Positions 1-64,000 of a stretch of DNA of 64,000 nt are shown here, piece after piece (the first letter of the stretch is position 1; every line of letters begins with the position of its first letter). The notes under the pieces are model-generated. The model was given only the letters and a program-made list of their open reading frames with translations, did no database searches and was not told where the DNA came from. Both the position numbers and the translations under genes were made by a program. Origin of the DNA: Gemmatimonadaceae bacterium (lineage in GTDB: Bacteria > Gemmatimonadota > Gemmatimonadetes > Gemmatimonadales > Gemmatimonadaceae); assembly GCA_025928335.1 (NCBI GenBank), contig JAICJQ010000003.1:16970-80969 (forward strand), read 5' to 3'.

Positions 1-2
1 TC

Positions 3-662
3 TTCGCGCACGTGCCGCTCTGGACGGTCTATCCCGAGTGGGGTTGGGGGACGGACGATTCAGAGCAAGCGCTCGCATTGGTCAAACGATTCGGATCCGT
101 GACGGTGCTCAATGGGCACATCCACCAGATCATGCAGAAGGTCGAGGGCCACGTCTCGTTTCACACCGCGATGTCCACCGCATTTCCTCAGCCTGCGCCA
201 GGAACGGCGCCGTCACCCGGTCCGATGACCGTGCAGCCGGAGCGCCTCAAGAGTGTCCTCGGCATCGCCGACGTCACGTTCATCCCGGGCCGAAGCTCAC
301 TCGCCGTCGTCGACGCGACGCTCTCGGGTCTTCCACCGGCGTTCGACGCGGCGATGCACGATTCGATGACGCAGCGTCGCAACGCGCGCAAGTCGGTCAC
401 GCTGCAAGCCAACGAGATCGCCATCGACAATTTTCAGTTCTCGCCGTCGCCGCTCACCGTGAAGGCCGGCACCAAAATCACCTGGATCAACGCCGATGAT
501 GTGCCGCATCTCATCGCGAGCGCGGACAATGCCTTCAAGTCGTCACCGGTGATCGATACCGACCAGCGCTTTTCCACGATGTTCGCGACGCCCGGCACGT
601 ACGAGTACTTCTGCGCTCTGCACCCGAAGATGCAAGGGAGGGTCGTCGTCACCCGCGCTTGA
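3..662 (+). CDS. Metallophosphoesterase C-terminal part fused to a cupredoxin-like domain (5' end outside window)
   Basis: Open frame runs to the window start (FAHVPLW...VLNGHIHQ, metallophosphoesterase-like); C-terminus NFQFSPSPLTVKAGTKITWINADDVPHLI...GTYEYFCALHPKMQGRVVV is cupredoxin-like. Confidence 0.8.
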   Translation, partial: FAHVPLWTVYPEWGWGTDDSEQALALVKRFGSVTVLNGHIHQIMQKVEGHVSFHTAMSTAFPQPAPGTAPSPGPMTVQPERLKSVLGIADVTFIPGRSSLAVVDATLSGLPPAFDAAMHDSMTQRRNARKSVTLQANEIAIDNFQFSPSPLTVKAGTKITWINADDVPHLIASADNAFKSSPVIDTDQRFSTMFATPGTYEYFCALHPKMQGRVVVTRA

Positions 663-1410
663 ACAGCGCGATGAACTGCTCGAGCTCGGCGCTGTTGAGA
701 TCGGAGACGGCCCAGTATTCCAGTCCGCCGCTCTGCCACTCGACCATGTGATACCCATTGCGGGTTTCGTGCGCCGAGCTCGATCGACCGTCCGCCGGCT
801 CGGCGAAGACGTTGATGACATGCTGCCGACGCGTGTACGTCACGACGGGAATCGCGCGGCCGTCGACGTAGTCCACCCGTCCGCCGGTCAGTAGAAAGCC
901 GGCCGAGTCGAGATTGGGTACCGCGGGTGAAAGGTCTACTCGGCCGTTGAACCACGGTTTGACCTGGTGCTGGTCCGTGGACACGACGTCGGTGAGATGA
1001 CCGGGCATCAACGAGCGAATGTGTGCGTCTACGATCGTCTCGGCGATCGCATCACTCGCTAACGATCGCCGCGTCAGCGACGCCGCGATGGTGCTGCTCG
1101 CGACGGCGACTACGAGACCGGCCGCGGCGAGTGCCGGCCAACGCGTCCAGGCCGGCCGTCGCGGCACCGGGGCGGGCGTGAAGGCGTCGTCGCGGGCGAG
1201 CGAGTTTCGAATGCGGGCTTTGAGGACGTCGGGTGTCGCGTGTCGCATGAGATTTTCCTTGATCCGGCGCGACGTACCAGCAAGCGCCTGCTCTTCGCGC
1301 GCGCACTCGCTGCACGTCGCGAGATGCTCGCGCACGGCTTCCTGCTCGTCGCGCATCAATTCGTCGTCCATGTAAGCCGACAGCAGTTCGGTGCATTCGG
1401 CGCAACGCAT
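649..1410 (-). CDS. Zinc-finger (zf-HC2) transmembrane anti-sigma factor
   Basis: MRCAECTELLSAYMDDEL...REHLATCSECAREEQ HxxxCxxC motif, one TM segment, directly downstream of an ECF sigma gene. Confidence 0.85.
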   Translation of the reverse strand: MRCAECTELLSAYMDDELMRDEQEAVREHLATCSECAREEQALAGTSRRIKENLMRHATPDVLKARIRNSLARDDAFTPAPVPRRPAWTRWPALAAAGLVVAVASSTIAASLTRRSLASDAIAETIVDAHIRSLMPGHLTDVVSTDQHQVKPWFNGRVDLSPAVPNLDSAGFLLTGGRVDYVDGRAIPVVTYTRRQHVINVFAEPADGRSSSAHETRNGYHMVEWQSGGLEYWAVSDLNSAELEQFIALFKRG

Positions 1411-1411
1411 G

Positions 1412-1933
1412 TCAGCTCGCCTCCTTTGCGCCGAGCCCGAGCGCGACCGCCAGGCGCTTTCGGCCGCGCGCGAGCCGCGACATCACCGTGCCGATCGGTA
1501 CGCCGACGACGTCGCTGATCTCCTTGTAGCTCAACTCCTGAATCTCCCGCAACACGATAACTTCCCGGAATTCGTCGGGCAGCGCGTCGAGCGCACGGGT
1601 GAGCGCCGCGCGCTCCGATCGCTGGATCGCCCGCGCGTCGGTCTCCCGCGGATCGGGGACCGACGGCGCACCGGCGTCGAACGAGATCACGTTCTTTGTG
1701 CCGTGGTCGCGCCGCAGCCAGGTCATGCAGCAGTTTCGCACGATGGCCAGCAGCCACGCTCGCGCGTCGCCCTCCCGATACCCGTCGAAGTAGCGAAGCG
1801 CGCGCAACACCGCGTCCTGAACAACGTCCTGTGCATCGTGCTCGTCGCGCACGAGATAACGCGCGAGCGTATACGCATCGTCGAGATGTGGCAGCACAAT
1901 TCGTTCGAACCGCTCGACGTCGCGTTGGGACAT
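1412..1933 (-). CDS. ECF RNA polymerase sigma factor
   Basis: Region 2 (LARYLVRDEHDAQDVVQDAVLRALRYFDGY) and region 4 (LPDEFREVIVLREIQELSYKEISDVVGVPIGTVMSRLARGRKRL). Confidence 0.93.
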   Translation of the reverse strand: MSQRDVERFERIVLPHLDDAYTLARYLVRDEHDAQDVVQDAVLRALRYFDGYREGDARAWLLAIVRNCCMTWLRRDHGTKNVISFDAGAPSVPDPRETDARAIQRSERAALTRALDALPDEFREVIVLREIQELSYKEISDVVGVPIGTVMSRLARGRKRLAVALGLGAKEAS

Positions 1934-2032
1934 GGCTCAGAAGGAGACTGCCGATGCCGCCCATTTATTCCCGCAAGCGCTACTCGGCCGGTGTGAAGCG
2001 CTCGTTTCAAGCGCGGCCGGTGCCCGGTGCCC

Positions 2033-5000
2033 TCAGTCCCCGGCTGCTACGTCCGCCGCTGAGTCGATTGCGACCGCGCCTTTCGGCACCGGCACTGGTT
2101 TCGGCTCCTGGACGCGCTTCTTCCCGAACCGCGCAAAGCCCGTCGAGAGCCGCTGGTTGAGCGAATCCATGTACGTGTAGAACACCGGCGTCACGTACAG
2201 CGTGATCAGCTGTGAGAACGCCAAACCGCCCACGACCGCCACGCCCAGCGGACGCCGCGACTCGGCGCCGGCGCCGGTCGACATCGCGATCGGCAGCGTG
2301 CCCATGAGCGCCGCCATCGTCGTCATCATGATTGGACGGAAGCGGATCAAGCAGGCGTGCACGATCGCGTCCGCCGGCGCACGTCCCTCCGATCGTTCCG
2401 ACTCGACGGCGAAGTCGATCATCATGATCGCGTTCTTCTTCACGAGACCCACGAGCAGGATGATACCGACGAACGCGTAGACGCTCAGCTCGATCTTGAA
2501 GATGAGCAGCGTGAGCAGCGCGCCGAACGCGGCGAACGGCAAACCCGACAGAATCGTGATCGGGTGGATGAAGCTCTCGTACAGGATGCCGAGCACCACG
2601 TAAATCACGAAGATCGCGATGCCGAGCAGCGCGAGCATGCCGGCCTGCGTCGACTGGAACGCCTGCGCCGTACCCGAGAAACCGGTCGTAATCGATCCGG
2701 GAAGCACTTTGTCCGCGACGCGCTGGACTTCGGCCGTCGCCTGACCGAGCGCGATGCCCGGCGGCAGGTTGAAGCTCAGCGTGACCGACGGTAACTGTCC
2801 GGAGTGATTGACCGACAACGGCCCCGCCGTCTGCGTGATGTTGGCCACGGCACTCAGCGGCACGAGCGAGCCGGTGCTCGACCGAACGTACAACAGATCC
2901 ATCGCCGACAGATCCATCTGATACTGCGGCAGCAGCTCCATCACGACCCAATACGCGTTGTTCGGCGTGTAGATCGTCGAGACCTGCCGCGAGCCGTACG
3001 CGTTGTACAATGCGTTCTCGATCTGCGCGGCGTTGACGCCGAGCGAGCTCGCGCGCTCACGATCGATCTCGACGCTCGCTTGGGGATTGCCGAGCTGCAG
3101 ATCGCTCGTCACGTCCTGGAGCAGCGGCGACTTGCGCATCGAGTCGACGAGCGCGAGCGCCGCGGGATAGAGCGTCGTGATGTCCGAGCTTTGCATCGCG
3201 AACTGGTACAGGCTCTTCGACACGCGGCCACCGATCTGGATCGCCGGCGGGTTCTGCATGTAGACGACGACGCCCGGAACCTTCGACAGCTTCGGACGCA
3301 GCTCCTTGATGATGTCGTCGACGCTCATGCGCTTGTCGCGCGGCGGCAGGCCCATGAAGAGACGACCCTGGTTCGTGCCCGAGATCGTCGTGCTGCCGCC
3401 GACCGCCGACATGAAGCCGGCGACGTTCGTGTCTTTCGCGATGATGTCCGCGATCTGCTTCTGGTGCGCCACCATGTCGGTGAACGACGTGCCCTGCGCG
3501 GTCTCCGTCGTCGCGAACATGTTGCCGTTGTCCTGGCTCGGGATGAACCCCTTCGGAACGATCGCAAAGAGTCCGACGGTACCGACCAGAATCATCAACG
3601 AGAACAGCAGCGCGACGCGCCGATGCTCCATCACCCACAGCAGGCTCGTCTCATACTTGCCGACCAGCCATCCGTAGCCGGACTCGGTCAAGTTGTAGAG
3701 CCGCCCGTGCTTCTCGTCGTGCGAGTGGGGGCGCAGGAAGCGGCTCGACAACATCGGCGTCAGCGTCAGCGACACGAAGCCCGACACGAGAATGGACACC
3801 GCGATCACGACCGCGAACTCGTGGAACAGCCGCCCGATGATTCCGCCGAGGAAGAGAATCGGAATGAACACGGCGGTCAGCGACAGCGTCATGGAGATGA
3901 TCGTGAAGCCGACCTCCGCGGCTCCGTCCACCGCGGCCTGCATCGGCGGTTTCCCCATCTCCATGTGGCGGACGATGTTCTCGAGCATGACGATCGCGTC
4001 GTCCACCACGAAGCCGACGGCCAGCGTGAGCGCCATCAGCGACAGATTGTCCATGCTGTAATCCAGCATGTACATCACGGCGAACGTCCCGATCACCGAG
4101 ATCGGCAGCGCCAAGCTCGGAATCACCGTCGCCGAGACGTTCCGCAGGAAAATGAAGATCACCGCGATGACGAGGAACAACGTCAGCACAAGCGTGAACT
4201 TCACGTCGGCGACCGACTCGCGAATCGTGACCGACCGATCGATCATCTTATCGATCTGGACGCCGCCCGGCAGCTGCGGCTTGAGCTTGTTCACGAGATC
4301 ATTCACCGCGTCCGCAACGGCGACCGTGTTGGAGCCCGGCTGGCGCTGTACCGCCAGGATGAGACCGCGCTTGTCGCGGAACCACGCCGCGGCACGGTTG
4401 TTCTGCACGTCGTCGAGGACGTTGCCAAGATCACCGAGATGAATCGGCGCGCCATTGCGATACGCCACGACCATCTGGCGGAACCCGGCCGCGTCCTGGA
4501 GCTGGCCGTTCGCTTCGACGGTGTACGTCTTGTTCGGACCGTTGAGGATGCCCGTCGGCAGGTTGACGTTCTGGTTCGCGATCGCATTCGCGACTTCGTC
4601 GATGCCGAGCCTGCGATTCACCAGCGCCGTCGGATCGAGCTGCACGCGCACCGCGTACTTCTGCGACCCATACACGTTCACTTGCGCCACGCCCGGCACC
4701 ATCGAAATGCGCTGTGCCATGAACGTCTCGGCATACTCGTCGAGCTGGGACAGCGGCATCAAATCCGACGTGAACGAGAAGAAGATGATCGGCGAATCGG
4801 CCGGGTTCACCTTCTGATACGACGGGGGAATGATTCCAGGCGGGAGATCGCGCAGCGTCTTGGCGATCATCGCCTGGACATCTTGCGCCGCGCCGTCGAT
4901 CGAGCGGTCGAGGCTGAACTGCATCGTGATCGATATCGAGCCCAGCGTCGACGTCGACGTCATGTTGTCGATGCCGGCGATCGTCGAAAATTGTTTCTCT

Positions 5001-5200
5001 AACGGCGTTGCCACCGCCGACGCCATCGTCTCCGGGCTGGCGCCGGGCAGACTCGCGTTCACCGTGATCGTCGGGAAGTCCACCGTCGGCAGATCGCTGA
5101 CGGGGAGACGGCGATACGCGGTGATCCCGAAGAACAGAATGCCGGCCATCACGAGAACCGTGGTGACCGGACGCCGGATAAACAGTTCAGAAAAATTCAT
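2033..5200 (-). CDS. RND efflux inner-membrane transporter (HAE1/MdtB-like)
   Basis: 1055 aa; MNFSELFIRRPVTTVLVMAGILFFG..., GFVVDDAIVMLENIVRHMEMG, GVAVVGGLAFSQLITLYVTPVFYTYMD. Confidence 0.95.
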   Translation of the reverse strand: MNFSELFIRRPVTTVLVMAGILFFGITAYRRLPVSDLPTVDFPTITVNASLPGASPETMASAVATPLEKQFSTIAGIDNMTSTSTLGSISITMQFSLDRSIDGAAQDVQAMIAKTLRDLPPGIIPPSYQKVNPADSPIIFFSFTSDLMPLSQLDEYAETFMAQRISMVPGVAQVNVYGSQKYAVRVQLDPTALVNRRLGIDEVANAIANQNVNLPTGILNGPNKTYTVEANGQLQDAAGFRQMVVAYRNGAPIHLGDLGNVLDDVQNNRAAAWFRDKRGLILAVQRQPGSNTVAVADAVNDLVNKLKPQLPGGVQIDKMIDRSVTIRESVADVKFTLVLTLFLVIAVIFIFLRNVSATVIPSLALPISVIGTFAVMYMLDYSMDNLSLMALTLAVGFVVDDAIVMLENIVRHMEMGKPPMQAAVDGAAEVGFTIISMTLSLTAVFIPILFLGGIIGRLFHEFAVVIAVSILVSGFVSLTLTPMLSSRFLRPHSHDEKHGRLYNLTESGYGWLVGKYETSLLWVMEHRRVALLFSLMILVGTVGLFAIVPKGFIPSQDNGNMFATTETAQGTSFTDMVAHQKQIADIIAKDTNVAGFMSAVGGSTTISGTNQGRLFMGLPPRDKRMSVDDIIKELRPKLSKVPGVVVYMQNPPAIQIGGRVSKSLYQFAMQSSDITTLYPAALALVDSMRKSPLLQDVTSDLQLGNPQASVEIDRERASSLGVNAAQIENALYNAYGSRQVSTIYTPNNAYWVVMELLPQYQMDLSAMDLLYVRSSTGSLVPLSAVANITQTAGPLSVNHSGQLPSVTLSFNLPPGIALGQATAEVQRVADKVLPGSITTGFSGTAQAFQSTQAGMLALLGIAIFVIYVVLGILYESFIHPITILSGLPFAAFGALLTLLIFKIELSVYAFVGIILLVGLVKKNAIMMIDFAVESERSEGRAPADAIVHACLIRFRPIMMTTMAALMGTLPIAMSTGAGAESRRPLGVAVVGGLAFSQLITLYVTPVFYTYMDSLNQRLSTGFARFGKKRVQEPKPVPVPKGAVAIDSAADVAAGD

Positions 5201-6375
5201 CAGCTCGTCCCCGCTTTCACCCCCGCCGCCGCCGCAGCGCCGGCCAACGAGTCGGCACCGCCTGCTTGCGTCGTTCGCCCGGCGCTCACCGGAACCGGCT
5301 TCGCCTCGACGCGCGCATTCGGCGTCAGTCGCGACTGGCCGTCCACCACGACTTGTTCTCCAGCCTCGAGGCCCTTGTCTACCGTCGTCAGGTCGCCGAC
5401 CGCGCGTCCGACCGAAACCGGCCTGACTATCGCCCGCTTGTCGTTTCCGATCACGAACACATAGTTGCCTTGCTGGCCGGCGAGCACCGCGCGGGTCGGC
5501 ACCGCAACGACGTTTGGATCGACTTGAAGTTCGACGCTAACGCGGACGTACTCCCCGGGCCACAAAGAATTCGTTTGGTTTTGAAATCTCGCCTTGGCGG
5601 TCACGGTTCCCGTAAGAGAATCGACCGCATTGTCCAACATCGCCAGAGTCCCGGCCTCGGCAACCCGTCCACTGTCCGCCGTGACGACGCGAACTGGAAT
5701 GGGGCCCTTAAGATTACGCCGCTGTAGCGTTGGGAAATCCCGCTGCACCACGGGGAAGCGTATCAAAATCGGCTTGAGCTGGTTCACCACGACGAGCGGG
5801 TCGCTGTTCGGACGCACCAGGTTGCCCGCCTTTACCAACAGACGTCCCGTCCGCCCCGAGATCGGCGATCGAATCGTCGTGTAACCGAGATTGACACGCG
5901 CGTTGTCGACCGCGGCGCGGTCGGACTGCACGCTGGCGAGTGCCGCCGCTGCCGCGGCGGCTGCCTGGTCCGCTTGTGATTTGGTGACGTAGTCCTTCTC
6001 GACCAGCGCCTTGTATCGCTCAGCCTCGCGCGACGCGCTTTGAGCCTGCGCGGTGTCTCGCGCGAGCGTCGCTTCCGCTTGGCGAAGCGCTGCCTCGAAA
6101 GGCCGTGGATCGATCTTGAACAGCACTTGGCCGGCCTGGACGTCCTGACCTTCGTTGAACTCGACGGCTTCGAGATTGCCGCCGACCTGCGCCGCAATCG
6201 ACACGGTCTGCAGGGGCTCGACGACGCCGTTCGCCTCGATCGTCAGTGGTGCCGAGACGCGCGAGACCGCCGCGGTTTGAACGGGAACCGGGGGCGACTG
6301 CTGCGCCGGCGGCTTTGAGCACGCCGTGACCACGACAGCGGCGATCAGCGCGAAGGACATTGAAGCGCGCGTCAT
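5200..6375 (-). CDS. RND efflux periplasmic adaptor (MFP, MdtA/AcrA-like lipoprotein)
   Basis: Lipoprotein signal MTRASMSFALIAAVVVTACS; adaptor motifs (VGGNLEAVEFNEGQDVQAGQVLFKID; TIRSPISGRTGRLLVKAGNLV); start refined from ORF 5200..6489. Confidence 0.93.
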   Translation of the reverse strand: MTRASMSFALIAAVVVTACSKPPAQQSPPVPVQTAAVSRVSAPLTIEANGVVEPLQTVSIAAQVGGNLEAVEFNEGQDVQAGQVLFKIDPRPFEAALRQAEATLARDTAQAQSASREAERYKALVEKDYVTKSQADQAAAAAAAALASVQSDRAAVDNARVNLGYTTIRSPISGRTGRLLVKAGNLVRPNSDPLVVVNQLKPILIRFPVVQRDFPTLQRRNLKGPIPVRVVTADSGRVAEAGTLAMLDNAVDSLTGTVTAKARFQNQTNSLWPGEYVRVSVELQVDPNVVAVPTRAVLAGQQGNYVFVIGNDKRAIVRPVSVGRAVGDLTTVDKGLEAGEQVVVDGQSRLTPNARVEAKPVPVSAGRTTQAGGADSLAGAAAAAGVKAGTS

Positions 6376-7841
6376 TGTTTCGGTCTCACGTCGGGCGCCG
6401 GCGTAAACGGCGCGAAACTGGTATCGCCGCGCGCATTCAACACGCCGACGTCGTGCGCGAGCTGCGCGAGCGCGGAGCGCCACTGCCACCGCGAGTCGAC
6501 GTCCTGCGAGCGCGCCGCGGCGAGCGCCGACTGCGCGACGAGAAGGTCGACGATGCTGCCGACGCCCTCCTTGTACCGCCCGCGCGCGACTTCTTCCGAC
6601 TGAATCGCGCTCGCGAGAAGATCGCGCGACGTTCGGACGCGGTCGGTGGCGGTGCGCATCGTGTAGTACGCGGTGAACACTTGCTGAATGATCTGCTGTC
6701 TGGTGAGCTCGGTGCGCGCCTGAGCGGCCTGGAACTGCTCGTTCGCGGCCGCGACATCGTAGTGGCTCGAAAATCCGGTGAACACCGGAACCGATACGCC
6801 GAGGTTCAGCGAATACGTGTTTCCTGCAAAGGTAGAGATGTTCGACGCGTTGTTGGCGCCCGTTCCCACGAAGGCCAACGACGGAAGATACCCCGAGCGG
6901 GCCACCTTGATCTGCGAGTGGGCCGCCTCCGCCTGAGCGCGCGCTGAAGCAAGTTCCGGCCGGTTGCGCACCGCCACGTTGATCAACGAATCCACGGACT
7001 CGGTGATGAAATGCACGGAATCCGAGAGTGTAACGGCCGGGACGTCGAACGACGTGTTCGCGGGCAACCCCATCGAGACGGCGAGCGATCCTTTCGTCAC
7101 CTGAAGGATGCCTTCGAGCGTCTGCAGTTGCAGCTCGGCCTGCGAGCGAGCCGTCCTTGCCTGGAGCACGTCGGCAATCGTGGCCAGCCCCACGTGATGA
7201 CGTTCGTTCGCGGCATCGAGCGCGGCGGTCGCGAGGTCGAGCGAAGATTTCTGCGCATCGCGCTGCGCGCGCGTCGAGAGATAGGTGAACGCTGCTGTTT
7301 CGACGAGCAGAATCGTGTTCTGCACCGTCGAGTTGTGTGTGAGATCAGCGGCGATCGCCGTCTGGCGCGCGACATCGATCGAGCCGGTCCGTCCGCCGAA
7401 ATCGAGGACCGTGTACGTCAGGCTGCCTGATGGTCCATACTGCGTGCGTTCACCAGCCGGTCGTCCGGGCGAGCTCAGGGCGAGCGATCGGTTGACCGCC
7501 ACGCCGGCAACGAGCGTCGGATACAAGCGACCCTCGCTCGAACCGTAGACATCGGCGGCGGCTCGGGCCTGAACCCACGACTGCCGCGTCAGTGGACTGG
7601 TTCTCAGCGCAATGTCGATCGCTTCGGCGAGGGTGTATTGCTTGATGCTGTCGACCGTGCTTGGTCGAACCACATCGCGCGCCGCCGCGTCGCTGACGGA
7701 CTTCGTCGGCGTCCACTGCGTGGTCTGGTTCGCCGGAGTCGCGACTGCGCCTTCGATCCTCGGTGGACCGTGGACGCAAGCACTCGCCGCGGCGAGTGCT
7801 GTCAGCGCGAGACGCGCACGACTCCCGGCCAAGCGACTCAC
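6372..7841 (-). CDS. TolC-family outer membrane efflux protein
   Basis: YTLAEAIDIALRTSPLTRQSW and repeated coiled-coil OEP pattern; overlaps flanking adaptor genes by 4 bp. Confidence 0.9.
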   Translation of the reverse strand: MSRLAGSRARLALTALAAASACVHGPPRIEGAVATPANQTTQWTPTKSVSDAAARDVVRPSTVDSIKQYTLAEAIDIALRTSPLTRQSWVQARAAADVYGSSEGRLYPTLVAGVAVNRSLALSSPGRPAGERTQYGPSGSLTYTVLDFGGRTGSIDVARQTAIAADLTHNSTVQNTILLVETAAFTYLSTRAQRDAQKSSLDLATAALDAANERHHVGLATIADVLQARTARSQAELQLQTLEGILQVTKGSLAVSMGLPANTSFDVPAVTLSDSVHFITESVDSLINVAVRNRPELASARAQAEAAHSQIKVARSGYLPSLAFVGTGANNASNISTFAGNTYSLNLGVSVPVFTGFSSHYDVAAANEQFQAAQARTELTRQQIIQQVFTAYYTMRTATDRVRTSRDLLASAIQSEEVARGRYKEGVGSIVDLLVAQSALAAARSQDVDSRWQWRSALAQLAHDVGVLNARGDTSFAPFTPAPDVRPKQ

Positions 7842-9091
7842 TGCTTCTTCGCCTGCCCTGCCTGCGCCACGGGAGGTGGTGGCGCGGCGCCTCGGCGCAT
7901 GCTCGAGGCGAGCTTGAGGGTCGGAGGCACTGCGGGGCGTCCGGTCACGATCGCGCCGAGCGCGACGACTTTGTCGCCGGGCTGCAGCCCTTCCGTGACC
8001 TGCACGACGCGAAGGTCCGTGGGGCCGGTTCTCACCAAACGCATCTCGTACGTCCCGTCAGGAAGCGCGACGACGACGTACTTGCCGGGCGTTCCCGTCT
8101 GTGATCCCCCTTCCGATGGAACCAGATCGCGGCGCATCTGCCCCGTCAAAGAATCGACGGGGATCGCGAACATGCGCGCCACGGGAGCCAGCTCGCTCGT
8201 CGGACGAAGAGCATCGATCGGGACCGCTACGACGTTGTTCAGATCGGCGGCGCGGATCGTGACTTCACCGTTCATTCCCGGCATCAACAATCCGTCCTTG
8301 TTGTTGATGTTCACCATCACCGGGAAAAAGGTCACGCCCTGCGTGACGACCGCCTGCGGCTCGATCTTTTCGATGACGCCGTCGAACGTCCGATCCGGAA
8401 ACGCGTCGATCGCGACTGAGGCCGGCTGGCCGACGCGAATATTGCCCATCTCGACCTCGTCGATCGTCACGCGCATGCGAACGCGGCCCAGGTCGGCGAC
8501 GGTCATCAGCGTCGTTCCGCCGTTGGCCGACGTCGCCGAGGTGATGATCTGTCCCTGCGTCACCGGCCGGCTGACGATCGTTCCGGCGATCGGCGCCTCG
8601 ACGGAGGCGTCCTCCAACTTCTGCTTGGCGAGATCCAGATTCGCCTTCGCGGAAATGAGCTCCGACTGCGAGGCCGCGAACGTGGATTTCGTGCTGTCGT
8701 GTTCGGAGGCTGTGATCACGTGTTGAGCGAACAGGGAGTCCTTTCGCGCCCGATCGCGCAGCGCTTTCTGGATCCCCACCACGGCGACGACGTCGTCGGC
8801 CACGGCTTGATCGTACTGGTTCTTCACGTCACGCGGATCGATTTGCGCGAGCAACTGTCCGCGTTTGACCACCGATCCGACTTCGACGGGCATCTGAGTG
8901 ATCATCCCCTGCGCCTTGGACTTGATGTCGACAGGGTTGATGGGTTCGACGGTTCCGGTCGCTTGAACGCGAACGGCAATATCGCTGCGGCTGATCGTTA
9001 CGGTGGGCAGCGCGACCGGACCGGTCGCTTTGCTCTGACAAGCGCCAACAACGACGAGTGCGGCAAAGACGGCAATGCGGCGTGATTGCAT
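7838..9091 (-). CDS. Second RND/ABC-type periplasmic adaptor (MacA/HlyD-like)
   Basis: MQSRRIAVFAALVVVGACQS lipoprotein signal; VQATGTVEPINPVDIKSKAQGMITQMPVEVGSVVKRGQLLAQIDP; start refined from ORF 7838..9118. Confidence 0.9.
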   Translation of the reverse strand: MQSRRIAVFAALVVVGACQSKATGPVALPTVTISRSDIAVRVQATGTVEPINPVDIKSKAQGMITQMPVEVGSVVKRGQLLAQIDPRDVKNQYDQAVADDVVAVVGIQKALRDRARKDSLFAQHVITASEHDSTKSTFAASQSELISAKANLDLAKQKLEDASVEAPIAGTIVSRPVTQGQIITSATSANGGTTLMTVADLGRVRMRVTIDEVEMGNIRVGQPASVAIDAFPDRTFDGVIEKIEPQAVVTQGVTFFPVMVNINNKDGLLMPGMNGEVTIRAADLNNVVAVPIDALRPTSELAPVARMFAIPVDSLTGQMRRDLVPSEGGSQTGTPGKYVVVALPDGTYEMRLVRTGPTDLRVVQVTEGLQPGDKVVALGAIVTGRPAVPPTLKLASSMRRGAAPPPPVAQAGQAKKQ

Positions 9092-9242
9092 GTAACTGGG
9101 CGGGGGAGAAAGCGGCAACTACGTTCTGGCATCGGAAGCAAAGCGGCGCCCCCCGGAACGGAGGCGCCGTCACGTTCATTCTATTGAAAGTACGCGCCCG
9201 TATCACTCTGTGTTGAGTCAGGTGAGCGGCCGCAAAGAGAAA

Positions 9243-9275
9243 GGCCAGCCGCGTCGAACATCCACGCGACTGGCC
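9243..9275 (-). terminator. Intrinsic terminator downstream of the 9297..10049 gene
   Basis: Minus-strand GGCCAGTCGCGT-9 nt-ACGCGGCTGGCC (12 bp stem with one G-U) followed by TTTCTCTTT. Confidence 0.75.
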
Positions 9276-9296
9276 GCCCCCTTCCCCTCTCGCTCC

Positions 9297-10049
9297 CTAG
9301 GGCTTCTTTCCGGGCGGGGTCGTTGGCTTGTGCGGGTTCGGGCTCGCGCCGCGGCCGCCGTTCGCTGGAACACCAGCTGGCGGACCGCCACCGGGCGAGC
9401 CATTGCCGGCGGACCCGCCCGCACTGGCTGGCCGTTTGGTCTCCGCAAGCGCTCGTCCCGTTTCCGCCGGCTTGTTCGCTTGCCCAGCCGCCGTTGGGCT
9501 CAGGCCGGCCAGCTGTTCAAGGTCATTGTCCGACGCGCGGGCCTCCAACCGATCCCGAACACGCTTCAGTGCGTCCGTTGACGGTAGACCGCGATCGATC
9601 AGACTGCCGATCACGTAAAGCGGTACGGCGAGTGACCGACCGGAGGGCGTCAACTTCGCCAAATCACTGATTTTGTTTCCGTCAACACCCCTTCGGATCG
9701 CCTCCGCCGCGGCATCGATTTCATCCCCAGTCGGCTTCTTCGAGCGCGCGCCCTCGAGAACATCTCGGCCCTTCGCCATCCGGTCCGCCTGATCATCGAT
9801 CGCCTTCTCGATGTCCTTCGGCGCAATGCCGCGGGCTGCGAACTTGAGCGCACGATTCTCAAGTGCGCTCGCCGGCAGGTCGTGTGACCTTGCTGCCGCT
9901 ATGGTGGCCAGAACATGCTCCGCAACGGCGGCCGGAAGCACTTCCTTCAGCCGAGCTGACGGATCGTTGCCTTGCGACTGTGCGACGGCTAGCTGCGATG
10001 TGCTCGCGGCCATCAATGCTATCACGGTGAACTTGTAACGCCGTTTCAT
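9297..10049 (-). CDS. Secreted hypothetical protein with Pro/Gly-rich C-terminal tail
   Basis: Signal peptide MKRRYKFTVIALMAASTSQLAVAQ; tail GGSAGNGSPGGGPPAGVPANGGRGASPNPHKPTTPPGKKP; last gene before the terminator. Confidence 0.7.
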   Translation of the reverse strand: MKRRYKFTVIALMAASTSQLAVAQSQGNDPSARLKEVLPAAVAEHVLATIAAARSHDLPASALENRALKFAARGIAPKDIEKAIDDQADRMAKGRDVLEGARSKKPTGDEIDAAAEAIRRGVDGNKISDLAKLTPSGRSLAVPLYVIGSLIDRGLPSTDALKRVRDRLEARASDNDLEQLAGLSPTAAGQANKPAETGRALAETKRPASAGGSAGNGSPGGGPPAGVPANGGRGASPNPHKPTTPPGKKP

Positions 10050-10160
10050 AATCGAACCCCTTTCCTCGCAAATCCATCGAGGACCCTGGCTGAAACCGCG
10101 CGGCGACCTCTACTTGTTGGACTGCGACGAGTCCATGGAAAGTCACGACCTTCTAAGTCG

Positions 10161-11318
10161 TTATGGCGCTTTGTGTTCGATTACGAGCAGGCCGGCAACC
10201 CCCCCGAACTCATCGGTGATCGGCGGAAGCCCCGGCGGGACCATCCAACGTTCGCCGTTGACCCGAACGTTGATCTGATGTGTTCCGGAAGGAATGGGCA
10301 GCGAGACCACCCACCTTCCACCGCTGGCGCGGGAAAGTGGAACAGGACGCCAGCTCGTAAAGTCACCGCTCACCTCAACCGAACGGGCGTCGGGCGCATG
10401 GACCTCTAGCTGCACTTGCCCACCGTCGGTCGGCAGTGTGCGGAAGCTGAGTGAAGCCTCTCTGTTGGCGCCGTTCGCTGGAGCCGCGCCACTCGCGTCT
10501 GCCGATCGACTAGACTCGACCGCCGGCGGAGACGAACGAATTCGAAGGCTCAGCGTCACGAAACGTCCACCCGGGAAACCTTGGGTCAGGTCGATCGGAT
10601 AAGTCCCACCACTCAATACGACGCCGACGTTCGGCGCCACCCACGCTGTTGTCGCCACGCTTCCCCACCGTCGCCCCGAACCGCCCACCACCGCGCCGGT
10701 CGCACCGGCGCGAAACCCAATCTCCCCGCCGAGTTCCACAACGGATCTAGACCAGTGCATCGACAGTTGTGAATCGGTGTATCGGACGGTGTCGGCAACC
10801 GACGTCGGCGTCGTCGATGCGACGAGCGTTACATTGTCGGCCTTGAACCAGCCGGCGAGCTCGGCGTTGAGCACGTTTCGCCAGGTCTGCCCGTCCCACG
10901 TCCGGCCCATGCCGCCGCCGAGCCAGGCGCCGCTATGATCGGCCATCAAATGCCCGCGAAAACCGCCGAGTGCTTGTCCTGTCCGGGTGCCATCCTGGTG
11001 AGCGCTCGCGCCCGCCGTTCCTTCGAGCTCCGCGACGAATAGTCCGGCCGCATGCGAAAAGACGGACGCGTTCATCGCGCCTTGGGAGCTCAGACCACTC
11101 GCGAAGCGTGAAACAGTTGCCGCACCACCGAGCGTCGCTCGTGGCCATTCGATGGCGAGGGCGGGGCTAACCGAGCCGCCATTCGCGGTGAGACTGTCCG
11201 CGTAACGCATCGCGGCGCCGCCGATGTCCACGCTCGAGCTGATGCGTTGTGCCCAGGCTGCCGGCGCCAGGGCGACGCTGAGAAGGGTTTGGCGCGCGAC
11301 GGCGCCCCACCGAATCAC
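10161..11318 (-). CDS. Exported, barrel-like protein with C-terminal CBM48 (glycogen-binding/AMPK-beta-like) domain
   Basis: GTG start at 11318 overlapping previous stop (GTGA); signal peptide TLLSVALAPAAWAQ; alternating beta-strand middle; C-term VQLEVHAPDARSVEVSGDFTSWRPVPLSRASGGRWVVSLPIPSGTHQINVRVNGERWMVPPGLPP. Confidence 0.8.
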   Translation of the reverse strand: MIRWGAVARQTLLSVALAPAAWAQRISSSVDIGGAAMRYADSLTANGGSVSPALAIEWPRATLGGAATVSRFASGLSSQGAMNASVFSHAAGLFVAELEGTAGASAHQDGTRTGQALGGFRGHLMADHSGAWLGGGMGRTWDGQTWRNVLNAELAGWFKADNVTLVASTTPTSVADTVRYTDSQLSMHWSRSVVELGGEIGFRAGATGAVVGGSGRRWGSVATTAWVAPNVGVVLSGGTYPIDLTQGFPGGRFVTLSLRIRSSPPAVESSRSADASGAAPANGANREASLSFRTLPTDGGQVQLEVHAPDARSVEVSGDFTSWRPVPLSRASGGRWVVSLPIPSGTHQINVRVNGERWMVPPGLPPITDEFGGVAGLLVIEHKAP

Positions 11319-11902
11319 GACGCGCCGATGCTCGCCGGCGCGACCAGAAGCACGGAGCTCTCCGTGCCGAATTCGTCGGAGGCCGCGATCGACGCGGGAT
11401 CGACGACCCAACGCTTGCCGTCCACAATGAACGCGTACTCGTGGCGCCCCGGTGAAAGCGGCAGCGACACGGACCATACCCCCGGCTTCGACGCGATGTT
11501 GAGTGGCGTCTCATCGCGGCTCCACCCGTTGAAATCTCCGACGACGGAAACGCTGCGCGCCGTGGAATCCACCAACACGAAGCGCACGAATTCCACCGTA
11601 TCACGCGTCGCGCTGAGGGTCGGCTGCCCGCGTCGCGCGACCACGAGGGTCGATGCTGCCGCGGCGAGCGCGATGCCCGCAGCCATGGCGAGCGCCGTGA
11701 GCGGGGATGCAACGAAAACGCGTCCGGTCATCCACCAATTTCGCCGCGCTGACGTTGCCTGTCGGCGCGCGATTTCGGCCCGCGCCTGCGCCATCAGCCT
11801 TGCCTCGAAATTCGGCGCAAGCACCTCCGGCGAGCGCATCGCCGCAATGACACGTTCGTCGAGTCCCGTGTCCCGGTTCTCGTCGTCTCGTCTCTCACTC
11901 AT
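11315..11902 (-). CDS. Single-TM protein with extracytoplasmic CBM48 domain; candidate anti-sigma factor
   Basis: N-terminal charged segment, TM VASPLTALAMAAGIALAAAASTLVVA, then VRFVLVDSTARSVSVVGDFNGWSRDETPLNI...PGRHEYAFIVDGKRWVVDP; overlaps ECF sigma stop. Confidence 0.8.
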   Translation of the reverse strand: MSERRDDENRDTGLDERVIAAMRSPEVLAPNFEARLMAQARAEIARRQATSARRNWWMTGRVFVASPLTALAMAAGIALAAAASTLVVARRGQPTLSATRDTVEFVRFVLVDSTARSVSVVGDFNGWSRDETPLNIASKPGVWSVSLPLSPGRHEYAFIVDGKRWVVDPASIAASDEFGTESSVLLVAPASIGAS

Positions 11903-12434
11903 GGTAGACTCCCTCGAGCAATTCGCGCAGCCGCTCGCACGCCCGGCTCACTCTCATCTTGAGCGCCGAAACACCGACGCCGGTGATTTCCGCTATCTGG
12001 TCGTAGCTCAGCTCTTCGACGTGCTTTAGCACGAAGGCCTCGCGCTGATCCGCCGGCAGGCACTCCAATGCCCTCCGTATCTCATCCCGCAACGCCACGT
12101 CCGGCTCGGCCACCTGAAGCGCCGCCAACGTCTCACTGGGGTCATCAACGAATCGATTGTCGCGTAGCGCACGACGGGTCGTGAACGTTCTGCATTCGTT
12201 GACGACGATCTGGTACAGCCACGCACCAAAACGATCGGGGTTCTTGCACGAACCGATGTTCCGAAATGCGCGCATCCAAACGCTCTGCATCACGTCGTCC
12301 GCGTCGAGCGTGCTGCCCGTCATGCGCACGGCGAATCGCGTGTAGGCATCGCGATAGCGCGCGACCAACGCCCCGAACGCGGCGACATCACCTGCGCGGA
12401 CCCCGCTGACGAGCTCTCGATCCGGTTGACTCAT
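11895..12434 (-). CDS. ECF RNA polymerase sigma factor
   Basis: TLDADDVMQSVWMRAFRNIG and LPADQREAFVLKHVEELSYDQIAEITGVGVSALKMRVSRACERLRELL; start refined to 12434. Confidence 0.92.
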   Translation of the reverse strand: MSQPDRELVSGVRAGDVAAFGALVARYRDAYTRFAVRMTGSTLDADDVMQSVWMRAFRNIGSCKNPDRFGAWLYQIVVNECRTFTTRRALRDNRFVDDPSETLAALQVAEPDVALRDEIRRALECLPADQREAFVLKHVEELSYDQIAEITGVGVSALKMRVSRACERLRELLEGVYHE

Positions 12435-12443
12435 GACCCTCAC

Positions 12444-12449
12444 ACTATA
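12444..12449 (-). promoter_or_regulatory. Candidate -10 element (TATAGT) for the ECF/CBM48 operon
   Basis: Minus-strand GGTATAGTGTGAGGGTCATG; about 10 bp before the ATG at 12434, implying a very short leader. Confidence 0.45.
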
Positions 12450-12482
12450 CCGACTGCTGACGTCGCCTGGCCGGTCACAGGG

Positions 12483-12498
12483 TGTGACCTGAATCACA
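12483..12498. promoter_or_regulatory. CRP/FNR-superfamily-like operator TGTGA-N6-TCACA
   Basis: TGTGACCTGAATCACA read directly; matches the CRP consensus half-sites exactly; lies between divergent operons. Confidence 0.6.
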
Positions 12499-12577
12499 CT
12501 CGGCGAATCCGAACCGCGTGGATTTGCGCTCGCGCGGTTGGACTGGTACCCTCGTGCGACTCTCGCGCCACGACGGA

Positions 12578-13891
12578 ATGTCCTCACTCGCCGAACGCAC
12601 GCCCCCCGCGAACAGATACGATCCTGCGGCCTCGCAAGATGATTCGCGGCCCTGGTACCGACAACTTACATCAGTGCAACGCCGCGTACTCCTCGCGGCA
12701 ATGCTCGGGTGGATGTTCGACTCGATGGACTTCCTTATCTATGTCCTCGCCATCGGTCGGCTCAAGAGCTATTTCGGGTTCGGCGACGCGACAGCCGGCC
12801 TTCTCGGCACGCTCACCCTGCTGAGCGCGGCGGCGGGCGGTCTCTCGTTCGGAGTCATCGCCGACAAGATCGGCCGGGTGCGCGCGCTCAACTTCACGAT
12901 TCTCATCTTTTCAATCTGCTCGCTCGGCGCGGCGACGGCGCAGAGTGTCGTACAGCTCGCCATTTGGCGCACGCTGCTCGGCATCGGGATGGGCGGCGAG
13001 TGGGCATCCGGCGCGGTCCTGGTCGCCGAGACGGTGCCGGCTCGACTTCGCAACAAGGCGACGAGTGCCATGCAGTCCACGTGGGCGATCGGCGCGATCC
13101 TCGCCGCGGTGCTCGCCGGTCTCGTGCTCGACGTGCTTCCGTTCGGCGAAAATGGCTGGCGCGTTCTGTTCGCGATCGGCGCATTGCCCGCCCTGCTCAC
13201 GCTCTGGATGCGCCGGAGCATCGAGGAGCCGGAGATGTGGAAGCAAACGCGCGCCTCGGCCACCCCGAAGTCGAATCCGTACGCCGTGTTGTTCGGCCCG
13301 GAGCTGCGCAAGCGAACGCTGCTCGCGTGTCTGCTCGCGTCGTTGCTGCAGTTCGCCTACTGGGGCCTCTTCTTCTGGCTCCCGAATTTGCTCGCCACGC
13401 CGATTGACAAGGGCGGCGCCGGAATGAGTGTCGTCAAATCCACCGGCTGGCTCATTCCGATCCAGGCGGGCGCGTTCATCGGCTACCTGTCATTCGGACC
13501 ACTCGCCGATCGCTTGGGTCGCCGGCGCGTCTTCGCCGGATTCCTCGTTCTGGCGGCGATTCTCGTCCCGATTTACGGACGCGTCGTCCATAGCCCGACG
13601 ACACTTCTGCTGCTCAGCCCCGTTTTGGGCTGTGTCGGACACGCGTATTGGAGCATGCTCGCGCCATTCTTCTCCGAGCTCTTTCCCACCAATGCGCGAG
13701 CCAGTGGGCAAGGGCTTGGCTACAACTCCGGCCGGTTGATGGGCGCGCTCGCGCCGTACGTCATCGGCGTGCTCGCGACGCTTCCGTCGGTCGGCATCGC
13801 ATCGGCGTTGGGCGTGACGTCGGCGTTTTATCTCGGGGCGGCGGCGCTCATTTTCGCTTTCCCCGATCGAAGCCGCGCGCCGCTCGATTAG
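12578..13891 (+). CDS. MFS transporter (sugar/aromatic acid:H+ symporter-like)
   Basis: 12 TM pattern, FGVIADKIGRVRALNFTILIFSICS, SFGPLADRLGRRRVFAGFLVL; start could be the GTG at 12518. Confidence 0.88.
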   Translation: MSSLAERTPPANRYDPAASQDDSRPWYRQLTSVQRRVLLAAMLGWMFDSMDFLIYVLAIGRLKSYFGFGDATAGLLGTLTLLSAAAGGLSFGVIADKIGRVRALNFTILIFSICSLGAATAQSVVQLAIWRTLLGIGMGGEWASGAVLVAETVPARLRNKATSAMQSTWAIGAILAAVLAGLVLDVLPFGENGWRVLFAIGALPALLTLWMRRSIEEPEMWKQTRASATPKSNPYAVLFGPELRKRTLLACLLASLLQFAYWGLFFWLPNLLATPIDKGGAGMSVVKSTGWLIPIQAGAFIGYLSFGPLADRLGRRRVFAGFLVLAAILVPIYGRVVHSPTTLLLLSPVLGCVGHAYWSMLAPFFSELFPTNARASGQGLGYNSGRLMGALAPYVIGVLATLPSVGIASALGVTSAFYLGAAALIFAFPDRSRAPLD

Positions 13892-14307
13892 TCGGGAATC
13901 GCCGCGCCTTCGGCGAGCATCAGCTGGATTTGATAGCGCGAGAACTCCTCGCCGAACCGATCGTCGTCGGAGTCGTCGAAAACTTCTGCCTCCCTGGCGG
14001 ACATCCATTCCCGAATGAGCGCTGCGTCGTGCTCGACCGACGCCTCGAGCTCCTCATCCAGGGGTTCGCCGAAATCCGCGTCATCATCGAGGATGTCGGC
14101 GTCCAGATCGTAGACGGTCAGCCATTCGGTTGGAATGACGTTGCCGCCCGCGTCGCGCAGCTGAAGCGAGTGATCGGTCGTCGGGACAAATTCTTCGGTC
14201 CCGGGAGTCGGAATGAAGTTTCCGGAGCGGTAGCGGGCGTCCACCCGCTCACTGGCGAGATCGGTTTCGCCGATCAATCGATCGCCCTGCCACACCGTGT
14301 ATGACAC
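13888..14307 (-). CDS. Conserved-looking acidic hypothetical protein
   Basis: GTG start with a GGAGG SD 7 nt upstream; MSYTVWQGDRLIGETDLASERVDARYRSGNFIPTPGTEEF..., strongly acidic C-terminal half. Confidence 0.65.
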   Translation of the reverse strand: MSYTVWQGDRLIGETDLASERVDARYRSGNFIPTPGTEEFVPTTDHSLQLRDAGGNVIPTEWLTVYDLDADILDDDADFGEPLDEELEASVEHDAALIREWMSAREAEVFDDSDDDRFGEEFSRYQIQLMLAEGAAIPD

Positions 14308-14312
14308 GCAAA

Positions 14313-14337
14313 GGCCTCCGCCATGAATGCGGAGGCC
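14313..14337 (-). promoter_or_regulatory. Hairpin sequestering the Shine-Dalgarno of the 14307 gene (or weak terminator of the upstream gene)
   Basis: Minus-strand GGCCTCCGC-ATTCATG-GCGGAGGCC then TTTGC-GTG; perfect 9 bp stem containing GGAGG. Confidence 0.6.
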
Positions 14338-14401
14338 AACGTACGATGTCAGCGAAAAGGAGCGTCGTCGTTCGATTGCACGCGGGACGGAAACCGCGCG
14401 A

Positions 14402-14836
14402 TCACTTCGCGGCGGCGATGCACTCGATCTCCACCTTCGCCGCGCTGCTGACGAGTGCCGCGACGACGACGGTGGAACGAGCCGGCGGCTCTTTTGGAAA
14501 GAACTGGGTGTAGGCCGAGTTCATCCCCTGAAAGTCCTTCACATCGGTGAGGAACACGGTGCATTTGAGAACATTCGCCATGCTGCTCCCACCCGCTTCG
14601 ACGACCTTTTGCACGTTCTCCAACGCGCGTTTGGTTTGGCCCACAATCGAACTATCCGGGTCGGTGCGGGAGACACCGAGCTGACCCGATGTATAAATGA
14701 CATTACCGGCACGCGTGCCGGGCGAAAGTGTGGCGCTCACTTGCTGGCCTTGGCCTACGACAACCTGCTTCTGCGCGCCGGCAACTGACGGCGCGGCGAT
14801 GACAGCGGCGAGGAGCGACACGGTGGCGATGCGCAT
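14402..14836 (-). CDS. RidA/YjgF-family protein with N-terminal signal peptide
   Basis: MRIATVSLLAAVIAAPSVAGAQ then SPGTRAGNVIYTSGQLGV...NVLKCTVFLTDVKDFQGMNSAY...PPARSTVVVAAL; start refined. Confidence 0.88.
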   Translation of the reverse strand: MRIATVSLLAAVIAAPSVAGAQKQVVVGQGQQVSATLSPGTRAGNVIYTSGQLGVSRTDPDSSIVGQTKRALENVQKVVEAGGSSMANVLKCTVFLTDVKDFQGMNSAYTQFFPKEPPARSTVVVAALVSSAAKVEIECIAAAK

Positions 14837-14978
14837 TGGAACCTCGAGTGGGAGTCGAAAATTGAGCAGGTGAGAATCTCGGTGCGTAATGGAAAAAGGG
14901 CTAGGGATTGAAGGCCTGCGGCGTCGCGCCGATCTCGGTCTCGCCAAACCCGGCGACCATGCTCAGTTTTCTCTGACA

Positions 14979-17900
14979 ATGACCGATCTGCGCGACGAGT
15001 TGCAGCGTACCCTCGGCGACACCTACACCCTCGAGCGCGAGCTCGGCGGCGGCGGCATGTCGCGCGTGTTCGTCGCCGAAGACAACGCTCTCGGACGCAA
15101 GGTCGTGGTGAAAGTGCTCTCGCCGGATCTTACCGCCGGCGTGAACGTCGACCGGTTCAAGCGCGAGATCCAGCTCGCCGCGCGCCTGCTCCAGGCGCAA
15201 ATCGTCCCCGTGCTTGCGGCCGGCGAGCTCGCTGGCGTGCCGTACTACACGATGCCGTTCGTCGAGGGCGAGTCGCTGCGGGCGAGACTCGCGCGAACGG
15301 GCGCGCTCCCGATTCCGGAGGTCGTCAGCATCCTGCGCGACGTCACTCGCGCGCTCGCCTACGCGCACGAGCGCGGTGTGGTTCACCGTGACATCAAGCC
15401 GGATAACGTGCTGCTCTCCGGCGGCACCGCTGTGGTGACGGATTTCGGCATCGCGAAAGCACTCACCGCGGCAAAGAACGACGCGCCGTCCGCGGACGTG
15501 TCGCTGACGCAGTTCGGCACGTCGGTCGGCACGCCCGCCTACATCTCGCCGGAGCAGGCTGCCGGTGATCCGAACGTCGATCATCGGGCCGACATCTACT
15601 CGCTCGGTTGCATGGCGTACGAGCTGCTGACCGGACAGCCGCCCTTCGCCGGTCGTTCGCCGCAGCGAACGTTGGCCGCGCATCTGACGGAGACCCCACG
15701 TCCAATCGAAGAGATCCGTCCCGATGTGCCGCCCGCCCTCGGCGCGCTCGTCATGCGCTGTCTCGAGAAGGAGCCCTCGGCGCGACCCCAATCGGCCGCT
15801 GAGATCGGAGCGTCTCTCGACGGCGTTCCGAGTGGCGCATCGAGCGCGGCGCAACTGACCGGCCCGGGCGCGACGACGCGCGCATTCCTGTGGTACGCCG
15901 TGGCACTCGCCGCGGTCGCGATCGTGGCCAAAGCGGCGGTGGTCGGAATCGGGGTGCCCGACTGGGTATTCACCGGTGCCGTCGGACTCATGGTGCTGGT
16001 GCTCGTGCTCGTCGTGGTGGCGGCATGGACGCATCGAACGACGCGACACGTCACGGGGCAGACGCCGGTGCGAACCCCCGCGTCCGCCGCGACGCAGAGC
16101 ACCATGACCACCGTCGCGTTGCGGGCGAATCGGTATCTCACATGGCGCCGGGTCTTCCGCGCGTCGGCGATCGCGGTCCTTTCGTTCGCCATCGCCGTCA
16201 TCGGCGTCATGGTGCTGCGTGGCTTCGGCGTCGGGCCGGCCGCGTCACTGCTCGCCGCTGGACGCCTTCATGGGCGCGAGCGACTACTCATCACTGACTT
16301 CGCCGCCGGCAAGGACTCGTCGCTCTCGCACGTCGTGACAGAAGCGGTGCGCACGAATCTCAGCCAGTCCAAGGCGGTCTCGATCATGCCGCCGACGGCC
16401 ATCGCCGCGGCGCTGCAGCGCATGCAGCGCCCGGCGTCAGGCCCGATCGACGTCGCGCTCGGCCGGGAGATCGCGCTCCGCGAAGGAGTGAAGGCGCTCG
16501 TCGGGGGAAGCGTCACCCCACTCGGGTCCGGCTACGTCGTCTCGATCCGTCTGATCTCGACGGATTCGGGCAACGACCTCGCGGCGTTTCAGAAAACTGT
16601 GAACGGGACGAGCGAGTTGCTCGACGCGATCGATCAGCTGACTCGCAAGCTTCGCGGCCGGATCGGCGAATCGTTGAAGTCGGTGCGCGAGGCGCCGGCG
16701 CTCGATCAAGTCACGACGAGCTCTCTCGAGGCGCTGCGATTGTACGCGGAAGCGTCGCGCGCATCGGATCTCGAGGGCGACTACGTGAAGACGGAAAAGC
16801 TCTTGCGCCAGGCCGTGGCGCGCGACACGACGTTCGCGATGGCCTACCGGAAACTCGGCGTCACGCTGAGTAATCTCGGACTGTCGCGCGCGTCGATCGA
16901 CAGCGCGCTGTCCCGCGCCTATCAATATCGCGATCGTCTGCCTGAGCGCGAACGTTACGTCACGATCGCGACGTACTTTCAAACCGGACCCGGCTTCGAC
17001 CGGCAGAAGGCGGCCGAGGCGTGGCAGCAGGCGCTTGGCATCGATAGCACCGAAGTCGCGGCGCTCGTCAACCTCGCCAACAATTACCGGAGCCGCCGAC
17101 AATTCGCCCGCGCCGAGTCGTTGTACGCGAGCGTGAACAACTCGGCTCGCGCTTCGCAGATCAGTTGGGGCAATTACGCCGGCACCTTGATGGCCGATGG
17201 CAAAGTTGCCGCCGCGGACTCGGCGTACGCGGAAGTGCGCCGCCGCTTTCCGAACGCGCAATCGGGCCAGGTGGCTCCCGGCGTGATGATGTACCAGCGC
17301 GGCCAGTTCGACTCGGTCGAAGCATTCTGGCGCGCGCGCAGCACGAGCTCCAACACGATCACGAAACTCAATGGCTTGGCCAACCTCGTGAGTACGACGA
17401 TGCTCCGCGGCCGGCTGCGCGAGGCACAACGGTTCGCGGTTGAGGCGCGCGCCGTCAACGAAGCGCGGGGCGTGCCGAAGAATCCGCTCGCCGACTCGAT
17501 CAATTCGGCGACTGTGCAACTCTGGTACTTCGACAATCGCGACGCCGCGGCCCGAGCGCTCGACGTCGCGCTCGCGCAAGCGCCGCTTCGCAACTTGCCG
17601 GTCGAGCAGCGGCCGTACTTCACGCTCGCCACACTGTATGCGATGGCCGGCCGCGTCGATCGGGCGAAGTCTCTCCTCGCGCAGGTCGAATCCGACATGC
17701 ACGGGACGTCGATGCTCAAGGTGGAAGAGCCGTCGCGTCATGCGGCGTTGGCCGAGATCGCGATCAGCGAGCACCGCCCGCTCGACGCCGTGCGGGAGAT
17801 CTGGAGGGCGGATTCCCTTCCCGACGGACCAGTCGGCGATTGCGTCCATTGCGTGGACCTGGACCTCGGCCGCGCCTTCGACCTCGCCAACAAACCGGAT

Positions 17901-18149
17901 TCGGCGATCGCGCATTGGGAGGCCTATTTGAACTATCCAACGCACGAATCCAACCGTGACGCGGTCTTGCTTCCCGGCATCCACAAGCGGCTCGGGGAGC
18001 TGTATGAGGCGAAGGGCGAGACGCCGAAAGCGATCTCCCACTACATGGCGTTCATCAACTTGTGGAAGAACGCGGACAAGGAATTGCAGCCGCGGGTCGC
18101 CGAGGCGAGAACGCGGGTGGCGGCGTTGCAGAAGACGGTGGCGAGATAG
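14979..18149 (+). CDS. Ser/Thr protein kinase with TM segments and TPR-like C-terminal region
   Basis: Kinase motifs HRDIKPDNVLL, VTDFGIAKAL, GTPAYISPEQAAGD; two TM regions; repeated TPR-like segments. Confidence 0.93.
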   Translation: MTDLRDELQRTLGDTYTLERELGGGGMSRVFVAEDNALGRKVVVKVLSPDLTAGVNVDRFKREIQLAARLLQAQIVPVLAAGELAGVPYYTMPFVEGESLRARLARTGALPIPEVVSILRDVTRALAYAHERGVVHRDIKPDNVLLSGGTAVVTDFGIAKALTAAKNDAPSADVSLTQFGTSVGTPAYISPEQAAGDPNVDHRADIYSLGCMAYELLTGQPPFAGRSPQRTLAAHLTETPRPIEEIRPDVPPALGALVMRCLEKEPSARPQSAAEIGASLDGVPSGASSAAQLTGPGATTRAFLWYAVALAAVAIVAKAAVVGIGVPDWVFTGAVGLMVLVLVLVVVAAWTHRTTRHVTGQTPVRTPASAATQSTMTTVALRANRYLTWRRVFRASAIAVLSFAIAVIGVMVLRGFGVGPAASLLAAGRLHGRERLLITDFAAGKDSSLSHVVTEAVRTNLSQSKAVSIMPPTAIAAALQRMQRPASGPIDVALGREIALREGVKALVGGSVTPLGSGYVVSIRLISTDSGNDLAAFQKTVNGTSELLDAIDQLTRKLRGRIGESLKSVREAPALDQVTTSSLEALRLYAEASRASDLEGDYVKTEKLLRQAVARDTTFAMAYRKLGVTLSNLGLSRASIDSALSRAYQYRDRLPERERYVTIATYFQTGPGFDRQKAAEAWQQALGIDSTEVAALVNLANNYRSRRQFARAESLYASVNNSARASQISWGNYAGTLMADGKVAAADSAYAEVRRRFPNAQSGQVAPGVMMYQRGQFDSVEAFWRARSTSSNTITKLNGLANLVSTTMLRGRLREAQRFAVEARAVNEARGVPKNPLADSINSATVQLWYFDNRDAAARALDVALAQAPLRNLPVEQRPYFTLATLYAMAGRVDRAKSLLAQVESDMHGTSMLKVEEPSRHAALAEIAISEHRPLDAVREIWRADSLPDGPVGDCVHCVDLDLGRAFDLANKPDSAIAHWEAYLNYPTHESNRDAVLLPGIHKRLGELYEAKGETPKAISHYMAFINLWKNADKELQPRVAEARTRVAALQKTVAR

Positions 18150-18170
18150 CGGAGGCTCGCTCCCCCGTTT

Positions 18171-18220
18171 CCCCTTGCACTTCTACAAGACGCACTATAC
18201 CCTTGTAGAAGTGCAAGGGG
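18171..18220. promoter_or_regulatory. 19-bp perfect inverted repeat (12-nt spacer) upstream of padR; operator and/or hairpin
   Basis: CCCCTTGCACTTCTACAAG-ACGCACTATACC-CTTGTAGAAGTGCAAGGGG read directly; TTGCAC/TATACC promoter-like elements embedded. Confidence 0.8.
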
Positions 18221-18227
18221 AACCTCA

Positions 18228-18557
18228 ATGGACGAACGCCTCGATCTCCCACAAGGCACGCTCGACCTCCTCATCCTCAAGGCCGTATCGCTCACACCGA
18301 TGCACGGATGGGCGATATCGGAGAGGATCAATCAGGTCTCGCGCGCTTCGCTGCAGATTCCGCAGGGATCGCTTTACCCTGCCCTCCACCGCCTCGAGCG
18401 GCGTGGATGGATTCGCGCCGAGTGGGGCGCGTCGGACAACAACCGCAAAGCGAAGTTTTACGAGCTGACTCGCGCCGGTCGCAAGCAGCTTGACGCGGAA
18501 TCCGACGCCTGGGCGCGACTGACCAAAGCCGTCGCCCTCGTCCTCGATATGGGCTGA
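18228..18557 (+). CDS. PadR-family transcriptional regulator
   Basis: LDLPQGTLDLLILKAVSLTPMHGWAISERI...GSLYPALHRLERRGWIRAEWG. Confidence 0.95.
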   Translation: MDERLDLPQGTLDLLILKAVSLTPMHGWAISERINQVSRASLQIPQGSLYPALHRLERRGWIRAEWGASDNNRKAKFYELTRAGRKQLDAESDAWARLTKAVALVLDMG

Positions 18558-18584
18558 TCACCCGTCAGCGGCCGGAGGATCGAA

Positions 18585-21284
18585 ATGTTCGACGAGCTCT
18601 GGAGTGACCTTCGCTATCGCGTGCGCGCGCTTCTGCGACGCGACAACGTCGAGCGCGAGCTGGCCGACGAGATGCGCTTTCATCTCGAGCACGAAACGGA
18701 GAAGTACGAGCGCATGGGGCTCTCACGCGCCGAGGCCGAGCGCCGCGCACGGCTGGCGTTCGGCGGCGTCGAACGCGCCAAGGAAGCGAGCCGCGACGGA
18801 CGCGGCACCGCGCTGATCGAGAGCCTGGGGCAGGATTTCCGTTATGCGTGGCGCGGACTCCGCTCCAAGCCGGCGTTTACGGCGGGTGTGGTACTCACCC
18901 TCGGGCTTGGGATCGGCGTCAATGCGGCGATGTTCGGCATCGTCGATCGCCTGCTCTTTCGACCCCCGGCCTTTTTGCGCGATGCGTCCACGACACATCG
19001 GGTCTACCTCAGCTGGTCGGAGTCGGGCGGCCAATCGGTCACGGAGCGAAACACCGAGTTCGCGCGCTACCTCGACTTCAAGCGGTCGACACACGATTTC
19101 TCCGCCATCGCCGCGTTTCAAACGCGACGCTTGGCCGTCGGCGAAGCGACCGATGCGCGCGAACGGCCGGTCACGGTCGCCAGCGCGAGTTATTTCGACT
19201 TCTTCAACGCCCGGCCGCTGCTCGGCCGGTTCTTTACCGCGGACGAGGACTCCGTGCCCGTCGGCAAGCCCGTCGCGGTGCTCGGCTACCGCTTCTGGCA
19301 AACCGAGTTCGGCGGACGGGCCGACGTCCTCGGAAGGACGGTTCGCGTCGATCGCGGCGTTCTCACGATCATCGGCGTCGCGCCCGACGGCTTCGCCGGC
19401 ATGGCCGACCAGGGCATCCCGGCGCTCTACATGCCGATCACCGCGTTCGCGTGGGGCATGCGCGGCCGAGACTATTCAAAGAACTACAATTGGGGTTGGC
19501 TCGAGCTGATCGCGCGGCGCAACCCGGGCGTGTCGCTCACCGCCGCGAATGCGGACCTCAACTCGGCCTACCGGCAGAGCGTCATCGCCGAATGGGCGTT
19601 GAGCGCCAAGCAGGTGGACCTCGCGGCGCGGAGACCAAACGCGTCGCTCGGGCCGGTGCAGCTTGGTCGCGGTCCGGAGGCCGGGCAAGACGCGAAGGTC
19701 GTGGTGTGGGTGAGCGGTGTCGCGCTCATCGTGCTCCTCGTCGCCTGCGCCAACGTCGCCAACTTGCTGCTCTCGCGCGCCGTGAAGCGTCGGCGCGAGA
19801 TCGCGCTGCGACTCGCGCTCGGCGTGTCCCGCGGCCGGCTCATACGGCAGCTTCTCACCGAAAGCCTCGTCCTTGCGGCCATCGGCGGGGTCGTTGGAGT
19901 GGCCGCCGCGCAGTGGGGCGGTGCCGCGCTCCGCGTGCTCTTCCTTCCCGACGAACCCGGCCGCGCCGGCGTCATCACCGACGCGCGCACGTTGGGCGTC
20001 GCGCTGGCTGCGACCCTCGGCGCGGCGGTGCTGACCGGGATCGTTCCGGCGCTGATCGGGTCGCGATCCGACCTCGCGCGTTCGCTCACCGGAGCGTCGC
20101 GCGATTCGGGGGCCGCGCGGTCACGCGCGCGAACGGCGCTTCTTGTCTTTCAGGCGGCGCTCTCGGTCGTCTTGCTCGTCGGCGCTGGACTGTTCGTGCG
20201 CAGCCTTCAAAACGTTCGCGCGATGCGTCTCGGCTACGACGTAGGCCCGGTGTCGATTGTCTCGGTGAACTTTCGTGGAACCAAACTCTCACCAGCCGAA
20301 ACGAACGCCCTCGGAAATCGATTGGTCGACGCAGCGCGCGCCATTCCCGGTGTTGCGCTCGTGTCTCCCGTGGCGTCCGTCCCCTTTTGGAGCAACGAAG
20401 GACGAGGTCTGTACGTCCAGGGGATCGATTCTATCCAGAAGCTCGGACGTTTCGTGTTGCAGGCGGGAAGTCCGGATTACTTCCGTGCCGCCGGAACGCG
20501 CATTTTGCGCGGCCGCGCTTTCGATGTCAGCGACGGACAGAACGCACCGCGAGTCATGGTCATCGGCGACGGCATGGCGAAGGCCCTGTGGCCGGGTGAG
20601 GATCCGATCGGGAAGTGCATTCGCATCTCCGCCGATACGGCGCCATGTACGACCGTCGTGGGCGTCGCCGAGGAGATGCGGATGCGCACCCTCGCCGACG
20701 TCCGCGAGCACACCTATTACTTGCCGATGACGCAGTACGACGCCGCGCCGGACGCGTTGCTCGTCCGTGTCACCGGCGACGCGGCTGATTTCAGCGGCAT
20801 CATTCGCCGCGCGCTCCAACCACTGATGCCGGGCAGCGCCTACGTGAACGTCCAGGCGCTACGCGAGCTCGTCGATCCGTCCATGCGCGGCTGGCAATTC
20901 GGCGCGACGATGTTCCTTGCCTTCGGCGTACTCGCGCTCGCCCTGGCAGCGGTTGGCCTGTACAGCGTCATCGCCTACGGCGTGGCGCAGCGCCAGAAGG
21001 AGCTCGGCGTTCGCATCGCGCTTGGTGCATCGCGCGGAAATGTCGTGCGCCTGGTCGTTCGCGGCGGCGTGCGCATGGTCGTCTTGGGCATCGCCATTGG
21101 CGCCATGGTCGCGTTGTGGGCAGGCCACTGGATCGAAGCACTGCTTTTCCAGGAATCACCGAAGGATCCGGTCGTCTATGCCTCTGTGGCGGGACTGCTC
21201 GTCATGGTCGCAATCGTCGCGACGGCGCTCCCGGCGTTCGGCGCGTCGCGCGTCGATCCGAATACCGCGTTGCGCGCCGAGTAA
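18585..21284 (+). CDS. ADOP-type ABC permease (MacB-like/FtsX domains, orphan)
   Basis: N-terminal RDNVERELADEMRFHLEHETEKYERMGLSRAEAERRARLAFGG then MacB_PCD and two FtsX regions; no ATPase adjacent. Confidence 0.92.
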   Translation: MFDELWSDLRYRVRALLRRDNVERELADEMRFHLEHETEKYERMGLSRAEAERRARLAFGGVERAKEASRDGRGTALIESLGQDFRYAWRGLRSKPAFTAGVVLTLGLGIGVNAAMFGIVDRLLFRPPAFLRDASTTHRVYLSWSESGGQSVTERNTEFARYLDFKRSTHDFSAIAAFQTRRLAVGEATDARERPVTVASASYFDFFNARPLLGRFFTADEDSVPVGKPVAVLGYRFWQTEFGGRADVLGRTVRVDRGVLTIIGVAPDGFAGMADQGIPALYMPITAFAWGMRGRDYSKNYNWGWLELIARRNPGVSLTAANADLNSAYRQSVIAEWALSAKQVDLAARRPNASLGPVQLGRGPEAGQDAKVVVWVSGVALIVLLVACANVANLLLSRAVKRRREIALRLALGVSRGRLIRQLLTESLVLAAIGGVVGVAAAQWGGAALRVLFLPDEPGRAGVITDARTLGVALAATLGAAVLTGIVPALIGSRSDLARSLTGASRDSGAARSRARTALLVFQAALSVVLLVGAGLFVRSLQNVRAMRLGYDVGPVSIVSVNFRGTKLSPAETNALGNRLVDAARAIPGVALVSPVASVPFWSNEGRGLYVQGIDSIQKLGRFVLQAGSPDYFRAAGTRILRGRAFDVSDGQNAPRVMVIGDGMAKALWPGEDPIGKCIRISADTAPCTTVVGVAEEMRMRTLADVREHTYYLPMTQYDAAPDALLVRVTGDAADFSGIIRRALQPLMPGSAYVNVQALRELVDPSMRGWQFGATMFLAFGVLALALAAVGLYSVIAYGVAQRQKELGVRIALGASRGNVVRLVVRGGVRMVVLGIAIGAMVALWAGHWIEALLFQESPKDPVVYASVAGLLVMVAIVATALPAFGASRVDPNTALRAE

Positions 21285-21308
21285 TCAGGCGCGCGTCGTG
21301 ACGCGCCG

Positions 21309-21953
21309 CTAGCGGATCGTTCCGCTGACGCTCGCGGTTTTGCCGCCGGCGCTGGCGACGATCGTGAGCGGCCCCGTTCTCTGCGGGATCACACGTGCGA
21401 CTCGCGATGCGAACTGTTGGACGATGGCCGCCGTCGGGTCGGACGCCCTGAACGAATAGGCGGTGCCCGACGCCAGCTGCCCTCGGCTGTCGAGCGCACT
21501 CGCGGTCACGAGCAGCGTGTCGCCAACGCGGCCGCTGAGGGTCGTGGGATCGAAGACGATCGTCGTCACCTTCGGCAGAACGACGACCGTGGATGTCGTC
21601 TTGATGCCGTTGATCCGCGCCTGGATCGTTCCCGTGCCGAGCGAGACGGGCGCGACGAACCCAATCGTATCGACGCTGACGACGCTCGGTGTGAGACTCG
21701 AGAACACGACCCCGGATGGCGTCGTGATCGGGAGATTGACCGAGAACGCGGAGACGGTGAGTTGCCTCCGATCGAGCAGGACCGCCGTGTCGCTCAGAAA
21801 GAGCGTATCGACCGACGGCGTGATCTGGAGGCGCAGCGCCGGCGGGAGGAATGGATTGGTGACCGAGTCATCGTCGTTGTCGCTGTCGTCGCTACAGCCA
21901 AGGACGAGCGCAGACAGGAGAAGGGCGCGGAAAACGTTTCTGGGCAAGGGCAT
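21309..21953 (-). CDS. Lipoprotein with bacterial Ig-like (BIG2-type) repeats
   Basis: Lipobox ALLLSALVLGCSDDS; SVVSVDTIGFVAPVSLGTGTIQARINGIKTTSTVVV-type repeats. Confidence 0.7.
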   Translation of the reverse strand: MPLPRNVFRALLLSALVLGCSDDSDNDDDSVTNPFLPPALRLQITPSVDTLFLSDTAVLLDRRQLTVSAFSVNLPITTPSGVVFSSLTPSVVSVDTIGFVAPVSLGTGTIQARINGIKTTSTVVVLPKVTTIVFDPTTLSGRVGDTLLVTASALDSRGQLASGTAYSFRASDPTAAIVQQFASRVARVIPQRTGPLTIVASAGGKTASVSGTIR

Positions 21954-22053
21954 GGGAGGCTCCTGCACGCAACGACGTCAAGAGTTGGGCCCGCACTCAG
22001 ACCGCGGCCAGCCGAACCCTTGATTAATCTGTGCGGATCGGGGCTCTCAATAG

Positions 22054-22089
22054 GAACGCCACCCGCGAATTCGAGACGGGGTGGCGTTC
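22054..22089 (-). terminator. Putative terminator hairpin downstream of tRNA-Cys
   Basis: GAACGCCACCC ... GGGTGGCGTTC 11 bp perfect stem 5 nt after the tRNA 3' end; weak T tract. Confidence 0.5.
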
Positions 22090-22093
22090 AGAG

Positions 22094-22165
22094 AGGCGCG
22101 GGCCGGAATCGAACCGGCGAATAGCGGTTTTGCAGACCGCTGCCTTACCACTTGGCTACCGCGCC
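22094..22165 (-). tRNA. tRNA-Cys (anticodon GCA)
   Basis: Minus strand GGCGCGGTAGCCAAGTGGTAAGGCAGCGGTCTGCAAAACCGCTATTCGCCGGTTCGAATCCGGCCCGCGCCT; acceptor GGCGCGG/CCGCGCC, T-loop TTCGAATC, anticodon loop TCTGCAAAA. Confidence 0.95.
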
Positions 22166-22308
22166 AGCGAAGTCCTGTAACTTATTGAACCATCCTGCCT
22201 TCCGACAAGCGTGCGGTAGTAGTCGGCCCAATCGTTGCTGATTGGGCCTGCGGAGCGCGGCGTCTCACGGGGGCGACGCGACCGCGCGCCCGCAACTCAG
22301 GAGCCGCG

Positions 22309-22464
22309 ATGCTGCTGATCATCATCATTGTGCTGCTGCTTCTCTGGGCACCCGGCTATTACGGGTACGGCCGAACGAGATGGGGATTTGGGAATGGCGG
22401 CCATATCATCACCCTGATCCTCGTGATCGTTCTGATTTGGGCTTTGGTCGGTGGCAGAATCTGA
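22309..22464 (+). CDS. 51-aa hydrophobic protein, DUF3309-like (absent from supplied ORF track)
   Basis: Manual translation MLLIIIIVLLLLWAPGYYGYGRTRWGFGNGGHIITLILVIVLIWALVGGRI; overlaps the GTG start of the next gene. Confidence 0.8.
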   Translation: MLLIIIIVLLLLWAPGYYGYGRTRWGFGNGGHIITLILVIVLIWALVGGRI

Positions 22465-23314
22465 CTTCTCGGACGGCACGCGCCCAACGGTGAACGCGGG
22501 GCAGGAGCGGCGGCAACCGTCGACGAACGGCACGCGGGGACGGTTACATCTCGCGTGGGACGTCGTGTTTGGCGTCCTGCGCTTCATCGGCCGGTACGCT
22601 CACAGCGCCTACACCGTTTTCGGGATCTTTTTGCTTTCCGGAGCCGCGCTGGCCATCGGTTGCACGTGGGTATTCTCTGAATTGGCCGAGCGGGTTCGCA
22701 GTGGGACCACGCAGCCCTTCGACGACGCCGTCATGCGCTGGATAGGGAGCCATCAAAGCCCTGTCGTTCAGTCGGCGATGCTGGAGATCACCGCACTTGG
22801 CACCGGAACGGTCGTGGCAATGATCGTATTCATCGCCGGCCTCTTCCTTTGGCTCAACCAGCACAAGCACTCGGCGATTCTATTGATCGTCGCGACGATG
22901 GGCGGAATGGTTCTCGACAATCTGCTCAAGATCGGCTTCGACCGGCCAAGACCGCAAATCTTCAAGTGGGGGACCTACGCCGTCAGCTCGTCGTTCCCGT
23001 CGGGACACGCGATGAGCTCCGTGATCGTGTACGGGACGGTGGCCTACCTTGCCGCGCGACTGCAGCGAAACCTGGCGTCACGCGTGGCGACGATGGTTTT
23101 TGCCGCGGTGATCATCCTGTTGATCTGCTCGAGCCGTCTCTACCTCGGAGTGCATTTTCCGTCCGACGTACTGGCGGGCGTGATCATTGGGTTGGCGTGG
23201 GCGGCGTTCTGCATGGCGGTGCTCGAGGCCGCGCAACTGTACGCTAAGCACAACGCGCCGCAGATGCTCGAGGACGAGCACCCCGCCCCGAAGGGTTCGT
23301 CCCCGTCGTCCTGA
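22451..23314 (+). CDS. PAP2-family membrane phosphatase
   Basis: KIGFDRPRPQ, SSFPSGHAMSS, SRLYLGVHFPSDVLAGVIIG motifs. Confidence 0.92.
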   Translation: MAESDFSDGTRPTVNAGQERRQPSTNGTRGRLHLAWDVVFGVLRFIGRYAHSAYTVFGIFLLSGAALAIGCTWVFSELAERVRSGTTQPFDDAVMRWIGSHQSPVVQSAMLEITALGTGTVVAMIVFIAGLFLWLNQHKHSAILLIVATMGGMVLDNLLKIGFDRPRPQIFKWGTYAVSSSFPSGHAMSSVIVYGTVAYLAARLQRNLASRVATMVFAAVIILLICSSRLYLGVHFPSDVLAGVIIGLAWAAFCMAVLEAAQLYAKHNAPQMLEDEHPAPKGSSPSS

Positions 23315-23449
23315 GCCTTCGACGATTAGTTCTTCGCGAAAGGTCGAACTCGTCACATGTCGCGTCTGCTGGAACGGCTCTTGAAGCGGTCCCGGCCGAC
23401 CGCGCGATCGATCGGATCGTGAACGTTCCTTCAATTCCCTGGAGCGAGT

Positions 23450-23698
23450 ATGGCGGCGAAAAAAAAGTCGGGAAGGAAGAAGTCGAGCGGGAGAAAGTAT
23501 GGAAAGGCCGCGGGCAAGAGCGTGAAGAGCGCGATGCACCGCCGGAAGCGCGGAACATTGAAGAGTGGGCGGGGAGGAAAGGGCGGTAAGGTGAAGAGCC
23601 GCAAGCAAGCGATCGCAATCGGCCTGTCGGAAGCGCGCAAGAAGGGCGCGAAGGTCCCGCGCAAAAAGAAGGGTGGACGGAAGAAGAGCCGTCGATGA
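23450..23698 (+). CDS. Histone-like Lys/Arg-rich protein (DUF6496-like)
   Basis: MAAKKKSGRKKSSGRKYGKAAGKSVKSAMHRRKRGTLKSGRGGKGGKVKSRKQAIAIGLSEARKKGAKVPRKKKGGRKKSRR. Confidence 0.85.
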   Translation: MAAKKKSGRKKSSGRKYGKAAGKSVKSAMHRRKRGTLKSGRGGKGGKVKSRKQAIAIGLSEARKKGAKVPRKKKGGRKKSRR

Positions 23699-23708
23699 TC
23701 TTGCCGTC

Positions 23709-24224
23709 GTGATCCAGATCGTCTGCGCGAACATCGCCGTGCTCGACGTCGATGCCGTCGTCAACGCGGCGAATTCCACGCTCCTCGGCGGCGGCGGCGT
23801 CGACGGAGCGATACACCGGGCGGCCGGCCCCGAGCTCGCGCGCGCGGCCGGCCCGCTCGGTCCCTGCCCGCCGGGTGAAGCGAGAATCACTTCCGGCTTC
23901 GGCCTACGCGCGCGATTCGTGATTCACGCCGTCGGCCCGATCTGGAGCGGCGGGAGCCACGGCGAACCGTCGATTCTCCGCCGCGCGTACACGCACGTTT
24001 TCGAGCTCGCCCGGGAGACCCCAGGAATCAGCTCGATCGCGGTTCCGGCCATCTCGACCGGCGCGTACGCATTTCCAAAAGACCGCGCCGCGCGTATCGC
24101 GCTCTCCGTGATGTTGGACAACGAACCGCACTTCGACCGGATCGTCGCCTGCGTCTTCGATCAGGAAAACGAAAAGTTATATGCACGAACGCTCGCCGAC
24201 TTACGCGAAGCGGCCGCGGACTGA
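23709..24224 (+). CDS. Macro-domain (ADP-ribose/O-acetyl-ADP-ribose) protein
   Basis: VDAVVNAANSTLLGGGGVDGAIHRAAGPEL, FVIHAVGPIWSGG, SIAVPAISTGAYAFPKDRAARIAL; GTG start proposed at 23709. Confidence 0.93.
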   Translation: MIQIVCANIAVLDVDAVVNAANSTLLGGGGVDGAIHRAAGPELARAAGPLGPCPPGEARITSGFGLRARFVIHAVGPIWSGGSHGEPSILRRAYTHVFELARETPGISSIAVPAISTGAYAFPKDRAARIALSVMLDNEPHFDRIVACVFDQENEKLYARTLADLREAAAD

Positions 24225-24236
24225 CTGACAACGAAA

Positions 24237-25034
24237 TCAACCGGGCCCGCGATTCCCGCCGTGATCGTCGCGGCCGTCGTGATCCTCATCCTCGAACGCG
24301 CGGAACGAGGCGATAATGCGCGAGCGCACTTGAGCGAGCAGTGTCGTGTTCGTCGACAGCGTCGAGGGATTGACGAGTGAGCCGTCGGCGCTCGTGAACC
24401 AGCCGTTGACTGGAACGTTGATCGTCACCGAGGTCGGCGCACCGTCGGCGACGACGAGGGGCGTGGCGAATTCGATTTCACCCCGTGTGTTCACGGCGAG
24501 CGTGACGTCGAATGGAGTACCGTCGAAGGTGCCGACGAGCCGCGCAGTCGAGACGCGGAGCTCGATCTCACGGAACGTTCCCGCCGGAATCGCATTGGCG
24601 GCGAGTGTCGTGATACCGCCGTTGAGCGGGAGATCGACCGAGATCGGGCCCGCCTTGAGCTCGTGGCATCCGTTGTCGTCGTCGCCTTCGTTGTGATCGC
24701 CCTGGTCGTCGCGAGACCCCGTGGCCGCCGGGACGATGTTGTCGTCGGCTCCGTCGTCGCCGGCGCAAACGTCGCTCGTCGTCGGCTTGAGCTCGACGCG
24801 GGTGATCGTCAACGTCGCCTGCGTGATGTTGAGCGTGTGGCCGCCGGTGGTAACCGGAACGAGCAAGGCGTTGGCCGATGCTGTCGCGCCGCTCGTGAAT
24901 GCAATCTGGGCCGGTGCTCGGTTCGTCGAGGTGGAGTCGGAGCATCCCGCGACGAGCGCGAGTGCGATGAGCGATCCGGCGAACGTGGCTCGCCCCGGCG
25001 AGTGTCGTGTGTGGTGCGGAGAGGTGTAAATCAT
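24237..25034 (-). CDS. DUF4382-like lipoprotein
   Basis: Lipobox LIALALVAGCSDS; LTITRVELKPTT...GPISVDLPLNGGITTLAANAIPAGTFREIELRVS. Confidence 0.75.
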   Translation of the reverse strand: MIYTSPHHTRHSPGRATFAGSLIALALVAGCSDSTSTNRAPAQIAFTSGATASANALLVPVTTGGHTLNITQATLTITRVELKPTTSDVCAGDDGADDNIVPAATGSRDDQGDHNEGDDDNGCHELKAGPISVDLPLNGGITTLAANAIPAGTFREIELRVSTARLVGTFDGTPFDVTLAVNTRGEIEFATPLVVADGAPTSVTINVPVNGWFTSADGSLVNPSTLSTNTTLLAQVRSRIIASFRAFEDEDHDGRDDHGGNRGPG

Positions 25035-25185
25035 GTTGACACATCCCTAGTTGTGAGTCTGTTTCCCAATCCGCGAGTACACGATTGAGTTTCAGCGTTC
25101 GCTCATCAACCAGGCGGACTGTTTCCCGCGCGCGTCCGGTCACCGCTCGATGTGCGTCAGATCACAAGCGGAGGTATTTTTTTGC

Positions 25186-25725
25186 ATGGACAGCGACCTG
25201 CGACCTCCGGCGTGCGTCGTCCGCGAGTTTCGGGCGGACGACGCTCCGTCTCTCGCGCGGCACGGCAACAATCGAAAGATCTGGCTCAACCTGCGCGATC
25301 TCTTTCCGCATCCTTATACGGAGTCGCACGCCGCTGGCTACATCGCGCACGTGCGCAAGCGCGCGGAGATCTTGTCGTTCGCCATCGACGTCGGTGGCGA
25401 TGCGGTCGGCGGAATCAGCTTGCGACGCGGCGAGGACATCGAGCGATTCACGGCGGAGCTCGGCTATTGGCTCGGCGAGGACTTTTGGGGACGCGGAATC
25501 ACCACGGAAGCGATTCGCAGCACCACCGAGCGGGGCTTCGCCGTTCACGGACTCATCAGAATCTTCGCGGTCCCGTTCACTCGCAACACCGCCTCGTGCC
25601 GCGCGTTGGAGAAGAACGGCTATAAGCGTGAGGGCATCATGCGTCAGAGCGCCTACAAGGACGACGTCGTCGAGGACCAGTACCTCTACGCGGCGCTGCG
25701 CGAGGAATTCTTCTCGAACCGATGA
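25186..25725 (+). CDS. GNAT N-acetyltransferase (RimJ/RimL-like)
   Basis: CVVREFRADDAPSLARHGNNRKIWLNLRD...LGYWLGEDFWGRGITTEAIRSTTERGF...NTASCRALEKNGYKREGIMRQ. Confidence 0.93.
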   Translation: MDSDLRPPACVVREFRADDAPSLARHGNNRKIWLNLRDLFPHPYTESHAAGYIAHVRKRAEILSFAIDVGGDAVGGISLRRGEDIERFTAELGYWLGEDFWGRGITTEAIRSTTERGFAVHGLIRIFAVPFTRNTASCRALEKNGYKREGIMRQSAYKDDVVEDQYLYAALREEFFSNR

Positions 25726-26174
25726 CTGGCGTTCCGTACGGTCGCGTCGAAGCAATCTGGCTCAAGCGTTCGCATCGCGGACTCATGGATTCCGTTCCGG
25801 AGATGCGCGTCAACGCGGGCGCTGGAATCGTCGGCGGAGTGGATCGCAGTCGACGGCGACAAGTCACCCTAATTGAGCGCGAAGTCTGGGATCGTTTGAT
25901 GCGCGAGCTCGGCGGGAATGCAGACCCATCGAAGCGGCGCGCCAACATTCTCCTCACCGGAATTCGTCTCGCCCACACACGGGGGCGTGTGTTGCGCTTG
26001 GGCGAAGCGCGTCTCGAGATCGGCGGCGAGCTGACGCCCTGCGAGCGCATGGAGGAAGCGTTTCGCGGGTTGCAAGCGGCAATGCGTCCCAACTGGGGCG
26101 GCGGCGCGTTCGCTCGTGTGCTCGACGACGCGGTGATCCGTGTCGGCGATTCGGCGGAGTGGGAAAAACCTTAG
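25722..26174 (+). CDS. MOSC-domain protein
   Basis: RVEAIWLKRSHRGLMDSVPEMRVNAGAGIVGG...RRANILLTGIRLAHTRGRVLRLGEARLEIGGELTPCERM. Confidence 0.85.
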   Translation: MTGVPYGRVEAIWLKRSHRGLMDSVPEMRVNAGAGIVGGVDRSRRRQVTLIEREVWDRLMRELGGNADPSKRRANILLTGIRLAHTRGRVLRLGEARLEIGGELTPCERMEEAFRGLQAAMRPNWGGGAFARVLDDAVIRVGDSAEWEKP

Positions 26175-26186
26175 CACGCATCCGTC

Positions 26187-26353
26187 ATGACACATATCGC
26201 CCTCCTCCGCGCAATCAACGTCGGCGGCCACACGATCTCCATCGCGTCACTTCGACGGACTCGAAGATCGCGGGCAGCCACGTCGAACGCGCGCTCGGCG
26301 CGCCGCTCACCGCGCGTAACATCACCACCGTGACCAAGCTGGCTGCATTCTGA
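26187..26353 (+). pseudogene. DUF1697 gene remnant (N- and C-termini retained, interior deleted)
   Basis: ATG at 26187: MTHIALLRAINVGGHT (DUF1697 N-term); other frame ends [32 protein letters not shown] (DUF1697 C-term). Confidence 0.75.
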
Positions 26354-26387
26354 CATCTTCGCCCCATCCGTAGCTTTCGAAATCGTA

Positions 26388-27075
26388 CCGAGAAGGATGT
26401 GGGAAGATGTTGACGTTGCTTTCGAACGAAGCGATTCGCGACGGCGCCGTTCGGCGATTCCTCGCGTCTTCGTCCCGGCCAGCTCGTCATCGCGATCGGC
26501 AATCCACTCGGCTTCGAGTCGACGGTGACCCCGGTATCGTGAGTGCGCTCGGTCGTACGATGCGCGCGCAGTCGGGCCGGTTGATCGATTCGGTGATTCA
26601 AATGGACGCGGCGCTCAATCCGGGCAATTCCGGCGGGCCGCTCGTCAGTTCACGCGGCGAAGTCGTCGGCGTCAACACGGCGATCATCGCCGGTGCCCAT
26701 GGCATCTGCTTCGCCGTTCCGTCGAGCACTGCGCAGCTCGTGATCCCACAGTTGATTCGCGACGGTCGCGTGCGACGCGCCGTCATCGGCGTGAGCGGAC
26801 AGTCTGTTCGCCTCTCTCGACGACGCGTGCAAGTCAGTCACCTCGCCGCCGCGAGCGGCGTCCTCGTGACAGAAATCGTCGAAGGCGGCCCAGCCGACGT
26901 CGCCGGCCTCAGAGTCCGCGACGTCATTCTGGAGCTCGGGGGCGACGTCGTGTCCAGCGTCGACGATCTGCACCGTGTGCTGACACAAGACGCGATCGCT
27001 TACGAGACGACGCTCTCGGTCTTGAGGAACGGGCGGATGCTCGGGCTGACGGTAACGCCGCGGGAGAGAAGCTGA
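26388..27075 (+). pseudogene. HtrA/DegP-type serine protease-PDZ remnant (5'-truncated, frameshifted)
   Basis: [32 protein letters not shown] in one frame, [38 protein letters not shown]...PDZ in another; catalytic His/Asp region missing. Confidence 0.75.
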
Positions 27076-27080
27076 TCGCG

Positions 27081-27112
27081 GGGAGCACGCGCGAGCGCTC
27101 GCGCGTGCTCCC
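27081..27112. terminator. 32-nt perfect palindrome between convergent genes
   Basis: GGGAGCACGCGCGAGC|GCTCGCGCGTGCTCCC. Confidence 0.6.
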
Positions 27113-27117
27113 ATCCT

Positions 27118-30100
27118 TCAATCCCCGGCCGAGGGAATCGCCGCGTGCTCCCCCGTCATCTGCTTCGGCGTCGCCCCAATCCACCGCATGAACGCGTGCC
27201 GCCATTCATCGAGGATCTCGTAGCCCGTCGGAATCACGAGCAGCGTCAGGAACGTGGACGTGATCACGCCGCCGATGACCGCGACGCCGAGCGGCGCACG
27301 GAACTGCGCGCCTTCACCGCGGCCGAGAGCGACCGGGATCATGCCGGCAATGAGCGCGAACGTCGTCATGAGAATCGGACGCAGACGGATCGCGCCCGCC
27401 TCGATTAGGGCCTCGCGCAGCGGCACGCCACGTTCCTCGCGCGCCCACTTCGCGAAATCGATCAGCAGAATGGCGTTCTTCGCCACGATGCCCATGAGCA
27501 GAATCACACCGATCAGGCTCATGATGTTGATCGTCATCCCGGTGATCGAGAGCGCCAGCATGACGCCGATCAGTGAAAGCGGCAGCGACATGAGGATCGC
27601 GATCGGATCGATGAACGATCCGAACTGCACCACGAGAATCAAATACATGAGGAGCACGGCGAGACCGAGCGCCGAGAAAATCTGCCCGAACACTTCGGCT
27701 TGCGACTCGGCGTCGCCGCCGATCGTGTAGCGCACACCGGCCGGCAGACGCATCTTGTCGAGCCGCTGCTTGATCTCGGCCGTGATGTCGCCCGCCGCGC
27801 GGCCGGAGGTGTTCATTTCGACCGTGACGACCGGCTCACGGTTCAGGTGGTCGATGATCGCCGGGCCCACCCCGGAACGAATCGACGCAATCTGTCCGAG
27901 GGGCATCGTCGCAGGCGCTCCGTTGGCAGCCTGAACCACCATCGGCAAGCGCTCGAGGTCCGAAGCGCGTTGACGCGATTCGGGCGTCAGACGCACCGTG
28001 ACTTTGCGTGACTTGCCGCTGGGATCGATCCAGTAACCGGCATCGATTCCCGCGAAGGCGGGGCGCAGCGATTGCGCGACCTGCCCGACGGTCAAGCCGA
28101 GAGTTCCGGCCACCCCGCGATTGAGATCGATCTCGAGCTCAGGCTTGAGGCCCTTCGTCGAGAGGCCGATGTCGACCGCGCCCGGAATCTTCTGCACCTC
28201 AGCCTTCACCATATCCGCCGCCTGCGCCAGCGCGGTGACATCCTGTCCGCGGAGCTGGAGCTGAATCGCCTTGAACCCGGCGTTGAAGTCGCTGGTGAAT
28301 ACCGACACCGTCGCTCCGGACATCCGGGCGGTCTCGAGGCGTAGCTGCTCGGCAAGCTTCTCGACCGAGACGTGACGATCGGTCTTGGGAACGAGGCGGA
28401 CGTAGATGTTCCCTTCGTCGACGCCGCCCGTCGCTTGATTGCCGAGCGTCGTGTACGTGTAGATCACCTCGGGATGCGTCTTCGCGATGTTTGCCGCCTC
28501 AGCCGCCTTGAGACGCGTGTACTCCATGTTCGAGCCCGGCGGGGTCTCGATCGCCATGATGAATTCCGCCCGATCGTCCTCCGGGAAAAATGCCGTGCCG
28601 ACTTTTCCCACCGTCTTGAATGCGAACGGCTTTCCGGTGAACGTCGCCGCACCGGTCAACAAGAACACGGCGACCCCGGCGACGAAGCTCAGACCACGCA
28701 CAACACCGTGCAACCGATCCGCCGAGAGGCCAACCACGACCAGGACGATACCAACGAGCGCGAGTCCCAGGGCGTTGAGGCCCGAGCCGGCGAGGAAGAA
28801 CGAGGCGAAAAAGCTGAGCGTCGCCGTCGCGACCATCGCCGCGCGGTGATCGAGCGCCCAGGCAATAACCTTCTTGTAGTTCACTGCCTGGCGGTTGAAC
28901 CACTCGTTGAACTTGTCCAACTGCCGCGTGATCCATGCGCGCTCGTGCGGCAGCTTGTGCGGATCTGCCCAGTACGCTGACAGCATCGGATCGAGCGAGA
29001 ACGAGACGAAGAGTGAAACAGCCACGGAACAGGCGATCGTCAGCGCGAACGGCTTGAACCACTGCCCGCCGATTCCGGGCATAAAGCCGATGGGCACGAA
29101 GACGGCGAGGATCGAGAAGGTCGTCGCCGCGACGGCAAGCCCGATCTCGTCGGTGCCGTCGTGCGCGGCGGTGAAATGGTCTTTCCCCATCTCGACGTGC
29201 CGGACGATGTTCTCTCGCACGACGATCGCGTCGTCGATCAGAATGCCGATCGCGAGGGAGAGGCCGAGCAGTGACATCGTCTCGAGCTTGAAACCGAGCG
29301 CCCAGACGGCGATGAAGCTCGCCAGCACCGAGATCGGCAGTGCGACGCCGGTGATGACCGTCGATCGCCACGAGTTGAGGAACACGAAGACGACGAGCAC
29401 GGTGAGCATGGCGCCCAACAAGAGCGCTTCTTCGACGTTCGTGACGGCGTGCTCGACGCGAACGCCCGAATCCTTCACGAGATCGATCTTCGTTCCCTTC
29501 GGCAGCGTCTCCTGTATCTGCGCGAGACGATCGCGCACCTTCGCGGCGACATCGGTCGTGCTGTAGCCGTTCGACTTCTTGACGTCGATGCCGATCGCTT
29601 CGCGTCCTTCGAACAGGGCGAGCGTCCGTGGCTCCTCGGTCGCGTCCTTGATCGTCGCGACCTGGGACAGCCGAATCAGCGTACCGTTCCGGTCGGCGAT
29701 GACGAGGTTCTCGAATTCCGCCGGGTTCTCCAAGCGGCCGCGCAATCGAATCGCGCGCTCGTCGAGCGCACCGTTCACGCGGCCAACCGGCGCGGCGAGG
29801 TTCTGGAGCTGCAGCGCCTGCACGACCTGGGCGACGCTGACGTTCGCGGCCTGCAACTTGTGCGGATCGATCTCGACGGTCAGCTCTCGCTCGACCTTGC
29901 CGAAGATCTGCACGTCCGACACCCCGGGAATCGCTCGCAGCTCGCGCGTGATGCCCGGATCGGCGAGTCGGGTCAGCTCGGCGGGCGACAAGACCGAGGA
30001 GGAGATCGCGATCGACACGATCGGCCGGTCGGCGTTGTTGAACTTCTGGATGATCGGTTCCTTCATCTCGATCGGCAGATCGGCGCGGATCGACGAGATC

Positions 30101-30432
30101 CCGTCGCGTACTTCCTGCGACGCGACGTTCATGTCCTTGCCGAACAGGAACTCGATCATGATCATCGAGTAGCCGTCGTAGGCTTTCCCGATGATGCGCT
30201 TCACGCCCGAGATCGAACCGATCTGCTCTTCGACCGGTTTGAGAATCTCGCTCTCCACGACATCCGGCGAGGCGCCGGGATAGATGATGCCGACCGTGAG
30301 AAACTGCGGCGCCACATCGGGGAACTCGTCGGTCTTCAGTTTGAGCAGCGCGAACAACCCGAAGATCACCATCGCGACCATCGCGACGACGGTGATCAGC
30401 GGACGCTTGATTGCAAAATCGGAGATGATCAT
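27118..30432 (-). CDS. RND efflux inner-membrane transporter (HAE1-like)
   Basis: 1104 aa; MIISDFAIKRPLITVVAMVAMVIFGLFAL..., [43 protein letters not shown]. Confidence 0.95.
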   Translation of the reverse strand: MIISDFAIKRPLITVVAMVAMVIFGLFALLKLKTDEFPDVAPQFLTVGIIYPGASPDVVESEILKPVEEQIGSISGVKRIIGKAYDGYSMIMIEFLFGKDMNVASQEVRDGISSIRADLPIEMKEPIIQKFNNADRPIVSIAISSSVLSPAELTRLADPGITRELRAIPGVSDVQIFGKVERELTVEIDPHKLQAANVSVAQVVQALQLQNLAAPVGRVNGALDERAIRLRGRLENPAEFENLVIADRNGTLIRLSQVATIKDATEEPRTLALFEGREAIGIDVKKSNGYSTTDVAAKVRDRLAQIQETLPKGTKIDLVKDSGVRVEHAVTNVEEALLLGAMLTVLVVFVFLNSWRSTVITGVALPISVLASFIAVWALGFKLETMSLLGLSLAIGILIDDAIVVRENIVRHVEMGKDHFTAAHDGTDEIGLAVAATTFSILAVFVPIGFMPGIGGQWFKPFALTIACSVAVSLFVSFSLDPMLSAYWADPHKLPHERAWITRQLDKFNEWFNRQAVNYKKVIAWALDHRAAMVATATLSFFASFFLAGSGLNALGLALVGIVLVVVGLSADRLHGVVRGLSFVAGVAVFLLTGAATFTGKPFAFKTVGKVGTAFFPEDDRAEFIMAIETPPGSNMEYTRLKAAEAANIAKTHPEVIYTYTTLGNQATGGVDEGNIYVRLVPKTDRHVSVEKLAEQLRLETARMSGATVSVFTSDFNAGFKAIQLQLRGQDVTALAQAADMVKAEVQKIPGAVDIGLSTKGLKPELEIDLNRGVAGTLGLTVGQVAQSLRPAFAGIDAGYWIDPSGKSRKVTVRLTPESRQRASDLERLPMVVQAANGAPATMPLGQIASIRSGVGPAIIDHLNREPVVTVEMNTSGRAAGDITAEIKQRLDKMRLPAGVRYTIGGDAESQAEVFGQIFSALGLAVLLMYLILVVQFGSFIDPIAILMSLPLSLIGVMLALSITGMTINIMSLIGVILLMGIVAKNAILLIDFAKWAREERGVPLREALIEAGAIRLRPILMTTFALIAGMIPVALGRGEGAQFRAPLGVAVIGGVITSTFLTLLVIPTGYEILDEWRHAFMRWIGATPKQMTGEHAAIPSAGD

Positions 30433-31562
30433 GGCTTTCTTCCCGTATCGGCGGCGACGGCGCTCACCTTGATCGGCGTTTTTTCCGAGATGCCACGCGC
30501 GGCTCCGAGGAGAATCGTGTCCCCGGCCTGCACGCCGCTTCGGATCTCGACCGTTTCAGTCGCTGCATCGCGAATTCCCAGCTCGACGTCGGACCTTTGT
30601 ACGACACCATTCTTGATGCGCATGACAAACGGCCGCAGGCCGCGCTCGTCCACCGCGGCGATCGGCAGCACCGGCGCGGTCCGAACGTCGCTCGCCACGT
30701 GGCCATCGGCGAACAAACCGCCGACGAGGACGCCGTTCTCATTCGGCAGCGAGACGATGATGCGCACCTGACGTGTGGCCGGGTCGGCCACCGGATTGAT
30801 GTTCGTGATGCGTCCAGTGAAGTGGCGGTTTGGATAGCCGCTCAGCGTGAAATCCACCGGTATGCCGAAGCGGACCGCGGACAGCTGATCGGCCGGCACG
30901 GACGCCTCGAGCCGCATCGTCGTCGGATTCACGATCGTGTACAGCGCAGCGCCGGGTTGCACGACGTCGCCGGCGCTCACCGTTCGGGCGCTCACGATGC
31001 CGGAGAACGGCGCTTCGACCGTCGCTTTGCTGAGCTGCTTTTGCGCGTTCGCCAACTGCGCCTTTGCATTCGCGAGCTGTGCCTCGGCGGCCGAGTACTG
31101 ATTCCGCGTGATCTCGACGTCGCGCTCGGCGATCGCGCCGGCTTTGAGGAGCGCCTCGTTGCGCTCCATCTGGCGCTTGTTGAGCTCTACGGAGCTTTGG
31201 GCCGTCGTCACCGCGGCGCGCGCCGACAGCTCGCTCTCGCGAAGCGCCGCGTCGTCGATTCGCGCGAGCAATTGTCCCTTCTTGACTCGCGTCCCCTGCT
31301 CCACCGTCGCCTGCAGCACGGTGCCGCCGACTTCCGCGCGCACCGTGGCGTTCTGTTCCGGCTGGAGCGTCCCCGAGATCGCCGGACCGGACCTGATCTG
31401 CTCAGCCTTCACGATCGCGATGTTCTCCGGGCCGACAATCATCGCGTTCGGCGTCGTCGCGGACTTGGCCGTCTCCGTGCCTTTGCAAGCGAGTGACCCG
31501 CCAACAGCGACAAGGGCGACGAACGAAAGCCCGCTACGCACGATAGTTCTTGCCCGATTCAT
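30429..31562 (-). CDS. RND efflux periplasmic adaptor (MFP)
   Basis: PEQNATVRAEVGGTVLQATVEQGTRVKKGQLLARIDDAALRESELSARAAV; overlaps the RND start by 4 bp. Confidence 0.93.
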   Translation of the reverse strand: MNRARTIVRSGLSFVALVAVGGSLACKGTETAKSATTPNAMIVGPENIAIVKAEQIRSGPAISGTLQPEQNATVRAEVGGTVLQATVEQGTRVKKGQLLARIDDAALRESELSARAAVTTAQSSVELNKRQMERNEALLKAGAIAERDVEITRNQYSAAEAQLANAKAQLANAQKQLSKATVEAPFSGIVSARTVSAGDVVQPGAALYTIVNPTTMRLEASVPADQLSAVRFGIPVDFTLSGYPNRHFTGRITNINPVADPATRQVRIIVSLPNENGVLVGGLFADGHVASDVRTAPVLPIAAVDERGLRPFVMRIKNGVVQRSDVELGIRDAATETVEIRSGVQAGDTILLGAARGISEKTPIKVSAVAADTGRKP

Positions 31563-33220
31563 GGCTGAATGCTCCCGGTTGGTGCACCCGCGCCTGGCGC
31601 GGATTGAGTGCCGTTGGTGGAACGGAACTGCTGCTGTTGGACCTGTTGTTGATTCTGCTGCTGTTGGATCGCGGCGCCGGCGCCCTGCGCGGCCGCCGCG
31701 CCCGTCGTGCCGCCCGACTGCAGCGGCAAATCCTTGAGGAGCGCGAGACGCACTTTGGCGACGGCGAGGTTTCTCGCCGCCTGCGCGCGATTCGCCCTCG
31801 CCTGCTCGAGCAAGAGCCGCGATTGCGTGAGATCGGTCTGCGTCGAGATGCCTTCGCGATACCGCACTTCGTCGATCGCGTACGTCCGCTGTGCCTGATC
31901 GACGGTGCCTCGGCTCGCGTCCCAGATCGACTGCGCCTGCGCGAGATCGTTGAGCGCGACCCGCGTATCGAGCGCCGCGAACTGCCGCGCCTCTTCACGC
32001 TGGGCGCGCGCTTGGCGTACGCCGGCTTCGGCGACCGCCTTGTCGCCGCGAATGCGCCCGCCGTCGAGAATCGGGAAGCTCGTCGAGAGGCCGACCGTCC
32101 AGTTGTTGACACCCGTGCTGAGGTTCGGCAGCAGTTGCGCCGGGAAATACAGCCGTTGGTACGCCGAAACGATCGACAGTGTCGGGATGCGCTCGGCGCG
32201 CGCGACGCGGACCTGCGCCTCCGACGCGATGAGCGCCTCGTCGGCCTGGCGCACCGGCGCGCGGTCGCTCACCGCGGTATCAGGTGTCGTGGTGGCGATC
32301 GCCGGAAGCGTCGGGTTCGACGAGTCGTCGATGTGCGTCGTCAGCTCCACCGGCGTGTCGAGCGGCATGTTGAGCAGCTCCTTCAACCGGTAATACGCGA
32401 CCTGCTTGTTCGACCGCGCCTGGATCTGAACGGGGATCTGATTGTCGCGCGTCACCTGTGCGCGAAGCAACTCGTACTCCGATACGTTCCCGACTTGCTT
32501 GGCGACCTTCGTCTGTTGCAGTACGACGTCCGTCTGGGCGACGGACGAATCGGCGATTGCCACGAGCTGGTCGGCGAGCACGGCGTCGAAGTACGCGGAC
32601 GTCACATCGAGCGCGGCCTGCGCCTTCTGCGCGTTGACCTCGATGGTCGCCGAACGAAGCTGCGCGTTCGCCGCGCTGTTCTGCGCCGAGATGCGACCTC
32701 CGGCGAAGACGTTCTGCGAGAAGCTCAGTCCAAGGTTCCACTGGTTCGTCGCGCCGAAGCTCGTCTTGCTGAGATCGAAGCCGCCGGAAGACGATGAGGA
32801 CCCCGACTGGCAGCTGGCAGCTTGGGCGAGCGCCGCCGCGCGTTCCTCGGGCGTCGCGTTGGCCGCGAGCGTTGGAGCGCAGAGCGCTTGCGTCTTTGGC
32901 GTCGTCGTATCGCGCGGCGTGCTTGCCGCGCTCGAAGCGAAGCTCGAGAACTGCGACTGAAGGGTTTTCGTGTAGGCGGCCGTTCCATTGAGCTGCGGGA
33001 AATACTGGCTGCGCGTCTGAAGACGCTGGCCTTCGGCGCGCACCACGCCCGCGCGCGCGACCTCGATCGACTGGCGTTGCGCGTCCGTGATTTTGAGTGC
33101 GTCCTCGAGCGAGAGGCGAACCGTCGCGCCGGTCGCGCCGACGGTGGGTTGCTGTGCCTCGATGGTCGGCGCCAGCGCGAAGCTGATCGCGAGCGCCACT
33201 GTGGTGACTGCGGGTTTCAT
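31559..33220 (-). CDS. TolC-family outer membrane efflux protein with Gln-rich C-terminus
   Basis: MKPAVTTVALAISFALAPTIEAQ signal; LSLEDALKITDAQRQSIEVARAGV; tail AAIQQQQNQQQVQQQQFRSTNG. Confidence 0.9.
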   Translation of the reverse strand: MKPAVTTVALAISFALAPTIEAQQPTVGATGATVRLSLEDALKITDAQRQSIEVARAGVVRAEGQRLQTRSQYFPQLNGTAAYTKTLQSQFSSFASSAASTPRDTTTPKTQALCAPTLAANATPEERAAALAQAASCQSGSSSSSGGFDLSKTSFGATNQWNLGLSFSQNVFAGGRISAQNSAANAQLRSATIEVNAQKAQAALDVTSAYFDAVLADQLVAIADSSVAQTDVVLQQTKVAKQVGNVSEYELLRAQVTRDNQIPVQIQARSNKQVAYYRLKELLNMPLDTPVELTTHIDDSSNPTLPAIATTTPDTAVSDRAPVRQADEALIASEAQVRVARAERIPTLSIVSAYQRLYFPAQLLPNLSTGVNNWTVGLSTSFPILDGGRIRGDKAVAEAGVRQARAQREEARQFAALDTRVALNDLAQAQSIWDASRGTVDQAQRTYAIDEVRYREGISTQTDLTQSRLLLEQARANRAQAARNLAVAKVRLALLKDLPLQSGGTTGAAAAQGAGAAIQQQQNQQQVQQQQFRSTNGTQSAPGAGAPTGSIQP

Positions 33221-33260
33221 CGTGAAGGGCCGGTGAAAAGTTCGGTGTGGCATCGTTCGC

Positions 33261-33878
33261 TCAGTCTCCGGCGACCGAACGGCGACGCGACACGAGGCGC
33301 GCCGCGTCGGTGGAAATGCCAAGGGCGCGCATGAAAACGCGTACGTACTTCTGGGGTGCTTCAGCTTCGGGCTGCGGAAAGCTGTTCGGCATCACGTCGC
33401 GCGAGATCGCGTCGCCGAACATGGAGCTCATCAGCATCGCGACGGCTGTCTGGATGTCGCCGTCGGGATCGGCGAGGCCGAGCGACTGGAGCCGGAGCAC
33501 GTAGTCCATGAGGAGCATGCCGGCGCAGTTTGGGCCTTCACACATGCAGACCGCGGCTTCGGGCCGCTCCTCGATCTCGCCGAACGAGGTCCGGATGAGG
33601 GCGCGGTTGTCGCGCATGTGGCCGAGGACGGATGCGACCCATTCGGTGAGGTCGCGTTCGGGATCCTGCGGGTTGTCGAGCAGGGGAGGGATCGGCGACT
33701 GCGAGACGTGGTTCTGCATCAGCGCTTCGAAGAGCGCCGCTTTTGAACCGAAGGTGCGGAAGAGGGTGACTTCGTTGACTCCCGCCTCGATGGCGATGAG
33801 TCGTGTGGTGGCTCCTCGAAAGCCGTGTTGCTCGTAGACTCGCTTGGCGGCGTCGAGGATGCGGTCTCGGATATCCAT
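33261..33878 (-). CDS. TetR-family transcriptional regulator
   Basis: RILDAAKRVYEQHGFRGATTRLIAIEAGVNEVTLFRTFGSKAALFEALM. Confidence 0.95.
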   Translation of the reverse strand: MDIRDRILDAAKRVYEQHGFRGATTRLIAIEAGVNEVTLFRTFGSKAALFEALMQNHVSQSPIPPLLDNPQDPERDLTEWVASVLGHMRDNRALIRTSFGEIEERPEAAVCMCEGPNCAGMLLMDYVLRLQSLGLADPDGDIQTAVAMLMSSMFGDAISRDVMPNSFPQPEAEAPQKYVRVFMRALGISTDAARLVSRRRSVAGD

Positions 33879-33911
33879 AGGGCTTTACCCTACGGACCCC
33901 GACTCAGAAAT

Positions 33912-33927
33912 GCAAGTACCTACTTAC
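33912..33927. promoter_or_regulatory. Candidate TetR operator palindrome
   Basis: GCAAGTACCTACTTAC (AAGTA-CC-TACTT core), 34 bp upstream of the tetR ATG. Confidence 0.4.
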
Positions 33928-33940
33928 TTTCGTTGGCTCG

Positions 33941-34453
33941 TTAGCTCCGGAGCTTTCTGCCCCTTCTTAGGCCACCACCGGCCGGACCGCCGTTGGTCTT
34001 GCTTCCTTCCCCCCCTTCGCCCCCTCCGCCGCCGCGGCGCTTCGTTCGCCGCTCCAGCACGACTTCGTCCTGCACGATCATGTATCGGATCACGCGGTCT
34101 CGCGCCTCTGGAAACTCCTTGAGCCGGTCGCGGAACCGGTCGTTCGACACGATGCTCGCGTTCAACTCGCGGGCGAACGCGAGAATGAAATAGTCGGCAT
34201 CGGTGCCGGCGGGCGCTTGTCGTACCTCGCCCGCGTCGACCAGCTGCTCGTAACGGTTCGCGTCATCGATCTGATGTCGGAGCGCCGCATCGACGACGAT
34301 GATCGGTTCGAGCCCTTCCTCGCGAAGCTTGTCACGGATCGCTACGATGTTCGACACCTGCGCCCGCTCACCTTCCGTCGAATGCGCGACGTTCGAGCCG
34401 TCGACGAGAACGACGTTGCTCGTCGAATCCCCCTGATTCGCCGGCGCCGTCAT
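33941..34453 (-). CDS. NYN (Zc3h12a/Regnase-like) ribonuclease-fold protein with Gly/basic tail
   Basis: NVVLVDGSNVAHS...EPIIVVDAALRHQIDD...DADYFILAFARELNASIVSNDRFRD; tail RRGGGGGEGGEGSKTNGGPAGGGLRRGRKLRS. Confidence 0.8.
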   Translation of the reverse strand: MTAPANQGDSTSNVVLVDGSNVAHSTEGERAQVSNIVAIRDKLREEGLEPIIVVDAALRHQIDDANRYEQLVDAGEVRQAPAGTDADYFILAFARELNASIVSNDRFRDRLKEFPEARDRVIRYMIVQDEVVLERRTKRRGGGGGEGGEGSKTNGGPAGGGLRRGRKLRS

Positions 34454-35151
34454 CCTTTCTTCCCCGCCCGCGCGGCTCGGCGTTCGGCAGCGCGCTTCGC
34501 GGAGTCCGCGGCAATGGAATCGGTGACGGCGAACAGCGCTCGCATCGCGTTGGCGCGCGTGATCTCCGACTGCACTGCAGTGCTCATCGACCCGATGAGC
34601 GATGCAACAGCCGGCGCATCGGCGACCGCCGACAGCTGCGTGAGATACTGCGCCATCAATTGATGGCCGGCGACCGACTGCATCACGTACGCTCGATCGA
34701 AGCCGCGTCCGCCATGCTGATTGATGCTGTCGATCTGTGCCTGCATCTGCCCTCGTATCGTCGTGCCGAGCGCCGGCAGGAGCGGAGCGATGTGCGCCGC
34801 CTCGGCGACTGAATCGATGGAGTGCTGCAGCGCCGTGTGCTCGCGATACATGGCGGCCGCAAAGGCGCGCACGGTATCCACATGCCAGCTACTCAACTCC
34901 ACATCGGCGGCCGCGGCCTGCCGTTGATTCATCGTCGTGAGCAACGCGAGGACGTTCCCATCGTTCAGCCATTTGATGTTGTCGCGCGGCGCGGCCGAAT
35001 CCTTGGCAACGTCGCCCGCCGCCTCGGCAGTTCTCGCCGGACGCGATGCTGCTGCCGCCGGTTGTTTCGAAGCCGGCTTGTCCTTCGCGCATGCCGCGAT
35101 CGCACCGATCGCGGCGAACGCGCCAATAAAACCCCAGGTTCGATTCATCAC
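34450..35151 (-). CDS. DUF4142-like lipoprotein
   Basis: Lipobox GAFAAIGAIAACAKDK; LLTTMNQRQAAAADVELSSWHVDTVRAFAAAMYREHTAL. Confidence 0.8.
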   Translation of the reverse strand: MMNRTWGFIGAFAAIGAIAACAKDKPASKQPAAAASRPARTAEAAGDVAKDSAAPRDNIKWLNDGNVLALLTTMNQRQAAAADVELSSWHVDTVRAFAAAMYREHTALQHSIDSVAEAAHIAPLLPALGTTIRGQMQAQIDSINQHGGRGFDRAYVMQSVAGHQLMAQYLTQLSAVADAPAVASLIGSMSTAVQSEITRANAMRALFAVTDSIAADSAKRAAERRAARAGKKG

Positions 35152-35185
35152 TCGAGCTCTCCGGCGAATGCCGTGCGAAAGCAGA

Positions 35186-35209
35186 ATGCCCGGGCCTCTG
35201 CCCGGGCAT
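35186..35209 (-). terminator. Hairpin (10-bp stem, 4-nt loop) between two DUF4142 genes
   Basis: ATGCCCGGGC-CTCT-GCCCGGGCAT; weak T tract on the minus strand. Confidence 0.5.
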
Positions 35210-35261
35210 CCTTATTCAAAGAGCGCGCCCAGCCGTCTCTTGCCGGGCTCCGCGATGGTCG

Positions 35262-35912
35262 TCAGGGACTCTTTTTCTTCCCGCTATCGGCTGCGCCGGC
35301 GGCCGGAGCCGCGCCCAGTTTGCTCTGGATATCCTGCGCCTTGGTGAGGTGCGCCTGGATATTCGGCGTGGCTTTCGTGATCAGAGCCTTGAGCGACGTG
35401 TCCTGCGCCGCGCCCTGGGCTGCTTGGAGGAGCGACAACACGGACTGATGGACAGCGACTTCGTTGTCGATGTACGCTTTGTCCCACGCCGCTCCCTTCG
35501 CCATGGCGTTGAGGCTGTCGTGCATCTTCTGCGCAGCCTGTGGCAGGGTGTCATTGGCCGGCGGTGCCGGAGTGAGATTCAACTTCTTCGCGAGATCCTG
35601 CCCGGCTTTCCGTAACGCGTGATGGTCCCGCATCATCGTCCGGCCGAACTCCTTGACCTGCGCGTTCGTGCCCTTGGTCGACGCCAGATTGCCATTGGCG
35701 CTGTCACCCGCGTTCGCCTCGTCGAGCAAGGCCGCGATGTTCGCGTCATTGAGCGGCGGCGGAGCTGGTGCCGGCGCTGGTGCGGCAGCGGCCGCTTTCG
35801 CGGCGGAATCGGCGGCCGCGGTTGAATCAGTCTTGTTGTCATTTTTGGCGCATGCAGCCCACAACGCACTCGCGCCGACGAGTGCAATGCCACGAGCAAG
35901 GCGAATCGACAT
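35262..35912 (-). CDS. DUF4142-like lipoprotein
   Basis: Signal/lipobox ALVGASALWAACAKND; NIAALLDEANAGDSANGNLASTKGTNAQVKEFGRTMMRDHHALRKAG; start refined. Confidence 0.85.
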   Translation of the reverse strand: MSIRLARGIALVGASALWAACAKNDNKTDSTAAADSAAKAAAAAPAPAPAPPPLNDANIAALLDEANAGDSANGNLASTKGTNAQVKEFGRTMMRDHHALRKAGQDLAKKLNLTPAPPANDTLPQAAQKMHDSLNAMAKGAAWDKAYIDNEVAVHQSVLSLLQAAQGAAQDTSLKALITKATPNIQAHLTKAQDIQSKLGAAPAAGAADSGKKKSP

Positions 35913-36081
35913 AGTTCCTCCGTACAGGGTGATGCGCCCGGAGCTAGCCGGGGAGTTGGCTGGCCCAGCCACAGCAATTTTTGTACGCACTTCGCCCAGT
36001 TGCGTCGGCTAACGGGCCCGCAGTCGACACGTCTGACGGTGGCTGGTGTAGAGACTAGCAGATTTCTCTAAATCCCACTCC

Positions 36082-37050
36082 ATGACGAAACGAGCTCTGC
36101 GCAACTTGCTCATGCTCCTCGTCGCCGCCGCGTCCGCTTCTCTCGAAGCACCGCGCTTGGCGCATAGGCCGCTTGCCGATGCCACCGTCGAGCTCGTCGA
36201 CGCACCGGACGCGACCGCCGATGCCGTCACCCAAGTTGCGTCGACCGTTTCGTCCAGCCACCTCGGATTCGACACGAACGTCTATCCCGGCGACAAGGCG
36301 ATGGACGCCTGGAAACGCTCCGGCGATTACGAGTGGGTCGGCTACTATCTCTCGGCCCCATGCCACAAGGATGACTCGTGGACCGGCAAGCGCGCCCACC
36401 TCGTCGACAACGGATGGGGGCTCGCCGTCATCTACGTCGGACAACAGACGTGGGGGCAATCCTACGGGCCGACCACCGTGAAGCGGGTCGTTGTTTCAAA
36501 GAAGTCTAAATCCGCCAAGCACAAACGCCACGTCACGCGCACAATGACGCGCCGCACGGTCACACCAGTCGCCACGACCGGCGACGGTTGTTCTGCATCA
36601 TATGTCGGCGCGGCACAGGGGCGCATCGATGCCCGTGACGCCATCGCCCGCGCGACGCGCGAAGGCTTCGCGACTGGAACGGTCGTCTTCCTCGACGTCG
36701 AGCACATGGACCGCATCCCGCAGCGCATGCGCGATTACTATCGTGCCTGGACCGCCGCAGTCCTCGCCGACGGCCGTTACCGTCCCGGCGTTTATGCCCA
36801 TACGAAGAACGCCGGCACGATCTACGACGACGTCAGCGACGTCTACGACCAAGCCGGCCGGGAAGACGAGCCGCCCTTCTGGGTCGCGGGCTCGAGCGGC
36901 TTCGCGCCCGGCCGAGTCCCGAGCGACGTCGGCCATGCATTCGCTTCGGTCTGGCAGGGCGTCTTGGATGTCGTTCGCACCCACAACGGGGTCAAACTCC
37001 CGGTCGACATCTCCGTCGCCTCCGTCGCCTCGCCCAGTTTCGCCCAGTAG
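36082..37050 (+). CDS. DUF1906 (Rv2525c-like glycoside hydrolase-like) exported protein
   Basis: HLGFDTNVYPGDKAMDAWKRSGDYEWVGYYLSAPCHKDDSWTGKRAHLVDNGWGLAVIYVGQQ; ATREGFATGTVVFLDVE. Confidence 0.85.
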   Translation: MTKRALRNLLMLLVAAASASLEAPRLAHRPLADATVELVDAPDATADAVTQVASTVSSSHLGFDTNVYPGDKAMDAWKRSGDYEWVGYYLSAPCHKDDSWTGKRAHLVDNGWGLAVIYVGQQTWGQSYGPTTVKRVVVSKKSKSAKHKRHVTRTMTRRTVTPVATTGDGCSASYVGAAQGRIDARDAIARATREGFATGTVVFLDVEHMDRIPQRMRDYYRAWTAAVLADGRYRPGVYAHTKNAGTIYDDVSDVYDQAGREDEPPFWVAGSSGFAPGRVPSDVGHAFASVWQGVLDVVRTHNGVKLPVDISVASVASPSFAQ

Positions 37051-37107
37051 GCGTCGCTGACGGTTCGTCGCTCGACTGTTTGGGTTGGTTGCTCGGGTCG
37101 AGAAACT

Positions 37108-37260
37108 GGATACGGGACACTGCGACGGGACTGAACGGAAAAAGACAGGATTACCTGCCTTTTGTTTGGGGCCAGTCGAAAGAGTCTCTCACGCTACATC
37201 CCTTCAAGAGCAGTCAATCCTGTAGCGCTCCCGTTCCATCCCGTTTCTTGTCCCGTATCC
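37108..37260. repeat. Large imperfect inverted repeat (about 45-nt arms, 63-nt centre), MITE/BIME-like
   Basis: Outer 12 bp perfect: GGATACGGGACA ... TGTCCCGTATCC; arms 37108-37152 and 37216-37260 match over most of their length when reverse-complemented. Confidence 0.7.
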
Positions 37261-37324
37261 ATTTGCACCAAGCATCCACGGCGCACCGAGACGCAAACGG
37301 CCGCGACACCGCGGCGCAACGAGA

Positions 37325-40300
37325 TTAGTCGCCGGGCTCCGGAATCGGCGTTGGAACCGGCGCGCCCTTGAATCGCGCCGACAACGCCTCGCGCCACTCA
37401 TCCAAGATCTCGTACACCGTCGGAATCACGATGAGCGTCAGGACGGTGGATGTGATCACGCCACCGATGACGGCGCGTCCGAGCGGGGCGCGGAAGTCGG
37501 CGCCCTCACCCAACCCGAGCGCGACGGGCACCATGCCGGCGATCAGCGCGAGCGTCGTCATGAGAATCGGGCGAAGACGAATCCGGCCCGCCTCGATCAA
37601 GGCTTCGCGTCGCTCGAGACCGCGGCCCGTGTGCGCCCATTTGGCAAAATCGATCAGCAGGATCGCGTTCTTCGCCACGATGCCCATCAGGAGGATCACG
37701 CCGATCAGGCTCATGAGATTCAACGTGTCGCGCGTCACGATCAGCGCGAGCACGACCCCGATCAGCGACAGTGGAAGCGAAATCAGAATCGCCAGCGGGT
37801 CGAGGAACGAACCGAACTGCACGACGAGAATCAGGTACATGAGCATCACCGCGACACCGAGCGCGATGAAGATGTTGCCGAATACCTCATTCTGGCTCTG
37901 CGCCTCGCCGGCGGTCGAGATGTGATAGCCGGCCGGCAACTGCAGCTTGCCGACGTTCGACATCACCGCCGCCGACACCTTCCCGAGCGACGAGCCTTCG
38001 ATGTTCGCGCCGATGTTGACGACACGTTCGCGCTGGAAGTGGTCGATCTGCGACGGACCGGTGCTTGGCGTGATCTCCGCAACTTGGCTGAGCGGCACGA
38101 ACGCCGGCGGCCCCCCCGGCGTCGCCGGCATCACGATCACAGGCAGCTGGCCGAGGTCCGCCGCGTTCTCGCGTGAAGCGGGGACGAGACGCACGTGGAC
38201 GTAGCGCGAGATGCCGGACGGATCCACCCAGGTGCCCGCGTCGACACCGGCGAACGCGAATCGCAATGACGTCGCCAACTGCCCGAGGCTGACTCCGAGC
38301 GTGCCGGCAAGGCCGCGATTCACCTTGACGTTGAATTCCGGCTTCTGCCCTTTGGTCGAGAGCCCAACGTCGACGGCGCCCGGCGTCGCCGCCATGATCT
38401 GCCGAATCCGCTCGGCGTAGGTGTTGAGTATTGTTTGATCGGGACCCTGAAGCTGTAATTGCAACTGCTTCTGCGCGCCGCCGAAGCCCGATGCGAACGT
38501 ATAGGCCGTGGCGCCGCCGACATTGCGCATCTCCTGGCGTATGACTTGGCCGAGACCGTCCTGACTGATCGACCTGTCCTTCTTCGCCACGAGACGAACG
38601 TAGATGCTCGCGTTGTCGAACTGCGATGCCCCGGTCGTCGTGCCGACCGTAGTGTACGTGTATTCGACCTCCTTGTGCGCGCGAATCAGCCGCGCGATCT
38701 CCTCGGACTTGAGCGTCGTGTACTCGAGGCTCGAGCCCGGCGGCGTCTGGATCGCGATATTCAACTCGCTCTGGTCGCTCACCGGCACGAACGCGAAGCC
38801 GCCGGCGACGACTTGCAATGCGATCGCCCCGACGAACGACAGCACGGCGAGGCCGACCATCGTCCATCGATGATCGAGCGCCCACGCGATGACACTCTTG
38901 TAACGCTCCGCCTGACGATCGAACCAGACATTGAACCGCTCGAGCACGCGGGCGATCGCGTTCCGTCGTTCGTGGGCCTCGAGCTGCGGGTCAGGCCAAT
39001 ATGCCGACAGCATCGGGTCGAGCGAGAAAGAAACGAATAAGGAGACGAGAACCGCCGCCGCGATCGTCAACGCGAACGGCTTGAACCATTGGCCGGCGAT
39101 GCCCGGCATGAAGCCGACGGGGACGAATACTGCGACGATCGAGAACGTGGTCGCGGCGACGGCGAGCCCGATCTCGTCCGTCCCTTCGTGCGCGGCCTGC
39201 ATGTGGTCCGCGCCGAGCTCTACGTGACGCACGATGTTCTCGCGGACGACGATCGCGTCGTCGATGAGAATGCCAATCGCGAGCGACAGGCCGAGGAGCG
39301 ACATCGTGTTCAGCGTGAAGCCGAACATCCAAAGTGGAACGAACGACGCGAGCACCGAGACCGGGAGAGCGAGTCCTGTGATGACGGTGGAGCGCCAGGA
39401 GTTCAGGAAGAGGAAGACGACGAGTACAGTAAGGAGCGCGCCTTCGACGAGCGCCTCCTCGACGTTCCGCACCGAATGCCGCACCCGGACGCCGGCGTCG
39501 CGCACGACTTCGATCGTCGCCCCCGCGGGAAGGCTCTTCTGCAACGCGTCGACGCGCGCGCGAACGCGGTCGGCGACGGCGGTCGTGCTGTACTCGCGCG
39601 ACTTCACGATGTCCAAGCCGATCGCCTGCTTGCCATTGTAGAGCGCTGACGATTTCGGCTCCGCCGCCCCCGCCTCCACGTCGGCGACCTGGCCCAACGT
39701 GATGAGTTGCCCGTTGCGCTGCGAGATGACGAGCGAGTTGAAGTCCTCCGGCCGATCGAGCCGTCCCTCGAGCCGAATCGATCGCTGCTCCAGCGGGCCG
39801 TTCACGTTCCCGACAGGCGCCGCGAGGTTCTGCGACCGAAGGGCGCTTACGACCTGATCGATGCCGACCCCCACGGCGGCGAGATCCGTCGGCCGAACAT
39901 TCACGTTGAGCTGCGCGCTGTCGCCACCAACCACATTCACCTGCGCCACGCCGGGGATCCCACGGAGGTCGCCGGCGACCGTTTGCTCGGCGATTTGCGT
40001 CAGCTGCGGCGGGGTGAGCACGTTCGACGTGATCGCCAGCGAGACGATCGGGAGTTGATTCGGATCGAATCGCTGGATGATCGGTTCGAGAATCTCGGCG
40101 GGTAATTGCGCGCGGACCGCCGAGATGGCGTCGCGAATGTCCTGCGTCGCCTGCTCGACGGCTTTCGAGAACACGAACTGGACGATGATCTGCGCGAAGC
40201 CGTCCGTGGACGTCGAGTTGATCTTATCGACGCCGCTGATTCCGGAGATCTTGTCTTCGATCCGGGTGACCACTTCGCGCTCGACGACGTCGGGCGCCGC

Positions 40301-40459
40301 GCCAGGGTACGCAATGGCCACGAAGACGATCGGCGCGTCGATGTCGGGGAACTCGTCGGTGTCGAGGCGCGCAAGCGATGCCAAGCCAAAGACGACGAGC
40401 GCGATCATCGTCACTACCGTGACGATCGGCCGTCGTATGGCGAAGTCGGAGACGAACAT
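37325..40459 (-). CDS. RND efflux inner-membrane transporter (HAE1-like), no adjacent adaptor gene
   Basis: 1044 aa; [29 protein letters not shown]..., [23 protein letters not shown]. Confidence 0.95.
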
Positions 40460-40468
40460 TCCGTGCGG

Positions 40469-41848
40469 TTAGGGGTGCGCCGGGTTCACGCTGCGCGCAA
40501 AGACGATCGCATCGTAGTTCTTGGGAAATTCCACGCTCGTTTCGAACGCCGTCGGCGCCACTGGTGTGTAGATCTCCGTGATCAACCGCATCTGTCGCGG
40601 ACCGCGCAGCCACGCCCCCGCCGAATCGCTGGGTAGGCCGCGCATGTCGAGCCAGAAGTTCTGATTGTTCGCGCGCATCAACACGTCTTCATACGAATCG
40701 GCGCCCGGAACCGCTACCCGCGTATTGGCGAAGCCCGGTTCCCCCCCACTGCCGACACCCCCGCGTCCATTCGTCGACGGAACTCGAGCGCGAATCGTGC
40801 CGCCACCGATGGCGAACGCGACAGCACGATACTTGTCGCCCAGTCGCTCGCCGAGGGGGACGCCGGTTTGCACCGTCCGTCCATTGTCGATAACGATGCG
40901 TCCCATTTCCACGTCGCCACCCCAAACGAGGAGCTTTCCGCCCGGGGGCAGTTCGTCGAGCAGATAGATCACGTGCTCGGCGTTCTGCTTCTCGCGGGGC
41001 AGGTGACGGAGCCCGACGCTGACATGGTGGCGAACCAATCTGGCCATCGATTCCGCGAAGGCGATATCGGGCATCACGGGCGACGACACCGGGAACCGCG
41101 ATCGGAGCGCGGCGAGACTGTCGGCCGCGGCGGCCGTCGCCGGGCCGCATGCGTTCCAGAACGAACTGTCCGCGGCGCGTCCCTCGAGGCCCCAATGCGC
41201 GCCCTCGTTCGTCGCGACGCATGCGTACGTCCGCTTGAGCCACTGGTTGAGCGCGACGCCGGCAACCGAGTCCGGTAGGCTCGTCGCCACCTGAACGGCG
41301 CGCGCGGCGGTTGGAATCTCGAATCCGTAGAAGCCGAGCGGTCGATCCTTGTGCGCAATGTTCCACTGACGCATCGCGAGCATGAACGCCCACATCTCGC
41401 GTGACTCCCATCGCCACGATCCGAGTTGACGCATGATGCGGCGGGGGTCGCCTTGGGAAGTCTGGACCCAGCGGTTCAGCTCCAGCGCCTCGGGCATCGG
41501 CCCTTGGATGGCAATGCCGCGGAAACCCGAATCGGCGAGCGCGAAGAGCGTTCGTCGAACAATGTCCGGAAACTCGTCGGTGCCTTCCGTGAGCTCACTC
41601 AATCCGAAAACGCGCGCGCCATTGACGATCGGTGCGAGTGCGCGTCGGTCTCGGTCCAGATTCATCGAGTCAGCAAGGGCGAATCCGCTGGAATGCGCAT
41701 TCACCCACTGAAGCGCGGCCGACGCTGACGTGCTGAGCGCCGGCGGCGGCGTTGGCGGTGGCGGCGGCGCCCCTCGGCAAGCGCCAAGAGCGAACAACCA
41801 TATGGTAGCGGTGATGCTCGCCGCTGGACGAAAGGCGTTCATCGTCAT
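40469..41848 (-). CDS. Erythromycin esterase-family protein
   Basis: GARVFGLSELTEGTDEFPDIVRRTLFALADSGFRGIAIQGPMPEA..., SWRWESREMWAFMLAMRQWNIAHKDRPLGFYGFEIP..., FAESMARLVRHH. Confidence 0.85.
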   Translation of the reverse strand: MTMNAFRPAASITATIWLFALGACRGAPPPPPTPPPALSTSASAALQWVNAHSSGFALADSMNLDRDRRALAPIVNGARVFGLSELTEGTDEFPDIVRRTLFALADSGFRGIAIQGPMPEALELNRWVQTSQGDPRRIMRQLGSWRWESREMWAFMLAMRQWNIAHKDRPLGFYGFEIPTAARAVQVATSLPDSVAGVALNQWLKRTYACVATNEGAHWGLEGRAADSSFWNACGPATAAAADSLAALRSRFPVSSPVMPDIAFAESMARLVRHHVSVGLRHLPREKQNAEHVIYLLDELPPGGKLLVWGGDVEMGRIVIDNGRTVQTGVPLGERLGDKYRAVAFAIGGGTIRARVPSTNGRGGVGSGGEPGFANTRVAVPGADSYEDVLMRANNQNFWLDMRGLPSDSAGAWLRGPRQMRLITEIYTPVAPTAFETSVEFPKNYDAIVFARSVNPAHP

Positions 41849-41872
41849 AGCAGGATTCTCGAATCTAGATGG

Positions 41873-42811
41873 CTAAGTACCGGACTGCGGCGCGAGGCCC
41901 GTGTCACCAGACGCATCCCCGACGCTCGCCCCGAACTCGTCGTCGAGTAGCAGCCGGAGCTCGCGCGCCGCCATCGATTCCGGTCGTTGACGAAGCTTGA
42001 GCTGGGTCAGCGCCCGTCGAATCTGCAGTCCCTGGACCGGAACGACGACAAGGCGCCCGAGAGTAATCTGGTCGGCCGCGGCGGCTCTCGAGACGATGGC
42101 GACCCCAAGTCCGGCAGCGACGCCCTGCTTGATCGCCTCGGTGCCGCCAAGGCGCATGGTGCGAGTCGGACGGGCGCCGTGAAGCGCCAGCGCACGCTCC
42201 GCGACCTCGCGCGTTCCGGAACCGGGCTCCCGAACCAGAATCGTTTCGCGCATCAGGTCCTCGACGCGGATGTTCGACTGCTTTGCAATGCGTTGATCGG
42301 GATGAGCGATCACCACGAGCTCGTCTTCGCGCCAGGGTATGACATCCACCGCCTCATGCGAAATGGGACCCTCTACCAACGCCACGTCCGTGCGAGCCTC
42401 GAGCAAGAGCCGGAGGACAGAGCGCGTGTTCGCGCTGGTGGCGCGGATGTGGACGCTCGGGTGACGAACATGGAAGCGGCCGAGCACCGGTGGAAGCATG
42501 TATGTCGCGATAGTCGTGCTCGCCGCCACGCGGAGCGTTCCGCGCTTGAGACCACGTAGCTCACGGAGCTCTCGCTCCGCCATCCGTTCGACCCCGAACA
42601 GTTCTCTCGCCCGCCCGTAGAGCGCCCGACCCGCTTCCGTCAGGTTGACTCCGCGACCGCCCCGCTCGAGCAGCGAGACGTGCAGCTGTCGCTCCAATTC
42701 GTTGAGTGACTTGGAGATAGCTGGTTGGCTGAGTCGTAAGACGCGGGCGGCACTGGTGAATCCGCCTTGGTCGACGACTGCCGCAAACAGTCTGAGGTGG
42801 TGGAGGTTCAT
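41873..42811 (-). CDS. LysR-family regulator (YeiE/CysB-like)
   Basis: MNLHHLRLFAAVVDQGGFTSAARVLRLSQPAISKSLNELERQLHVSLLERGGRGVNLTEAG. Confidence 0.95.
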   Translation of the reverse strand: MNLHHLRLFAAVVDQGGFTSAARVLRLSQPAISKSLNELERQLHVSLLERGGRGVNLTEAGRALYGRARELFGVERMAERELRELRGLKRGTLRVAASTTIATYMLPPVLGRFHVRHPSVHIRATSANTRSVLRLLLEARTDVALVEGPISHEAVDVIPWREDELVVIAHPDQRIAKQSNIRVEDLMRETILVREPGSGTREVAERALALHGARPTRTMRLGGTEAIKQGVAAGLGVAIVSRAAAADQITLGRLVVVPVQGLQIRRALTQLKLRQRPESMAARELRLLLDDEFGASVGDASGDTGLAPQSGT

Positions 42812-42818
42812 CGCGTAT

Positions 42819-42833
42819 ATAACTCGAAGTTAT
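42819..42833. promoter_or_regulatory. LysR-type operator candidate (T-N11-A)
   Basis: Perfect inverted repeat ATAACT-CGA-AGTTAT between the divergent lysR and yeiH-like genes. Confidence 0.6.
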
Positions 42834-42889
42834 GGCTCGATGAAAACAATGTACTGGACTCATAATCCTCGCAACCGCTAGCCTCCTGG

Positions 42890-43927
42890 GTGACTGCGAT
42901 CCCCTTCGCCTCGAGATTCGCCGGAAACCGCCGACTTCTGCCGGGCATCGCTGCGTCGATCGTCGTGTCGGTCGTGGCGGTCATCGGCGGCTGGCTCCAG
43001 ACCATCTGGCTTGGCCGACCGGTCGTCGAGCCGCTGGTGCTGGCGATCCTCGTCGGCATGCTGGTGCGCAGCCTCTATGGAATGCCGGCCGAGTGTGAGC
43101 CTGGCGTGCGGTTCGTTGGGAAAGAAGTGCTCGAGGTGGCGGTTTTTCTGCTCGGCGCGACACTCGATGCACCGAAGTTGTTCGCGTCTGGCCCAACGCT
43201 CGCGCTCGCGATCGTGATCGCCGTCGTCGTTGCGCTCATCGTTGGCGTCGGGATCGGACGCGCCGCGGGCTTGTCACCACGGCTCGCGCTGCTCGTGTCG
43301 TGCGGCAATGCAATCTGCGGTAACTCGGCGATCGCGGCGATCGCGCCGGTAATCGGTGCCGATCGTGAAGATGTCGCGGCGTCGATTGCGCTGACGGCAG
43401 TCCTTGGCGTGACGGTCGTGCTCACGCTTCCGCTCCTCGCGCTGCCGCTCGGCTACTCACACTACCAGTACGGCGTGCTGGCAGGTCTCTCGGTCTATGC
43501 GGTTCCGCAGGTACTCGCCGCCGCATATGCGGTAAGCGTCGTGAGCGGACAGGTGGCGACCGTCGTCAAGCTGGCACGTGTGCTGATGCTCGGGCCCGTC
43601 GTCGTTTTTCTCTCGCTTCGCCGGCGGCGAAGCGCCGATGCGATCGATCGCCCGAAGCGCACGACGACGCTGGTTCCGTGGTTCGTCGTCGGCTTCGTCC
43701 TGTTGGCGGTCGTGCGCAGCGCTGGTTGGCTGCCGGAGGCAGCGATCTCCACGGCGGCCGTCTCGGCTCGGTGGCTGACGGTCGCGGCAATGGCCGCACT
43801 AGGACTGTCGGTCGATTTCGCGTCGGTAAAACGCGTCGGAGCGCGAGTCGCGGTCGCCGCGGTGGGCTCACTCCTCGCGCTCCTTCTTACTGTGATTGCG
43901 TTGATTTCAGCTCTTGGAATTCGCTGA
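42890..43927 (+). CDS. YeiH-family (UPF0324) putative sulfate-export transporter
   Basis: LLPGIAASIVVSVVAVIGGWLQ, GMLVRSLYGMPAECEPGVRFVGKEVLEVAVFLLGATLD, VSCGNAICGNSAIAAIAPVIGA. Confidence 0.92.
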   Translation: MTAIPFASRFAGNRRLLPGIAASIVVSVVAVIGGWLQTIWLGRPVVEPLVLAILVGMLVRSLYGMPAECEPGVRFVGKEVLEVAVFLLGATLDAPKLFASGPTLALAIVIAVVVALIVGVGIGRAAGLSPRLALLVSCGNAICGNSAIAAIAPVIGADREDVAASIALTAVLGVTVVLTLPLLALPLGYSHYQYGVLAGLSVYAVPQVLAAAYAVSVVSGQVATVVKLARVLMLGPVVVFLSLRRRRSADAIDRPKRTTTLVPWFVVGFVLLAVVRSAGWLPEAAISTAAVSARWLTVAAMAALGLSVDFASVKRVGARVAVAAVGSLLALLLTVIALISALGIR

Positions 43928-44473
43928 GACTTTATTGTCGACGCGAACGACGGCGGCGGTCCATTGCGGTCCGTCGGAATCCTCCTCGAACACTTTATCG
44001 AGATCGACGGTCACGCCGTTCGGCTGCATTTGGATTGCGTAACGATCCATGTTGCGCGTGGCGCGTCCACTGCCCGCGATATAGGAACCGTCCGGCTGGA
44101 ACCTCGAGTGATGCTTTGGGCACTGGAACGCGTGGTCGTGATCGTCCCATCTCAGCGCGGTGTTCTGGTGCGGGCATGACAGCGCGAACGCATAGACCGC
44201 GTTCTGCCAACGCACGAGGATGACATCGTTGTCTTTGTCGATCTGCGCACCGTCCACGGCGGGCACGGTGTAGCTCCGCGTGCTACCGGAAGACCGCTTG
44301 GCTCCGGTGAACTCGAGCGGCATGGCGAGCGCGGCATTCTTCGCCATCCCCACCGCCATCATCGCTCCGGCAACGCTCAGGAAGCTGTCTCGCAGGAATT
44401 GACGGCGGCTGGCCGGAATCGCGCAGTCGAATTGTTCGCAGTCGTCGTGGATGTTCGTGTTCTTGGACATCAT
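43907..44473 (-). CDS. Rieske [2Fe-2S] protein with Tat-type signal
   Basis: SRRQFLRDSFLSVAGAMMAVGMA; CPHQNTALRWDDHDHAFQCPKHHSRF cluster-binding motifs. Confidence 0.9.
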   Translation of the reverse strand: MMSKNTNIHDDCEQFDCAIPASRRQFLRDSFLSVAGAMMAVGMAKNAALAMPLEFTGAKRSSGSTRSYTVPAVDGAQIDKDNDVILVRWQNAVYAFALSCPHQNTALRWDDHDHAFQCPKHHSRFQPDGSYIAGSGRATRNMDRYAIQMQPNGVTVDLDKVFEEDSDGPQWTAAVVRVDNKVSANSKS

Positions 44474-44619
44474 CTATCCCCTCGGCGAGAGACACCCGAG
44501 CGCAGTCGAGACCCTCACGTGGTGTTGAGATCGCCGGCGGCGCGGTTGGAGTCGCCGCCAGTTGCCGCGACGTGTGTCGCTGAGGGGTTTTACACCACCT
44601 GTTCGCGACAGTGCCGATT

Positions 44620-44717
44620 GGCCAGTTGGGGTGGCCAGTTGGGGTCAGACTCCGTTTTTGAGACGGGGTCAGACTCCGGTTCGGCCGTTCCGTTTTCGAG
44701 ATGGGGGTGAGACTCCG
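44620..44717. repeat. GGCCAGTTGGGGT tandem pair followed by three GGGGTCAGACTCCG-type repeats
   Basis: GGCCAGTTGGGGT at 44620 and 44633; GGGGTCAGACTCCG at 44641 and 44665; GGGGTGAGACTCCG at 44704. Confidence 0.8.
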
Positions 44718-44767
44718 TCTTGGGCCATTCGTTCGACGGTTGAACTCCGGCCGGTGCGGCGGAGGTA

Positions 44768-44799
44768 TTGACATAGCTAGTTAGGTATAGCTAGTTAGG
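44768..44799 (+). promoter_or_regulatory. Promoter with embedded 13-bp direct repeat (14-bp period) for padR
   Basis: TTGACA (44768) - N18 - TAGTTA (44792); ATAGCTAGTTAGG at 44773-44785 and 44787-44799. Confidence 0.65.
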
Positions 44800-44802
44800 G
44801 GT

Positions 44803-45138
44803 GTGGCCAAGAAGAAAAACGACATCCTTCAGGGCACACTCGCCCTGCTCGTGCTCAAGACCATCGGCGCACACGGACGCATGCACGGGTATGCGATCAC
44901 GTCGCACATCCAGCAGGCGTCGGGCGACCTGCTTCGCGTGGAAAAAGGCTCGCTGTATCCGGCTCTGCACCGCATGGAGCAGGACGGCTGGCTGCGCGCC
45001 GAATGGGGGACGACCGAGAAGAATCGCGAGGCGCGATTCTACGTCATCACCGCCGCCGGCCGAAAACAGCTCGCGCTCGAGGAGGAAAGTTGGGCGCGGC
45101 TGCGCGAAGGCGTCACGCGCGTCTTGCGTTACGCGTAA
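44803..45138 (+). CDS. PadR-family transcriptional regulator
   Basis: DILQGTLALLVLKTIGAHGRMHGYAITSHIQQASGDLLRVEKGSLYPALHRMEQDGWLRAEWG; GTG start. Confidence 0.95.
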   Translation: MAKKKNDILQGTLALLVLKTIGAHGRMHGYAITSHIQQASGDLLRVEKGSLYPALHRMEQDGWLRAEWGTTEKNREARFYVITAAGRKQLALEEESWARLREGVTRVLRYA

Positions 45139-45153
45139 TCCACCGAGGCCATC

Positions 45154-47832
45154 ATGTCCTGGCTCGCTCGAATCCGAAACGCTTTTCGTTCGAACGCGTT
45201 GTCGCGCGACATCGACCGCGAGATGGAGTTCCACCTCGCTGAGCGCGCCGATCAACTCTCGTCGGCAGGGATGACCGCGGAAGACGCTCGATGCGAGGCA
45301 CAGCGGCGCTTCGGTAACTATGGCTCGATCAAGGAGCGCACGCGTGAGCGCGATCTCGCCGCGTGGCTCGACACGCTCATCGCCGATCTCCGCTATGCGC
45401 TACGCGGCTTTCGCTCGTCGCCGGGCTTCGTGCTCGTCGCCGTCCTGTCGCTCGCCCTCGGCATTGGCGCGAACACCGCGATTTTCACGCTGATCGATGC
45501 CGTTGTTCTCAAGTCGCTTCCGGTCAGTCACCCCGAGGAGCTCGTCGGCGTGACGCGAGACAGCGTCAACCTCTTCACCAATCCGCTCTGGGAGCAGATT
45601 CGCGACAGGCAGGACATGTTCGACGGCATCCTCGCGTACGGCGATGCCGAGTTCAATCTTGCCGACGGCGGTGAAGTGCGCCGCGCCATCGGGAGCTGGG
45701 TGAGCGGCGACTTCTTTCGAACGCTCGGCGTTCGCACCGCAATTGGCCGGCCAATCACGCGAGACGACGACCAGCGCGGATGCCCCGGCGTCGTCATGCT
45801 CAGTGACGCGTTTTTCCTGAGGCAGTTCGCCGGCGACGAGCGAGCGATCGGCCAAACGCTTTCACTCGATGGTCATCCCTTCCGGATCATCGGGGTGGTC
45901 GAGCGGCGTTTTGACGGTCTCGAAGTCGGTCGACACTCGTCGCTCTACGTTCCCCTCTGCACCGAGGCGATCATCCGCGGGGCGAACAGCCAGCTCGATC
46001 ATCGCAGTAGCTGGTTTCTCCAGATTGTCGGTCGCCCGAAGGCCGCTCTGTCGAGCGAACAGCTTCAGTCGCGGCTTGCCGCCATCGGCCCGGCAGTGCT
46101 CGAGTCGACGGTCCCTCAACAGTGGCAGGCAAAGAACCGAGCCGAATACCTGAAAATGAAATTCGGTGTCGAACCAGTTTCGCGCGGCTTCTCTGCGTTG
46201 CGACGCATGTACAGCAAGGCGTTGTATGTGCTCATGTCGATCACGGGAATCGTGCTGCTCATTGCGTGCGCGAACGTGGCGAACCTGCTCCTCGTGCGCG
46301 CGACCGCGCGGCAACGCGAGATGGCGGTGCGGCTCGCGCTTGGCGCGGGCCGAGGGCGACTGGCTCGTCAACTGATGACGGAGAGTCTTCTTCTCTCCGG
46401 TACGGGTGCTCTCGTCGGCATCGCCTTCGCCGCCTGGGGCAGCCGGATACTCGTCGCGATGCTGACGCGAAGCACACAGATCGTGTCGCTGGATTTGTCG
46501 GCGGATCCACGAATCCTCGGCTTCACGATCGTCGTCGCGCTTCTCACGGGACTTCTGTTCGGTCTCGCCCCCGTCTGGCGCGCCGGTCGCGTCGATCCCC
46601 AGTCGGCGATGAGAGCTCGAGGGCGCGAGACGGTCGAAGGCCACTCGCGTCTGTCGATCGGCAGAGCGCTCGTCGTCGGGCAGATCGCGCTGTCGCTGGT
46701 ATTGGTTGCTGCTGCCGGCCTCCTGCTCGGCAGTTGGCGCAAGCTCTTGAACGTCGATGCCGGATTTCAGCGCGATCACATCCTGCTCGTCAATGTCGAC
46801 ATGCGCCCCGCCGCACTCCCGGCGGTGCGGCGAGGTCCGGTGTATAACGAGCTGCTCGATCGCCTGCGGGCGATTCCGGGAGTTCGGTCCGCGAGCTCAT
46901 CGCAAGTGACCCCGGTCGGACGAGCAACGTGGAATGATGTGCTTCACGTTGACGGCTTTACACCACGTTCCATTGAAGACGCCGTGGCGTGGACGAACGC
47001 CGTCAGCGATCGGTACTTCTCGACGATGGGCATCCCACTCGCCGCGGGGCGCGACTTCAACGCGGAGGACCGTCCGAGCGCGAATCGGGTCGCGATCGTG
47101 AGCCGAATGACCGCCGCGAAATTCTTCAAAGATCCCGCGCCGATTGGAAAGACGTTCCGACTCGAGCAGGGACCGACCGGGCTCGGGCCACCGATCGAGA
47201 TCATCGGCGTGGTCGGTGACACCAAGTACCAGTCGTTGCGTGAAGAAACAGCGCCTGTCGTTTACTTCGCGTCGCGCCAGGACACGACGCTCGGACCGTT
47301 CACCAATCTGGAACTCCGAACCGACGGGTCGCCGGGCGCGTTGATTCCGCCGATTAAGCGCGCGTTCGCCGAAATTAATCCGCGCATCTCGCTGGAGTTC
47401 GTCCCGCTCGAGCAGCAGTTGGCGGAATCCCTGACGATGGCGCGCGCCATTGCAACGCTCTCCGGCTTCTTCGGCGGTTTGGCGTTGCTGCTCGCGCTCA
47501 TCGGGCTCTACGGGACAATGGCGTACGGTGTGGCGCGCCGCCGGAATGAGATCGGCGTCCGAATCGCGCTCGGAGCCGCGCGGAGCCGTGTTGTCCGCAT
47601 GGTACTCGGAGAGGTTGGCCGCACGGTCGTGGCGGGGTTGGTGCTCGGCGTGCTGATGGCTCTGTTGGCAATGCGACTGCTCGCGAGTTTTCTCTACGGC
47701 GTGACGCCGACCGACCCGCGGACTCTCGTCGCGTCGGGTGGACTGCTCTTCCTCGTCGCGTTGCTCGCGGCAGCCAAGCCCGCCTGGCGCGCCGCGGGGC
47801 TCGATCCGATCGCGGCGCTGCGCGAAGACTGA
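45154..47832 (+). CDS. ADOP-type ABC permease (orphan)
   Basis: ALSRDIDREMEFHLAERADQLSSAGMTAEDARCEAQRRFGNYGSIKERTR plus MacB/FtsX domains. Confidence 0.93.
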   Translation: MSWLARIRNAFRSNALSRDIDREMEFHLAERADQLSSAGMTAEDARCEAQRRFGNYGSIKERTRERDLAAWLDTLIADLRYALRGFRSSPGFVLVAVLSLALGIGANTAIFTLIDAVVLKSLPVSHPEELVGVTRDSVNLFTNPLWEQIRDRQDMFDGILAYGDAEFNLADGGEVRRAIGSWVSGDFFRTLGVRTAIGRPITRDDDQRGCPGVVMLSDAFFLRQFAGDERAIGQTLSLDGHPFRIIGVVERRFDGLEVGRHSSLYVPLCTEAIIRGANSQLDHRSSWFLQIVGRPKAALSSEQLQSRLAAIGPAVLESTVPQQWQAKNRAEYLKMKFGVEPVSRGFSALRRMYSKALYVLMSITGIVLLIACANVANLLLVRATARQREMAVRLALGAGRGRLARQLMTESLLLSGTGALVGIAFAAWGSRILVAMLTRSTQIVSLDLSADPRILGFTIVVALLTGLLFGLAPVWRAGRVDPQSAMRARGRETVEGHSRLSIGRALVVGQIALSLVLVAAAGLLLGSWRKLLNVDAGFQRDHILLVNVDMRPAALPAVRRGPVYNELLDRLRAIPGVRSASSSQVTPVGRATWNDVLHVDGFTPRSIEDAVAWTNAVSDRYFSTMGIPLAAGRDFNAEDRPSANRVAIVSRMTAAKFFKDPAPIGKTFRLEQGPTGLGPPIEIIGVVGDTKYQSLREETAPVVYFASRQDTTLGPFTNLELRTDGSPGALIPPIKRAFAEINPRISLEFVPLEQQLAESLTMARAIATLSGFFGGLALLLALIGLYGTMAYGVARRRNEIGVRIALGAARSRVVRMVLGEVGRTVVAGLVLGVLMALLAMRLLASFLYGVTPTDPRTLVASGGLLFLVALLAAAKPAWRAAGLDPIAALRED

Positions 47833-47901
47833 CCGACACGGCTAGTGCGCAGTTCATACTCGGGCGCTAACTTGGCCCGACTTCAACTGGTTGATCGAGC
47901 C

Positions 47902-48471
47902 GTGTCGACTCTCTCACGACGCAACTTCGTCGCAGCGCTGGGGGCCGGCGCCGCGACCGTGTGGCTCACCGCGGAGGCGCGCGATCTTCTCGCCGCGGGC
48001 AAGCGCGCCGCGGTCGCCGCGCAAGCACAAGCGCCTTTCAAAATCCTCACAGCCGATCAGGCGGCCGATCTGGACGCGGCCGCGTCGCGGATTGTCCCGA
48101 GTGACGGAACGCCAGGCGCGCACGAGGCCAACGTTGTCCGATTCATCGACGAATCACTCGCCGGCTTCGGGAAGGATCAGCGCGACGACGTGAACAAACT
48201 CGTGGCCGAGCTGCGACGTCTCGCCGGGGAACGACACAAGGGCGCAAAGTCGTTCGCGGCTTTGACTCCCGGGGATCAAGACGCGGTCATCGCGACGATG
48301 GAAAAGACCAAGGGGTCGCATTTCGGTCTGCTGCGCGCCGTCACCGTCACCGGGATGTTCGCCAACCCCGAGTACGGCGGCAACGCGAACAAGAATGGAT
48401 GGAAGCTGCTTGGATTCGACGACCACTTCTCGTGGGCCGCCCCCTTTGGCTGGTACGACCGCAATGTCTGA
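47902..48471 (+). CDS. Gluconate 2-dehydrogenase subunit 3-family protein with Tat-like signal
   Basis: STLSRRNFVAALGAGAATVWLTAEARDLLA; FKILTADQAADLDAAASRIVPSDGTPGAHEANVVRFIDESL. Confidence 0.88.
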   Translation: MSTLSRRNFVAALGAGAATVWLTAEARDLLAAGKRAAVAAQAQAPFKILTADQAADLDAAASRIVPSDGTPGAHEANVVRFIDESLAGFGKDQRDDVNKLVAELRRLAGERHKGAKSFAALTPGDQDAVIATMEKTKGSHFGLLRAVTVTGMFANPEYGGNANKNGWKLLGFDDHFSWAAPFGWYDRNV

Positions 48472-50146
48472 CCACACGCATCCGCCGCTCACGCCACTGC
48501 AAACGACCACGGTCAAGTACAAGCCCGAAGACGAAGTGGATTTCGTCGTCGTGGGGTCGGGGGCCGCCGGAGGCGTCGTCGCGAAGGAGCTGTCGACCGC
48601 CGGGTTTCGCGTGGTCGTGCTCGAGCAGGGCCCGTGGCGCACCGAGCGGGATTTCGTACACGACGAGCTCGCGGTCTTCGACCGGTCGCTGTTGACGAAC
48701 GACTACAGCAAATCGCCGAACACCTTTCGCAAAACGGAAAAGGAAAAGGCCAAGGTGCAACCTGCCGTCGCCTACGGGCGCGGGGTGGGTGGAACGAGCG
48801 TCCATTTCTCGGCGAACTTCTGGCGCTTCCGCGAGATCGATTTCAATGAAGCGAGCCGGAAGGGCACCCTTGCCGGCACGGGGTTCGCGGACTGGCCGAT
48901 CACGTACCAGGAGCTCGAGCCCTACTACACGAAGGTCGATTGGGAAGTGGGCGTCGCGGGCGCGCCTGGGCCCTTCGATCCCCCGCGGTCGCGTCCGTAT
49001 CCGATGCCGCCGCACCCACCGAAGTCGACGGGCGTTCTCCTCGAGCGTGGCGCGAAGAAGCTCGGCTGGACGGCCTTCCCCGCGCCGATGGCGATCGTCT
49101 CGAAGCAATACGACGGTCGCTCGGCGTGCGCGCAGTGCGGCTTCTGTCTCGGCTTCGGCTGCGAGGTCCGCGCCAAATCGAGCTCGCTCGTTACGACGAT
49201 CCCGAAAGCCGTGGCGACGAAGCGCTGCGAGGTTCGGCCGAATTCATACGTGCGTAAAGTCGAGACTGATACGCGCGGCCGTGTCACCGGAGTGAAATAC
49301 TTCGACGCAACGAAAAAAGAGATTTATCAGCGTGCCAAGGCGGTGGTTGTCTGTGCCAACGGCGCGGAGACGCCGAGACTCCTGCTCAACTCGAAGTCCA
49401 ATCTCTTTCCGAATGGTCTCGCCAACTCGAGCGGCGTCGTCGGCAAGTACTTGATGTTCAACGGCGCTGGAAACGCGATGGGGCAGTTCGAGCACGAAGT
49501 CAACGGCTTCAAGGGAATCGTCGCCACCCGCGTCGTGTGGGATCTATATGAGCTCGATCCAAAGCTCGGGCTCGTCGGCGGCGGCGGATTCGATTACCGA
49601 TTCGACGTGACACCAATCGGGTTTGGCTTCGGCGGATTGCCGCCGGACGCGCCGAAATGGGGCAGCGCGTACAAGCGAGAACTGCAAAAGCAGTACAATC
49701 GAACGATTGTCGCCTATGGCCACACAAGCTCTCTCCCTGTCGCGACCAACAGCATCTCGCTCGACCCCGAGGTAAAGGACGACTGGGGTTTGCCGGTGAT
49801 CCGCATGACCTATCAGGACCATCCGCAGGATCTCAAGCTCTACAAGTATTTCGCCGATCGCTCCAAGCAGCTGCTCGAAGCGTCGGGCGCAGTGCACGCT
49901 TGGGCGCTGCCGACGGACAGCCAGGAGTTCAGCGTGCACCTGCTTGGGACGTGTCGCATGGGCAATGACCCGAAGACCTCGGTCGTCGACAAGAACAATC
50001 GCGCGCACGATGTGAAGAACCTGTTCGTCGTCGACGGCTCGAGTCTCGTCACGAGTGGTCGTGGTCAGCCGACAATGACGATTCAAGCATTGGCGTTTCG
50101 CGCGGCGGATCAAATCGTCGGCTTCGCGAAGCGTCACGAGATCTGA
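48464..50146 (+). CDS. GMC-family FAD oxidoreductase (gluconate dehydrogenase-like large subunit)
   Basis: VDFVVVGSGAAGGVVAKELSTAGFRVVVLEQGPW; HLLGTCRMGNDPKTSVVDKNNRAHDVKNLFVVDGSSLVTSGRGQPTMTIQALAFRAADQI. Confidence 0.92.
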   Translation: MSDHTHPPLTPLQTTTVKYKPEDEVDFVVVGSGAAGGVVAKELSTAGFRVVVLEQGPWRTERDFVHDELAVFDRSLLTNDYSKSPNTFRKTEKEKAKVQPAVAYGRGVGGTSVHFSANFWRFREIDFNEASRKGTLAGTGFADWPITYQELEPYYTKVDWEVGVAGAPGPFDPPRSRPYPMPPHPPKSTGVLLERGAKKLGWTAFPAPMAIVSKQYDGRSACAQCGFCLGFGCEVRAKSSSLVTTIPKAVATKRCEVRPNSYVRKVETDTRGRVTGVKYFDATKKEIYQRAKAVVVCANGAETPRLLLNSKSNLFPNGLANSSGVVGKYLMFNGAGNAMGQFEHEVNGFKGIVATRVVWDLYELDPKLGLVGGGGFDYRFDVTPIGFGFGGLPPDAPKWGSAYKRELQKQYNRTIVAYGHTSSLPVATNSISLDPEVKDDWGLPVIRMTYQDHPQDLKLYKYFADRSKQLLEASGAVHAWALPTDSQEFSVHLLGTCRMGNDPKTSVVDKNNRAHDVKNLFVVDGSSLVTSGRGQPTMTIQALAFRAADQIVGFAKRHEI

Positions 50147-50188
50147 CGCAAAACCACGACGCACTGAATGACGAGCGACGGTGTTCTA

Positions 50189-52597
50189 TCAATCCGCGCG
50201 CAGCGCGATGGCCGGATCGACCTTGGTCGCGCGGCGCGCCGGCCCGTACGCCGCGATCAGGATCACGACGAATAGAACGCCGCACGCCGCGGCGAGGGCC
50301 AGCGGATCGGTGGGACTGAGCTCAAACAGCATCGCGCCGAGGAGCTTTGACGCGGCGAGTGCCGCGACGATCCCAACAACAGCGCCGGCGCCAGCCACTT
50401 GAAGTGCCTGCAGCATGACCTCGCGGCGCAACCGTTCAGGCGCGGCGCCCAACGCCATGCGAACGCCGATCTCACGCGTACGTTCACGTACGAGCGACGC
50501 CATCAAGCCATAGAGGCCGATCGCGGCCAACAGGAGCGCGGCGATGCCGAACACCGACATCAGGTAGGCACTCATCCGCGGTTGTGCGAGCGGTCCGGAA
50601 AGCAGCTCGTCCACCGGATGCACGTACCAGAGTCTGAGCAGCGGATCGATCGTCCCCAACTCCCGGCGCATGGCCGGCAGCACGGATCCAATGTCGCCGC
50701 GCGTCCGCATCGCGAGGCCGAATTGCCAGAAGTCCATTTGCCGCCAGGGCACGTACACGATCGGCGACGCGGCGCGAAGCGTGCGAATGTGCGAGTCCTC
50801 AGCAACACCAACCACCGTGCGCCACGGAATGCTGTCGGGAAGCAGATAGTGAATGCGCTTGCCGATCGGATTCTCCCCGGGCCACATCCGCTTCGCGACC
50901 ATGTCGCTGACGATCGCGACCGGCGCGGCGTTCTCGCGGTCCGCGTCAGTGAACGTCCGCCCGCTCAACACTCGGGTGCCGAAGGTGCGAAAATAGTCTT
51001 TGTCGCCCGACATCTCCGGCAAAAAGGGATTCGTCGCAATCTCCGAAGCCGACTGCCCTTCCTTGTCGAAGCGGCTGATGAACACGTTTTCGCCGACGAG
51101 CGGCGGGATGAGTGTCGGTGTCAGCGCGACGACGCCGGGAATCGACCGCCAACGGCGGAGGATATCCTCGCCGACCGGATAGAATTTCGACACCGAGTCG
51201 TACTTCTTGGAAGGCCACGACACGGAGAGCTCTGTGAGGTGGTCCGGCGTGTAGCCGAGATCGAGAGACTCCAGGTGCCCGAGGCTTCGCACGAGCAGGG
51301 CGGCGCCAGAAAGCATGACGAGGGCCAACATCGTCTGCGCGGCGACGAATACGTGTCGAAACCGGCGACGCGACGCCGAGTCGCGTCCCGAGCGTGAGTC
51401 GAGCCGGAGCGTTGACGCGACGTCCGCCCTCGCGGCGATCAATGAAGGCACGACGCCGAACAGCAGCACCGCGACGACCGTCACACCCACGCCGAGCCAT
51501 ATCGGCGTACCGGAAAGTTGGATGACATCGAGTCGGGGCAGGCGCGCCGGTGCCGCCGCGACAAGCACCTGGACGAGCAGACCGGCGCAGAGCAAGCCAA
51601 CGACGCCACCGCCGATCGCGATCAATCCCGTCTCGAGGAGCAACTGTCGGGCGACGTCGCCATAGGTCGCGCCGAGGGCGCGGCGGATCGCCAGCTCGCG
51701 CGTCCGGTTCGCGGCGCGGAGCAGGAGAAGGCCGCCGACGTTGACGCACGCGATCATCAACAAAAGCGCGACCGCGGCGCTGAGCGCGATGAGCACGGGC
51801 CGGATGTCGCCGAGCATCGCCTGCGCAAAGGGAACGACCTTCGCGCCGGTAATCGTCGGGCGAATCGGAATCCCGGGTGCCGGCGTGCGCCTCACGATGG
51901 AAGCGAATTCGTCGGCGGCGGCGCGCGGGGATGCGCCCGGATTGAGTCGCGCCACGGCGATGACGCTCAGTCCGTCACTCCCGGGCCAGGTCAGCCAGTA
52001 GCCGGCGCGATTTGGAAAGTCGAGGCCGGGTGGCGCAATACCGACGATCGTGTACGTGAGCTGGCTGTACGGTTCGTAGAGGTGATGGCCGACAACCGAC
52101 GGGTCGCCACCGAACCACCGTTGCCAGTTCTGGTAACTCAAGACGAGCACCGGAGCCGCACCTTTCACATCGTCGTCGGGTCGCAGCAACCGGCCAACCA
52201 CTGCGTGCGCACCCAACGCGTCGAAAAATGACCCGCTGACGACAACCCGGCCGAGCGTCAGCGTACGATCGCCGTCAACGAGCGGGCCTTCGGACGTCGC
52301 CCAGTGCGCGTAGCCACCCACCTCACGAATGGAGCGAGCCTCGCGTTTCACGGCCTGGAGGTCGTTCTTCACGAGGCCGAACTCGTTGTCCGGCGTGTTC
52401 CGGTAGGTGGAGATCACAACCAGGCGATCGGGATCGCTGACCGGAAGTCGTTGGAAGAGCACCGCCCGAAATACGGTGAAAACCGCCACCGCCGTGCCGA
52501 TGCCCAGCCCGAGAATGACGATCGCCGCCGAGAGGAAACCGGGCGTTCGCGCGAGACCGCGCAAAGCGACGCGTACCGACCGCACGAGATCATTCAT
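50189..52597 (-). CDS. ADOP-like ABC permease lacking the N-terminal PadR-associated extension
   Basis: MNDLVRSVRVALRGLARTPGFLSAAIVILGLGIGTAVAVFTVFRAVLFQRLPVSDPDRLVVI; FtsX domains. Confidence 0.92.
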   Translation of the reverse strand: MNDLVRSVRVALRGLARTPGFLSAAIVILGLGIGTAVAVFTVFRAVLFQRLPVSDPDRLVVISTYRNTPDNEFGLVKNDLQAVKREARSIREVGGYAHWATSEGPLVDGDRTLTLGRVVVSGSFFDALGAHAVVGRLLRPDDDVKGAAPVLVLSYQNWQRWFGGDPSVVGHHLYEPYSQLTYTIVGIAPPGLDFPNRAGYWLTWPGSDGLSVIAVARLNPGASPRAAADEFASIVRRTPAPGIPIRPTITGAKVVPFAQAMLGDIRPVLIALSAAVALLLMIACVNVGGLLLLRAANRTRELAIRRALGATYGDVARQLLLETGLIAIGGGVVGLLCAGLLVQVLVAAAPARLPRLDVIQLSGTPIWLGVGVTVVAVLLFGVVPSLIAARADVASTLRLDSRSGRDSASRRRFRHVFVAAQTMLALVMLSGAALLVRSLGHLESLDLGYTPDHLTELSVSWPSKKYDSVSKFYPVGEDILRRWRSIPGVVALTPTLIPPLVGENVFISRFDKEGQSASEIATNPFLPEMSGDKDYFRTFGTRVLSGRTFTDADRENAAPVAIVSDMVAKRMWPGENPIGKRIHYLLPDSIPWRTVVGVAEDSHIRTLRAASPIVYVPWRQMDFWQFGLAMRTRGDIGSVLPAMRRELGTIDPLLRLWYVHPVDELLSGPLAQPRMSAYLMSVFGIAALLLAAIGLYGLMASLVRERTREIGVRMALGAAPERLRREVMLQALQVAGAGAVVGIVAALAASKLLGAMLFELSPTDPLALAAACGVLFVVILIAAYGPARRATKVDPAIALRAD

Positions 52598-52622
52598 GGA
52601 GTTGAGACCCCCAAGAGAGCTA

Positions 52623-52658
52623 ACTCGGCGACTGGGTACTCGGCGGAGTCGCCGAGTA
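52623..52658 (-). promoter_or_regulatory. Three-arm, mutually exclusive hairpin leader between ettA and the ADOP gene
   Basis: Minus-strand TACTCGGCGACT / CGCCGAGTA / AGTCGCCGAGT: arm 1 can pair with arm 2 (9 bp, 4-nt loop) or arm 3 (11 bp). Confidence 0.5.
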
Positions 52659-52693
52659 GCCTCTCTTCGACACCGGAAAACCCGCGGACCCTG

Positions 52694-54373
52694 TCAGGCC
52701 CTTACGAGTTTTCTGTACGCGACGCGGTGCGGCTGGTCGGCGTCGGCGCCCTTCCGCTTCTTGAGATCCTCGACGTACGACTGGTAGTTGCCTTCATGCC
52801 ACACGACCTCGCTGTTCCCCTCGAATGCGAGAATGTGGGTGGCAACGCGGTCGAGGAACCAACGATCGTGCGAGATGATCACGGCGCATCCGGCGAAGTC
52901 GACGATTGCGTCCTCGAGCGCGCGCAGTGTATCGACGTCGAGGTCATTCGTCGGCTCGTCGAGCAGCAACACGTTACCGCCGCTCATGAGTGTCTTTGCA
53001 AGATGCAGGCGGTTTCGTTCTCCACCCGACAACAGGCCCACTTTCTTCTGCTGATCGGTGCCCTTGAAGTTGAAGCTCGACAGATAGGCGCGGCTATTGA
53101 GCTCCTTCTTGCCGACCATGATCGTCTCTTGGCCGCCGGATATCTCCTGCCACGCCGTGACGTCGGCGTTGAGCGTGCGATTCTGGTCGGTGTACGCGAC
53201 CTGCACTGTCTCGCCGACTTTGAGCGAACCACCGTCGGGCTGCTCCTGGTCGACGATCATCCGGAACAGTGTCGTCTTGCCCGCGCCGTTCGGCCCGATG
53301 ATTCCCACGATGCCGCCGCGCGGGAGATCGAACGACAGCCCGTCGAACAGCAGCTTCTCACCGAATGCCTTTCTGAGATCGCGCGCCGTCACGACGTCGT
53401 TGCCGAGTCGCGGCGGCGGCGGAATGACGATCTCGTGCTGGAGGATTTTTTCGGCCGTCTCCTGCGCGGCCATCTCTTCGTACTTCTGAATACGCGCCTT
53501 ATTTTTTGCCTGTCGCGCGCGAGGCGCGAGGCGCACCCAGTCGAGCTCGCGTTGCAGCGTGCGCTGCCGTGCGGACTCGGTCTTCTCTTCCTGGGCGAGG
53601 CGGGTGCGCTTCTGGTCGAGCCACGAGGTGTAATTCCCCTCGTAGGGAATTCCGTAGCCGCGATCGAGCTCGAGAATCCAGCCGGCGACGTTGTCGAGGA
53701 AATAGCGGTCGTGCGTGACGGCGACGACGGTGCCGGCGAAGTCGTGCAAATACCGCTCGAGCCAGGCGACGCTCTCGGCGTCGAGGTGGTTCGTCGGCTC
53801 GTCGAGGAGAAGCATGTCGGGCTCCTCGAGCAGCACGCGGCAGAGCGCGACCCGTCGGCGCTCGCCTCCAGATAACGTTGTGACGTTTGCGTCCGCGGGA
53901 GGCAAACGCAACGCGTCCATCGCGACTTCGATCTTATTGTCGAGATTCCACAGGTCGTGCGCGTCGATCTGCTCCTGCACGCGCGCCTGGCGCGCGAGGA
54001 GCTTATCCATCGCCGCGTCGTCCATCGGCTCCGCGAAGGCCATCGAGATGTCCTCGAATTCCTTGAGGAGAGCGCGCTGCGCTCTCACCGCGAGCTCGAC
54101 GTTGCCCTTTACGTCGAGGTTGGGATCGAGCTGGGGCTCCTGCGACAGATAGCCGATGCGCGTTCCTTCACGCGCCCACGCCTCACCCTGAAAGTCGTGG
54201 TCGACGCCCGCCATGATACGGAGCAGCGACGATTTGCCGGCGCCGTTCGCGCCAAGGACGCCAATCTTGGCGCCGTCGTAAAAAGACAGCCAAATACCGC
54301 GCAAGATCTCCCGCGACGGCGGGACGACCTTGCGCAGGTCCTTCATGACATAAATGAACGTCGGGGGAGCCAT
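52694..54373 (-). CDS. ettA: Energy-dependent translational throttle protein EttA (ABC-F)
   Basis: FIYVMKDLRKVVPPSREILRGIWLSFYDGAKIGVLGANGAGKSSLLRIMAGVD; two ABC cassettes with LSGGERRRVALCRVLLEEPDMLLLDEPTNHLDAESVAWLE; start refined. Confidence 0.95.
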   Translation of the reverse strand: MAPPTFIYVMKDLRKVVPPSREILRGIWLSFYDGAKIGVLGANGAGKSSLLRIMAGVDHDFQGEAWAREGTRIGYLSQEPQLDPNLDVKGNVELAVRAQRALLKEFEDISMAFAEPMDDAAMDKLLARQARVQEQIDAHDLWNLDNKIEVAMDALRLPPADANVTTLSGGERRRVALCRVLLEEPDMLLLDEPTNHLDAESVAWLERYLHDFAGTVVAVTHDRYFLDNVAGWILELDRGYGIPYEGNYTSWLDQKRTRLAQEEKTESARQRTLQRELDWVRLAPRARQAKNKARIQKYEEMAAQETAEKILQHEIVIPPPPRLGNDVVTARDLRKAFGEKLLFDGLSFDLPRGGIVGIIGPNGAGKTTLFRMIVDQEQPDGGSLKVGETVQVAYTDQNRTLNADVTAWQEISGGQETIMVGKKELNSRAYLSSFNFKGTDQQKKVGLLSGGERNRLHLAKTLMSGGNVLLLDEPTNDLDVDTLRALEDAIVDFAGCAVIISHDRWFLDRVATHILAFEGNSEVVWHEGNYQSYVEDLKKRKGADADQPHRVAYRKLVRA

Positions 54374-54430
54374 TGATCTCGGTCGGATGAAGCGGAAATG
54401 ATGAGGGATCGCACTCAATTCATTGCGACT

Positions 54431-54519
54431 GGGGTCAGACTCCAACCCGCAACCGCGCAATGGAGCCCACAAGCCCTTCAAGTAGGGTCAGACTCCATTT
54501 CTTGGATGGAGTCTGACCC
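54431..54519. repeat. GGGGTCAGACTCC repeat plus perfect GGGTCAGACTCCA hairpin (REP-like)
   Basis: GGGGTCAGACTCC at 54431; GGGTCAGACTCCA (54485-54497) - 9 nt - TGGAGTCTGACCC (54507-54519). Confidence 0.8.
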
Positions 54520-54567
54520 CACCCCGATTTTGGGTGGACTCGCGACGAAATGTACATCGCACCGAGG

Positions 54568-55341
54568 CTATCTCCGGGAGTGATCGGACAGAAAGCGGAT
54601 CACGTCGTCGCCCCAGATCGGGACGCCTTCGGCTCCAAAGATCAAATGACCCGGGGCGATTCCGTCGATCGGTTGCTTGGGCGTGAATGGGGGATAGATC
54701 TTGAGCTCGGCGGGCACTCCGCGGGACGCCAGGATGGCGTGGACGCGACGCGCGCCGTCCACCGTGCCATCGTTCTTCGCCACCATGCAGCAGACAGGCG
54801 TAGTCAGAGCTCGCGCCGCTGCGTCGAGCGCCTCACGAAGCGGCGAGCTGCGCAGGAAGTTCAACGAGCCGCCCGCCTGATTTATCACGGCGAACAGGCG
54901 GTCGGTTCGCGCAGCGGCAAAGACCGAGACGAGCGCGCCGAATGACCACCCCATCATCGCGATCCTCGACGCATCGACCTCCGGCTCGTCCGCGATCGCT
55001 TCGATTGCGGCAAGTGCGTCTCCGGTTTCGGCGACGACGCGGGCAACGAAGAGATCGCGGTAGTCGCCGCGCACCTCCTCGCGAAACGTCGGTCCGTCCG
55101 ACGCCCCGTAGCCGCGGCGTTCGAGAACGAGGACGGCATAGCCGGCGTCGTTCAATAATCGGGCGATGTAGAAAAAGGGCCGTTCCGACCGCTCGTCGCC
55201 GAAGCGCAGGCCGTGGTTGTAGATGACCAGCGGAAACGGCCCGCTGCTCATCGGCTTGAAGAGGTAGGACTGGAGCCGCAGCCCATCATGCTCGTAGAAC
55301 AGCTCCGCATATGCCGGCTTTGCGGGCTTCTCTTCCGCCAT
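54568..55341 (-). CDS. Alpha/beta hydrolase (dienelactone hydrolase-like)
   Basis: PFPLVIYNHGLRFGDERSERP, RIAMMGWSFGALVSVFAAAR nucleophile elbow GWSFG. Confidence 0.9.
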   Translation of the reverse strand: MAEEKPAKPAYAELFYEHDGLRLQSYLFKPMSSGPFPLVIYNHGLRFGDERSERPFFYIARLLNDAGYAVLVLERRGYGASDGPTFREEVRGDYRDLFVARVVAETGDALAAIEAIADEPEVDASRIAMMGWSFGALVSVFAAARTDRLFAVINQAGGSLNFLRSSPLREALDAAARALTTPVCCMVAKNDGTVDGARRVHAILASRGVPAELKIYPPFTPKQPIDGIAPGHLIFGAEGVPIWGDDVIRFLSDHSRR

Positions 55342-56273
55342 CAGCGGTTGGACGTGAGCTCGAGACGCCAGAACTCCGCGGTCGTCGGATTGCCGAACAT
55401 CCTGTGTTTCTCAGCGCCGACACGCTTGAATCCGGCGGCCTCGTAAAGGCGGCGGGCGGCGGTGAGCTCGCTCTGCGTCCAGAGCTCGATGCGCCTGTAG
55501 CCGGCATCGCGGGCGAAGCGCACGACCTCGTCGACCAGACGCGCGCCGAGTCCGAGTCCGCGCGCCGAAGGCTCGACCAAGAGCAGCCGCAGCTTCGCCG
55601 TCGTCTTTGATTTGGCGACGACGAAGATCGTCCCCACGATCTGTCCGTCACGCTCGGCGATCCAACAACGCTCGCGTTTTCGGTCCAACTTCTTGATGAA
55701 TCGCGCGACGATCTCGGCCACGAGCGCTTCGAAGCGCTCGTCGTAGCCGTATTCGTCGGCGTAGAGTGCGCCGTGGCGATGGACGATCCAACCCATGTCG
55801 CCGGGCTGGTGCTCGCGCAGCGTGAACGACTCGGCGGCGGCCTCGCGATCGAGTGTGCGGCGGATCGTGCTCATGGCGTCGACGACGCGTGTGCGTTCGA
55901 CCGCGCCGAGCGGCTCGAGTAATCCGGCGATGGCACGCCGCGCGCGCTGATCGAGTGGCGCAAAGGCCCGGCGCCCGGCGGCGGTCAATCGTAGTCGCGA
56001 ATGTCGTCTGTCGCTCGGATCCGGACGCGCCGTCACCAGCCCGCGCGTCCGAAACGACGTGAGCGTTCGGCTCAAATAGCCTGGATCAAGCCCCAGGACT
56101 TCGGCGATGTCCGATGCCGTCGGATTCTCGCGATGGGCTAGCTCGTACAGGACACGGACTTCGGTGAGTGAAAAGCCGCTGTCCACGTAGGAGTCACCCA
56201 GCGCCCCGATGCGAGCCGTGTAGAACCGATTGAAGTGGCGAACCTGATCGGCGTGCTGTTCGAGACGGCGCAT
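55341..56273 (-). CDS. MarR-family regulator fused to GNAT acetyltransferase
   Basis: FSLTEVRVLYELAHRENPTASDIAEVLGLDPGYLSRTLTSFRTRGLV then EPSARGLGLGARLVDEVVRFARDAGYRRIELWTQSELTAARRLYEAAGFKRV. Confidence 0.93.
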   Translation of the reverse strand: MRRLEQHADQVRHFNRFYTARIGALGDSYVDSGFSLTEVRVLYELAHRENPTASDIAEVLGLDPGYLSRTLTSFRTRGLVTARPDPSDRRHSRLRLTAAGRRAFAPLDQRARRAIAGLLEPLGAVERTRVVDAMSTIRRTLDREAAAESFTLREHQPGDMGWIVHRHGALYADEYGYDERFEALVAEIVARFIKKLDRKRERCWIAERDGQIVGTIFVVAKSKTTAKLRLLLVEPSARGLGLGARLVDEVVRFARDAGYRRIELWTQSELTAARRLYEAAGFKRVGAEKHRMFGNPTTAEFWRLELTSNR

Positions 56274-56328
56274 GCCTCCAGTCTCGGGCCGATAGTTGAC
56301 TTTGTCAACTATCGCGGCGCCGGCCGGG

Positions 56329-57045
56329 TCAGCCCTTGTGCTCGTGGGCGGCGGCGTGATCGTGATCCATGCCAAACACCGTTCCGAGGTCGTTCCCTTC
56401 GAACACGTTCGCGTGAATCATCCAGCCGAACAGGTTGGGATGGAAGTCGCCGTGCACGGCGTCGCACTCGGCCTTGGTCGAGATCGGACTCTCGGGGCCG
56501 AATAGGGGATGGCTGTCGCGCGTCTCGAGCCAACGCAGGTCGTCGCCCTTTTTGGGCATGCACCAATTCACGTGCTTGTGCCAGCGGGCGATGCTGAGCG
56601 GAACCCGATCGTTGAGGCGGTCGGGCGAGGTGTTCTTCGGCATCGTGTACATGGCGCCGACCAAAACCAGCCTTCCGTCGGACCCCCTCTTGTAGAGGAG
56701 CGACGTCGGTTTCGACGGGTTGAAGTGAAATGCGGCCTCAAAGCCGCGGGCGTTGTTCGTGAAGTGAAAGATCTTCTGGTTTTTGAGACCGGGCAGGAAC
56801 ATGTGATAGCCATCGGCTTCGGCGACGGCAGTATCCTTGTACTTCTCGATCGCCTGACGCAGCTCACCCGCCAGCTTCGTGGCGCGGGCGCTATCGCCCG
56901 GTGCGGGGCGACGTTCCGGTGAAAGCTCGGTATGCTTCGAGGCGATGGGATCCATTTCCATCTGGGCCCCTGCCGGTCTGGCTTGCGACAGCAATGTGAC
57001 GCCGATCCCGATCACCAACCCCATTTTGGTGTAGTTTTTCCTCAT
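56329..57045 (-). CDS. Exported His-rich hypothetical protein
   Basis: MRKNYTKMGLVIGIGVTLLSQARPAGAQ signal; HKHVNWC, HGDFHPN and C-terminal MDHDHAAAHEHKG. Confidence 0.75.
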   Translation of the reverse strand: MRKNYTKMGLVIGIGVTLLSQARPAGAQMEMDPIASKHTELSPERRPAPGDSARATKLAGELRQAIEKYKDTAVAEADGYHMFLPGLKNQKIFHFTNNARGFEAAFHFNPSKPTSLLYKRGSDGRLVLVGAMYTMPKNTSPDRLNDRVPLSIARWHKHVNWCMPKKGDDLRWLETRDSHPLFGPESPISTKAECDAVHGDFHPNLFGWMIHANVFEGNDLGTVFGMDHDHAAAHEHKG

Positions 57046-57775
57046 GTTCCTCGACCTCTCTCTTCCCAATCTTTCCGGAAATCCGCTCGCGGCTATCCCC
57101 GCCCTGTTCGCGGGCGGTGTCCTGACGAGTTTGACTCCGTGCGTTTACCCCATGATCCCCATCACGGCGGCGATCGTTGGAGGAACCACGGCTTCTCAGG
57201 GCGCCACTGCCCCCGCCGGACGGGCCCGTTTGCGGCCCGTGGTCCTTACGCTCACCTACGTGCTGGGGCTGGCGTTGGTTTACTCCGCGCTGGGGCTGTT
57301 CGCGGGAATGAGTGGAACGCTCTTCGGTTCGGTGAGTAGCAATCCATGGCTGTACTTCGCCATGGCGAACGTGCTACTGATCGCGGCATTGGCGATGCTC
57401 GACGCGGTTCCGATCCGGGTGCCGACGACGACGCTCGAGTGGGCGGCCACGGCGGGAAAGGGAGGCCGCTTCTCCGGCGCGTTCGCCATGGGTGCGATGT
57501 CCGGCCTCGTCGCGGCGCCCTGTTCGGCGCCTGTGATGGCGGCGGTGCTGACCTGGGTCGCATCAACGAAAAGCGCCGTCCTCGGGTTTATCTATTTGTT
57601 CGTGTTTTCGCTGGGAATGTGCACGCTGCTGGTCGTCGTTGGCGTGGGGTCGGGAACGATCGCGCGCCTTCCGCGCGCGGGCATGTGGATGGTGTGGGTG
57701 AAGCGATTCTTCGCGATCGTCATGATCGGCGTCGCCGAGTACTACCTCGTCAAAATGGGACAGTTGATACTATGA
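57044..57775 (+). CDS. DsbD/CcdA-family thiol:disulfide transmembrane protein
   Basis: NPLAAIPALFAGGVLTSLTPCVYPMIPITAAIVGG; MSGLVAAPCSAPVMAAVLTWVA. Confidence 0.93.
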   Translation: MFLDLSLPNLSGNPLAAIPALFAGGVLTSLTPCVYPMIPITAAIVGGTTASQGATAPAGRARLRPVVLTLTYVLGLALVYSALGLFAGMSGTLFGSVSSNPWLYFAMANVLLIAALAMLDAVPIRVPTTTLEWAATAGKGGRFSGAFAMGAMSGLVAAPCSAPVMAAVLTWVASTKSAVLGFIYLFVFSLGMCTLLVVVGVGSGTIARLPRAGMWMVWVKRFFAIVMIGVAEYYLVKMGQLIL

Positions 57776-58290
57776 GAGGTCCTAGATCCTGGGTCTCAGA
57801 TCCTCGATGGTTGATCGCGGCGGCGTTCATTGTGTCGGCGCCAGTCGCGGCGGCGAGAGCGCAGGATGTCGGGCTCGAGGTGGGTAGCGCGGCGCCGGCG
57901 GCGAAAGTGCACACGCTCGACGGCAAGGAAGCGGATCTCGCGCAGTACATCGGCAAGACGCCGATCGTGATGGAGTTCTGGGCCATCTGGTGTCCGAACT
58001 GCAAGGAGCTCGAGCCGGCGCTGGTCGCCGCGTCGAAAAAGTACGGCAACCAGGTGAAGTTCATCGGCATGGCAGTCTCGGTGAACGAGACACCCGAGAA
58101 GGTGAAAGCCTTCGTCGAAAAACACGGGCTCCCCGGCGACCAATTCTTCGACACGAAGGGCAATGCATCGGGAGCGTACGACGCTCCAGCCACGTCGTAC
58201 GTCGTCGTGATCAACAAGGCGGGCAAGGTCGTCTACACGGGCCTCGGCGGCAGGCAGAACCTCGAAGCGGCGATCAAGAAAGCGTTATAG
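57772..58290 (+). CDS. TlpA-family thioredoxin-fold protein, exported
   Basis: Start refined from ORF 57346..58290; VMEFWAIWCPNCKELEPALVAASKKYGNQVKFIGMAVSV (WCPNC). Confidence 0.93.
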   Translation: MRGPRSWVSDPRWLIAAAFIVSAPVAAARAQDVGLEVGSAAPAAKVHTLDGKEADLAQYIGKTPIVMEFWAIWCPNCKELEPALVAASKKYGNQVKFIGMAVSVNETPEKVKAFVEKHGLPGDQFFDTKGNASGAYDAPATSYVVVINKAGKVVYTGLGGRQNLEAAIKKAL

Positions 58291-59754
58291 CTCGCGTTCC
58301 AGCCTCGCGCCGACGCGCGCGAGGCCGTCGAGGATGTCGCGAATATCGCCCGGGGTCGTGCGCGGGTTCATCAGCGTGACGCGCAGCACGCGGCGCCCGC
58401 CAAGGTTGGTCGCCGTGATCCAGCCTTCGCCCGATTGGTTGTAGCGCTCGCGCAGGTCGCGGTTGACCGCGTCGAGAGCGTCTTCGTTGAGCCGGCCACT
58501 GCCGACGTAGCGAAAGCAGAGGATATTGCACTCGGGCTCGTGCAATGCGACGAAATACGCTCGTTCGAGGATCTCCTCGAACATGAAGCGCGCGAGATCG
58601 CAGAAATAATCGTACAGGTCGCCGAGTGCGTCGGCGCCGTAGCGTTGCAGTGCGACCCACAGCTTCAAGGCGTCGGCCCGACGTGAGCACATGAAGCTCC
58701 GCTGACCCTGATCCCAGGACTTCTCGGCCTGCGCGTCATTGAAGAGGTACGGCGCGCGCTGTGAGAATGCGGCGTCCAGATCGCCCGCTTCGCGCACGAG
58801 CAGCGTTCCGACCTGCGACGGCAGAAGCATCATCTTGTGCGGGTCCCAGGCGAGCGAGCGGACGCGGTCGATGCCGCGGAGCCGTCCGCGATGCGTCGTC
58901 GACAGCAGCGCCGAGGCGCCGTGCGCGCCGTCCAGATGCAGCCAGATCCCAAACTCGTCGCAGATGGACGCGATGGCGTCCAGATCGTCGAATGATCCGG
59001 TGGCGGTGGATCCCGCTGTGGCGACGACCGCCAGCACGCGACGGTTGTCGTGCCTGAGATCGCGAACGCGCGCCGCCAGTGCCTCGGGGTCCATCCGGTA
59101 CTCGCGCGACGGAACCGAGAGCACGTTCCGCATGCCGATGCCGAGTTGCGCGCCGGCGCGCGTGACCGCGTAGTGCGCGTGTTCGCCGCAGAGGAGCACG
59201 GGCGGATTCGCGCCAATCCCATCGGTCCACGCATCGGGAAGCGCGGCGGCGCGTGCGGCGAGCAGTCCGGTGAATGTTGCCTCGGTTCCGCCGCTCGTCA
59301 GCGTGCCACCGCTCCGAGAGGAAAAGCCCGCGAGCTCGCACAGCCATGAAATCACTTGATGCTCGAGCACCGTCCCGACCGGTGACATCTCGAACACGGC
59401 GACCGACTGATTGAGGGCCGCCGTGATCGGCTCGGTCCAAACCGCGGCGGGCAACGGGCCGGCGATCTGGTGTCCAACGTACCGAGGATGCCACAAATGG
59501 TTGGCGTCGGGAATCACTTGCGCGCGCAACCGGTCGATGATCGCGTCGACGGAGTGCGCGGCGCGCGGCAGCGGCTCGTCGAATCGGCGGGCGATCTCCG
59601 ACGGTGACAACGCCGTCGAGACACGACCCTCGCGACGCCGTGTTTCGGCGAAATACGACGCCGCGACCTCGACGAATTTCGCCGCAACCTCTGGCGCGGT
59701 ATCCACTTCGATCTCGGAAAGAATCGTTGGCGGCGCGAGTCTCGTCTCCATCAT
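58285..59754 (-). CDS. Pyridoxal-dependent (group II) amino-acid decarboxylase
   Basis: GGTLTSGGTEATFTGLLAARAAALPDAW; WLHLDGAHGASALLS; SLAWDPHKMMLLPSQVGTLLVR (PLP lysine). Confidence 0.93.
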   Translation of the reverse strand: MMETRLAPPTILSEIEVDTAPEVAAKFVEVAASYFAETRRREGRVSTALSPSEIARRFDEPLPRAAHSVDAIIDRLRAQVIPDANHLWHPRYVGHQIAGPLPAAVWTEPITAALNQSVAVFEMSPVGTVLEHQVISWLCELAGFSSRSGGTLTSGGTEATFTGLLAARAAALPDAWTDGIGANPPVLLCGEHAHYAVTRAGAQLGIGMRNVLSVPSREYRMDPEALAARVRDLRHDNRRVLAVVATAGSTATGSFDDLDAIASICDEFGIWLHLDGAHGASALLSTTHRGRLRGIDRVRSLAWDPHKMMLLPSQVGTLLVREAGDLDAAFSQRAPYLFNDAQAEKSWDQGQRSFMCSRRADALKLWVALQRYGADALGDLYDYFCDLARFMFEEILERAYFVALHEPECNILCFRYVGSGRLNEDALDAVNRDLRERYNQSGEGWITATNLGGRRVLRVTLMNPRTTPGDIRDILDGLARVGARLEREL

Positions 59755-60275
59755 CCGGTCAGTGGCACGTCGAGGATTTTTTTCGTTCGAGTGAGATCGA
59801 TCGCGCGATACGCCTGGATCGAGTCGATCAAGAGCGGATCTTCAAAGCGCGTCCGCAGCAGCGTCCGCAAAGCGTCCCACGACAGCTCGGGATAGAAGCT
59901 GAGCGTGAGGTGCGGCGTAAAGGTAAACCTGGCCGCTTCGTACTCGACCCCGCTCAGCTTGATGCGTTCATGCAATGCGCGAATCGGCCCGTTGGGGTCG
60001 ATCGGCATGACGACGACAGTGCTTTGCATGAAGCGCATTGGCGGCTGAAGACGAACGGCGAACGGCGCCGTCGCGGCCGCGACGGGCTCCAGCGCGACCC
60101 GAAGTGCTGCGTCGCTCACACCGGGCGAGATCGGACCCATGCCCGAGGATCCGGTGATCGTCACGTGCGGCGGTAGCTCGGCCGCCATACGAGGGTCGAC
60201 CCGGCGCTGAATCTCGAGCACGCGGGCGGCCATCTCGCCGCGGAGCTCGGACATCACGATGATGCCCGGCTTCAC
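59751..60275 (-). CDS. 2'-5' RNA ligase/2H phosphoesterase-family protein
   Basis: LPPHVTITGSSG and RFTFTPHLTLSFYPEL (two HxT/HxTL motifs). Confidence 0.85.
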   Translation of the reverse strand: MKPGIIVMSELRGEMAARVLEIQRRVDPRMAAELPPHVTITGSSGMGPISPGVSDAALRVALEPVAAATAPFAVRLQPPMRFMQSTVVVMPIDPNGPIRALHERIKLSGVEYEAARFTFTPHLTLSFYPELSWDALRTLLRTRFEDPLLIDSIQAYRAIDLTRTKKILDVPLTG

Positions 60276-60297
60276 GCCACGCCCACGCTATGGGACG

Positions 60298-61149
60298 TCA
60301 GCGGCCGAGCGCGGGAAGAATCGAGAAGGAAAACCGATGCAGACGATCCGCCGACACGGACGCATTGAGGAGCCATCGATCGATTCGATTGCCAGGATGG
60401 GTACGATGATAGCGTACCACCTTGGTGCCGGCGAAGGTGCCGATCATAGCGCCGGTGATCACGTCGCTCGCCCAGTGGCGGTTGTTGTACATGCGCGAGA
60501 GACCGACGGCGGTCGCTCCGCCGTAGAGAATCGGCCCGATTCCGAAGTATGTCAGCTGCGGCCACCAGCGACTCGTCTCGGCGCTCACCGCCGCCGCCGC
60601 CGCAAACGCGGCGGTCGTATGCCCGGACGGGAACGATCGATACTCTTCGCCGGCGTGAAAGCCGCGAAGCAGCTTCCAGTCGTTGGGGTTGGGGCTCACC
60701 GTGTCGACGAATGGGCGCGCGCGCCCAAAGAAATCCTTGAGCACCGTGCCAGTGACGGCCCCGATCGCCAGCGCTTCGGTGCCGTGGAGCCCGACCTGCG
60801 CGAGGCGTTCGCTGTGGGTGAGCCGACCCGTGGCATACATCGTCACGCCGATGATGCCCGATCCAGGCAGCGCGATGTTTCGAACGATCGCCGCGCTCTT
60901 CTGAAAGATGGAGTTCTTCTGGCGATAAGGCTGCTGCAGCAGGAGCGCGGCCTGCTTGTCGAGGGGATGCGCCGCGAACGTCGCGACGACGAACCCCGCG
61001 GCGAGTACGCCATCGCGCCAGGTGAACAACGGAGGCGGGGAGGACGTGGTCTGGATTTGTGCCGACGCAACAGTCGAGCTGACGATCAGCAGCCCAGCGC
61101 AGGCCAGGCGCGCCGCCGTGTGTCGCTTATTTGTCGAGCGTGATTTCAC
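60298..61149 (-). CDS. PAP2-family phosphatase, exported
   Basis: KDFFGRARPF, YRSFPSGHTTAAFAAAAAVSAE, SRMYNNRHWASDVITGAMIGTFAGTKVV; GTG start proposed. Confidence 0.88.
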   Translation of the reverse strand: MKSRSTNKRHTAARLACAGLLIVSSTVASAQIQTTSSPPPLFTWRDGVLAAGFVVATFAAHPLDKQAALLLQQPYRQKNSIFQKSAAIVRNIALPGSGIIGVTMYATGRLTHSERLAQVGLHGTEALAIGAVTGTVLKDFFGRARPFVDTVSPNPNDWKLLRGFHAGEEYRSFPSGHTTAAFAAAAAVSAETSRWWPQLTYFGIGPILYGGATAVGLSRMYNNRHWASDVITGAMIGTFAGTKVVRYHRTHPGNRIDRWLLNASVSADRLHRFSFSILPALGR

Positions 61150-62377
61150 GTGACTCTTCCAGGTCGGCGAGAAACATGTGCTCGGCCTCCTGGCCGAGTG
61201 TCGCGTCCTCGATGACGGCATCGAGCTCGTAGTTGATCGCGACGCCAAGCGGGTTGAAGTCCGTCGAACCGACGCGCACCCAACGCCCGTCGACGACACT
61301 CGTTTTGGCGTGCATCATCTCGCCTCTCCACTCCCAGATACGCACGCCGTTCGTGAGCAGACGTCGATAGTAGCGCCGGGCGAGCAGCGAGACCCACGGA
61401 TGATCGTTTCGACTCGGCAGCAGGATGCGAACGTCCACGCCATCGCGGGCCGCGCCATTCAGCGCCTCGACCTCCGAGGGCGATGGCGTGAAATACGCCG
61501 TGGCGATCCAAATCGAACGACGCGCCGAAATCGCCTGAATCTGCAGCGCGCGCGAGACGCGGAGACGCAGCGGTTCTCCCTCGACGATACCGACGAGCGC
61601 GGGCGTGTCGGTCGCCGGATCGAGGTGCGCCCCGCGCGCCGGACGCCGCAGAAAACGGTGGGAACCGCGCCGTTCTTTGCCCGTGGCGCGCCGCCACATG
61701 TGGTCGAACGCCTGAATCATGTCGTGGGCGGCGGGTCCGTCCACTTTCACCGCGGGGTCGCGCCAGCGAGAGCGCTGGAGTTTCTGGACCCCGGTCGTCC
61801 ACTCGCGTCCAACGCCGACGCCGCCGGTGATTCCTACGCTGCCGTCCACGACGAGCAGCTTTCGATGGTCTCGCGGAACCATTCCGAACCAGGCACGAAT
61901 TCCGGGCGGATTGAACACAGCGACGGCGACGCCCGCCCGCTTCAACTGCTTGATGAATTTCTTCGATGTTCCGCGCGCCCCAATCCAGTCGAGGAGCAGA
62001 CGGACGTCGACGCCACGTTCGACGGCAGCGGTGAGCCGGTCGGCAAAGCGTTCGCCGACGTCGTCCGACCGAAAAATGTAGCTCTCGAGCGCGATGCTGG
62101 CCTTGGCGCAGTCGATCAAGTCGAGCATCGCGTCGAAGGTGGCAGGTCCGTCGCGCAGAAGCGCGACCCTGTTCCCGCTCGACACATCCGCCGCGGCGAT
62201 CCGCCAAAGACCACGGGCGAATGAAGGTCCCGGGGCGCTGGACACATCCACAACGCCCCGGTTCGATAGAAGGTCGCGAGCCGGAAGTGACACGCCGGCC
62301 ACTTCTACAGGATGTGTGCCTGGCTCGGGATGGGTCGACACGTGAGGATAGTTAGGGTTGTCGAGCGAACTGAACAA
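61127..62377 (-). CDS. Phospholipase D-like/cardiolipin synthase-type protein
   Basis: [24 protein letters not shown] and [25 protein letters not shown] (two HxK(x)4D motifs); start uncertain. Confidence 0.9.
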
Positions 62378-62412
62378 CCAGGATTTTGGCCGGGGCGGCT
62401 AATTTCTCCTCC

Positions 62413-63306
62413 ATGCTCAACATCGATCTGACGGGACGGCGCGCCCTGGTCGCCGGCGTGGCTGATGACGCGGGCTTCGGCTTCGCGATCGCAAAGGCTC
62501 TGGCTGAGGCCGGCGCTAGCGTTTCGGTCGGGACTTGGCCGCCGGCACTCAACATTTTCATGAACCTGCTCGAGCGCGGAAAGATGGACGAGTCGCGTCG
62601 CTTGTCGTCGGGCGAGTTGATGACGTTCGAGAAGATTTATCCGCTCGACGCCGTGTACGACACGTATGCCGAGATGCCCGAGGAGGTGCGCTCGAACAAG
62701 CGGTACAAGGACGTTGGCGACTGTACGATTTCCGGGCTCGCCGAGCGGCTCAAAGAAGACTTCGGCGAGCAGCCGCTCGACATCGTCGTGCACTCATTGG
62801 CCAATGGACCGGAAGTGAAGAAACCGCTGCTCGAAGTAAGCCGGCAGGGATATCTCGCGGCGGTCAGTGCGAGCGCGTACTCGATGGTGTCGATGATCCA
62901 GCGACTCGGACCGCTGCTTCGCCCCGGCGGGTCGTTTCTCTCGCTGACGTACATGGCGAGCGAGCGAGTGATTCCGGGCTATGGTGGCGGGATGTCGTCG
63001 GCGAAGGCAGCGCTGGAGAGTGACACGCGAACGCTCGCCTATGAAGCGGGCCGACGGTATGGCTGTCGGGTGAATACGATTTCCGCGGGGCCGCTCGCCT
63101 CCCGCGCGGCGAGCGCGATCGGCATCATCGAAAAGATGGTGGAGTATGTCGCGGTGAACGCGCCGCTGACCGAGAAGTTGACGGCGGACGAAGTCGGTCG
63201 AGCGGCGGCGTTCCTATCATCTCCTCTGGCGAGCGCGATCACCGGGACGACCATCTACGTGGACAAAGGCTACCACGCGATGGGCATGGCGGTGCAGGCG
63301 CCGTAA
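62413..63306 (+). CDS. fabI: Enoyl-ACP reductase FabI (plant/chlamydial-type)
   Basis: [44 protein letters not shown]...PLDAVYDT...EVRSNKRY...[33 protein letters not shown]...[24 protein letters not shown]. Confidence 0.93.
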
Positions 63307-63350
63307 CCAACGATCCCGCTGCTCGCGATGCATCTCGGCGCCACGGCGGG

Positions 63351-63415
63351 ATTGAAGGACGGGGGTGAAGGACGGGGGTGAAGGACGGGGGTGAAGGACG
63401 GGATTAAGGATCGGT
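63351..63415 (+). repeat. 13-bp tandem array (5 units), consensus GGTGAAGGACGGG
   Basis: ATTGAAGGACGGG | GGTGAAGGACGGG x3 | ATTAAGGATCGGT; abuts the stop codon of the four-helix-bundle gene. Confidence 0.95.
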
Positions 63416-63834
63416 CATGGCTTCTCGGCCCCAGGCTGCCTCACTCGCCCTCGACCGGTGTTGCTCACGAGTTGTCGTTCCTTTGCGGTGCTGTCGGCCT
63501 GAAGGCCGCGAATCATTCGAGAACTGCACAGCACGCCGCCGGCCAGGTTGATGGCTGTTTGATCGCGAATAATCCCGTATTCTCGCGCAATGTCGATCTG
63601 CCCGAGAAGCTCGGACGCCGATTTCGCGGCGGAGTCGAGGAACCTGCGATAGTCCTTCGGCGATGATGCCGCACGTCCCTCGGCGATGTTGTTGCACACC
63701 GACTCGGCAGCCGCGATCATCTGCGCCTTCAGTTCGGCGTATCCTCGCCGCGGGAAGTGCGAGACGACGTCGCGCACTTTGACCGCATTGATGACGGCGC
63801 ACTGCCACGCCTTCAACCCACGATAGTCCGACAT
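63415..63834 (-). CDS. Four-helix-bundle protein (S23/23S-rRNA-IVP family)
   Basis: YRGLKAWQCAVINAVKVRDVVSHFPRRGYAELKAQMIAAAESVCNNIAEGRAASSPKDYRRFLDSAAKSASELLGQIDIAREYGII. Confidence 0.9.
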   Translation of the reverse strand: MSDYRGLKAWQCAVINAVKVRDVVSHFPRRGYAELKAQMIAAAESVCNNIAEGRAASSPKDYRRFLDSAAKSASELLGQIDIAREYGIIRDQTAINLAGGVLCSSRMIRGLQADSTAKERQLVSNTGRGRVRQPGAEKP

Positions 63835-63906
63835 GCATTAGGATGACCGCGCGAGGTTGAATGAGCATCACCAAATCAGCCCTCCCCCGAATCAATCCAC
63901 GCCCCC

Positions 63907-64000
63907 GCCGTTCAAGCCCGCCGTTCAAGCCCGCCGTTCAAGCCCGCCGTTCACTCCCGCCGTTCACTCCCGCCGTTCACTCCCGCCGTTCACTCCCGCC
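63907..64000 (-). repeat. 13-bp tandem array (3x GCCGTTCAAGCCC + 4x GCCGTTCACTCCC, continues off window)
   Basis: Read directly; reverse complement AGTGAACGGCGGG matches the 63351 array unit GGTGAAGGACGGG at 10 of 13 positions. Confidence 0.95.

Follow-up and report, generated by a model that had tools for sequence, protein, structure and literature searches.

Open reading frames for S23 proteins in rRNA intervening sequences (IVSs), tandem heptamer repeats, and S23 genes within cas loci have each been described, in separate publications (PMC4990558, PMC4692102, PMC4679880, PMC3936711, PMC10910872). In the 23S rRNA IVSs of Coxiella and Leptospira, an S23 ORF lies within an inverted-repeat stem. 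The Coxiella IVS contains GACAGAT heptamers whose copy number varies among strains, and RNase III cuts this S23-containing IVS at its terminal stem; excision has also been reported for other 23S IVSs (PMC4990558). The rRNA IVS, already termed a selfish element, is a precedent for the elements considered here, and the copy described below shares its layout of an S23 ORF within an inverted-repeat stem. In contrast to the IVS, most of the elements analyzed here are found between protein genes rather than in rRNA genes, with many copies per genome and with solo hairpins. In Azospirillum, an S23 gene with heptamer arms is located inside a complete 23S rRNA gene (L087), and the classical intervening sequence is therefore the same kind of element.

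The heptamer repeats known from cyanobacteria (STRR) and Xanthomonas (GGGAATC), together with the TAACTGA repeats, are built from the same kind of unit as the arms of S23 elements, and the Xanthomonas GGGAATC arrays frequently occur as inverted pairs (PMC4692102). In that literature the arrays are not tied to S23, whereas here they are tied to both a gene and an insertion; S23 was not mentioned in the literature examined on the Xanthomonas and Nostoc repeats and the TAACTGA repeats. REPIN/RAYT systems offer a further likeness, in that a gene is flanked by inverted repeats and many nonautonomous hairpins are present per genome. However, RAYT is a Y1 tyrosine transposase and S23 is a helix bundle without the Y1 motif, and tandem arrays, not single palindromes, make up the S23 arms. 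Avd from diversity-generating retroelements (DGRs) has a related helix-bundle fold, based on comparison of structures 4DWL and 2GSC (PMC10053308), and S23 matches the annotated DGR Avd of phage BalMu-1, but S23 elements need neither a reverse transcriptase nor template and variable repeats. The open-licence literature that was searched contained no text joining non-rRNA S23 genes with inverted heptamer arrays, although earlier reports may exist.

An S23 Gene Bracketed by Inverted 13-bp Arrays

The window (the whole 64,000-nucleotide stretch of Gemmatimonadaceae DNA that was analyzed) ends with the following features.

63415..63834, minus strand: S23 / 23S rRNA-IVP four-helix-bundle gene, 139 aa (PF05635 and TIGR02436 profiles)
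63351..63414, minus strand: 3' arm in the gene sense, four exact and one degenerate 13-bp units, C-rich on the coding strand
63904..64000, minus strand: 5' arm in the gene sense, at least seven 13-bp units, G-rich on the coding strand
63343..64000, minus strand: whole S23 hairpin element, as far as assembled (inverted arms and bracket score)

The 139-aa protein scored above the curated thresholds of both PF05635 (74.2 bits, cut-off 33.8, 1.2e-20) and TIGR02436 (67.7 bits, cut-off 24, 8.8e-19), and it matched XCC0516 (PDB 2gsc) at 1.3e-8, a relationship resting on sequence homology only. A first-pass annotation, made from sequence alone, had reported inverted 13-bp arrays bracketing an S23/IVP gene, and this was upheld by the sequence, the profiles, and the bracket score. 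The left array abuts the stop codon and runs in the order ATTGAAGGACGGG, three copies of GGTGAAGGACGGG, and a degenerate ATTAAGGATCGG (TRF: 63353-63402, 3.8 copies, 100%); its earlier description as a 5-unit array held only in part, with four full units and one decayed rather than five clean ones. The right array, read as its reverse complement, consists of four copies of AGTGAACGGCGGG, three of CTTGAACGGCGGG, and a cut unit (TRF: 63904-64000, 7.5 copies, 97%). It begins 69 bp from the start codon, in agreement with the annotated array of at least seven units ~70 bp upstream, and is truncated because the end of the window is also that of contig C280 (80969). Its unit count is a lower bound, and the outer right border of the element is not assembled. 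Corresponding units of the two arrays are identical at 10 of 13 positions, as claimed.

The arms (63343-63405 and 63927-63989) form an inverted repeat of 63 nt with 78% complementarity, and the resulting bracket score of 57 compares with a maximum of 40 among 2000 shuffles. In the gene sense, the G-rich arm is upstream and the C-rich arm is downstream. The element follows a FabI-like reductase gene, and Rfam found no rRNA in the locus (L003), placing this copy outside a 23S rRNA gene. The first-pass annotation would have been contradicted by identical arrays found genome-wide at unrelated genes, and these were not seen; the exact 13-mer pattern occurs at just one other place in the assembled genome (L279, G000:C250:69653), as a one-sided array. 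That array has ~12 units of the 13-mer family, without an S23 gene and with no inverted partner within 1.5 kb. Elsewhere in the window, two-copy tandem repeats of 13 and 14 bp are present at 44619-44645 and 44773-44799; the 44.6-44.8 kb region was considered and rejected, as it contains no hairpin array.

Inverted Arrays Accompany S23 Genes across Many Phyla

All eight S23 genes in this genome are bracketed by inverted arms, each with its own repeat sequence. Their matched left and right flanks scored 38-179, versus mostly 16-30 for flanks of different loci (one such pair reached 70 and one 47). When relatives were included, 33 of 36 loci scored ≥30, versus 5% of cross pairs. In a comparison restricted to S23 genes with enough flank, from this genome and its relatives, a score of ≥35 was reached by 65/72 S23 genes versus 1/124 size-matched control ORFs (p=1.3e-42), and the proportion was 1.1% in a wider set of 553 control ORFs. 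A gene-blind scan of 854 kb yielded 45 strong brackets, with 33 at S23 genes. One of the remainder is a frameshifted S23 pseudogene and another consists of solo heptamer arrays at a rarA-like gene; most of the other non-S23 brackets are, by their look, GC-rich coding sequence. The frameshifted copy retains intact arms (L049:14369-14996). At the rarA-like gene, the heptamer arrays lie within and at the end of the coding sequence, with in-frame read-through (L061:11024-11779).

Plasmid-borne S23 genes of Nostoc, Calothrix, Anabaena, Geminocystis, and Riemerella also have inverted arrays on both sides, in most cases with clear heptamer units such as TAGGGAG, CAGGGAA, and GGTGACA; Stanieria is the weakest case. 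We take the Nostoc arrays to be classical STRR repeats. A scan of GTDB genomes provided 80 S23 loci from many phyla, 78 of which were tested for brackets. A score of ≥30 was obtained for 60/78, including a locus from an ANME-1 archaeon, versus 3% of cross pairs; this nonzero rate is explained in part by units shared among related loci. Among 137 arms, the repeat period was 7 in 78, 8 in 11, 14 in 7, and 13 in only 2, with no clear period in 35. The G-rich arm is the 5' (upstream) one in 131 of 134. The elements fit tightly between genes (median distances of 17 and 10 bp to the neighboring ORFs), and many neighbors are on the opposite strand.

At two groups of shared intergenic sites (L031/L035/L043/L055 and L006/L010/L015), S23 genes recur across several genera or species. 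The arms are wholly different among these loci, yet inverted within each locus where they were found; L055 has only weak arms, and L010 yielded none. Since Gemmatimonadaceae relatives have different arms at the same locus, replacement or turnover must also occur.

The Repeat Unit Tracks Protein Identity

Across genomes, arm similarity was ~0.18 for proteins with <40% identity and rose to 0.31 at 60-65%, 0.54 at 65-75%, and 0.77 above 75% identity, although the pairs are not independent. In the pairs that were checked, including the cross-phylum pairs L142/L144 and L012/L104, synonymous sites were saturated or nearly so (pS 0.67-0.93), and the repeat unit has therefore been retained with the protein beyond neutral drift. 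It is likely that the S23 protein recognizes its own repeats; the support for this is indirect, coming from sequence covariation, and there are no binding data.

Filled and Empty Sites

The best empty site is a conjugation-gene locus represented on plasmid C of Trichormus variabilis, where the unit is missing from plasmids with 98%-identical flanks. Comparison of filled (L089/L272) and empty (L263/L265) versions identified a 423-bp insert composed of the S23 gene and its arrays. The filled site reads AAAAAGTAAT|AAATCAGAATTCAG ... TTCTTCTTT|GTAATTAACAAAT and the empty site reads AAAAAGTAATTAACAAAT, with GTAAT on both sides of the insert as a 5-bp direct repeat. The same insertion is present in Scytonema NIES-4073 with two repeat units fewer. 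Further filled/empty pairs are L274 vs. L277, L085 vs. L276, L092 vs. L271, and L082 vs. L266, the last differing additionally by ~40 bp of other sequence. No clear target duplication was evident in these four pairs, so that duplication is clear at one site only (GTAAT) and is not clear at two other clean sites. Unit number differs between near-identical copies (L089 vs. L272 and L082 vs. L269), and homologous elements occur at unrelated sites, with homology confined to the element. The copies on Calothrix NIES-22 plasmids 1 and 2 were rejected as independent copies; they have the same flanks, so they provide no evidence for transposition.

These comparisons show, by sequence, that the gene and arrays are gained as one unit; movement itself was not observed, and any single empty site could possibly reflect precise loss of the unit. 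The first-pass proposal that gene and arrays form one unit is supported by these empty sites, which lack both the arrays and the gene, and by the locus-specific inverted arrays at nearly all S23 genes and not at other genes. Array enrichment relative to control genes is strong, and the absence of enrichment that would have refuted the proposal was not found. The suggested empty sites and array-length variation were both seen for the element class (on cyanobacterial plasmids), and insertion of the window copy as a unit is inferred by analogy. The 13-bp unit requires correction as a class feature, 13 bp being the exception and 7 bp the usual length. For the proposal that the protein recognizes its flanking repeats, support is indirect only: the unit tracks protein identity at saturated synonymous sites, without binding data.

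Solo Hairpins and the Xanthomonas Elements

Short hairpins of the same array type but without a gene are scattered through S23-bearing genomes. The following are inverted heptamer/octamer arrays of 70-105 bp with no gene.

L043:12926-13027, solo hairpin
L054:3208-3286, solo hairpin
L054:7675-7763, solo hairpin
L055:14461-14530, solo hairpin
L063:13432-13525, solo hairpin

Several of the 17 periodic solo hairpins resemble an S23 arm from their own genome more closely than any arm from another genome. Pairs of solo hairpin and S23 arm scored ≥30 in 11% of same-genome comparisons versus 0.7% of comparisons with other genomes.

In Xanthomonas, the accB-accC junction contains an S23 element in 28 of the 30 species examined and a solo hairpin instead in the other two. 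The known GGGAATC heptamers match the arms of this element. Its S23 gene is under purifying selection (median dN/dS for its two types, 0.07 and 0.12), in contrast to the Coxiella IVS ORF, which is reported to be decaying (PMC4990558). Some insertions, such as that at accB-accC, are old and stable, and this counts against the mobility reading. Broken Xanthomonas S23 copies, with a stop or frameshift, were seen at L250 and L253. The carA-carB junction (L203-L232) is a hot spot, with S23 elements in 4/30 and various small ORFs in the rest; it was unusable as an empty-site test because other small ORFs fill the junction in most species.

Proposed Mechanism and Alternatives

Small mobile hairpin elements (~0.4-0.7 kb), each with an S23 gene between inverted arrays, most probably form a widespread class to which the window copy belongs. 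The proposed layout of the class is an S23/IVP gene with two inverted short tandem arrays (usually of 7 bp, here of 13), the G-rich arm being upstream. In the model, S23 protein would bind its own repeats when these are single-stranded or folded into a hairpin, an inference without binding data. A solved S23 relative is a pentamer of helix bundles, and the window protein is predicted to form a pentamer by homology only. S23 is not known to contain a catalytic motif; S23 and an unidentified host enzyme are inferred to promote insertion of the hairpin. By analogy with RAYT and REPINs, S23 may also act in trans on solo hairpins. Insertion into a 23S rRNA gene would give rise to the known intervening sequences excised by RNase III.

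Three other explanations were weighed against this one. The arrays might serve as an RNA device, in which the arms of the transcript fold into a long stem and RNase III cleavage frees the S23 mRNA and separates the neighbors, with S23 protein binding the stem RNA and mobility being incidental. RNase III cleavage of the terminal stem in the Coxiella S23 IVS (PMC4990558), the fixed strand polarity, and the tight placement of elements between genes, often in operons, are in its favor. However, many neighboring genes are on the opposite strand, and selection for pairing of sense-strand RNA was not supported by a wobble test, which found no excess of G.U over A.C mismatches (287 vs. 272, p=0.55); we consider this explanation unlikely. 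Less plausible still is a passive origin, in which slippage grows repeats near S23 genes and template switching copies an arm, the protein being unrelated. This reading can draw on the varying unit number of near-identical copies (L089 vs. L272 and L082 vs. L269), the symmetrical mismatch types, and the different arms of same-locus relatives. Against it, only 1/124 control ORFs is bracketed, empty sites also lack the repeats, the unit tracks the protein at saturated synonymous divergence, and the G-rich polarity is fixed.

It is similarly improbable that known machinery acts in trans, with a reverse transcriptase or a Y1/RAYT transposase moving the hairpins and S23 merely a helper. PF05635 has been noted as Avd-like (PMC10053308), S23 matches the BalMu-1 DGR Avd, and the combination of a gene with solo hairpins resembles RAYT/REPIN. 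However, among 13 S23-rich genomes, RVT_1 was missing from 10 and Y1_Tnp (PF01797) from 6. Neither profile had a match in Gemmatirosa (G021) or in G024, a genome rated 100% complete, and RVT_1 was not found in G000 (79% complete). A genome-wide need for either enzyme was rejected, given the S23-rich genomes that have neither.

Implications of the Mobile-Element Reading

The function of S23/IVP proteins and the origin of heptamer repeats (STRR, GGGAATC) are both decades-old questions, treated apart in the literature found. Returning to the mobile-element explanation, a bolder version of it holds that the mobility of unnamed, transposase-less elements ending in inverted tandem arrays is conferred by S23 proteins; that each protein recognizes its own unit in nucleic acid that is single-stranded or in hairpin form and also spreads gene-less hairpins; and that such elements are the origin of the cyanobacterial STRR, the Xanthomonas heptamers, and the rRNA intervening sequences. 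As a joint claim, this could as readily prove wrong as right. The finding would unite the S23/IVP family, heptamer repeats, and rRNA intervening sequences as one element class spanning many phyla, and the question could be tested with a single small protein and a single oligonucleotide. If S23 is a mobility protein, the element class would be new, and should a helix-bundle pentamer drive insertion, mobility would be conferred by a protein that has no known transposase fold.

The reading also offers a plainer view of the S23 genes reported in CRISPR-cas loci (PMC3936711, PMC10910872), as insertions of the kind found at cas10-cmr3. The S23 element between cas10 and cmr3 (L092) represents an insertion present in Picosynechococcus 7003 but not in 7002, and S23 genes in cas loci may therefore be passengers. 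Another S23 element is located between cas6 and cas4 (L081).
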